This document shows positions 1-64,000 of a DNA stretch of 64,000 bases, piece after piece (positions within the stretch are counted from its first letter, which is position 1; each line of letters begins with the position of its first letter). The stretch is from Panopea generosa. Taxonomy: Eukaryota > Mollusca > Bivalvia > Adapedonta > Hiatellidae. The notes beneath the pieces are model-generated. The model had not been told where the DNA came from, searched no databases, and was given only the letters and a program-made list of their open reading frames with translations. The stretch spans positions 30,259,745-30,323,744 of the forward strand of contig CM055898.1 of assembly GCA_029582155.1 (NCBI GenBank), written 5' to 3'. Both the position numbers and the translations under genes were made by a program.

Positions 1-472
1 AGGTGCGTCATTGCTTAAATCAATGTTCCAAATTCTTGTTTTACACATTTTTTTTTTTAAAATTAAAATCAAATCATTTTCTGAATTTGTGTCACATTTT
101 TTATCAATATGTATATAAATGTATATATTTTTTGCTCTATTTATTGATAACTGAAATGTCTACAATATTTTTGAAAAGAGCGATCATCTTGCCATCATTA
201 ATATTTTAAAGGAACTTGTCTTTATTATTTATGCCTGTATTTTACATGTGATTCTTTTAATAAAGCATATAATTATATATATAAGAACTTTTTATTTTTT
301 TCAAATATATCTTGCAATTAATTAATATATAAAAAGTATATATATATATATATATAGTTATTATACTCATAGCCCATTATTATTGTGTTTTTGTCTCGCC
401 GCCACAAAGGAGCAAAGGCAAAATTAAGGTGTTGCTTTTTCGGAGGCAGCAGGTGGGGCGTCAAATATTTAT
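1..472. other. AT-rich noncoding sequence
   Basis: No gene is seen. It contains poly-T tracts and a TA microsatellite at about 337-356. The short ORF at the start is low complexity. Confidence 0.6.
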
Positions 473-775
473 ATTTAGCTCCAATGTTAAGTTTTTCGTT
501 TTTACACTATTTCTCAACAAGTACGAATGCTAGGACACTCATACATGGATCATAGTAACAACTAACACCCTGCATCACATTATATACTGCAGATGCTGAG
601 TATGACCTATATTTCATGGTCCATTGACATTGTTTGATGCTGAATTTTGCATTTACCTCCAACATTAAGTTTTCATATTTACACTATTTTTTAATAAGTA
701 CTAGTGCTAGGACACTCATACTTGGATCATAGTTACAACTAACGCCCTGCATTATATAATGTAATGCTGAGTACC
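473..775 (+). repeat. Two tandem copies of a 177-bp unit
   Basis: The block with GCTAGGACACTCATA and TGGATCATAG occurs near 530-550 and again near 707-727, with a constant 177-bp offset. The flanking sequence also matches. The copies are diverged. Confidence 0.8.
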
Positions 776-1249
776 TTTTTTTTTATATTTATTTAAAAAA
801 AAAAATGCTTTTTTTTTGTTTTTTTTTTGTTTTTATTTATTTATTTTTTTAAATTTTTATTTATTTAATTTTTTTTTTTTTAAATATGTTTTACTTAGAA
901 ATACTATTGAAAGTTTATTTCTTATTTTTTTAGATATGTTTTACTTAGAAATACTGGTTAAAGTTTTGTGTGCAACTACCATCAAGTTCATATCTCAAAA
1001 ATCACTTAATTAATGTATTTGATCGAAACTTCACACAATACTTCCTACAATATTTCTTAGTCATTAAACTAACTACATTAACCAAGTTATATAACTCTTG
1101 CGAGACATATCATTCGCGAAATTCTTGTTGTCATTGTATGTTAATTTTTTTCTCTCCCATGTGTGTATTAACGGTCAAATAAGACACAGTGAGACATATC
1201 ATTCCGCAGAATTGTTTTTTTTTTTCCTTTTTTTAATTGCTATAAATAT

Positions 1250-1298
<49 letters not shown>

Positions 1299-1605
1299 GG
1301 AGATAATTAGATATATATTAATTCATTGTATCTGTTATGATCCAACGGGTTTATAAATCTGTCCTTTATATAGCATGTGAGTAGTCATGAATCTTTAACT
1401 TGAGCCTACTCATAGAAAGCTATCAGTTCATGTATATAAATTTGTCCACCCTGTCCAGATGTGTTGCATGTAATTCCATAGTATATAAGTCATGGTCAAC
1501 ACCAAATTTATTGGTTTGGCAGAGGCCTTGATATTGTGTCTATGGTTTGCATTGTGGCTAGGTACTTGCCGAATTTGTATTGTGTACATTTCAACACAGA
1601 TGTAT
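776..1605. other. Low-complexity AT-rich interval
   Basis: Poly-T/A tracts fill 777-875. A short duplicated segment (ATATGTTTTACTTAGAAATACT) lies at about 884 and 934. A (TA)n microsatellite runs from about 1256 to 1295. No coding potential is seen. Confidence 0.6.
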
Positions 1606-1812
1606 ATTGCTAGATTATCATCCCTACCCGCCCCCCTCATTTTCATACTGCCTTGACCCTTTTTATTTTGATAAAAAAAAATTTTTTATATAATAATATA
1701 TATATATTTTTCTAAAACAACATTTTTTTTTTAAAAAAATAATAATAAATAGTATCCTCCCCCTCCCCACCATCCCCTTTTTAAGAAAAACTTGGATGAT
1801 AATCTAGCAATT
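1606..1812. mobile_element. MITE-like inverted-repeat element, family Q copy 1
   Basis: The ends GCTAGATTATCATCC and GGATGATAATCTAGC are reverse complements, around an AT-rich centre. Related copies lie at 4656-4866 and 45116-45340. Confidence 0.7.
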
Positions 1813-2539
1813 AATTTAAAATATTGGACTTTATAATGTGTTAAAATGTAATAAAATTTTAATTCTGTTATTTTTCACTCATAATCATGCCCCAGATTAA
1901 TTATGTATTGATAAAAAAAACCAGGTGAGATCAGTGAACATGAAAACTGAGAACGTTGACAGTTTGGACATGTTGAAAACTGTCAATTCTTGCTGCATTA
2001 TGTACTAAGCCATCATTTGTGAAATTTCAGTTCATTATAAGCACTTGAGTAAATAAAAGCTTAAACTTGATCTGTAGATGTGAAAGTTTATGTGATGATA
2101 AACTATATAATGTGCTTAAATCCAAAGTACTTTCTTCTTTATTCTGTATTGTAATTTTGGGTTGTTTCATTTGTCTGATCACGGAGGATCATTGATTGTT
2201 ACTGATTTTTTTTTTCTGTGTTAATTGTTGGAAACTAATGAAAAGTTGAATAATACAACTAAAACATATAATTATGATGTACCAATTCATGCAGAGGTAA
2301 GATTTGTTTACATGACTGTTTGTACTTTTTTGTTCATTTCAGCAGTGTATTTTTTTTTAAAATTTTTAGGATTTTGGTGCAGGGAAAGTGGTGATACAAA
2401 TCATGTTTTTTGAGGGGATGTAGGTATACAATTTTAGGAAAGGGAGAAGTTACTATATATAAACATTTGGCCATTTTAGGGAGGGGTGTGTGTAGTGTAA
2501 GGCCCCCTATCCCTGGATCTGCAAGTGCATCTTTCTAAA
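1813..2539. other. Noncoding interval upstream of TUB
   Basis: No gene is recognised. A donor-like AG|GTAAGA occurs at about 2296, but it has no supported coding exon. It could be a 5' UTR exon of TUB, without evidence. Confidence 0.4.
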
Positions 2540-3021
2540 TAGTAGTAATGGGAATCGGTTGATATTTTCACAATCGATTATCGGTTACACTCGGTTTGTT
2601 TCAACTAATTGATAATCGGATAATCGGCCGATGTGGGAAGTAGTGATAAAGGGCCATTAAATTTGCATTTAAAATAGAATGAGAGAGAGATCACTTGTCT
2701 TTATGTCTGTAATATGTGCGATTCAAATAAGCTATTAATTCATTTACTTCACCTTTGTAAAAAGCATTCGAAGAGAACATGATAAAGATGGAGACAAAGA
2801 TATATGAAAAAATCAAATATGTATTGAAAATCAGTTAGGTTTAGATTACTTGAGTTTCCCATGTATACCGGTTATCTAACATAAATTATCTGACAGTAAG
2901 AAAATAATCATAAAAGTCACTGTGCAGCAGCGACAATTGATTGTTAACAAACACAATCAATTATCGCCAACTCAAACCTACCAATTATTGATAGTCTGAA
3001 ACAATCGGAATACCACTACTA
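2540..3021. mobile_element. MITE-like element with TAGTAGT ends
   Basis: The left end TAGTAGTAATGGGAATCGG and the right end, which reads TAGTAGTGGTATTCCGAT on the - strand, form imperfect inverted repeats. Inner sequence has several ATCGATTATCGG-like motifs. No transposase is present. Confidence 0.55.
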
Positions 3022-3425
3022 AATTGGCATGTTATGATATTGACACTGGGCTACAAAGTGTTGGGTATAATCTAGTCCGACTATGGGACCCACAGTCCAC
3101 AATTTCTCACATACAGAACAAATAATTAGCTTCGTTAAAGAGCTTTTAAACTGTTATTCATTACCTTGATTGTATATTGTGAATAAAATTGTTTTAAATC
3201 ATTAAAAGTTTATTTTATATTTCTTTTCAATTGTTTACGTTATTTATGTTTCTTAGCCATTGATGAAGTCATATTTCATTGATTGATACAAGCCATACAA
3301 TGTGTGATGTCATGAGCATTGGATTTCTGTTACCATGGTTATTTAGTTATAAACATCTTCATTTCTGTACATCTGTAAATCATGTAGTTTAAGTGGCTGC
3401 GAGTTTCAGATAAAATCATACCAGA

Positions 3426-3525
3426 AGTAAATCAGTTTATAAAGAACCTATGTATATACTATTGTAACCATATGAAGTAAATCAGTTTATAAAGAACCTA
3501 TGTATATACTATTGTAACCATATGA
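3426..3525 (+). repeat. Exact tandem duplication of a 50-bp unit
   Basis: Positions 3426-3475 are repeated base for base at 3476-3525 (AGTAAATCAGTTTATAAAGA at each start). The perfect identity suggests a recent event. Confidence 0.95.
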
Positions 3526-4000
3526 GAAGGAACTGTTTGTAGTTTCTCTGATACTTTTTACTTTTTTTTCAGGTAATCTTTGTGTGTCATGTCTCTTTTT
3601 GTGGGATATTGGGTTTCCATAGTGTTGAATATTTTCATTAAGAAAAAACAATGAGAAAAGCAGATACAAAATTGAAATATTTTGCGTGGGGGTGGGGTGG
3701 AATTGTAGCTATTTCTACTTTATACTTTAATTGTCAGGTTATAATAAACTTAACTGTTTTAATTGTATATGAGATTATTCTTTAGAGAAGAAAAAAATGC
3801 TTAATTTAGAAGCATACCCACCACTCTTTCTCAATGCTCTGTCTCTCAAAAATTAATACATTGTTTTAATTGTCTTCAGAACAAAAATCGATTTCAGCAG
3901 ATTTTCTAAGTAATCGTAAACACTGTATGTATACTTGTATTTATTAAATAAATAACGAGTCCATGACTGATTACCAAGTGTTTTATTGTTCTATTTCCAG
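3526..4000. other. Noncoding interval directly before TUB exon 1
   Basis: It ends in the exon 1 acceptor. Nothing resembling a promoter or a first exon could be supported. Confidence 0.5.
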
Positions 4001-4057
4001 ACCAACAGAACCTGTGACCCACAGTGGACAGTGGAACATGAGTGGGCCACCAGGAAG
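4001..4057 (+). CDS. TUB: TUB exon 1 as recognised (contains probable ATG at 4038)
   Basis: A good acceptor (TTCTATTTCCAG) precedes 4001 and the donor GTAAGA starts at 4058. The ATG at 4038 has A at -3 and encodes MSGPPG plus two bases of a split Ser codon. The frame is also open back to 4001, so an upstream coding exon could extend the protein. Because this exon has an acceptor it cannot be the first exon of its transcript. No convincing partner was found in 1-4000. The 4038 start is my choice for context and because residue 7 onward leads directly into the conserved helix. Confidence 0.75.
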
Positions 4058-7000
4058 GTAAGAAAGGAAAAAAAATGAAATATTGAAATTATTTATTGAC
4101 AATTGTGTTTCTCGTCTGCTGTCATTTTTTTTAAATAACAATTATAATATATTAACTTTTCGGGTAGTTTAACCCTTTACTCCATAGATACGCGTTTTCC
4201 CACATCAATCACAGAATGCCTTTGAAAACAGTGCAGGAAGAGTTCAGATTGCTCGTGAACACTTCCTGCACTGTTTTCCACTCTGTCAGTTAATATAAAC
4301 ATAATTCATCCATTGCTGATATGTGAAGAATTAATGCTTTCAATATTAAAGGTGTCCAAAGGCGTCAATATGAAGTAAAGGGTTAAGACACTGTGTGAAG
4401 GTCACTTACCAGTACCATTTGCTGCTAAGGTCATGGATTTAAGTGTTCTACTCAGATTTATTCTGAGATCTTCCTCCATCAATAAAACTGAGTGAAGATC
4501 ACTTACCTTTCACTACTGGGGTCGCGGGTATAAGGTCCTACTCAGTTCATAAACTTTATATGAGAAAATTTACCAGTTACTTATGGACGGAGGGTAGCTT
4601 AACTCAAGATTCATTCTAAGGTCTTCCCCATCTAGTAAAACTGGATATGCCATATAAGGCCATTATAAATTAATTGCTAATTATCATCCAAATTTTTCTT
4701 AAAAACGGGGAGTGCGGGAGGATTTTATTTTTTTAATTTTTTGTTGTTTTTTTTTATAATTTTTTATATATATTTTTTTTTTATGAAAATAAAAAGGGTC
4801 GGAGTGGCATGAAAATCAGGGGGCAGGCGGGGATGATAATCTAGCAATTAATTTATTATGGCCTTACCCCGGTAAAGTGCTGAAAATAGTGAAGTATATT
4901 ACAGTTTATCATAACATCTGTGACAGTGTGTCTTAGATGCTAAATGTCACAAAGCTGTGAATTATTAGTTTTCTGTAGCTCATGTTTGGCATCTTTTGTG
5001 TCTTATTTTCTATTGAAGTTGGTTATTTGTCGTTATTTATTGTATGAATGGGATGGCAGCAGATGGTTTGTGGCTGTTTGATTTTTATTAACATATATAA
5101 AATATTGATAATATTTTAGTGTTTGCATTCCTCATTATCATGTACTCATGACGAAATGATTAAAGTATTCTCTTTTATATCCCGCCATGCCTTGGCCATG
5201 TTTTTGTTTTAAGCTATTCCTATTTTACATTGATTGTTAAACAAATTCTTATAACTTACGCCAAATCATGCTCGTAATCTTCCCGGGTAGAACCTGGAGT
5301 ACTAAGTACACGTGAATAAAGTGTCTTGCTCAAGGACCCTGTAACACATAGCCATGGTGGAGGATCAATCCCAAGACCCCTTGACCCGATGATCTTCCAC
5401 TTCTTAGTACTTAGCTTAGTACTAGCTTAGTACTGGTTCTACCAACAAATTATGCAAATATATAAGTTTAAAGTTAAACTAAGTTACTTAAATACATTGA
5501 ACTACTTAGCTACTTATATACTGTATCACTTAACATAGAATATTAAGCAAGGTTCTGTCTCATATATAAATAATTCTTTAAATAGAAGTTTATTTTAGAA
5601 TTTAAATCTTTGAAAACTTGCGAATGTGTACAGGCCATATTGCTATAAATTGAAAGTTAGATACATGTATTCATATCAAGAAAGAGTATGGTTTTATTTA
5701 TTTTATGTATCTCTGCATAATTATATTCAACTGACTAGTATAATGCTATAAATAAAAATTATATATGCTAAATTCACTGATTTTGTTATGTGATTAATAT
5801 TACATGGCTTTGTGATCCTACTTTAACCCTTTACTTCATATAGACGTCTTTGGACACCTCTAATATAGATGCATTTGGACACCCGATATAGAAGGCTTTT
5901 GAATTATTGGGAGAATTATGTTTATATTAACTGTCAGAGTGGAAAACAGTGCAGGAAGTGTTCAGATTGCTCGTTACGAGCAATCTGAACTCTTCCTGCA
6001 CTGTTTTCAAAAGCCTTCTGTGATTGGTGCGGGAAAACGTGTATCTATGGAGTAAAGGGTTAAAATGAAATAATTATCAATGATTGCAAAAGGTGATGGT
6101 AAAACATAAATATACATGTGTGTAATTGCAGCGTCCAAGATGACTATCAACAGATGAAAATGCAGGAAAAACTACAAAATGAGGTTTGTTTTATTTGTTT
6201 CCTCCAATCTTGGGTTAAAAAATCCTTTGTACACATACCCTTGCATGAACTTTCAATATACTGTATATAATAGTGGGGCAGTGGATAGTGTGTTGGCCTC
6301 TCACATCACAGATAGAGTTTTCAATCCCAGACTCAACCCTTCTAAAATTACTTGGTACTGGTTCTATCCTGGAAACAGACTCTAGAGCGATTCATGTCAT
6401 CTCTATGCTATCTACACAACTGAGCTTAAAATAAACAGAAGGAAAATATTAAAATTGGAGAATCCTCCGTGGCCGAGTGGTCTCAGGCGCCATCTCAAGA
6501 TCACTTACCTTTCACTGCTAAGGTCATAGGTTTGAGTCCCGCTCGCCCCAAAAACTTTAAGTGAGAAAGTTTCCAGTAACTCACGGAAGGACAGTGGTTC
6601 TACTCAGTCTCCGGTAAAACTGGATAACCTGAAATGTGTTGAAAATGGCATTAAACCCCATTCAAAAAAAAAATTAAAAAAATAATTAAAATTGGTAGCA
6701 TCCGAGAAGAAAACCAGTCATCTCTTTAATGTTGTAGTCAAACATTTTTGCCATTTTTGGAGTGTAGGGCAATATTGACTATTTGGACATGATCCCTCTG
6801 ATGGTTTTTACAGGCAGAAAAAATCAAATTAATAATGTATCAGGCATGAAATAGTTATAGCTGTTTATCCATGAATAGAACATAAATTTAATCCTCAAAC
6901 TTACTTTTCTAGTGAATTATTTATCCATTTTCTCAACTTCAGGCAGTGTTATCTATTTTTTTACACTTCAAATATTACAAAATAAGTGGACTAGAGTATG

Positions 7001-10000
7001 AAACAATGACTAAGTCTAACATTCAACTGAATTACTCTATGAACTGTGAGTATGTACACCATACTTAGTTGATTTGTTTGAATGTTAAGTGGCTTTATTA
7101 TGCAGTTAATGGCTTACAATCGGTTAACCTAACCACTACTTCCTGAGATGGTTAACGAGTACTCGAGCACACCCATTGCCATGAGTAACTGATAAGTTTC
7201 TCACATGAATCAGCGATGAGAGACGAAGGACAATGAGACACAATGTCATATATTATTCATCACAGAGACTGTGGCCGGGTTGGGATTCAAACTCACAATC
7301 CCTGGAATGATATTCAGACACATTGCTGACTGAGCTTAGATCGGGTCAGGCTAGTAAAATGAATATCTGATGAAAAAATTGGACTTGTTACAGTCATCTC
7401 AAGGGACATGTACGTGTTTGGTCTGCTCATAAAATATTCAATGAAGTCAATGCTTCTACAGAGAAACAATTTCCTTATATAAAGATATGAGAGAAAAAAA
7501 GAAGAGAAGATTGGAATATAAAAACTATATTATATGCCATCTTCTGTGGCTTTGAGGTTAAGCGTGCACCTTGGAAACAGTAGGTCGAAGGTTTGAATCC
7601 TGCTGGAAGCACTTGATTTATTTCTGATGTGGCCGTTTGCTAACCCAGTAGTTAGTTTATTGAGGGGTACTTAACTACCTACAACATAAGGTTCTCTCAT
7701 AAGCCTGTTGTGGCTGGCCCTTTCAATAGATGTGTCACTATAATAATCAAACACAAAACTCATATTATACTACATTGTATATATAAATTTTGATGACGAA
7801 AGTGAGTAAATATGTATTTAAACTTGAAAGTCCTGAAAAACAATCTTATTGTTATCCGTAATATCCACTTCTTAATAATTTTTTTACGTGCCATGTTTAC
7901 AGCGCCGGCGTATAGAGGCGGAGAGAAAGAAGAAGCGCCAACAATCCACAATGATTCTTCCCAACACAGATGGCAGGCCTTCGTCTGGCCATCGTAAAGG
8001 TAAAGAGGAATCGCGTCCGATACTGAAGAATGACGCATCATCCAAACCATCAACGCCCAACAGTTTTGGTAAGTAAAGAGATCCAAGTTACTGATCTTTC
8101 ATCAAATCATTAAAGAAGTCACTGACCAAAATAATTAGTAATCTTACTGTAGATAATAAGTGATTTATGAAATTAAAATAAAAGTTTTTTTTATTAATTA
8201 CAATTTCTCGAGACTTAGGTATAAAAATATTAAATTCAATTGTTTTAGCTGTACTGGCAAGGATAATCAATCAGGCTAAAGTGGCGGTAATTTGTCTGTC
8301 AGTCTGAATACTTCATATCCAACAAAAGCCTTTTTTTACTGGATTTTTATAAAGCTTTGTTTATAATATATATATACCATTAAACCTCTCGACAAATTTG
8401 AAAACCAGTCCATTTCAAGCACCACAAGCTCAGTCATATGCCGTTAAAATTGTTAATAAAATATCTCTTTCTTTGTGTTTATAATCATAAAGCAGTTAAA
8501 ATTTTGATTATATTCTTACTAAACCTTGGATGTATTGTATACAATCAGCTAAAAATCTCTAGTCATTTTTTACTGGTAGGCACTTCCCTTGAATCATTGG
8601 CAATGCCACGTTTTCATTTGTCGTTTCCCTCGTAAGAATTACTTATTTAAAGATAGCCTCACAGTGTCTTATGATTATTGGCCGTGACTTTTGTTCCACA
8701 GCCATGATACTCACACCTGAATATATTATGTGGAACAGAAATACTTTTGAGAAAAGGCTAGAAAAAAAAACTATTAAAAAATAAATCTGTTATTATGCTT
8801 TTTCTCTTTTCTATTGTCATGCACCTGTAGATAGCAATTTCTTCTATTTATTTTTTTTTTTTACTGGATTTAATGCCATTTTCAACACATTTCAGGTTAT
8901 ATAATATGGAACATTCAGTTTTACTGGTGGAGAAAGACCTCAAAATAAATCTGAGTAGAATCACCGTCCTTCCGCAAATAACTGGCCAACTTTCTCGCCT
9001 AAAGTTTATGGACTGAACACATACCTACGTCCTCAGTGGTGAGAAATAAGTGATCTTGAGATGGCGCCATAGACCACTCATCCCTGAAGAGCCCCTCATA
9101 GCCCTTTACTCCATAGATATGCGTTTTCCCGCACCAATCAAGAAGGCCTTGGAAAACAGTGCAGGAAAAGTTCAGATTGCTTGTTTTCCACTCTGTCAGT
9201 TAATATAATAATTCACCCTATAATTCAAAAGCCTTCTACATAAGGTGACCAAAGCCTTCTTTATTAGAGGTGTCCAAAGTCGTCAATATCAGAGGCATCC
9301 AAAGGCGTCTTTATGAAGTAAAGGGATAGATAGCAAATGTGTTATAACTGCTTTTTATTGATGTTTTGTAATGGATTTTATTTAAATTACAAACTTGTGT
9401 TATTTATGTAAGCTTATTTTGTGCCTTTAGATTCTCTGCTTAAGGATAAAAATATACACATGGTTTATCATGGTAGTACAGGTAGTCAAGAGTTGTGTTT
9501 ATTGGGCCAAATCACGTTTATTGTTTGTGCAAGGGCTGTTGAAAAAGAAATGTCACTTTTCTTTTATTACATGTCTATGAATGTGACATTGCAATGTCTT
9601 ATCTAGATTTTATGAAAGCTTGTGTGCGCATTCATGCAAATCTCACAAAACCATTTTAGTTCTCTTTATCTTTATTCATCTCTTGAATACAAATCAAATT
9701 TAATGCTGAAATGAAATACTTAACAAAATGAGACCATTCCCAGAAACCTGTGTCTAAAGGGAGGATATCAGGGACAAATGCTAAAAAATGCCTTAAAAAG
9801 TAGCAGGATTGTTAAAATGGACATAAAGCATAAACAATATTTGAATGGTGACAAAATAGATATTTAAATTAGAGTGGTAAACTTGAAACGAAACCCCCAT
9901 TCTGAAAAATAGACTGCACTTAAATACTGCTTGATGACTTTCACATCATCATTCAGACTTTTCCTAAGATGGAACACTCCTTGTTAACCGGTATAACGGA

Positions 10001-13000
10001 TCAAATTGAAATCAAAATGAAATCACATGACTCATTTGATACGTGACAGTGTATGTCGCGGAAAATCTATTTTAGTCTAACCTAGACATGTAGCCAAAGT
10101 TGGGCAATCCCTTTTCAATATATTGTTTTGGCATGTTTAAAAAGGTAACCTTTTGGCAATGCGGGTCAGTGAGTATATATAGGTATGATATAGTGGAACA
10201 TTTAGAAAAATTCTGATAAATTCCCTTTAAAACTATTGAGGTTTCTTTAGTGACATTACTTATTGAACAACCATTGCACTTTTTATCAAACAACCTTCTT
10301 GCATTAGTGTTATTGAAGAACACTTTTGTATTACTGTTATTGAAAAACCCTCTTGTATTAGTGTTATTGAACAACCCTGTTGTATTTCAAAATATGTTTA
10401 CACAATGGCATATACAGTAAAACCTGTATTAAGCAGCCACATTTGCTATTTCCCATTTCAATGCTTTCAGAGCAAATAAACCTGTATTAAGCAACAACCT
10501 GTCTTTTGCACCTTCCCCTGACTGGCTGCTTAAGACAGGTTTGACTGTAAATTGTTATATTTCATAGTTGTGTTTTAAATTCTTTGTATATCTGTTTCAA
10601 AGGTACTCATTAGTTTAAAGGCATGTGCATGATTTTGGACATGATTTTGTTTACTTTGAATTCTGCTGTCATGTTCACAAGAGGCACATATACCATGAAT
10701 GTTTCCTGAGATACACTGTAGAGTTAATACAGTACCTAATATTTTGATGGTTAATTTAATAGGTTTGTGTCTAACATATCAATATATTGCATTGCATGAG
10801 CAGTAAGTCTTTTAAGCATTTCTGCTTAAAGTTATGTTTAATTGTTTTTTGAATGCATCAGTTTCTCTGATTTAATTAATTAAACTTTAATAAAATTAAT
10901 TTTTTAAAAAGTTATGCTGAATACATTACAATTAATGATTGTAAGATTTATGAATATTAAGTGCCTGACAATTAAAAGATATAGCTAAAAAGCATTTTTT
11001 GTAGAGTGTCTTTAAAGCTTGATTTTTCAGACTTTGTTTATCACAATGGTGACAGTTTGACATTCAGTCAAACTATATACTCCACAGTACTGGTTTAGAT
11101 GCTTGGTCCAGCTGTTATGCATGCTTGTGTATTCACACAAAATCTTGTGAAATTTCATTTAAAAATATTCTAACTTTCTAGTCATCTAAGAAATACAAAT
11201 TACAAAATGAGACCATTCCCAGCAAATTGTGTTTACAATTGTTGAAAACTTATGATTACAAAATGTGTATACTGCAATGTAAAAATCAAGGGAAGTACTT
11301 GAAAGTCTACTCCAAACTGCAATATTTTAATTTCAAGATCATTTTGCATGTTTTAAACATTATAAAACATCTAAGGTGACATATGCTTTACATTTTATGT
11401 AAAAGAAATGAGTTGCCTGTGAAATTTGAATGATTAATTTGCCAAACTATTAATTCTTCGCATGCTATTTCCAAAACATATAATTCGATAAATTCGATAT
11501 CAATCTTTTTTTAAAACGGTAAATAGAAACTTTTACTTTTGAAAATATGCAGTCCGATATAATGTGGAATTCGTTATAACGCATTTTTTCTGTGGCTACC
11601 AAATTTAAAATTGATATTTTGAATCAGATTTATTAAAAACTTGCGGCATAATAATTGATCGAAAGGCTCAACTAAATCGCTAAGTGTGTGGGCTCATTAT
11701 GTTGTTCAAACTGTAATCATGTATTTTGCATCAATTACACTTTGATAATCCTGACTGAAATGATAACAACTTGATATTGTTATAAACAACATCGCTTTTT
11801 ATTGATTTACACCGACAAACAATGGTCTGTTATATTCATCACACATTGTCATGTGTTTGTTTACAATACTACAACCGGATATAGTATTGCCAAAATAGTG
11901 AAGCGCAGTTCACCTTTGGATATTGATGACGCAGTTTTGCTTATAAAGCGTTTTCATTCGGTGGATCCCGGCAACCACCTCAGTGCAGTTTTACAGAAAA
12001 AAACTATTTTAAACGGGCAAAATCAATGCAAAGGTGTTGGCACAACAGCAAAGATTTAGAAAATTGGCAATTAGATAGGCATAAAATAATAGTTATGAGT
12101 TAGTTGTGAGTGTACTGGATATATTTGTTTATTTCGTTGCCTTTGGAGATTGCGTAACATTTCAACAAAATTAGAAACAAATATGGGGCTAATGTATATA
12201 CAGAATGCGCTTAACTGTATTGTAGGGTTGAAAAACCTTCTGTCTTAGATTATTTTATGGTATTTGTTTTTCTTTTAATCATTTTCTATAGGTTTTGTAC
12301 TGATATTATTGTTACATCCTGACATTTGTATCATACAGAGTAAATGTTTTTTGAGGATTGTTGAGGATTTTTATGAATTAATCAATTAAAAACATTATTG
12401 CCCTTCTTTTAGAATATCTGGGACCTGCCAGCTATGATAGTGATGGTCGTATTTTGGATGGGCCAAACACGAAGATCAAGATCAATGATGCCACTGTGTC
12501 GAGTTGCAGTGACGGAACAGACAGTGATGACATTCCAACAATAGAAACTGAAGGTGTGTAATGAAACCATGGCAACACATAGATATTTATAATCCTGTAT
12601 TACATGATAAGTTACGATGCCACTGAATGTAACCTATTTTAAGTTATACACATGTATATGTGCTGTTCACAACTAAAGAACACTTGTGACTTTTGACCTT
12701 TTAACAAAAAAAAAAGAAAGAAAAAAGAAATGGCCATGCTTTCCATGGGTTGCATCTTGTCAAGTCTTGTCAGAATCTATCAAAAGAGAATCTGAGTTAT
12801 TTAACAGAAACCAGTTACTGTTTTTAGAAACATTGACTTGACCTTTAAACAAAAACTTAACAATGTTAATATTTCTTACTTTGAGCTGCAACTGGTAAAT
12901 TTCATAGGAGTCCGAGATCCAGACAATATTTTCAAGCTGTCAAGCAAAATTGGAAATAGGTTTTTTCTTTGGCACATCCTTATATCTGCCTGGATTTAAA

Positions 13001-16000
13001 TGGGTGTTGTTGTGGCCTATACCTTTAACCTGTTATGTGATTGACCAGAACAGTCACATGGCTGCCATCTGGTTGCCATGTGATGGCCTGGATAATAGAA
13101 TGCATGGACTGTGACAGTTTTTTCCCTCAGATTTTGGAATTGGTGTTCATTTGTTTGACCTTAAAACAAAATGTTGGAATTCAAGTTCCTTCTCACTATT
13201 TGGACACAACTTTATAACACTTATTGAAAAATGACAAAACAAGTCTGGCTGATCAATCATTATTTTTGCCAAGCTTTTCTTTGATGTGTCTATGTCTATC
13301 ATTGGTTTAAGAAAGTACTCAACAAAGTGGTATTGACCCTTGGTATTGACCCTTGGTATTGACCCATGGTTTCAAGAGATGTCTCCCTGATGATAAATAG
13401 GAGATTCTTGTGTAGATTTTTGTGATTAAATTTTGGAAAGAATTCCAATAGATTCAATTCATTGCCCATTTGCCAAAATCAGCAGAAGTTGTTTACACAA
13501 CAAATGGGTCACTGTGTCCCACTGCTTGGCTCCCTGGACCAAATATAACTAAAGGTGATATGTACTATGATCATTTGACCAAACATTTTCTTGTGGAACT
13601 CGTCTGTACATTTATGGTCCAGCTTAAAAGGGTGCATATCCTTTTTGATAAGTTTCCATTTAAAATGCATTTTCTGAAAATGTCTTGTCTGCATGATGCA
13701 GATATGAAATAAGAATACCTCGATGTAAGTCCAGTTTCTATTAATTTCTTTTTTAGTCATTTGCATAACTCTTATAAATGGTTGAAAGATGTCATATTTT
13801 GCTTATTTATGATCATATATAACAAAGAATTTAAAACTTTTATTTCATCAGTTTTTATTTTATTTGTTGTTTTTTTGTTGGGGACATAGCTTTCAAAATT
13901 ACATGCAATTAAATTGTTTTAATTAAATTAGAAAGCATTTAGTAAGTGGTTTCAAACCATGAAGTAGTATATAAAAGAAGCCATCTTGTTTTCAATAACT
14001 GCTATGATGGTGAGTCCTTTATACAAAGGGAGATAAATCTGTAATCATTATACTTACATTGTTCTTGTCCGGATAGAGTTACCTCCTCTAGTTAAATATA
14101 ATTTGTTACTATCACAAGTGCTGTAACGGGTTGGTTGCATGCATGGAATGTATATTATGTGTTGTTCTATATCATGTACATGTATGCTAGTACTAGGCAA
14201 TGATTTGTTATAAATATGAAAGAATTTCAAATATATTTATTATAAAAGTGTTTGTCAACTAAGAGGTTTGCCATTCTGTTCTGTTTTTGTATATAAAAAA
14301 AAAAAATTAATAATTGCTTACATTTAACAGTTTATTATAAGTTCGGATTCCATGGTTGTATGATATAATTACAGGATTTTAATTTTTGGACATTTTAAGG
14401 TTGTTTAATTAATAAAGCAACCAATTTTATTGGTTAACTTACTTGGTGCACATGGAATCTCAACTTAATGTTATTTGTCAAACACATGGAATCTCAACTT
14501 AATGTTGTATATCATACACATGGAATCTCAACATAACATATGGAATCTTAAGTTAAAATGCTTTTACATAAATGGAATCTGAACATAATTATCTAGTACT
14601 GGCATACTTTTTTATAAGTCGTAAAGTATTGTAAAACGTGTAACTGGAACCTTTAATACTTTGGTGCAGGGATGACTCCACAAAAGCAAAAATCCAAAAA
14701 CAAAAAGGGACAAAAAAGCAATAACCCTGGAAACACATGGGTTCACTGCCCAGAGCGTAATTTTGAGATGGGCTCTGGGCTGATGAATCAAGATCCCGGT
14801 AGTAATGATATCGTGGATTCGGGTTTAGGCTCAGAGTTGAAACAGGGTTCGGGGCCAGAACCCGAGATGCCATCATTAAAAGGTATTGTATAGTGTAGAC
14901 GGTGGAGGCTTACAATATATATACAGCATAACCACATTGTGCAATATTAAATCAATTTTAGCTTTCAGCATACAATCATTACAGGTTCACTCTTAACTAT
15001 AAATTGATTATCTCAGCTTTTGGCAATCAAAAGCAGAGTGCAAATATTGCTTTTATTATGATATCAGTCACAGTTGTCATGTCAACATTAGTGAAAATTT
15101 TGTAATCTCAACAACTGCTTGTCATATGTGATCACATTTGGTGAACTATAGTATATGAATGGCCACATGTGAAATTTGTGACACTTCAAGGTTTTGGTGA
15201 GACATTGAATTTAATTCACACTGAAACACTATACTTGCGTGTGAATTTTAAAGGATTCATTTTTTCATTTTACCAATTACAACTATTTGCAGGTATTCAA
15301 ATAAACATGCTTGGTGGAGTTTCAGATAAAAAAATTTAGTGCCAGAGGGTGGGGGTGGGACAGTTAGCTTAGTCGGTAGAATGTCTGTCTTTCAACCCAG
15401 GGGTTGTGAGGCAGAATCCCCATCCGGCCACATTCTCCGTGATGAATGATATGTATTAAGACATGTGTCAGATTGGTCTCTCATTGATGATTCAACTGGG
15501 AAAATTATCAGTTACTTGCAAAGATGGGTGTGCTGGAGTACTGGTTAAAATGGGTATCCAAGTAAACAGTGGTTAGGTTAACTGATTGTCTATTAGCCAT
15601 CAATTGCATAAAAAATATGCTAAATTTTCAAACAAACCAATTAACTTTTCTAAGTAGATATTTAAAGACTTAAAACTTAACTGTTGGAGTATTTGAAAAA
15701 TAAATCTAGCGTGGACCAAATTTCACTAAAATTGACTAAGTAAATACCTAAAACTTTTAAAACAATTGTCTGTGTCATTTGAGTGCTACCAAATTTGGAA
15801 ATAATATGAGAAGTTATTGCTTCACATTGTTTTTGTATGGTGAACCTGTAATGATAGATTTTTAGCTTTTTGAATAACAAAGTCGCTTTCCTACTTTGTA
15901 ACAGAGTTGTAGATGAGTTCTTCTATGACATACCATACAAGACAAAAACAATGTAAATCTACATCAAATATAACTTCTAGAATAGAGCTAACTTCTGAAT

Positions 16001-19000
16001 CATCTTATATGTAGCAGTAATTGAGATAAACCTATATTGCATAATATGCGAAATACTTCTACTGACGTCTGCTGCTGGCCAGTCTAGATTTCCTACATCC
16101 ATCTTTATTGTCGCCTGCTTAGATTGAGGGACAGATAAATATGTGCGATCATGTGTGCATACATCTGACTGTGACTGTTCACATCATTCTTTCAGAAATT
16201 TCTTAATCCATTTCTAGATAATGTTCACAGTGAATTGTAGTTTTCATTCTCATTTGAATTCTCAGGCTTTTTGAAAAAGTTGCTTTTTTCAAATGTTGCA
16301 CATTTGTAATTCTTATAGGTTGTGTCCACAAAACTGTTTATTTCCATCCTGCCCAAGTCCCATCTGCATCTGATCCCATCCATTTCTACGGCTGTATCTT
16401 TCAAAATGGACATCTAGATTTCACCTGATGTCTGTTCGATATTGTCTTGCCTTTTGTATCTTACATCTTACAGTGGATGTGTGATGCAGACTTGGTGTTC
16501 ACGTCCATCTGTATGTGTTACCCAGACTTGGAGATCGCGTCCATCTGTATGCGTTACCAAAACTTGGAGTTCACGCCCATCGGTATATGCTACCCAGACT
16601 TTGAGTTCACGCCCATCTGTAAATGTTACCCAGGCTTGGAGATCAGGTCCATCTGTATGCGTTACCCAGGCTTGGAGTTCATGCCCATCTGTATAATGTT
16701 ACCCAGACTTGGAGTTCACGCCAATCGGTATATGTTACCCAGACTTGGAGTTCACCCCCATCTGTATATGTTACCCAGGCTTGGAGATCAGGTCCATCTG
16801 TAAGTGTTATCCAGACTAGGAGATCAGGTCCATATGTATGTGTTACCCAGACTTGGAGATCAGGTCCATCTGTATGTGTTACCCAGACTTGGAGATCAGG
16901 TCCATCTGTAAGTGTTACCCAGACTTGGAGATCAGGTCCATCTGTATGTGTTACCCAGACTTGGAGATCAGGTCCATCTGTATGTGTTACCCAGACTTAG
17001 AGATCAGGTCCATCTGTATTCGTTACCCAGACTTGGAGTTCACTCCGATCAGTATGTGTTACCCTTAGACTTGGAGTTCACCCCCATCTGTATGTGTTAC
17101 CCAGACTTGGAGTTCACGCCAATCTATATGTGTTACCAAGACTTGGATATCAGGTCCATCTGTATGTGTTACCCAGACTTGGAGATCAGGTCCATCTGTA
17201 TGTGTTATCCAGACTTGGAGATCAGGTCCATCTGTATGTGTTACCCAGACTTGGAGATCAGGTCCATCTGTATGTGTTACCCAGACTTGGAGATCAGGTC
17301 CATCTATATGTGTTACCCAGACTTCGAGATCAGGACCATCTGTATGCGTTACCCAGACTTGGAGTTCACGCCCATCGGTATATGTTACCCAGACTTTGAG
17401 TTCACGCCCATCAGTAAGTGTTACCCAGGCTTGGAGATCACGTCCATCTGTAAGTGTTACCCAGACTTGGAGATCACGTCCATCAGTAAGTGTTACCCAG
17501 ACTTGGAGATCAGGTCCATCTGTAAGTGTTACCCAGACTTTGAGATCAGCTCCATCTGTATGTGTTACCCAGACTTGGAGATCAGGTCCATCTGTATGGG
17601 TTACCCAGACTTAGAGATCAGGTCCATCTGTATTCGTTACCCAGACTTGGAGTTCACTCCGATCAGTATGTGTTACCCTTAGACTTGGAGTTCACCCCCA
17701 TCTGTATGTGTTAACCAGACTTGGAGTTCACGCCAATCTATATGTGTTACCAAGACTTGGATATCAGGTCCATCTGTATGTGTTACCCAGACTTGGAGAT
17801 CAGGTCCATCTGTATGTGTTACCCAGACTTGGAGATCAGGTCCATCTATATGTGTTACCCAGACTTGGAGATCAGGACCATATGTATGCGTTACCCAGAC
17901 TTGGAGTTCACGCCCATCTGTATATGTTACCCAGACTTTGAGTTCACGCCCATCAGTAAGTGTTACCCAGGCTTGGAGATCACGTCCATCTGTAAGTGTT
18001 ATCTAGACTTAGAGATCATGCCCATCGGTATATGTTACCCAAGCTTGGAGATCAGGTCCATCTATAGTTATATGTACCTTGTGTGTGAAATATAGCATTA
18101 GTAGTAAGGAGATTGGCTAGTTAACATCAATCTCTACATGCAAATACTTTCCTAATTATATATACTCTACTTATCTGGTGATCTGAATGTTTGATTTGAT
18201 GGTATCCCTGCCACTGACCCCTGGTCAGGTTGTCAGGCTTCTCTCTACTTTAGATGATTCGGTAAATTGTGTCATGAGTGAGCTAGCTGAGTTATTTTGA
18301 ATTCTTTTGAACTACACATGACAATAGAGTACAGATCTATGATTAAACAGGGACCGTCCTCAGTTAAGTGACCAAAAGCTCTGTCTCAATACCACTTACC
18401 CCACTCACTGCCAAGGTTGTAGGTTTGAGCCCAGCTTGGTCGCAAATCATTTGTGTAAAAATTTGCCAATTGTAAGGATGATGATTCTGCTTGGATTAAT
18501 TCCTTTAAGTATTTTACCACCAATTCAACTTGATGCCAAATAATAACCTGTAATAGGTTGAAAATGGAGCTTTTAAGCCCTGGCATTTAAAATGATAGCA
18601 CAACTACATTACCAATACATTGACCTTTCACATATACCCAGTGCAGGGCTAGAAATTTCTTATAAAAGCTTCCCCTCCTCCCCTTTCCAACATTTTTAAT
18701 TGGATGCTTAAAATCAAAGAAATATTAAAGTCAGTTTCTTAAATCTTACTCATCCTGACCAAAAGTTCACTCATCATGGCAAGCGGCGAGTGGAATTTTC
18801 CAGTCATGTAAGTGGTGTACTGTCACCATTTGCATTCGCGTTGCATAGTTTTATGGTTCAAAAGCAAACTAACAAATCTTCTTGCCAAAAGGCAACAACA
18901 GCACAAAAGCATTGAGAAATTATCATTTCAGTCTAAAAAATTATAGGAATGGGAATAAACATAGAGGTGTGGTTTCCAGACAGATATTTGTATACCTATG

Positions 19001-22000
19001 TCTAGATATGATGACAAATTGTTATAACTCAGAAAACTGTAATTGAAATTCATGAGATGATCATCTAGGAGTCATTGACTCTTTGTCTTTTATTAAAGTT
19101 TATTTAGTGCTTACATTGCTATAAACGCATATTTTGTTTCTTAAACCAATTTGGAAACTGTAGAAACTTTATGTATGCTAACAGTACGGCTTTTTTGTAA
19201 AGAAAAGAATTGGTGTGCAAACAAATCGCTTAAAAAAACATATTTAGCTCACCTAAGCAGAAAGCTTTTATTGAGTTTAGTGAGCTATTGTGATCACTTT
19301 TTTGTTTATGTTTGTGATAAATGGTCCCTGGTGTAAATAGGGGTTTCTAGTTTGTTCAATTAAAGGAGCCAAGGTACAATTTAAATATCCATAAGGAGTG
19401 GGCAGGGATACAAAATTTGTGAAATTTCAAAAATCTTCTTTTCAAGAACTGATGAGCCAAATATCATCATTATTTTGGTATAAATTATCAAAAAGAGCAA
19501 GGATTTTAAGTACGTTTAATTAATCTGGCTATGGTCCATAGGGGCCCTGAGTAAGGCGACTTTGATTTCTACATGGTATAACACATTGTATACACATTGA
19601 ATAAGGTGAGCAACTTAGGCCCATTTGGGTCTTTTGTAATAAAAAAGCTGTTTTCAATTAGTCATGAACAGGTTACGTAGCTTAAACAAAGTACTCCCTG
19701 CCATTTACTGGCTGCTGAAAAAAGTTTGAAAAGGCCAGTAACATTAAGTTTTATAAATAAAAGAGTTCACTTAATTTTTTTTTTAATTATAAAGTATTAG
19801 GGTCCTCTTTGTCCGAGTGATCTGAAGAAGGATCTTGAGAAGGAGTGATCTAAAGATCACTTACCTCTCACCACTAAGGTTGAAGGTTCGAGTCCCACTC
19901 GCTCCAAAAGCTTTATGTGAGAGAGTTTGCCAGTTACCAGTGCAGAAGGAGGATGGTTCTACTCAGATTCGTTCTGAAGTCTTTATCCACCAATTAAGCT
20001 GGATATGCCATATATAACCTGAAATGTGCTGAAAATAGTGATAAACTCCATTAAAAAAAAAAAAGGAAAGAAATAGAATAAAATGTTAAAGTGCACAATG
20101 TGGCGTTACCTAGTAATTCTGAAGACCATGTTGCCCTGTTTCCTAACATAAATCTTATATCATGTACAATTGATCTGATGTTTTGCAAAAGTTTCCCAAA
20201 TTATTTTCTTTAGCCAAATCAATCATTGCCGACACTCAGACCGCACCGCAGATCTGGTCAGTTACCAGAGTTAGACGTATAACTGGATGTTGTGTCAAAA
20301 TTACATTGATACATTATTATTGTCTATTGATCCATCGGTGGAAAGAAAATTAAGCATGTCTGTGATATAGAGAGAGAGAGAGAAAGAGGATGAACGTAAT
20401 TATATAGATGTAAATATGAAAAATTGACGCAGTATTAAGGGGGATGGGGTGTGAATGCTTTTAGTATTTGTTAGAAAAAGCCTTTGGGAAGATGTAGTTT
20501 TTTATTCGCGCTGACATACAAGCTGTCTCAAATATGTTTACTGTAAAATTCATTGTTATCTTTATCAGGGATATGAGGGTAAAACGTAAAACTTGATACC
20601 AGTTTGACTATTTTCGTCTTGTTATACCACATGGTTCACAAATCTGGTTTTACTATTTCTAAACTGTGTGATGTCTTGACTTTTGAGATAATACAACTTG
20701 CTATGAGTTAAAGGTTGTGGTGCATGCGGTCCATTGGTAGAGCATCACAGCCAAGATCTGGGGTCCTAAGTTCGATCCTCTGCCATGGCTACGTTTGGTG
20801 TCCTCGAGCAAGACCCTTTATCTGCAAATGCTTAGATCTGTTTCTACTTAGGAACAACTTGAGCATGGTTCATCTAAGTTGTTAGAACTTGTTCCACAGT
20901 AGATGTAATAAGATAAATAAGTTTAAAACAAAAAACTGGGATTGTTAAATGTGATGCAAAACATCACTTAATTAACCCTTGACTGACCTTTCCCAAAGTT
21001 AGTTGAGGTTATAACTCAACGTAAGTTTAATTAACATCTCCTTGAATTATCCCGATGGTAGGGGGGGGGGGGGGGGGGGGGGGCTTTATGTCAGTATGTT
21101 TGACATTCCATTTATGGGATCATCAATCCAGGGGTCATGAGTTCCAATCCCCGCCTGGCAACAGTCTCCGTGATGATACACGACATTGTTTCTCATTTTC
21201 ATTTATCTCTTAGCATTGATTCAAGTGGGAAAGTTATCAATTACTTGTCTAGATGGTATTTTTTCGAGTACTGGTTAACCTTTCAGGATCCCAGGAAACT
21301 GTGGTTAGGTTAACTGATCGTCTGGTAGCTCTTGATGGCATAACAATGACATTAAATATTTAATCAATCAATCAATCAACCATTTATAGGATTGGGTTTG
21401 CATGTAACAATAATGTCTTTGAAAGTTATCCCCCAAATTTAACAACAGATAGGCTGCATATGGTTTTTGCTCATTAAGCAAAGTGTCTTGTACTTGGATG
21501 TTTGAATGCCAGTAACGTAGATTTATTATTAGACCAAAATATAGTTATCTCGTCTTTGATGACAAGTATTGTATAGCCAACAATGTGTCTTTAACATTTT
21601 ATTATAAGGAATGAGAAAAGTAAACAATTTACATTGAAATGTCAAGTAATGAATGTTAACATTTGGCTTTTAAAAGTTAGCATTTGGAGTGTTAACATTA
21701 AAAATTAAGTGAGAAAAGGCAACATTGTGCCTTATAAGGTTATGTAATGAATGCCAACATGGTGCATGTAAAAGGTAAGCAACAAATGTCATCCTGATTC
21801 ATTTAGAAGTTAAGTTATGAATGCCAGTCTTGTGACTTTAAGTTAAGTAGTTAATTTAAGCCTAATTATGTGTCAACTTACAATTTGGTAATTCATTCCA
21901 GCTTTGTGCATTTTAAAGTTGAGTTATAAATGTTAGCCTTCTGCATTTAAAGTTTAAGTAGTTAATTCCAGCCTTGTGCCTTTAAAAGCTAGGTAATCAA

Positions 22001-25000
22001 TCCAAACTTTGTGTAAACGTGAAGTGTTTGAATGCCAACACTGTTGTGTATATATACTGTAATAGTGAAGTATGAATGCCAGCACTATGTCTGTGGGTAA
22101 ACTGTAAAAGTGAAGTGTTTGAATGCCAACAATATTGTGTATATAAACTGTAATAATGAAGTTTGAATGCCAACACTATGTCTGTGGGTAAACTGTAAAA
22201 GTGAAGTGTTTGAATGCCAACACTGTCGTGTATATAAACTGTAATAGTGAGGTTTGAATGCCAACACTATGTCTGTATATAAACTGTAAAAGTGATGTTT
22301 GAATGCCAACACTGTGTCTGTATATAAACTGTAATAGTGAAGTTTGAATGCCAACACTGTCTGTATATAAACTGTAATAGTGATGTTTGAATGCCAACAC
22401 AATGTATGTATATATACAGTAATAATGAAGTTTGAATGCCAAAATTATGTCTGTATATGAACTGTAAAAGTGAAGTTTGAATGCCAACACTGTCTGTATA
22501 TATAAACTGTAATAGTGATGTTTGAATGCCAACACTATGTCTGTATATATAAACTGTAATAGTGATTTTTGAATACCAACACTGTCTGTATATAAACTGT
22601 AATAGTGATGTTTGAATGCCAATACTATGTCTGTATATAAACTGTAATAGTGATGTTTGAATGCCAACACTGTCTGCGGTTAAACTGTTAAAGTGAAGTG
22701 TTTGAAAGCCAACACTGTCTGTGTATATAAACTGTAATAGTGAAGATGCCAACACCATGTCTGTTGGTAAACTGTAAAAGTGAAGTGTTTAAATGCCAAC
22801 ACTGTCTGTATATAAACTGTAGTAGTGATGTTTGAATGCCAACACTATGTCTGTGGGTAAACTGTAAATGTGAGGTGTTTGGATGCAAATGTTGTGTTTT
22901 AAAGGTCAACAATCTAGGTAAACTGTTAAAGTAATGCCAATATTTTGTCTCAAAAGTTGGAGTTTTCAATGTCAGCAATATGCATGTAAAGGTACTGTTA
23001 TTTAATAGCAACAACTATTGTGCCATATTTTACTTTTCAATATTTACAGTGTGGTAACAAAACATTAATGTTTTTGACAGGAACTTGAGCTACATCTTGT
23101 TTCTTAGTTTCACTAACATTACCAAGCAACCAGTTGAGCCCTCAGATGTCTTTGTGTTGGCTGGCTTTGTCATTGATTTTAACTTAGATCACATGAGGTT
23201 GTACAAGACAAGTTGCCATAGTTTTAAATGGGTTTAGACAGTTTAATTAAATAAAGCAAAGCACAAGGGAATTAAAGGGCTGTAATCAAGCTATATTGTG
23301 GTCTTAGGGAAATCTGGCATCGAAAATCTGTGATGGTCCAAGATTGCTAGTTTCCTGACTTTGAATCTGAAAATTGTGGTTACCTTCTTTATGCTATGTG
23401 TGAGGGTCTCGCAACATTGATCATGTCAGTTATTTCCATGTGAAACAGGCAGCAATTATTAATATGGTGATCTGTATATGTGAGAACAGCATAGTCTTAC
23501 ATTTACCATCTGTATCTTGTTCTCTGATCATAAGGCAGAAACATAAAACAGGAGTAAGGGTTCTTTATTAAAGCATAAAACAACAAAGGTACCTGAGCAT
23601 AAAACAGCAAATGGTACCTGAGCATAAAACAGCAATGGTCATCTGAGCATAAAACAGCATTGGTCACCTAAGCATAAAACAGCATTGGTCGCCTGAGCAT
23701 AAAACAGCATTGGTCACCTGAGCATAAAACAGCAATGGTCACCTGAGCATAAAACAGCAAAGGGTACCTGAGCATAAAACAGCAAAGGGTACCTGAGCAT
23801 AAAACAGCAAAGGGTACCTCAGAGCATAAAACAGCATTGGTCACCTGAGCATAAAACAGCAATGGTCACCTGAGCATAAAACAGCAATGGTCACCTGTGC
23901 ATAAAACAGCAAAGGGTACCTGAGCATAAAACAGCAAAGGGTACTTCAGAGCATAAAACAGCAAAGGGTACCTGAGCATAAAACAGCAATGGTCACCTGA
24001 GCATAAAACAGCAAAGGTTACCTGAGCATAAAACAGCAAAAGGTACATGAGCATAAAACAGGAATAGGTACCTGTCCATAAAACAGCAAAGTTTAAAGCA
24101 ACAGCAAAAGATCCCTGAACCTTTAGAAGCATATGGTATCTGAGCATGAAACAGGAGTAAAGGGTATCTTTAAGCATAAAATAACAAAGGGTATGTGTGT
24201 ATAAAACACTAGAGCAGCTGTCTACAAGCTCGCTATTCATTTTAAAATGAGTAAATTGACTGTTTGATTACTTGTGGAAGTGATTCAGAATGACCAGAAC
24301 TTGAAAATAAAACTTCTACTGCAGGTTGAACTGATTGAACTACTCTTAGAATGCTGTTTGCATTAATAAAACCATTTCAGAAGAATATAGGCCAAGTTCA
24401 GCCTACACTGTTAATATGAAGTCTAATTAAAGAACTTAATCAACATGGTTTGTCTCTTGTCTCACAGGGAAGAGCACTTGCTTTGCATGCGAAATGCATC
24501 GCTGGCGGGGTCATACCAAAGACTTGAAAAATGGTCCTAGTATCTTCGCTTGGTGCTCAGAATTAAGAGGATAGGTCTGGTCGGCCTGGTGTCAGTATAA
24601 TGTGACTGGGTGGGGTTATCATACCATGTGTCTGTATCGTAATACTACAATGTGGCAGTGATTAGAATACAGTCAAGAAGACACTGTCACAATATGACTG
24701 AAAAATTGTTGAAAGTGATGTAAACACCGTTCAACAACATCTTAGTCAGTAGGTTCTTATTAAACCCCCTAGAATTGCCATGGTCTAGGAATAAGGCTGG
24801 AAGAGTCTACTATACAATTATAGAAATTCGGTTAAAACTAAAAGTTAATAGTGTGTTGAGTATGATAACCTTTAAAATGGCATTACGGAAGAAAAGAAAA
24901 CTCTCACAGGGAATCAATGTCTGTCTCTTTGCAACTCAATTTCACTATAATTCGAGAGAAATTTGAGTTTGTTGTGAAAGATTGGATATAGATAATTATC

Positions 25001-28000
25001 TCCAGGGAATCTGAAAGGCAATTAATTTATCTTATAAACAGCTGTATTGGCACACCATGCAATTTACATGTACATGTTTATACAGCGAAATTGCAATAAC
25101 CTGAGCATCCATCAAATCAATTAAAGTGTGGGTACTGTAACATGGTCTCAAACAATTTTCAGAATATAACAAGATTATAATTATAATCATTACTTACAAT
25201 ATCTCCGGCATCAAAATCCCCAAAACTGTTGATTTGGTGACATTCACTTCGACATGTTTTTCGTATAAAATACCATTTAAGAAGATTACTTTGATTGCAT
25301 TTCTTTTGATCAACATACTGTTTTAAATTATTCCCTGCAACACAATTTTGGCGGCACTGTCCGTGCACCTGTGTGTTCGGTGTGTGCACTCTAAAGCATT
25401 CTGAAGTACAACTCCAAAACCTTTCAAGGTCGCTTCTCAGAACTTTAAACATGTGTCATCCAAGTAGTCTGGTAGTGTCTTTTGATAATAGGAAGTTTTC
25501 ATTTTCAATATTTTTTATGTTTCCATGGAAAAATTACAAAATTTGCCAGTTTCGGAGCACAACTCGTAAACTGCTTAACCTTTAATTCATATAGACGCCT
25601 TTGGACACCTCTAATATAGACGCATTTGGACACCTCTAATATAGAAGGCTTTTGAATTATTGGGTGAATTATGTTTATATTAACTGACAGAGTGGAAAAC
25701 AGTGCAGGAAGTATTCAGATTGCTCGTTACAAGCAATCTGAACTCTTCCTGCACTGTTTTCAAAGGCCTTCTGTGATTGGTGTGGGAAAACGCGTATATA
25801 TGGAGTAAAGGATTAATACAACTTTAAGAAACATTGCACACATGTAAACTCATCAATGGCTGGAGATGCCTTTTGCCATGAGGGAGTTTTCAGTTTCAAT
25901 ATATATTTTCTTATTAGACAGTTTTTGCATGTTTTATTATGATCATACTTTTGGTTAGGTCGCATGAGCGACTGAACCCTATATAAGGGCGAGTTAAGAA
26001 ATTGACTCTGGGCACTGCCATATTGAAATGTCATGATCATGTGTTAAAAACACGGCATTCGCCACATGGAGACCGATTCTAGTGTGTTTTCCTGATATAC
26101 TCCCTAAACAACTGTTTAAGAGATGCCATAAAACTAATACAAATTTGAATTGCACGATAAGATCCTATTATAATTTCCAAAAATTATAACAATATCCCGA
26201 TCTGTGTTTAGATATTTATGCTAGATAATCTGAAATGATTATTGTTTCTGTATATTATGGCTTCTCACATCCACAAATATCTAATCGCAGAGTCTGGTTT
26301 TACAAATTACAAATATTATTTTGTGGCTTCGTTATTTAATGTGGCCATCTTCCTTCAATAAAATAATTAACATTGTGAAATTGTATTCAAAATAAAACTG
26401 TTATGTTTCAGAATACATTTAGGACAACAACTCTGATGAGAATGATATAAGTTGTTGTTTGATAATAATACACTGTCAAATATAATAATAAATCTTGTAT
26501 AAATATACAGATACTTTCCAGGTTGAAGTTATCAATGGTTCAATGTATAATTATTTACAATTTGTCAACTTTAAGGCCAATAATAATGATATCATGGCGT
26601 GTATATAGGCTGTCACCTGGATAGGACATGGTGATCACTCAGAGTTAACCTAGCAATACAGCTAGTATTCAGCAGATCTAAATGAAACTTTGTACACATA
26701 AAACATATTGATTATTTGTTTAAAAGAAAAACTTTCATGAAAAATCAAAGGTGGACTCTAACCTTTCCTGAAGTAAATAAAAAAAGTTTGTGAATGGGGT
26801 TAAATGCCATTTTCGACACATTTTAGGATTATATATGGCATAATAGTTTTATTGGTGGATGAAGACCTCAGAATGAATCTGAGTAGAACCACCATCCTGT
26901 CAACTTTCTTACTTAAAAGTTTTTGGGCCAAGCGGGACTCAAACCTGCAACCTTAGTGGCGAGAGGTAAGTGATCTTGAGAAGGTGCCTTAAATCACTCG
27001 GCCAGTATGGAGGACCCTTGAAGTAAATTTAGAAATTAAATCGTTAAATAGTGAAGCCAATGTGGAAATGATCAGTTTGGATCATAAACCTTCACTTCCT
27101 GTCAAATTCAAGATGGCTTCCTATCAGTGTCCATTGGAATAGAGTTTCAAATGAAAAAATTTAATTTCCAAAATCAACAACGATATTCAGTTAATGATCA
27201 GTTTGGATTGTAGGATAACTTACATGATGATTAGTTTAATATTAGATCTCGTATTAATATATTGGAATGAATGTATTTTGTTTTATCTATTATCGTTATT
27301 ATGTTATATTGCTCTGCAGAGAGAAACTGAACGATCATAAAGGTCTTTTAATTTTGCTGCTGACAGAGACAATTTATATTTGATTGTTGAAAAATATAGG
27401 GAATGTCTGAATTGGTTTCTGTATAGAGATTTAACATTTATGTATTGTTCATGTCTTTAGATATGGGTGTGTCCTTCACCAGCATTAAAATATATGTGTG
27501 TCCTTCACCAGCCTTAAAATATATGTACGTCCTTCACTAGCCTTAAAATATATGTACGTCCGTCACCAGCCTTAAAATATATACGTGTCCTTTTCCAGCC
27601 TTAAAATATATGTACGTCCTTCACCAGTCTTCAAATATATGTACGTCCTTCACCAGCCTTAAAATATATGTGTGTCCTTCACCAGCCTTAAAATCTAAAT
27701 ATGTATGTGTGAACTTTACCAGTCTTACATTTATGTGTATTTAATGACTAGTTACCTCTCACCAGTCTTACATTTATGTGTATTTAATGACTAGTTACCT
27801 CTCACCAGTCTTACATTTATGTGTATTTAATGACTAGTTACCTCTCACCGCTGAGGTTGTGGGTTTGAGCCTAGGTTGATCCAAAACCTTTTTTTTTCTG
27901 AGAAAATTTACCAGTTACTTGCGGTTGAACACAGAACCATTCTGTAGTCTTCCTGGTGCACCACCAGTGAACCTGAATATGCTATATATTGTCACCCCCA

Positions 28001-31000
28001 TCCCCTTGGTGAAAATTTAACAGATTCATAATTATCTGACTTCATTATTAACTCTTTTTAATGTTAATTGATAAAGGCATTACATGTGGTCTTAATATCA
28101 CAGAAAACATAGCAAACTCACAACACCTTAATAAGTACTGTACCTGTTGCATAGGTTCTCGATGGCTTGAGATTTCTAACCTCATGGCTGAAGATGCTGG
28201 GTTCGAGCCCAGTTAAGCTCAAACTTTGAAAGATTCAGGTTCTGTTGAATATACTGATGTTTGACATTCATTTATATTCGAGATCTTCCTTTATCAATTG
28301 AAATTGGACCCGTTTCACTAACCGTTGTAAGTTTTAAGCATTTCGTAAGAATAAATCGTGACATTTAGAAACGTTTCATTTGCACAGTATTTTTGGAAAT
28401 TTGAAAAAGAATACTCTTTATAAGGCTTACAAAAGATCATAAAATAAGTAAGCAACACACTAAATGAATTTCCTGACTTTTTTTCATAAATTCAAAGTTT
28501 GTAAACTTCTTATGGTTTCCCATAATAATACTTGTTAACCTAACCTATTGCATGTTGATGATGGCAATAAGCCCCATTCAAATTAAGGACTGATTCTGGT
28601 AATTCTAACCCCCAATCTACAATTTTCACATTATATTTCATATCAGATACAAGTTCTGATTTCTGTTTTTGCAGATGGAATAATCATGGCTTACAATACT
28701 TAAATAGATGTGATCACAAAACATATATCCATGGATATCTCTTCCAATGAGAGTTCAATCATATTATTTGTTTGCACAAACAGTTGTTGTCCCCGAGTGA
28801 ATTGTCACTGAGCGATTATTATTGAACAAATGTTGTCTTCAGAAATGTAAAATACATTACTGTGGCCTGATTGGTTGTTACATTATATCTGCATAGATGA
28901 TAACCTAAATAACCTGCCAAACATATCTGATCAGTATAATGACAAGGGTTTCAACCTCATATTGGATATTATTAAATGTGCCGAGAAGCCATGTATGTGA
29001 ATATATTGTAGGCATGGCATGTATTACTGTTTGTATAGTTGATTTATTGAAGGAATGAAAAAAGCACAGCTGTTATACATAGTTTGATAGCTTGTATAAT
29101 TGTACATGAAAAACTGTATTCAAGTTTGTTTAGTTTAATGTTATGTATTGTATTAATATGCTAAGTGTGCATACATACATATAAATATGTTCACATGGAA
29201 CCCTAGCTTTACTGATTGGTAAAAAATATAATTTTTATTGATTACCAAGGATTCTTTTGAAGTAGGATTGAGTGTAAATATATACAGATACAATGATTTA
29301 AACAGTAATGGATTTATTAATATTTTATTGAAGGTGGTATAGAAATGTGGAGATTTGTCTTGTGGAGGTTTGTTTTGTGCCCTGATTGAGGACAGATTAT
29401 ACATTTATCTAGTGTTGTGTAATTGTTAATTAAGGTGAACTTTAAAATGTACAAAGGTTCATCAGCTACAGGGTTGATGTGCAGATTGTGTTTACACAAT
29501 GGATGTGTCTTTGTGAGACCTGTGTGAATTGATTACCCATCATTTATCTAAAGTCAAAAAGTGATGTTTGTGGCATAATTTGATGTGGATTATAGTAGTT
29601 CATAAATTGTTGTTATGATTACAAGTTGTTGAATATTTAGTTTATTTAAGTTTAGTATGTTATTTAAATTTAATTTTCTATGTCAGGAAAAAATACTATA
29701 AACATCTTATTAATTTTTTTTAAAATGGATAGAAGGTATCTAATTATCATAAATAAATAAAATCTGAATGGTTTGGTATATCAAATCATTCAAAATGGGA
29801 CAAAACGATATTTGAATCTGAGTGTAACAAAATCCCCATTCTAAAAATAGACAGCACTTAAATACTGCTTGACAACAATCACATCATCATATGAACTCTT
29901 TATAAGATAAAACAAATGCTACAATATGTAAACCAGTATGATGGATCAAACTGATATCAATATGAAATCATGTGACTCATTGGCATTTCACACAATACGT
30001 TGCAATTTTAAACAGGAAATCTACATTAGTCTAACCTGGGCTTGTTACTAAGGCCACACCTGCGGATGGTTGTGGGTTGTATCCCCAGCCGGTCATAACA
30101 AAGACTTGAAAAATGGTACTAGGAGCAATACTCTTATTGCTCAGCATTTAGACAATAGATCTAGGTCCGGTTGGCCAGGTGGTGTTGGTATAATGTGACT
30201 GGATGGGGTATCATACCATGTGTCTGCAGTGTGATATTCCAGTGTGTGATTTCATTTTTATTTCAATTTTGTCAGTTATATGGTTTACATCTAGTTGTTT
30301 CATCTTAAAAAGCGTCAGAAAAATGATGAGAAGATTGTCAAACAGTATTTAAGTGCTGTCTATTTTTAGAGTCAGAATTTTATTTCAAGTTTACCACTCT
30401 AATTTACATATCAATTTTGTCAGGTTTTGGTGGATTTGACATACCAAACTATTTGCTATATATTTATTAATGATAATGAAATGCTTTTTATACATTTTGA
30501 TTATTTTTTTAAGACATTTGTAGCGTTTTATCCTGATACACTCCCTTTAAACTGTTTAGATGAAATACTGAACAGAACAGCTAACCTGCCACTTCTGTAT
30601 TTCCAATATCTTTATCAAGTTATTGGGTAGCGTTTTAAAAATTTGTTTTCGACATGTCTAACAGACAATTTTGTATAGGTTTTACATAGGCCGACTGGGA
30701 AATTGTATATAACTACTTGTGCACATGTTCGTAATGAAATGCCTAGTTTGCACATGCAGCACAAATGTTTTGTTCGCTATTGTTATAATGCATGATTACT
30801 GTACTGTGTCTACAATAGTTTGGTCGATTCAATTGTATTGATACACTAAGTATTAATGAAACTTTGTCCTCGAAAATTAAATGCGGATGAATTAACAACA
30901 TGCTCAAGTTGCCAGAACTCACGGCAAATACCACACAAAAGAAGTTTTGTTATTTGTTTGACAATTTTCTACAGCAGTCGGATTTATTGCTTTTGTCATT

Positions 31001-34000
31001 GTATTCTGCTGTTTAATGATGAGCAGAATATTGCATATATTTCTTAAGTCAGTCAAACAGGTTCTCCGCGGCCAAGTGGTCTAAGGCGCTGTCTCAAGAT
31101 CACTTACCTTTCACTGCTAAGGTCCTGTTAGCTTAGTCTGAAGCGTGTCTTTGTGTCAATCCAGGGGTCATGAGTTTGAATCCCTGCCCAGTCACTGTGA
31201 GGGTTGCAGTCTCCGTGTCAATTGATATACGACGTTGCATCTCACTGTCTTTTGTCTCTCACTACTAAGACTGGGCGTGGTCTAGTTATAGAGCGTCCGC
31301 CTCGTATGCAGAAGGTTGTGGGTTCGATCCCCAGCCAAGTCATACCAAAGACTTTAAAAATGGTACTAGAAGCTTCCTCGCTTGACGCTCAGCATTTAGA
31401 GGAGAGTTCTAGGTCTGGTCGACCCGGTGTCAGTATAATGTGACTGGGTGGGGTATCATACCATGTGTTTGCGGCATGATACTCCAGTGTGACAGCGCTT
31501 AGACTACTGTCTCAAGTAGACACCGTCGCGATATGACTAAAAAATTGTTGAAAGCGACGCTAAACACCATACAACAACAACTCTCACTACTAACTCAAGT
31601 GAGAAAGTTTTCAGTTACTTGTGGAAATGGATGTTCCAGAGTGCTGGTTAACCTTCCAGTGTCCTATTAAGGAAAGAGTTGTTAGATTAAATGAATGTTT
31701 TTTAGTCCTCAATAGCTTAAAAATGGCACTATATGTTTAGATAATTATAATGGTAAAAATACTGCCTTTTTAAATGAAGCACATGGATGTTGGAAATCAG
31801 AGATTGAAAATAAAGCACCTCAGATGCAAGTTATCTAATACATTTCCATTGCAATTCTATGACTGCTCAGTCTTGCAGTTTTCTGTTAATTGGATTACAC
31901 TGCAGACAGAGTGTTGCATGATACTGTGTATCTGACCACATTGTGTATAACATGCAGTATTAGTTGATGAATCCAATTGGCAGGACTTTATAGACATGAC
32001 TGTGTGTGTGTGTTTGTATGTTTGTGTGTGTGTAAACACATACCATATATGGAAGAAACAGTTGGAAAAAGTGATGATGGCCAACCGGGTTGTTCCGGTG
32101 GTTAATGTGTTAAAATTTATACTTGGAATCAGATGATTTGTCAAAATGTTTGAATCCCATCTCAGCCACTCTGCTTAGTATTATAAGTGTATTTAATGAA
32201 ATAACTTTTTTGTCCATATGAAATGCTGTCTATCTTTTGAGAACGCTAAAGCAATATAGAGCTCTAATAGTTAACAAGAAAGGGGTTGGTTCATGGTTTC
32301 CTACAAAATATTTTGTTGTCTAGAATTGAAGACCCTGCAGGACCGTAACAAGTGTTTTGCTTGTTTGTTGTTGGTTTTTTGTGTTGCCTTTGTTCAGCAC
32401 TACTTTCTCACATATTCAGAGGTGAGAGACACATGGCCATAAAGCAAAATTCACTGATTCACAGAGACAGTAGCGAGACAGGGATTTGAACTCTTGACCC
32501 CTTGATTGTCAGTCAGATGTGTTACCGACTGAGCTAACTGGGCTTGGTTTCAACTAGCGTAAATAAACTTTAATATTAACTAATTTAAATTCAATGCTCA
32601 GTGATGAAGTATGTAGGAAACAGATTGATTTCCATAACAGAATAGTGGTGCAATCATTATTTTATTGAAATGAGTTTCTCATCTACACATATTAAAGTCA
32701 AATAGCAGAAATTAATATTTATCAAATATTCTAGATCTGTGCTCCAATGATTTTTTGATTCCGATTTGTTAATATTGAGTTAAATGTTTATACAGTAGGC
32801 ATGAGTGTCACACCAGGTCTTGGGGGAGAAATATTATCTTATGGCCAGAGTATACACATTTGAATATATTGGCAATGTGTTTGTAGCTTCAATTGAAAAG
32901 TATAGTGTAGATTTCTCTATAAAGTCGCAATGTAAGATAGAACTTGGAGCAATTTCTTCTAATTAATCGTTGTGGATTGTAATGTAGCGATATTGCTTTA
33001 TATGGCTTTACAAATACAGTATATATTTCAATAGTTGGAGGTGAATTTCTAGTGATTATGGAATGTTTTACAAGCCACAGACCACCTTTTATGTGTTGTT
33101 TCAACAAAATCATTTACTGAGATTTTTATCTGTTGAATTAATAAGCAGTTAACTAATGGATAATTTTTTATTTTGTAACGAAATGTTTAAAGGAAACACA
33201 ACAACATTACAATCAATGTTGATTGAGTGAATGAAATTCATGATTAATTGAAAATTTGATTTGAATTATTCATTAGATAAGATGTATCGGCCGTCAACAG
33301 ACGGTGTTGAAAGTTTGGATTTTACATTAAAATTATTGTAATGGAAGGAATGACCTTGGAGTGGGACAGTTATTTAATCAATGACTGATTCACCAACATC
33401 TGTTTATTTCTGTGGATTATGACTTCTTGTGTGACTTGTGTTGTGTGGTTAATAGTATTTCATTTTGTGTAGGTTTGATGACAGGTTGGGTTGGAAGGGA
33501 ACTAAGGCTTCTTGTGGATTTTATCAGGTGAATCTTGCACAAAGTTTTTTTTCATAATAATGCAGTCATTTGATAAATTTCTCAGTCAAAATATCCTATA
33601 TTGTAGTGGAGGCATACCCAGGTGGTTACCACTGGTCTCAAACTTGGTAGTCTAATGTAGTGTAGTTGTCTGCAACCTCTGACCTTTATAAAGAATCATA
33701 GTAATGCTATAAATGGATGGATGGTGGTAGGGAGGGAAGGGATAGGATAGGATGGGTTTTTGATTGGATGAGTGGGCGATTGAGTAGAGCTTTTACCAAT
33801 AGCAAATGGATGGATGGATAGATTGGAGGATGGGTTGGGTGGTGAGTTAATGAACTGATGAATGAATTAACGTTTTTAGCAATAGTGTACCAACATAAAA
33901 TAGTTAAATAAGGGTAGCAGGAAGGGATTTTCCAGGTTCACACTTTGTACAAAAAATTAACATACCGATTTGAAAACAAACATCATCAATTGAATGAATG

Positions 34001-37000
34001 CAAAATGAACCTATAACCTTGATACCTGGGGAGACCGCAGAGCTTTAGCAATGTCTATCCAATACTCTGTATGTTGCCTCTAAAAGTACAACATGTATGA
34101 GGTACAGTGGTTTCTTGCCATCACTCATGTAGCACCCTGAAACTACATAGGTATTGATAACTTAACCACAGCAATGAATATGACAAAACTTTATAAAATG
34201 GACATGGCACTTTCTTGGGGGAATCCTACCTCTCAGAGGTAAGTGATGCTAGCTGTTCTTAAGTTGCAATCTTATGGAATATACAGCCACATACAATCAG
34301 ATGTACTTACGTCAAGGCAGGTTTTACATGTATGTGTTATAAACCAATACAGAAAACCATTTGTCTAAAACTGTTTCTCCATTTGAAAATCACGTTGAAT
34401 AAGAAAAGAATATTTTGTGACATGCTAAATGCAGACTAATAAATAGGTTTGACTGGCATTACAATGAAAACCTGAGGAATTGTAAATCTTGGTGTTGTTG
34501 TATGGTGTTTAGTGTCACTTTCAACAATTTTTTAGTCATATCGTGACAATGTCTGCTTGAGACAGTACTATAAGCATTATCACGCTGCAGTAGCATGTTG
34601 CAGACACAATAATATGATTCCCCATCCAGTCACATTATGCTAACGCTGGCCCGACCAGACCTGGAACTAACCTCAAAATGTTGAATGCCAAGCAATAATG
34701 TTTCTAGTGCCATTCTTCAAATCTTTGGTATCACCCAGCCGGGGATCTAACCCACAACCTTCCACACCCGTGGCCAATGCTCTACCACTACACCATGCTG
34801 CGGTGGTTATTGCAAATCTGTATTATAACTAAAGATCTAAGATGATTTTGTCTGAGTCACTTCCCCCCCGCAAATGTTCTCCTTAAAGCGACACAATGTT
34901 GAAATCTAATGTGAGTGGTGATGTTCAAGCATCGAACCGGACTTTGAACACATATAACCATTATGAAGATACAAACCTTCAAGCTGAACATCCATATGTC
35001 AATGTGTTCCCCCAGATGACATCATTTGATCCATCTTGATTTGAGTGCTTAGACACATCACTAATGGATGATTTTGGTTAGTTGTCGTAGTACCGAGTGG
35101 TTGGAAGGCACAGACTACTTTATTAGAAATATGCTCATAAATTGTCTCTTACCGGTATTTCACATGTCTGTAAAATAAATACTAATAATAACTAAACATA
35201 AATAATTTGAATAAAGATATTTATTTCAAAAAAGTATCCACTTCATGAATTTTATCAAGTTACCCGGAACCATTTTTGTACCAGAAATACTGCTGACCTT
35301 GACAAGTTTTCTACAAGAGACGGCACTATCTCTAGGATTCACCAAACCATTTAAATTAGAACAAATTGAGTGTTTAAATGCTGTTTCAGATGAGATTTAA
35401 ATTGTTACTCTTGACTTGTTACTGGAAAACATATATATAAAAAAGTTCTAACGAAAATAAATCCCAGGGTTAATGCGATGGGACACAGGTCAGTGTGTAT
35501 TAAGTACCACCTAGTGGTAACACATTGCTCCATATTTTAGATGTTATTAACATTTTTTTATAAAAACATTTCGGTTATGTTTATTAGTGTAAATGTTAAT
35601 TCAATACATGAACAGCAGTCAAATTTTATATCGCTATTGTAGTGTGTTGCTTTAAAAGGAAATTTGACATTTTTTTTTTAATGGGGTTAAATGCCATTTT
35701 CGGGTTATTTATGGCATGTCCAGTTTTATTGGTGGAGGTAGAACTCGGAATGCTGAGTAGAACCACCATCCTCCCACAAGTAACTGGCAAACTTTTTACA
35801 CATAAAGTGTTCGGAGTGAGCAGGATTTGAACCTATGACCTTAGCGGTGAGAGGAAGGGTGATCTTCAGACAGAGCCTTGGACCTCTCAGCCATGGAATA
35901 CCCCTAAATTTGATATACTACAAGAATTTGTGTGAATTTCAAAAAGCAATTTGTGAAATTCAATCTGCCCACCAAAAAAAAATTAACACATTGATGTTCG
36001 TCAGTGGGGCAATGTCCCCATGCTGTTTGTTTGCCGGTGGTTAACCCTATCAAAAATACAATGCAGTATGTAAAATTAGTGGACATCAAACACACTGTTT
36101 TGGCATTATTATGGCTAGTTGTGTTGTCAATAGATCAAATCTGAATCATTGCCATCACCAACATGACACTTTTGTGACTTAAAAACCCATGAACGTCAGC
36201 CATAGCTATGAATTAATAATACAGAAGTTGTAGTAACAGCTGTAATCTGATAAGAGGGGTGACTTTATTGTCTCAATTCCAACTGACTGTACTGGTGTAT
36301 GGTGTTTAGTCGCGCTATCAACAATGTTTCAGTCATTTCCCGACAGCTTCTAATTTAAATAGACTACTGTAAGTGCTGCCACACTGGCCCTGGTATTCAC
36401 AAAAATACTTAACTCCGTTAGTAAACTTTGAATGAATTAAATTCTATTTTAAATACATGTAACTCATGCAGGTAATACATAGCGTAATACTATTAGTGAG
36501 TTACTCAAATGGGAAATGTACATTGTAATATTCGTTCTTCTGAATAACATTAATTAATAGATTCACAATAATGATTGACTCAGAGTATTCATATCTGTAT
36601 TTCATGTGTGCTTATTTGAGTCAGCTTATATGCATTTGTTCTAAGCAAAAATAAGTGACGCTTATAAATAAAAATGCACATATTCATTTTATATTGATTA
36701 TAAGTAACCACTCTTGAACTGTGTATAGAGGAGGCAGTCTGGAAAAGTAAAATTACTATAAAAAAAAAGAAAAAAAAAGTTTGTTATTTTCTTAAATAGT
36801 GTGCTCAATTTAAGTGTGAAGTAGAGCACACTATTGAGTTTAAGTAAAATAACAGACTTTTCGTGAAACTGGGGCCAGTGGAGTAGCATGCTGCAGACAC
36901 AATGGTATGATACACTGGGCCGGCCAGACCTAGAACTATCCTCTAAATGGTGAGCACCAAGAGAGGAAACTTTTAGTAACATTCTTCAAGTCTTTGGTAT

Positions 37001-40000
37001 GACCTGGCCAGGGATTGAACCACGACCTTGCTAGTTCTAGGTCTGGTCAACCCAATGTCAGTATAATGTGAGTGGGTAGGGTATCATACCATGTGTCTGC
37101 AGCGTGATATTCTAGTGTGGCAGCACTTAATATACTGTCTCAAGTGGACACCACCGCACTATGACCGAAAAATTATTGAAAGCTGCGCTAAACAACATTA
37201 CATACAACAACAACATTGGTTTCTGGGTCAGTAGATTGACGTTAACTGGCACTTGTTCTTGGGGATTCTTGTCCTGAATTGCCATGCCTTGGCCAACATC
37301 TGTGGCAGACATTATACTATTATTCTGCAAGGCTAGTGGACAGCTTTAGTTTTCAATCGATGTTTTTCATGCTTATCATCTTTGTATGTGATAAAAAAGG
37401 AAAGTTTATGCCTTGAAATTGTTAAATGTGCAATATGATTTGGGGAACACCATTGCCAAAACGTCTAAGGCACTGTCTCAATATCACTCACCTCGCGCTG
37501 CTAAGGTTGTGGGTTCAAGCCCAATTCTGTGGAAAAGCTTTAGTTTAAACTTATTTATTTTACTTTGATTGTGAAACAAGTTCTTACAAGTTAAGCAAAT
37601 CACACTTGAAGTCTACTTGGTGAGAACCAGTACTAAGCATATGCAGAAAAGTGTCTTGCTCAAGGACACCACACATAACCGTGGTGGAGGATCAAACCCA
37701 CTACCCTCCAATCAAAAAGCTGAGTGAGAGAGCCATCTGATATCATACATGCAAAAGAAAGGGGCTTCTACTCAGATTAATTTAGATTTCTTCCTCCATC
37801 AATAAAACTGGATTTAATTATATAACCAGTCCTGTAATGTCAAGAATGTTAAATGTTATAATCAAATGCAAATAATGATCAACCAGACTTTCTGTTTACT
37901 GAACATTTGGTGAAGCATCTTTAATATGCAGGTACAGTAGAACTTTGATAGCTCGAACTCGGTTGGCTGCAACACCATCGATCCCTCGAACAACTAACCC
38001 GGTCCCTGCAAAATTCCTATTTAATTTATATTGTTCTACCACCGATGGCTAGAACACTGATAGGTGGAACAGTCGAACTAGAAATAAGTTCCAGCCAGCA
38101 CACTTACCTGTGTTTTTTGCACCTTTCGGTCGAACAGCTGATCAAATATAAAGAAAATCTGAGAAGTTTGCCATGTTTGTTCACGCTTTCAAAGGTGTGA
38201 AGTACTTTCTACAATATAATTCTATAATATTCCCACTGTCTTAAAGAGCGAGAAGTTTGTTATGATAATTTGACGAGTGTGTTTATAATTGGTTACACGT
38301 TTGCTTTAATTGTATACCGCATGTTGCATTAATGATTCTTAATTTGATATTTATTTGTAATTGATGATGAAATCAAAATAAAATCAATTTATATTGCAAA
38401 CATTGAAAAGTAAAGAGTGTCACATACAATTTTACACTATAAATCTTAGACATGGTAAATTCAGTCTCATTGCACAATGTCACATTTAAAAATGAATTTA
38501 CCTGAAGAAGAAACGGCTGAGCAACTAAGTGACGGACCCGGTAAAACCCGAGTGTGGTTATCATTTCATTTACATTCTCACGTACACCGAAAGCTAAATA
38601 TAGCTATTTATACATGAGTAAATGAAATTATGATGATAAAAGGTAAATTAAGTGATTATAGTGTAATACAATTAATTATATTTGGAAATTATCTTTTCTG
38701 GTATATTGGATTTTCTACATAAACAATAAATACACATCATTTACATTATCTGTTCAAAACGTACACATGGGATTCGATAACACGCTCACAAACATACTTG
38801 TACACCATGTACATGTACAATGATTGTTGTACCAGGCTTGACTCGAACTACCGCTGACACAAACTATTTTGTCCAGGGCCGTCGAGTTCAAGCGATCAAA
38901 GTTCTACTGTATGTGCAATGTTGATCAAATTTTACAGGAGTTCAAGCCTTTGAGCCTTAAATTTTAATAAAAGTTACTGATATAATAGTGGCGGTATCGC
39001 TGTCCTATGGACACATTATTTTTTTAACTCACACACTGATATTTAGCCTGTAAAGTAAAGGTTAAGTTGCAATCATTCATAATTTAACCAATTTCTAACC
39101 ATAATCCTTAGCCCTACATCCCCATTTTTAGCTCTACTTGCCAAAGGCCAGAAGTTTTTATGTGATGGCTCTTTGTCCATAGTCCGTTGTCCGTTGTCCG
39201 TCGTCTGTTGTCTGTTAGCAGCTCTTTCTCTGAAACCACTAGGCCAATCAAACTGAAACTTCACATTGATGTTTCTACTTCACATTGATGTTTCTATTGC
39301 ATAGGAGACTATACAGAAGTGTTTGGGTTTTTTTGATCTGAAATTCAAGATGGCTGCCATTACTAAAAAAAGTCCAAAACTTAAAAAATCTTCTTCCGTA
39401 GAACAGCCCAACAGATTTTTAAAATGTTTATGTAGTAATGATGACCAACTATAGTTTTGTTAGATTTGTTCAAATGGTGTCCCTAGGATAAATTATCCCT
39501 TTGTGTAGGGGTTTGATTGCAGATAAGAATTTAGTGCCTAAACTTTATAGGGGCCAAAAGATTTTCAAAATGTTTATGTAGTTATGATGACCAACTATAG
39601 TTTTTTTACATTTGTTCAAATGGTGTCCCTAGGGTTAAAAATGACCCCGCTCCGAGGGTTCAGTTAGGGGACACATGTCATTATAATAAAAAAGAAAATA
39701 TTAGTTTTTAAATGGAAATGATTTTGCCTATATCTTCACAGAAGCATTGTTTGGTGAAGAAGGTTCAGATGTGTAAAAATGACTGGGTTCCACTGTCTTA
39801 AGGGGTCAGGATGGGTCCCAAAAGGGTAAAAATTGGGAATTACTAAAATCATTTTCTTAAGAACCCAGGTGTGTCAGATTTGTTCATATTTTGCATAAAT
39901 TATCCCTATGTGTAGAAGTTTGATTGCAGATAAAAATTTAGGGGCTAAAATTTATAGGGGCCCTGTAAGGGGACTTAGAATTTTACATAGGGATACTATG

Positions 40001-43000
40001 GGAAAACAGAAAATTCACTTTTTCTTTATCTATTCTGAAACCACAAGGCCAATTAAACTAAACTTCACATGGATGTTTTCTATTGCATAGGAGACTATAC
40101 AGAAGATTTTTTTTTTTATTAAAGAGGGTAAATACTGTGAAATCTCAAAAAGGGCTATGGCCACTATGAGACAGTAGAGCGTCCTCAGGCCCTCTTGGGC
40201 CTCTTGTTTTTCTTTGATGGATGGATGCACTCGCTGCTCAGTCCGGCAGGCAGAGAGGGCTGACAGACACACACATATAAAGACAGGTAGGCAGAGGGAG
40301 ACGAAGAGATAAGGATGTGGGAAAAAGTGCATTTCTTGTGTGTTATAGTTCACTAGTTAAAACCTTTTATATGTCTGGTTGCCACAGCTTATCACCTTAT
40401 TACCTATAGACTTGCATTGAAAATGAAGCCAAATGGTGCGTTTAGCGCGTAGGTATTTTTTCAGACTTAATGGTGGCAGTGTATTGTCAAGTCAGATACT
40501 CCGCTACGCTTGTATGAGACATTAGACAATAGTGTGATGGGCATGTTACACACGCTTTTATACTGAAAACATTGGAAACAGCTATTTTGCTCCCTCCGAT
40601 AGCTTTCTAGTCATTTGTCACTCTCATCTATAATGACGTATTTCAGGGAGTCTGTTACACTGTACAATATGGTAATTGGTCGGTGGTTTCATGTTTTGTG
40701 CACAATTTTCAGTTGCATTATGAATTGATCTGCGCGTATTACATTTGTAATTGAGAACAGCTGCTGATCTGTGTGTACATAAGTCTGTATTGCAGTGTAT
40801 ATGACAGAAAGGTTATGACATTCCTAATCTGTATACATACATGTGTTAATGTTAGTAATTGAACTTTATTGTGCTAATGAATAAGATCAAGAAATTTAAT
40901 GGATTCTTTTTTATTCTTAATTGAAAGATAGCAACATAGCGAGTTAAATGATCGAGGAAATATTTGTTTGGATTTGAAATGGATTACTCAGAGAATAGCA
41001 GAAAAAAATGGTATTATTGAGGTGACGTGTTACATCAAATGGAATAACAAATAAAAACAAGTCATATATGTTACTTATATGTATTATAGGATAATACTTG
41101 TCTTGTTAATGGTGCAGGACAACCTTCGTTTGATAGCTTGGATTTTAAGTTGATTTTTTTCTTATTTACTGCAGATTGTGTTCAGGGATTTTTTTTATGA
41201 GGTTTGATGATTTGAAGTATGCTACTGAAATCTAGATTATTGAACATTAGTTATTAAAGAAAAGATAGAAGTTGAATTTGCACTATCATTTATATGGACT
41301 TAGCGGAAAGTTAACATTTTCTGTGTGTTTTAAAAGAGTTGATTTAAAAAAATGACATGTTGAGAGTTTTTAAGTTTTTAAATACCAATTCATTTAGCTG
41401 AAGTTTCCGTATTATATTTTTATAAATGGAATAACAAGTAATAATTAGATTTATTACTGATACTAAAGGATAATGCAGGTTGTTGTTCAAGTCCTTGTGC
41501 ATTGATCAGATCTGATGTTGTATCAATTGTTTATACACAGTTTTAGAATGATTTTAAAGTTGAAAAATGACCAAATTTTGAGGTATACCAAAGTTTAAAA
41601 ACTACAGTATGTGAAAAGTGTTCATAAAACACTGTTCTTTGACTAATGTAATTACTTCATATAGTTGGTAGTTTGATAGAGAAGCAAGTTGAAACTTAAT
41701 TTATGGAGGGAAGCCAAATATTAATGAACACGTCAGGCGTGCCTATAGCAGATGTCTATCTGCACAACATTTTAAAAAACTAATGTTCATTTTACTGATT
41801 TGGGGGTGGGGTAAAATTATTATTTAATGATTATATTTTATAGATAATAGAAATGTGTGCAATTAACACTTTTTTTTGACCTGAAAGGAAATCAGACATG
41901 CATCTACTAATAGAGATAGTGTAATATTACTCTCCAAACAGAGTAGTTTCATTTGAAATTCTGTGAGAGAACAAGAACAATATATCATTGATTATTAAGA
42001 AATAAGTCGTTGGGGAATTCGTTTCACCTGGAGCCTGGAAGTATGATATTGTCTGCGCTAAATGTGGAGGAACAAGAAATATGTGACATGTGGAGAAATT
42101 CAGTCTGAGATATGACTGTCAACATCATCTCTTCATGATATGGCGGAAAATAATCTCGCTTTTGAACACGACAGCGAGACGGAAGACGGACACCAGTGTA
42201 AGTGATAATGTTACACGTATTATCGCATGTTAGATGTGTTTATGATAGATATAACATTTCATTGCTTTTTTTTTATCTATTTATTAAACTTAATATAGAC
42301 ACACATCATTATGATATAATTTTCGAGACTTTCGATAAACCTGTCACCAGTGGTCTTGTGCCCTTGTTTGATGTTGCAGAAATTATTTAAACTAATATAA
42401 CACTCTGTCTGAACAGGACTTTACAGTCAGTAGCTTAGCTATACCTAATAGGACCAGGTCTGCTCATAATTTTTAGAGGCATTTTTTTTTTTAACAATTT
42501 TCCATTTGATGTATAAAATAGGTTCAAAATGTGTTTTATTATGTCTCAAATACACGTCAAAACACACCAGAGCCAAGTTCTACACATTCAAAATTTTAAA
42601 AAATGATTTAAGCTAGCTGCAAGCCCCTTACAGTCAACCTTTCTTTTACATGTTCCCATCTGTCATGTCTGTGGTTTCTTACAAACATTAACAGCAGGGT
42701 CCTCTGTGACCAGGTTAGTCTTCATGTTTAGCGCTGTCTGAAGATTACTTATGTCTCCCCACTTTGGTTCTTATTATATAAGAAAGTTGGACAGTTTGTT
42801 GTGGTAGGATGACGGTTTTATTCAAATTCATTCTGAGATCTATCTCATCTTTAACTGATGGAAGGAAGTGGGTTTTGTTCAGATTTATAATAAATCTTCC
42901 TCCACCAATGTGACACCTGATGTGTGTTGAAAAATGCTACTTAGAACTCCACTAAACAAGTCAAAGTTGCCTGCAGTCCTTTGCTGAAGTGCTTCAGACC

Positions 43001-46000
43001 TTGACCTGCATCGATTGTCTCTGGGAGTCAGTCAGAGATTTCTGGCCCATTAACTATTATGGTCTTGGATAGTCAAGTTGAACAGGATTTTATGTACATC
43101 AATAATATCTTGATTGGCCTCTGTAGTTATCTTCACATCTCCCAACTGTTACCCCAAAACTCCAACCCACTTTCCTCCCATCTTCTATTTTTCCACACCA
43201 TACAGTGATTATCTTCCCATCTCTCAACTGTTACCCTAAAACTCCAACCCACTTTCCTCCCATCTTCCATCTTAACACACCACACAGTGGCTATCTTCCC
43301 ATCTCCCAACCATTACCCCAAAACTCCAACCCATCTTCCTGAAACAATAACTTATGATAATCATACTTGCTGGTTTTGCCAAAAGTAATGAGATTAATAT
43401 ATATATATATATGTAGTGATAATAGTAGAAACTTTAACACCATTCTGGATTCAGTATGGGAGTTTGGTAAGGATCTGCTCGGATTTATATTGATCTGGGG
43501 GCCTAAATCTTCCACCAGTATTGGCTGGTCACAGTCTGGCTGTCTGAGTCCAGGGGTCCAGAGTTTGAATCCCAATCCAGCCACAGTGAGTGATGATTAG
43601 CTGTGATATTTATTCTACAACCTCGAAAACTCCCATCTCTGAATATGTGGGGACGTAGTAATCGGTGACTTGCAGAGATAAGGTGTGTCTGGTACTGGTT
43701 AACTGCCTGGAGAATCGCAGGAACAACGACTAGGTATGCGGACTGGTGATATATAATAAATAAAGGCGCATTACCACATAAATACAGATAAACAACCTTC
43801 AATCCAATAAAATTGGATTCCATCAATACCTGATAATGTGTTGAGAATTATAAGCCTCAAACCTATAAAAAACAACAAATAAATAGTTGATCTCTGTACT
43901 CTTTGCTTGTTTTATTAGTACAAAAGTAGTGTAGACAATAATATGACTAGGCTAACATACTGAATAAATAGCAGATATTGTATTTCTCCTGCCGTGTTCT
44001 TTATATTCATTAATGTAATTAGCCTTTTTAATAGTTTGTAGTAGCTATTTAACAAATTTTCACGCGAAATAATATCAGTTTTTATGTAGTCGTTGTCATC
44101 TATGTTATTGATGGTGGCTGTTTTTCACGTCATTCGAAGAAAGGTAAAGGGGCATTAAATGTTACCTCTGTCCGTCCGTCCGTTCGTTAGGTACCTTGGT
44201 TGGTCGGTGTGTGGTCTAAGACAAAAGAAAACAAAGAAAAAGGGTCAGTAACCTCTTATTGATCCTTTGTTCTTTTATTATGGTTTTCTTTTATTCCAAA
44301 ACAATGTAAGTACCATTTCAACCGTCGCAGGTAAAATAATAACTTCTGAAAAGGTCTGAAATTGAATAATAATTGGTGTGTAGCTGTAAAATTATTAAAT
44401 AATTACAGGTAAATTAATATAACTAAGGCATCCGTGCCCTAAAGACACACCTAAAGTTTAATAATACCGGTATGTTTTATAGTGGAATAGGGATTATACT
44501 AATTGTAAAGATTTCAGAGCAGTTTGATAATTCAGTTAAAATGCAACTCATTATTTTGTGTCCCTCGACACAGGAAACAATCTAAATTTCAAGTTTATAA
44601 AGCAAATGCCGTACCAATGGTTTGCTTTTGGCCATTTACAAAGACATTCAAAGTAAAATGTCGAAGATTGCACACACACACATTATACTGTAACAAATAA
44701 CATACAAAATAGCAATGATCACAAGGGCAGTGGTAGGATATACTCAGATGGAAGGTCGTTGGTTCAACTCTTGGCATACTAAATTCTTAAAAAAATGGTT
44801 TTAGTAGCTTTCAAGACTTCTTGTTAATATTGGCACTGAGCACTTATAGGGTAGGTCAAGTTCTGGGTCCAAGATTACAATACTTTATTTTTTCCATGCT
44901 GAACTAAAAAAAGCAAATGGACTCATTATAACAAACTAATGTAATACCTTTATATTTACCTCAAATCAGCACAAATGAATGAATGAAAGTCTTTATTTTA
45001 AGAGGGTAGCCCAATTAGTTTGAAACTAATCTTCCTTGGTGCCCTCTTCAACTTGTTATAATATTGACGACTTTGAGGCAGAGTAGAGTGTTTTAGCTTA
45101 AGGCAATAATAAATTAAAAGCTAGATTAGCAACTTCGCCCGTCCCTTAATTTCATGCCGCCCCAACCCTTTTTATTTTCATAAGAAAATAAAAAAATAAT
45201 AATAATAAAAATGTTTTGTTTTTTTTAATCAAAAATTTTAAAAATAAAAATAAAAGATAAAAATAAAATCCTCCCGCTCTTCCCGTTTTGAAGAAAAATT
45301 TGGATGATAATTTAGCAATTAATTTATAATGGCCTTAATAAGTGTTTTTGTATGAATCACAGAAATTGTGTTTGAGTACAAATTTGAGATTTTTTAATTT
45401 AACCTCGGGGGCAAGGTCATGACTGCCGGCAGTACAATGTGACAGGGTGGGGTATCGCACAATGCTATATCTGAGTGTCAGTTACATACTACATAATACT
45501 GATAATGATATCTACCTGTTATTTATGGGTTTAAGATTCGGTTAAGACAAAAATTCTCACACTGTGACGGAAATATCTATGACGTGACCTGTAAAATCTA
45601 TATGACATCAACTATATGATTTTAACTTAACAAAAAATATCATGGTAAAAAGTATATTGTAATTTAAATTGATAATTCAATGTGTTTAGTATCCAAGAAA
45701 AAGAACCATTTATGGCTTTTTAGTTTGAATTGAATATGCCATTTTAACTGTTTTGGAATTTGGCATTAACTGGCCAGTAGAACCTCGGTACCCTCAGAAC
45801 AGTTATCTCTCAGGACAGAATGTTCTTGCATACTGGATATGGATTTCTCTGTATTTATACCGGGTACAGAATATTCATCCTACAGCCCCTCCACGTTCTC
45901 ATCCTACCCTGGTGTGATGTTGGAACAATTAATGACGTGATGTATCAAAATATATATATAAAATATATCTTATTTGAAGTCTAAAAAGTCATCATAGTGA

Positions 46001-49000
46001 AAATAAACATAATAACATCAGTTAAAACAAATAACCAATGATATGCAAGAAAAATAATCTTACATCGCTTTTTCGGTTTAGAAAATTCTGTCCCTTAAAA
46101 TAGGATAACTGTTTTCGCATGAACTTGGCAGAACCTAATTTTCCCTCCGAAAACAGATATTTTTCGGGACTGAATTTTTATGCGAACCTCCAACCCATGT
46201 AAGATCTGAATCTCTAACCAATCAAAGATTCTTGATATATGCAGGCACAGGGAAGTAATTGTGTGTGTGTGTGTGTGTTCAATTTCCCTTAATACCTCAT
46301 TAAAGAAACATCGGCTATAATATCTTTTTACTCCACAAAACAGAAGATTAATAAATATCAGATTTGTTTTTCAATCTTCCTTCAATACCACATTAAACAG
46401 AAACTAGCGATATAATATTGTTTTGCTACAAAAAACAGAAAATTAGTAAATATCAGATTTCAAGTCTACAATCTCCTACAAATATATTGCTTTTATGTAC
46501 ATAAACCTCTAGACTGTTAGTACTAATTGTTGTACAAAGTAATTATTGATTCCTTATCTCTTTTAATGATCTAATGTTTGATAGAACTATGTGAATAAAA
46601 AATTTTGTTAGCAGTAAACCAATATTCCTGTGTTTCTGGTGAATTTCTTTGTTCTTTTTTCAAGATGGATATGTATTATTATGTTTGCTGTAGATTAGTG
46701 TAATCATGATTTTTACCTCTTGAAACAGGTCTGCATCGTTCACTACTCAGTCGGTAATTTTCGGTAACGGAAGTTAATGCAGGTGACAAATTCTGAATTA
46801 AACGTAACATAACGAGTGTCGAATATTTTATGATTTGTTTTAATTTGACACCCTTTCACCAGGGTATCACTATGAAAGCTTGATGTGAAATTGATAAGAA
46901 TCTACAAATGGATACTGGTAAACTTTATTTTGCTTATGATTGATTACATTATATTTAATTTGAAAATATTTCTTGTTTTGTTCAGTAGTCAAAGATTTGG
47001 TATTCAAGGTACTCACCAGGGTCAAGACAAATTTGAAAAAAATAACACAAACACCACCCCTCCCCATCCCTCCCCCATTCTCACACACATGCCGTGGATC
47101 CACTTATGCAAAGTTTAAGGCTGACACTGTTATCTTATTGTTCAACTGATATAACTTTTGTGGAAATAAAGTACATAGCTGTAGATGTCAACATAGCCAA
47201 TTGCTGCCAGTTAACATTCGTAACATGACCTCACCAGTTGACGTTTGACAACGAAGAATTAATCAGACTTTAAAGATACATCACCTGATAGAAATTGATT
47301 CTTTGTTAGTTGCTAAGCAACAGAATGTAGCATTAGAAGCATTGTGTTTTACGGTTTTGCAAGTGTTGTTTTTTTTATTAAATTTCAGTCATTATTGTAA
47401 TACTGATGAAGACAGACAAAGCTATTGTGATATTGAATGTTCAGTATGGCGTCTGCAAATGTTTTTTGTACGATTTCTCTCTCTAATTAAGTTGTGTCAT
47501 TTGTAAGGGGTCAGCAAGGTTGCGTATATGCTCATCTTTCACATAATCAGATTTTTCTGTGATTGGCATCATCCTCGGTGTGAAATGACAACCCTGTCAG
47601 GCATAATGCGATGAGGCGAGAAACGCAGGAATATCTGGCGCTAAGACAGAATCCGTTGGCACATTAATGTGACAGGTGGGAGCTGGAAATGCCATTTTGC
47701 GAAAGATATAGTCCTGATTTTATGCATGAATATAAGTAACAGTCACTAAATCAATGCCTATTTACGGTCGCTTGAGAGAAATTGCCTCATTTTGTATAAT
47801 CAAACCAGCTTCCCATCTCCATTATGTGTCTGCATCCACTCTGATTGTATGCAAGAGGTTGAAGCCAATAGTTTCTCATATTTTTTAAAACAATAAGGAC
47901 TGGTTATAAATTTTAGCTCAACTGGCCAAAGGCGAACAGTGTTTGTGTCACGGTAAACTGTACCCCCATTTTTCAATGAATCTTAACCAAACTTGCACAG
48001 CAGTTATATAACTAGATGATCTTGTGCGAGTTTTTGAACCAACGTGATTTGACCACAAATGCCCTAATGCCACAGTGATCCTAAGCACATTTTAAGGGAC
48101 ACTTTAGATTTTTTACATGTAGCATTGCATGGAGGTCCCCGAAAAAGGTCAGGTCCCTTAAGTCAGATTTGGGGATCCTACAGGGAAAATGATAAAATTG
48201 TTCAAAAAATGTTCAAGTTGGGTCCATGGGAGTCAAATTTGGAGCCACCATAGGAGTCATTGTTTTACATAGAGTTGTATAGGGAAAATGTTAAAATTTC
48301 CATGTAGATACTGTAGTACCCCCATTTTTTATTCAAACTTAACAAAACTTGCACAACAGTTTAATATATAACAGATGTTTTCCAGTAAATTTTCAAACCT
48401 GCATAATTCGACCCCAAAATCTTTATGCCCCAGTCACAAGCCTTATATTTAAAGCAAAATTTTAAAAACAACATTTTCTCGGAAAGTTTAAGGTCTGGAA
48501 TGTAGATATTTTACATATACATGTAGCATTGTATTCCCAAATAGGTTTATGGAAACTGAGCCTCTAGGATAATAATTTGGGGCTGTCATACACTTGGAGC
48601 TTATAAGCACACTATATAGGAAAGTTACAAAAACAGAACAATTCCTCTTGGCGATTTGTTTGTAGTAGAGCAATTCTGGCCTTTTAGAGCCTCTTTTTTA
48701 TCAGTTTTTCTTAACAGCACTAATTATGGAGTCAGGTACATGTTTATAACCTTTATCAGTATTACGGTACTAATATAGTTCAGAATTCATATATAGTAAA
48801 ATTAATTTTTATCTATAAATTTGCAAAATTGGCCAATTTTGTAGTAAAATTATTATTTATAGATATTTCAGTACTGCATGTGACGAGTTCACACAATAAT
48901 GTTCATTGACCAATTTAGCACTTAAATAAATTTTGTCATTAGATATAAACGACTTTTAAAATAATAAGTGCAGGGAAGCCAAATAATAGAAAACACAACT

Positions 49001-52000
49001 ACTATGCAAAAATGTTTGATCATGCAAAAATGTTTGATAGAACTATGTTAGTAAAAAAGTGCTAGCAGTAAACCAAAACCGTATTCCTGTGTTTCTGGTG
49101 AATTTCTTTGTTCTTTTTTCAGATGGCAGCTTAATCATTGTTATATTTGCTGTAAATAAAGAGCACAAAAAATGACCACAACTTGCACGCATTATTAAAA
49201 CTTGCTTGAACACCATGGTATAACACTGATTCTATTTTTTTATGAATACATATGTATATATATTATATTGTTATTGTAAAAGTAAATCACATGCAATAAA
49301 TCAACAGATCTTTATCACATTTGGTAGTGTTCTTTAAAGACACCTTGCTATAGTTTTTTCCTATTGATAGAATTTTATGAAACTTCCCACTATTTAAGTT
49401 TAATGTATGTTCATGCAATATCAGAAATAAAAAACACATGTTACTGTACAGATTTGTTGGTATTACCTCCTCATAAACATACCTGTCCTTGAAAGTTGGC
49501 GAAATAATGTAGATTTAACAAGCAATGTCAAAAAATATTTAAATTTGTTTACATCTAGTATTTTATTAAAAAAAATTACATCATATATGCATGTGATACT
49601 AATTTTCATGGAAGTGGTAATTATAAGCTTGAATTTAACTGTTTGGGGTTTTTAAAAACAAAATCATTTCAGCAGAGTGTCAAAGCGGGTTTTTTTTTTA
49701 ATATTTTGATATTGTGTATGAATAAATTTTGCTTGAAACCACACACAATACTCTCTGATACCTATTCTAATGACAATCAAAATAAAAAATACACTTTACC
49801 ACATAATTTGAGAAAAAAAAATTGCCATCATTAAATAATCTGCAGTTGCAAAATTAATGATTTTATACTAATTGAGCATGTTTGTATAAATATTAAGATT
49901 TCTATTATATTTCATATTCCGATTAAATTGCTATAAACAATTATTTTATACCAGTATGCATATTTCATATATTGAACACAATATAAGAGACCAATTTTAG
50001 GTGTAACTGTAAATAATTGTGCCATCCAAAATATGATCAGTAGTAGTATAGCGGTATGTAGTGACTCTGGCATGTCTCAGCAAAATTGCTTCCGTTTGTG
50101 TGCAGAGTTGGTGCACATGAAAAACTAAAGCATTCATCCTTAAAACAGAGAATTATGTCAGTCTATTTTTAGATGGAACCTACCATGTTAGGGGTGTTTT
50201 ATAGGAGATAGCAGATTTATCTAGTTACTGTATACATAATAAGTGCACAACTTACACATGTCCTAAATTTATACAAAACTACAAAACACCCCTAATATGG
50301 TAGGTTAACATCTAAAAATAGAATGACATGGTTTCATTATAGTGTCTTGGATTTATACTGGTATGCAATTAGAAACAGAATCTGTATTCTCAATGGAGAT
50401 CTACCAATTGTATCACACAGTATGACCATGTTAGTAACAGGTAAAAAGAGTAAACCAAAATTGATGGAATAATTGTGATTTTGTACTGCAGTGAACTACC
50501 TATCAGTGATGATTTGACCATTTCAGGCACTTATTTATAACATAGGGTGAGCGCAAATGTAACAGGAGTCATCCATAACATATATTTACCAGAAGAATTC
50601 TTAATTTCAGGGGATGAACCTGTTCCCAAAGCCCGCACAAAAAAGTCAAAGGAGAAAAAGAAGCGGGCTCCAGCCTCATCTCCCAAAGCCCGTACTAATG
50701 ATAATGAGGAAGAGGATGTTGATGATGCAAGCATGCCCGTGGGACCACAGCCTGGCAGTAGGACACCCAGCAGCAAAAACCTGCAGGCCATGCAGCATAG
50801 CAATAACGTAAGTTAATGTAATACTCACCCCATTTGAGGTCCTCCATAGCTGAGTGGTCTAAGACGCTGTCTCAAGATCACATGCCTCTTACCACTAATG
50901 TCATAGGTTCGTGTCCCGCTTACACCAAAACCTTTATGTGAGAAAGTTTGCCATTAACTTGCCGAAGGAAAGTGGTTTCTTTTCAGATTCATTCTGAGGT
51001 CTTCTTCCACCAATAAAACTGGATATGCCATAATTATACAACCTGAAATATGTTCAAAATGGCGTTTAACTCCTTTCAAAAAAAAAAAATTCACCCCATT
51101 TGTTATGCGTCTGACGCAATCCAGGGTGGTGAGTTTGGATCCCCTCCCTGCCCACAGTCACTGTAGAACTACAGCCATAAATCTCCCACCTCCTAATATG
51201 TGGGGAAGTAGTGGGTGCACAGACTGCTGTTATAAACAACTGAAATATTGTTGAAAAAAGTGGGGTTATCCCAATCAGGACCATAGATTTAAAACTATCT
51301 CTATCTTACCTTGATGGCTCAAATCTTATAACAAAGCTTGAAGGTCTCACTACACAGTTATGCCCCTTGACTTGCCTGGGTAACATGATTATTGCAGTTA
51401 AAAAAAGTCTGATTTAATTTGGTTTGAAATATTTTCGAAATGGTTCATAGGGGCTGTAATTTCTTGCTACAGATGAATAAAGCAAAAATTATGGATACAT
51501 GGGGATGCAGATGTGGATAGGGAGCAATAAGAACATCATGTACGCCATTTAATTATTTTTTCGGTCGAAAAAAAATTGTGGTTGCTATTTCAATAAAATT
51601 AATAAAATTATAAATACAACATGCATCCTGCAAAAACTCAGAAAATATTCAAGCTGAGTGTATGAAACTTGCTATGTGGATAGAGGGTGACAAATTGTGG
51701 TTGCTATGGCAACAAAATTGATTGTTATAACCTAGATCTTGCAAGAACTCAGAAAGTATTTAAGTCTCAGTCAATTTAATCAATTTTGTTGCAATACCAA
51801 CCACATTTTTCTCATGGCACTGCAAATCTTATGTCACCATTTACACAAACCAGTCTTCAAAAACACTAACTACATGTACGTTAACAAAGTCCTACCTGTA
51901 AACACAGTAGGGGACTTTAGTATTGCTTGCAATACTCCACTGTCTGGGTTTTTTTTCTTCAAAGTATTACAGCAATTGCTTATTTTAATTTTAGGTGAAT

Positions 52001-55000
52001 GAGGATATGGATGATGATGATGCAAAAGGGGCTACAGGCAGGGCCTATAGTCCTGAAATGACAGAGAATTTGGATGAGTTTGTCTTAAAACCAGCCCCCC
52101 AAGGGGTCACGATAAAGTGCCGGATCACTAGAGATAAAAAAGGGGTGGACAGGGGCATTTACCCGACATATTTCTTACATTTGGAACGCGACGATGGCAA
52201 AAAGGTGAGGATACCCAATATACAATTTTACAGCATCTATCATAATTTTTTTACCCTACTGGACTTATAAAGTATATGCAAAATGCTTCAGTTTAAGTAC
52301 ATGTGTTTGTTTTGTTTTAAAAAAAGGCTTCTTTTTCATTTTTTTCCTAATTAAAAAGTTATATAGTTTTGTTCTACTAAAATTGTCTGATGTCCATTAT
52401 TCATACTGCTCATACAGTGTACTATCAATTTTTTTTAAAAACTTTATTAATTTTGACAATCCATATTATCTACTGTCAATTAGTTCCACACCCCATATTA
52501 TCTACTGTCCATTATTTCTACACCCAATATTATCTATTGTCCATTATTTCCACACACCGTTTTATCTATTGTCCATTATTTCCACGACCCTGTATTATCT
52601 ATTGTCCATTATTTCCACACCCCATATTATCTACTGTCTGTAATACACATACTATCCATTTTTTTCCATTTACTTGTCTGGTACCCTTGTTGATTGTTTT
52701 ACAGCGGTTTTTATTAGCTGGAAGAAAAAGAAAAAAGAGCACTACATCCAATTATTTGGTGTCTCTTGACCCCACAGATATGTCTCGCAGAGGAGAAAGT
52801 TATTTCGGGAAGATAAGGTACAAGTTCAGCATTGACTGCCTTCTTGTTTTGTTATAAACTTGTTACTGTTAATATGGCAGTTTTGTAACATTTCAAATGT
52901 TATGTTATTTTGTTATGAACTTTCAGACATTTTTATTAGCTGGTAGAAAACGAAAGAAATCCAAAACTTCAAATTACCTTTTATCTACGGACCCTACAGA
53001 TCTCACAAGAGGAGGTGAAGCGTTTGTTGGAAAGTTGAGGTAAACTATAGATTTTGCTTCAAAACTGTAAATAGTTCAAATGTGTCCTCAATAGGGCATT
53101 TGAGGCCATCTATGAAAAAAAAATGTAATATACTTCTGCATTATGTTAGTTTTCATTATTGGGTGTTCATTTCTAAATATAAAGTTTAAATATACTTGGA
53201 GATTAAGAATAAGTAAATACCATCCATGATGCCTTTTTCAGAGCAAGTAAATAATTAAAAACCTGCATGTAATTAATTTTTGGTTCTAATGTAAAAACTT
53301 CAGAAAAAGGCAAGCAAGCCTCAAAGAACTTGTAGATTATATTAACAGATAATTAAATTAAAAATAAAAAACAACCACAATTCCAATATGCTGATTGTAA
53401 AATAAGTCTGGTTTTCTCATTTGGTATTTATGGTGATGAAAACTTAAAGAAATTCTTATGTTTTTCCACTTCTTTATCTTGGCTTTTATAATGTAGGTCG
53501 AACCTTCTTGGCACGCAGTTTACTTTGTATGACAATGGAGAGAATCCCAAACAGGGAATGGACAAAGCAAGACAAGAGTTGATAGGAGTAGTTTATGTGA
53601 GTTTTTAATCGTTAGCGCTTTTTCTTTGGAATTTTTAATTCAGTGTTAGAGTTTATGTAAACTTTTAGTTTATCATAAAGGGTCTGCATTGGCCAAGTTG
53701 TCTAAGTTGCCATTTCAAGATCATTTACCTTTCGTCAGATTCATTATGAGGTCAGAGAGTTCATCCACCAATAAAGCATGATGTGCCACATATAACCCGA
53801 AAATGGCATTAAACCCGATTCAAAAAAATTATCATAAAGTTATGAATTTAGAGGGACATCTGTGGTCTAATACATTGTCTCAGAATCACTAACCTTCCAC
53901 CACTGAGGTTACAAGTTCGAACCCATATACACCTTTATTGTAAAAAGTTTGCCAGTCACAAATAGTTCTATTCGCGATTCAATCTGATGTCTACTACCAT
54001 TAACTGACCTGACACAACTGTGACTGCTGCTCCATCCATGTGGCCACTTGGTATTGTTTGTCCAAGTAAATACAATGTGATACGGTATAGTGTTCACTTA
54101 GAGACCGTTAGCTTGTCTAAGGCAAATGGCATTCCTGGAAAAAATAAAGATCAATGATTGGATTATCCAGTTGTTTGATTGACAGCCCACATCAGATCAA
54201 CAAAACTGGCTTCCATAATGATATAACCTGTATTGTATTGAAAGTAGCTTCAATCCCACCACCCTTAAAGAAAGCAGACGTTGAAAAAGATTCTGTGTAA
54301 AAGTTAGTGTTCATTAAGTAAATATTTAACAATTAAGAAACCCAAAGGGAGCGACCAGGGTTTCTTAATTTTAATTTTTTTTATCTAATGAACACGAACT
54401 GGTTTAAACATCATTTGACTGACTGATTGACGTCATTTGACTGACTCTGGGTGGGAGCTATGATAAAAGCTAAGAAGATTGACGTTAGAAAGTTGACGTT
54501 TGCTAAGGCCGTATCTAAGCATAGCTCGCGCTGCTTTGTAGTTTGTAGATGACTTGTTCAGAATTGAACCAAGGACGGAGTCTGTAAAATTATTAACGCC
54601 CGCGCAGTGACGACAAACTTCTTAATAATTAAGAATTAACTTAATAATTAAGTTATTTTGTGGGCTGTTTTAACAAATAAGAGCGACACAATTTTGAAAA
54701 TTGAAGCAATTCCATTGGTTGTCAAATGAGGTTCAACACTAAAGGTTTGAGGTAGTAGGTTCAAGCCAAGTTAAAAGATATTATGCGATGCCATATGTAC
54801 ATGAAGAGACTGTGGCTCTACCTTAATACATTCTGAAGTTGTCTTCCTCTACCATTAAATGACACTAAACCCAGTTCCGAGCAGATTTACAGTGGTAGAC
54901 TATAATTATATGGGTATTGATCTATTTTCATGTATCAGGTATGGTAAATTACCGCTCAATTGACAGTTAACTAACAGCTGCTTGATAAGGTGATAATTGT

Positions 55001-58000
55001 TTTATCAACAATGGACACCACCATAAATGTAGTAGATCCATAACAGTTACTGTTATGTCATACATCAGGGACAGAGTGAGGATTTTAGTTTTGAGGGGGC
55101 TGACTTAGGGGGTGCAACACAAAATCTAAAAGGGCAGACATTAATGGATTTTGATAATATATGGGAGTTGGTGGTGGGGGTGTGGGGGAGTGTTTTTTTC
55201 TTAAATGGAAGATCTCACATGTGGAAGGTCATGGCTTTGATCCCTGGCCAGACTTGAAAAAATGGTCCTAAAAGCTTCCTTGCTTTAGAGTTCTGTTCAG
55301 CCTGGTGTCACTATAATGTGACTGGATGGGTATCATACCATGTGTCTGCGGCATAATAGTCTAGTGTGGCAGTGCTTAGAATACTGTCTCAAGTAGGCAC
55401 TGTCATTATGCGAATGAAATACTTGTTGAGAGTGATGCTAAACTCCATACAACAATAACAAAAAATGGAAGATCTGAGATTTTTCTTTGCCTTTAAAATT
55501 AATTCCCTTGTAGAAATGATCAGTGTTAAACCAAAGTCAAATGAAGTCAATATTGTTCTGTGAAAGTCGTTCATTGATGAAAAACAAATTTGTTTAGATT
55601 TTTTATGTGTAAATATAATACATAGAGGATCTTACATTCATGCTCATTTATTATTAAATTGATTAAACAAGTTGGAAAAAATATATTATCTGAAGCTCTG
55701 CCGGGCATAATATCATTTTTACCAACAAGTTTAATAATTTAAATAATAAGTGAGCATGAATGTAAGATTCTTTTAATCACAAAACTCAGAAAATTAGTAC
55801 ATTTACCATATACTTAACATATCATGTATGTCTAAAAAGTTTGTAACATCTCATAATAACATCACTGTTCAAGGACAAATCAACTCATTTATATATTCGG
55901 GGAAGACGACACGTTGTTCCGCATGTTACATACAAGAGCAAAGTTATGCGAAAACACTGAACGATGAATAGGAAGTCATATTATACTAAGTTGATACAAA
56001 ATATTTAATCATGGGTTTATTTACACTCCTGCACCATAAATTATGTGATTCATTTTTTATTTTCAACAGGAAACTAATGTACTTGGATTTAAAGGACCAA
56101 GAAAGATGTCGATAATAATTCCTGGTATGAACCTGGACCATGAACGAGTAGATATAAAACCAAGAGGGGTACGATGCAATTTCATATTTCAGTCATAGTA
56201 CAAAAATGTCATACCAATAATCATTTTGTTGAGAAATTTAATATTTTGTCAGTATATTATCTCCTTTGAGAAGATTATAAAAAATGTTGATTGATTGACT
56301 ATTTAACAAAATTTTTATGCAGTCAAGGGCTAACAGATGATCAGTTAACCTATCTTTCTGGAATCCTTGGAGTTGAACCAGTACTCGAGCACACCTGTCT
56401 ACGCAAGTAACTGCTAACATTCCCACTTGAATAAGCGTTGAGAGACGAATGACAACGAAACGCAATGTATTTCTCATCGCAGAGACCGGCCTGACAGGGA
56501 TTCATATTCATGACCCCTGGATTGATAGTCAGACATGCTTTCGACTAAGCTGACCAGGCCCGGCTAGATAAAGTACTCAACTTAGAGTGAGTTTCAAACA
56601 AATTTCTTTTCAGTTCAGTTTGAGCAAATGGCTCAATGCTGTTTTGTAATAGAGGTGGAGCAGAAGGCCATTGGATACATGGTCTCTCCTCAGATTTCCT
56701 CTCACACTGACATTTTTTCTACTTGCTCCGATAGACTGGTTACTATACCTGCCTGTCAATTCTTAGAACCCTGTAGGTTGTCACATTCATGATTTTTCAA
56801 ACATGATCCTTTAAGCCTTTTTTTTTATTTATTTTTCATTTTTTATTTCAAAATTACCATATTACAGAATAACGATATAATTTTTATATTGGTTTATACA
56901 AAAAGTACATTGTAAAAGAAAAAATATATAACATTATGCAATATTACAACATATAGTAAAGTTGTGTTTTGTATTGATTGGTTGAAGGCTCACTTTGCAT
57001 TTAGATTTTGATTTATACATACATACACATTTAAATAGGTTTTTAAAAAAGAACACCTGAATCCGTGATCATCATTTTATTTGTAAATCTATATAGATTA
57101 TTTATGTATTTGAAACAACAATAGTTATTTGATCCATGTATGTAATCATCGCAATTCTTCGAACAACCAGTACTGAGCGTATTGGTGTACATTCTAGTAT
57201 TTTTTTTCTTCACATTATTCTCTCAATTACAACACAGTACGTCATTAAGTATAATGTTAGATATTTTGGTAGGTAATGTTGTATTTTGATATTATTTGAT
57301 ACGAAATTTATAATTTCAAATATTTGTACATAATTCTTTTTAATAACAAAAATAAAAGGTTTTAGTCCTTATTGCGATCATGCTTTAAACATTGGAGCAA
57401 TGGCACTGGTGGGGATGGAATTTACTTGTGTACGTACATTCATTGTAAAAATATGTGTACATATAAACATGTACATATACATACATTCACATTTTATATG
57501 AATATACATGTAAACACGCATATATATCTTACAAATCCATTAATAAACCTAAGTAATTCTCACTATATGTGCAAGTTGCTGTAAAAGGTTATCATACTAA
57601 ACGTGTCGCTACACAGTTATGCCCCATGGTAACATGATTCTTACGCTTAATTAAAAGGCCTATGTAATTTGGTTTTGAAATATTTTCAAAATGGTTCATA
57701 GTAGTTTAGATGAGTAAGGGAAAAGTTGGCATAGCTTACACTGCAATAAGACATCACTGGTGTTGAAAAAGTGACTTTTATAGGATTTCAACATATGCAT
57801 GTATTTATGAGCATTTGAGGACTTCTTTTTTCAAAAAGTCTCAGGTTGTCGCTGCACATTCTATTAAAAAAACAAGCTGGTCAACCTACCAGTTATTGTG
57901 CATTTTTATGTGGGTATACATTTCTGCTATGAAAAAAAAATACTTGGAATTTGGAATTCTTTTTTTACCATGGAATCCTAGACCTTATTTTCTATAGAAC

Positions 58001-61000
58001 AAAGAACACAATTCAACTGTGTAGTGAGACCTTAAGCTGGGCAGAGATATTAAACTGTCTATTATGTGTCCGGAAAGAGGCATACATAAAATGTTTCATC
58101 CAAATTCTCTATACAAAAATCTAAAGAACTCATCAAAAACAAAATGATCAGACTCTTGCAAGCTTTCCCTGAGAACAGGCATAAAACAGGTGATTCTTAG
58201 TAATGTAAGATAACATGTGATTTGTAATAAATAAACTAACATTGCAGGACCATGACAGTTTGATTGAGAGATGGAAGAGAAAGAACATGGAGAATATTCT
58301 AGAATTACACAACAAAAGTCCCGTCTGGAATGATGGTTAGTATAAATGTGTCTGCCTTAGGTTTCTATGCTAATCTAAGATTTGCCACAGTCGACTTTAT
58401 CAGGTTTTAATTGTTATTAGGTCTGCAATAAAGAAAGGTAATTTGCCTTTCACCGTTAAGATGATTCTATCAGTTTACCACATTCATTACTCACTTAGGT
58501 GATTATGCTATCTGGGGTGGCACCAATACTGTATGTTAAATAATTATGGAATGAATTGAATTACATGTAAGAAATGCACATGGTGCCACCAGAAGTCTGT
58601 CAGCCCAAGAATGGAAATGTCGTGGAGACCATAATATTATACAGTCAGACCTGTGTCAAGGGCCACCTCTATTAAGTAACCACTTGTGTTAAGCAGCCAC
58701 GTTTTGTACTTCCCTTTTCTATGCCTTCAGAGCAAATTAACCTCTATTCAGCAACAATCTGTCATAAAAGGCCACTTTTGCTCCTTTCTTTGACTGGCGG
58801 CTTCAGACAGGTTTGACTGTATGTAATCTTTATAAGCCTCCAATTTTGAAGAGTTACAAACAAAAAATGACACACATATGTTAACATATAGATATACAAT
58901 ACAATTAAACACAGAAAGGAAGTAAATTGAACTCGAGCATAGTCATGGGAGCAGGTAATATGCAAGTGCACAAACAGTGCACCCCAACAAAAATAATCAT
59001 GGGAGCAGGTATGCAAGTGCATAAACAGTGCACCCCAACAAACATAATCATGGGAGCAGGTAATATGCAAGTGCATAAACAGTGCACCCCAACAAACATA
59101 ATCATGGGAGCAGGTAATATGCAAGTGCATAAACAGTGCACCCCAACAAACATAATCATGGGAGCAAGTATGCAAGTGCATAAACAGTGCACCCCAACAA
59201 ACATAATCATGGGAGCAGGTAATATGCAAGTGCATAAACAGTGCACCCCAACAAACATAATCATGGGAGCAAGTATGCAAGTGCATAAACAGTGCACCCC
59301 AACAAACATAATCATGGGAGCAGGTAATATGCAAGTGCATAAACAGTGCACCCCAACAAACATAATCATGGGAGCAGACATGCAACTGCATAAACAGTGC
59401 ACCACAACAAACATAATCATGGGAGCAGACATGCAAGTGCATAAACAGTGCACCACAACAAACATAATCATGGGAGCAGGTAATATGCAAGTGCATAAAC
59501 AGTGCACCCCAACAAACATAATCAAGGGAGCAGGTATGCAAGTGCATAAACAGTGCACTCCAACAAACATAATCAAGGGAGCAGGTATGCAAGTGCATAA
59601 ACAGTGCACTCCAACAAACATAATCATGGGAGCAGGTATGCAAGTGCATAAACAGTGCACCACAACAAACATAATCATGGGAGCAGGTATGCAAGTGCAT
59701 AAACAGTGCACCACAACAAACATAATCATGGGAGCAGGTAATATGCAAGTGCATAAACAACAAAGTCTTACATTCTTGAGCAATCCAAATTTGCCCAGTT
59801 ACATGTTTTGTTTCACATTGATTATAAATGTAAAATGATCATACATGTATTTAAACTACAGGTGGATGACCTGCAATATCAGTTGCAAGCTTTTCAACAT
59901 GTGGGAAAGAGCAGTAAAACAAAGTCTTCATTCATATTCTTAATGACTTTTATTATTTACAGAAACCCAGTCGTATGTTTTGAATTTTCATGGTAGAGTG
60001 ACACAGGCGTCAGTGAAGAATTTCCAAATTGTCCATGACAATGATAGTAAGTAGTGATTCTTTTACCAGTCGTAAAACAGTAGGGTAGATGGTATACAAG
60101 AGAAATTAGTACCCATTTGTTAACTATCTAAGATCTGTTTTGGTATTTTAAAAATGTCTGTCAAAAAAGAGCAGGGGTATATTATAGAGAAAAAATTTGA
60201 CAAGTTATTCTTTCATTTCATTGTCTTTCCAGTTTGTACTTTGTTTTAACAATGTTTTAAATTTTATGAAATAAAATGTTTAGACTAAATGGAACATTAG
60301 AAAAGACATGTTAAACTGTCAAAGTAAATGGCACAGGAGCTAACACATCACACAATACATAAATGCGTGTTTTGGAGATACAGTAAAACTCCTCTAATAA
60401 GACTTCCTTTGGGACCAGGCAAAAGTGGTCTTTATAGCGGGGTGGTCTTATTATCGAATTTCATTGGCAAAAGTTAAAGGCCTATGTTATTGTAATAGTA
60501 GATTGATGTATACTATATTCTGCATGTGCGAGCATATATTGTTATATCAATGCTAATAATAATAATGTAATAATTATAATAAATAAATCTGTTTGTTTTA
60601 ATTATGGAATTGTTGCTGTTATTACTTTAATTATTATTATTATTACCATCATCATTATTTTATAGGTATGCACATGTAATAATAACAAAGGGATAATTAA
60701 AATAAATATATTGTATGGTTTATATTTTATTTACATACATATAACATAATAACAAGTACAGGCGGTACATTTAAAGCAACACATCCACGTTTAAACTTTT
60801 TTAAAAAGTTTTTCAATTGAGTTGTGAGCACATTTCCCATACATAAATATATGGTCAGTGAGCTGTATATGTGCTAACAAACACTATCCAGAACGCTTTA
60901 GAATTATAAAAAAAGATGTCCAAATTATAAAGCGTGACAAACGCTTTATAAATTATTTTTAAATTGCCGAGGATTCCAACTTGGCTTCAAATTGAATTAT

Positions 61001-62284: not shown

Positions 62285-62425
62285 TAAATAAAGAACTGCG
62301 ACATCTTCATTGTAACGGAGATCTGACGGGTCCTCTCAGAGTTTTGACAGTAAACTGGCTTGTGAATAATAAATATACTACCACATCATCATTATGGATA
62401 TCTGACGAGTCTTGTGCAGCAGATG
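62249..62425 (+). repeat. 85-bp tandem duplication of the TUB C-terminal end and 3' UTR
   Basis: The 36 bases 62255-62290, which include the last nine sense codons and the stop, recur exactly at 62340-62375. The following about 45 bases of each unit (62291-62335 and 62376-62420) are similar but diverged. The second copy lies after the stop and is not translated. Confidence 0.9.
62283..62292 (+). terminator. Two overlapping AATAAA motifs at the TUB stop codon
   Basis: AATAAA occurs at 62283-62288, overlapping the TAA stop, and at 62287-62292. A further copy lies at 62368-62373 in the duplicated unit, and another at 63398-63403. The true cleavage site is unknown. A functional site near 62.3 kb would give a very short 3' UTR. 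Confidence 0.35.
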
Positions 62426-64000
62426 TCTTTACTTGGAAGTGTGGCAGAGAGAATATATATACAGCTGGGCCGCGACTGATTTATATGTCGGTAGTTATGA
62501 TGAACAAACATATTAGCATCATAGTTGTTTTTGTCAATGTAGCACGTGCATAGATAGAAACAAGCCATGTGCACACGGAGTTGCTGGCTGTGATCTGTTC
62601 TAACAGCGACAGTTATTCATTCCATTTGTTTCTTGTAGCAACAGTTGTCGAGTTATTAGAAGAATATAAATTATATGCCTAAGGATGCATATACATTACT
62701 ATACACAAACATTTCCTCAATCCATGACATGGGAAATAGTGAAGTGTACACACTGTTTCTTTTTGTCTTCTGGACAAATTTTGTTTTTAGTGTATGAGTT
62801 TTGAACATTGACTTTTTTAATCTTTTCTTTTCTTTTTTTTGTTATACATGTACATTTTTATCTTATTCATAAAAAGCATTATTTCAAATTGATATGAATA
62901 ATATCATAAACAGAAAAAATACAACTCACAAAATTTAAAGGTGCATTTTAAAAAATGGTTTTCTACCATTCTACAGAGAGAAAAAAGAGATTTCATATCA
63001 ACCAAATCTATGATTCTCCCACATTTAGTAAATTTCTATTTCTATTCAGAGTGTTTTTTACCATTTACCTTATTTACTTTTTGTTAACACAAATTTGTTG
63101 GTAAAACCATGAGATCTATTGCTATTATAATGGAAAACGAAAAGTTGAATATCAATCTGATATTCTGAAAATTGATTAAATATATTTCCAAACTAAAATG
63201 ATTTAGAGTGTATGTTTTTTGGATGAGAAGTATGATGGAGGCATGGGTTTTATTTGGAATTTACATTTGAAAGTTTTACTGCTTAATTTAAATCTAGTTT
63301 AAAGCAATTGCAGTAAATCTATAAATGTACTGTCTCCGCAACGCTTAATTTTCAGTATTTATATCTCATCTCCTAAGAGTTTGTTGACAAGAGCCAAAAT
63401 AAATTGTGTCTCAAGCAATAGAATACATTAATAATCTCCTGGTTAAGGTCTGTTATACCCCAATGAAAAATCAGGGAGTTCCATACCTGTCCAACAATTC
63501 ATAGCAATCTGTAATAACACTTAAAAAACTGTGACATCATTCAACTTCCACTGAAGCAACTGACCAATCAGAGTGTATTCTTGATGGAAGTCTGACTGGG
63601 AACACATTTTACAATCAGTTTTGTTGGAACCAGTCTAAAATCATGATCATCCAGATGCTCTATTTGAACTGAATGGAAGCCTCTCCATTTATCATTGATT
63701 TTTCTGTTCACTCACTTTTTTACTATCCACATATCAAGAACATTAAAACAACAAAGATGCTGACCTATTTTGTGTAAAAGAATTTTTATTGTGAAATCAT
63801 TATTTATATACATGTGTTGTCAACTATGAACTTACCGTGATAAATGGTTGTTATACGACACGTTCTTGAACTTTTGTCATTCCATTAAATCAAGAGCTGA
63901 ATGAAAAATTATTCCTTTCGCATGGGTTAAATTAAATACCAGAAATAGAACATATTTTCATTCAACACTTGAAGTGTTATTGCATATCTAAAACTGCCTT
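62426..64000. other. 3' flank of TUB
   Basis: AT-rich sequence without a recognised gene. It may include distal 3' UTR: AATAAA lies at 63398-63403. Confidence 0.4.

Follow-up and report, generated by a model that had tools for sequence, protein, structure and literature searches.

The 64,000 nt stretch of Panopea generosa DNA analysed here (the window) carries a TUB/TULP3-type tubby gene in which two adjacent exons, 8A and 8B, very probably constitute a mutually exclusive pair in this heterodont clam, hypothesised to tune phosphoinositide or cargo binding. From the sequence we infer that the two exons are used exclusively, and the pair is most likely ancient in the heterodont clams, as judged by comparison with related bivalve proteins. 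The clam can probably make two tubby forms which read the same membrane signal in different ways.

Anatomy of the exon pair and of the gene that carries it

On the + strand of the window, the tubby gene extends between approximately 7.9 kb, or possibly 6.1 kb, and 62.3 kb (Table 1). Its exons were recovered in order by seven bivalve tubby proteins (tblastn against the window, E ≤ 0.01), and exons 6 to 13 are separated by GT-AG introns and maintain a continuous frame. The segment encoded by exon 8 was found exactly twice by each of the seven proteins, once in 8A and once in 8B. The first-pass annotation of this DNA had proposed that two adjacent 113 nt segments, each with its own acceptor and donor, enter and leave in the same phases, encode the same part of the tubby domain with 27/38 identical residues and are parted by a spacer of 109 nt; all of this was reproduced, with the exon and spacer boundaries recovered exactly (Table 1) and flanked by GT-AG sites.

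Table 1. Exons of the tubby gene and features around exons 8A and 8B, in positions of the window
Feature	Position	Strand	Evidence
Possible N-terminal coding exon	6103..6183, ends approximate	+	tblastn, 1/7 bivalve proteins, E 0.003
N-terminal coding exon	7900..8067, ends approximate	+	tblastn, 7/7 bivalve proteins
N-terminal coding exon	12409..12552, ends approximate	+	tblastn, 7/7 bivalve proteins
Cassette-homologous exon	14684..14884, ends approximate	+	tblastn, 6/7 bivalve proteins; isoform pairs of relatives
Exon 6	50611..50807	+	splice sites, frame, tblastn
Exon 7, phase 0 end, start of tubby domain	51995..52204	+	frame, Pfam, tblastn
Tandem array, 5.5 x 32 nt, intron 7	52461..52638	+	repeat search
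Exon 8A, 113 nt, divergent version	52705..52817	+	splice sites, frame, simulations, residue counts
Spacer intron 8A-8B, 109 nt	52818..52926	+	splice/branch-point inspection
Exon 8B, 113 nt, canonical version	52927..53039	+	splice sites, frame, simulations, residue counts
Exon 9, completes split codon	53497..53596	+	splice sites, frame
Exon 10	56070..56168	+	splice sites, frame
Exon 11	58248..58335	+	splice sites, frame
Exon 12	59963..60046	+	splice sites, frame
Exon 13, coding part, ends TAA 62282-62284	62151..62284	+	frame

The acceptors read ...TTTTACAG/CGG in 8A and ...ACTTTCAG/ACA in 8B, while the respective donors are AAG/GTACAA and GAG/GTAAAC. The phase at entry is 0 for both exons, and each ends with the first two bases of a codon, whose third is the first base of exon 9. 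At the nucleotide level 74/113 positions are identical, and the 39 differences are distributed over first, second and third codon positions as 13, 6 and 20, respectively. Constructs of 141 residues matched the Pfam Tub family (PF01167) about equally well with either version, scoring 107.3 bits with 8B and 108.5 bits with 8A (cut-off 27).

When exon 7 is joined to exons 9 to 13 through 8A, or through 8B, the frame remains open through the residues SKLACE and the terminal TAA. Inclusion of both exons results in a stop three codons beyond the codon that is split where 8A joins 8B, while skipping of both, with exon 7 joined to exon 9, results in a stop at codon 12 of exon 9. As either exon alone leaves the frame open and both or neither stops it early, single inclusion alone is productive; the claim that the use of both or neither shifts the frame is thus borne out by the stops computed for each wrong form. 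On the basis of the exon coordinates, these stops are situated about 100 nt and 64 nt, respectively, upstream of the next junction. A stop sufficiently upstream of a junction leads to nonsense-mediated decay (the 50-nt rule), by which both wrong products are predicted to be decay targets. The two exons have the features of tandemly duplicated, mutually exclusive exons, being adjacent and homologous, of equal length and phases, with splice sites of their own and a frame which permits the inclusion of one only.

Several further features were observed in and around this gene. Some isoforms of Mya, Mercenaria, Sinanodonta and one further relative include, and others lack, a cassette of 65-70 residues homologous to the exon at 14684-14884 (isoform pairs P0085/P0124, P0122/P0121, P0014/P0038 and P0127/P0126), and this exon probably represents a second alternative region of the same tubby gene. 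The 32 nt tandem array of intron 7 is located closely upstream of exon 8A. In intron 11 (58938-59759) a 51 nt unit is repeated in tandem 15.7 times, with both strands open for approximately 300 codons. Scans of the 64 kb window for tRNAs and Rfam families gave no match. A second, more diverged tubby-family gene is found on the same contig (C5:39.137-39.144 Mb; G000; L002, L004). Its match to the Mya tubby protein is confined to two C-terminal stretches (49-56 % identity) and, on this sequence comparison, it is taken as a distant family member; an exon 8 was not found at this locus.

Conservation, age and selection

The first-pass annotation had suggested a search for the pair in other molluscs, and a counterpart was found in Mya arenaria. 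Two tubby isoforms of this clam, P0124 (X7) and P0085 (X2), were among the 120 matches listed of 6045 in a full-length search, with source contigs of 83,634,289 nt each. These database isoform models are identical save for a 66-residue upstream cassette and eight substitutions, and all eight (8/8) of the latter fall inside exon 8. The 8A/8B pair, or its equivalent, would thus exist in a second clam, as far as the database models can be taken to represent its transcripts.

The relationship of the Mya versions to 8A and 8B is mixed. While X7 shares 34/38 residues with 8B and 26/38 with 8A, X2 shares 32/38 with 8B and 29/38 with 8A, and the greater proximity of X2 to 8B argues against simple orthology with 8A. 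The segment-terminal motif GKIR, which occurs in one of 314 segments (Mya X2) as well as in the 8A of the window, speaks for orthology. Similarly, the 8B state T321 and F327 is found in Mya X7, Mercenaria, Mactra, Dreissena and P0121, which speaks for orthology, but also in the limpet Lottia (33 rows compared), which speaks against a clean split. The S321 and Y327 of 8A and Mya X2 are uninformative on orthology, since they are widespread in outgroups. Raw identity to 8B, which for Dreissena, Mactra and Mercenaria amounts to 34, 35 and 36 of 38 residues, respectively, was dropped as a mark of the B type, with values as high in outgroups with a single type (Sinanodonta 34, Ostrea 34 and Solemya 36 of 38). 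Only one exon 8 type, 8B, was seen in Mercenaria, Mactra and Dreissena among representatives of 90 % identity clusters. Such clusters may hide isoforms (the Mercenaria representative P0127 stands for ten members), and the 8B type alone in these three is therefore not evidence of absence.

Two further sets of proteins differ in or near this segment. P0123 and P0128 have exon 8 changes at near-invariant positions, with N310T in one and K304G, in the second lipid site, in the other, and are otherwise ordinary tubby proteins; N310 of tubby is taken here to contact the lipid. The two possibly represent isoforms of the A type in other clams. Immediately ahead of exon 8, the sequence of P0126, P0127 and P0129 (Mercenaria and Mactra) is DAKRDVKR or DSKRDVKR, in place of the DGKK or DGKR of the other proteins, which looks like a short insertion where exons 7 and 8 meet.

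The question of one or of separate duplications was addressed with an exon 8 tree of 38 sites and 33 sequences, comprising 31 chosen fetched segments together with 8A and 8B. Forcing both within-species pairs together was rejected (AU p 0.003, KH 0.011, SH 0.036). With the Mya pair alone forced, values of 0.004 (AU) and 0.0515 (SH) were obtained, and with the window pair alone forced, a marginal 0.0499 (AU) and 0.43 (SH), while trees constrained to unite the A types, or the B types, were not rejected (AU 0.34 and 0.39). It is unlikely that the pairs of Mya and of the window species arose separately, as events of the same kind but of different origin. The proximity of Mya X2 to 8B would fit such an account, as would the free 38-site tree, in which the A-type exons stand apart and X2 joins Magallana rather than 8A, with many of its nodes weak. 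It is opposed by the constraint tests, most strongly by that on both pairs and less evenly by those on each pair alone, and by the GKIR motif common to 8A and Mya X2. The rejection of separate duplications by this small, 38-site test is suggestive.

A second tree was constructed from 478 columns of the proteins without exon 8, with an approximate N-terminus for the window protein. Here the window sequence joins Mya, Dreissena, Mercenaria and Mactra (support 51), followed by P0122 (89), P0123/P0128 (94), the unionids (100) and the oysters, mussel and scallop (94), and on the basis of this placement the window species is considered a heterodont clam. Orthology of the pair would place the duplication no later than the common ancestor of the window species and Mya.

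By the NG86 method, dS between 8A and 8B is 2.77, with silent sites near saturation, and dN is 0.27. Neutral evolution was simulated 20,000 times with 39 random changes per run; a stop arose in 80 % of the runs, in none (0/20,000) were 27 residues still identical (the maximum was 23), and at least 20 of the changes fell on third positions in 0.28 %. Judged by this pairwise test, which leaves constraint on 8A alone undated, both copies are old and have been under protein-level selection since they parted. Residue counts were made over 148 distinct family segments, derived from 314 of 331 proteins (the remaining 17 gave no pattern match and were excluded). Both exons carry the commonest family residue at each of the 27 positions they share, and at the 11 differing positions every 8B residue is present in at least 10/148 segments. 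The 8A residues R295, L315 and R323 (mouse numbering), in contrast to those of 8B, occur in 0/148 segments, while F328 occurs in 1/148, M320 and I331 in 2/148 each and V313 in 3/148; at position 320, where 8A has M, L is found in 146/148. By these counts 8A is the odd copy and 8B the canonical type.

The canonical character of 8B and the seven rare or unmatched residues of 8A could also be expected if 8A were a dying or silent copy and 8B alone were used, as in most tubby genes. Furthermore, an 8A-type protein was absent among the matches listed in three database searches. A 77-residue 8A query against short proteins returned no 8A-type fragment among the 120 matches listed of 173, with two of the 120 nearer to 8A than to 8B, one of them misplaced and the other of the ordinary type (28 versus 27), and no 8A-type protein was present among the 120 matches listed of 348 in a search with the 8A region. 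A silent 8A is nevertheless very unlikely: it has no stop, has kept both splice sites and carries the commonest residue at all 27 shared positions, neutral drift to such divergence brought a stop in most simulations and never reached 27/38 identity, and Mya has two versions according to the database models.

There is similarly little likelihood that the pair serves mainly as a dose switch, in which skipping or double inclusion yields a decay product and the difference between the proteins matters little. Both wrong products do stop early enough for decay under the 50-nt rule, but a single poison exon would suffice for this, and both the protein-level selection on two versions and the eight exon 8 differences of Mya would be left unexplained. 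That the pair is an assembly artefact, either an uncollapsed haplotype or a local mis-join, has a negligible probability, with no supporting point found, the copies differing at 39/113 nt with silent sites saturated, and no match longer than 23 nt between the sequence through the spacer and that from the spacer onward, once the similarity of the exons themselves and the match of the spacer to itself were set aside.

Lipid-binding sites and the proposed choice between exons

Exon 8 corresponds to residues 295-332 of mouse tubby, according to an alignment with the PDB chain in which the residue number equals the query position plus 224; this 265-residue tubby chain presumably ends at residue 505. 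The numbering agrees with the residues given in PMC10445746, where K330 and R332 are described as part of the canonical PI(4,5)P2 pocket (site 1) and the basic patch 301-305 (RKRKK) as a second PI(4,5)P2 site. Both published sites are located inside the 38 residues of exon 8, and both are identical in 8A and 8B. Around them, positions 326, 327, 328 and 331 differ between the two versions and 329 is the same, while charge is changed (8A/8B) at 295 (R/T), 307 (T/K) and 323 (R/G). As the named contacts are the same and their neighbours differ, an altered affinity or preference for membrane or cargo would be expected, rather than loss of binding, and it is hypothesised from the sequence that the exon swap tunes phosphoinositide or cargo binding. 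The tubby domain serves as a PI(4,5)P2 sensor in cell biology (PMC10445746). In TULP3, which takes up membrane cargo to be transported into cilia, this domain binds both PI(4,5)P2 and cargo, and the cargo is released in the PI(4,5)P2-poor cilia (PMC11346432); a tuned affinity would be relevant to this process.

With regard to how exclusivity might be enforced, a G at position +5 is present in six of the six other donors examined and absent from those of 8A and 8B, which have an A. The donors of the pair are thus weak, which suits regulated use. The best branch-point-like site of the spacer (TTAAT, with the A at 52872) is located 54 nt from the 8A donor, and a second consensus candidate, followed by AGs, 17 nt from it. 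Taking both as consensus candidates only, the former is just above the steric limit of approximately 50 nt between donor and branch point (PMC7969005). RNA pairing between introns showed no clear excess over shuffles of the one sequence (z 0.6, -1.4 and 0.3), with 76/100, 10/100 and 57/100 shuffles pairing as well or better for intron 7-spacer, spacer-intron 8 and intron 7-intron 8, respectively. The donor of 8A and intron 8 share an inverted match of 18 nt, which was judged to be of chance length. The sequence TTRTTTTGTTATRAACTT occurs exactly twice in the 109 nt spacer (52844-52861 and 52905-52922), the second copy ending 4 nt before 8B. With up to two mismatches it has four matches in the window against 0.68 expected, for a pattern that was itself drawn from the spacer copies, and it is a possible regulator site.

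The following mechanism is proposed for a mutually exclusive pair. A single 113 nt exon was duplicated in tandem and both copies have kept intact sites, as the sequence shows; a splicing regulator, acting on the weak donors, would choose one copy. The tight spacing would assist exclusion, as the likely branch point of the short spacer comes close to the steric limit, and nonsense-mediated decay would remove the wrong products. Since the exon carries both of the domain's PI(4,5)P2-binding sites, the swap may, with less certainty, shift the tightness of PI(4,5)P2 binding or the membrane or cargo setting without abolishing binding.

An extension of this proposal is put forward tentatively: an ancient splice switch of the heterodonts might provide an apparently single TUB/TULP3-type adaptor with two PI(4,5)P2-reading modules, such that exon choice, and not gene duplication, would set the pick-up and release of ciliary cargo. 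Vertebrates have several tubby genes, and if the proposal is true, it would suggest that clams do by splicing what vertebrates do by means of these. A pair that swaps 38 residues including both lipid sites, with the contacts kept, would also constitute a ready-made experiment on the neighbouring residues.

Comparison with known systems

The remark of the first-pass annotation that no such pair was known in tubby genes agrees with a literature search, the reach of which excluded most subscription journals and which returned no report of mutually exclusive exons in these genes among the papers listed; in PMC3778012, the phrase "mutually exclusive" is applied to localisation and not to exons. The TUB/TULP proteins of known structure (PDB 1i7e, 1c8z, 1s31 and 8fh3) have the same domain and the same PI(4,5)P2-binding residues and, unlike 8A/8B, no report of alternative exons inside their tubby domain was found by that search. 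In the case of OGDH exons 4a/4b, as presented in PMC7969005, a short intron likewise separates exclusive exons and a regulatory property is tuned. There the distance between donor and branch point in human is 25-41 nt and falls short of the limit of approximately 50 nt, whereas the tubby candidate is at 54 nt. The muscle myosin heavy chain, as described in PMC3912159, employs exclusive exons to adjust one region of a protein, as is proposed here, but does so with clusters of exons in a motor gene rather than with one pair in a lipid-binding adaptor.

Among bivalves, the closest precedent is exon 10 of the alternative oxidase of the oyster Crassostrea virginica. According to the account in PMC5589949, this is likewise a tandemly duplicated exon of which one or the other copy is used; conservation is seen in the second copy and novel changes around key functional sites in the first, as in 8B and 8A, respectively. 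It differs in being a terminal exon subject to 3' alternative splicing, in encoding part of a mitochondrial oxidase, and in that the expression of both versions was demonstrated there by experiment.
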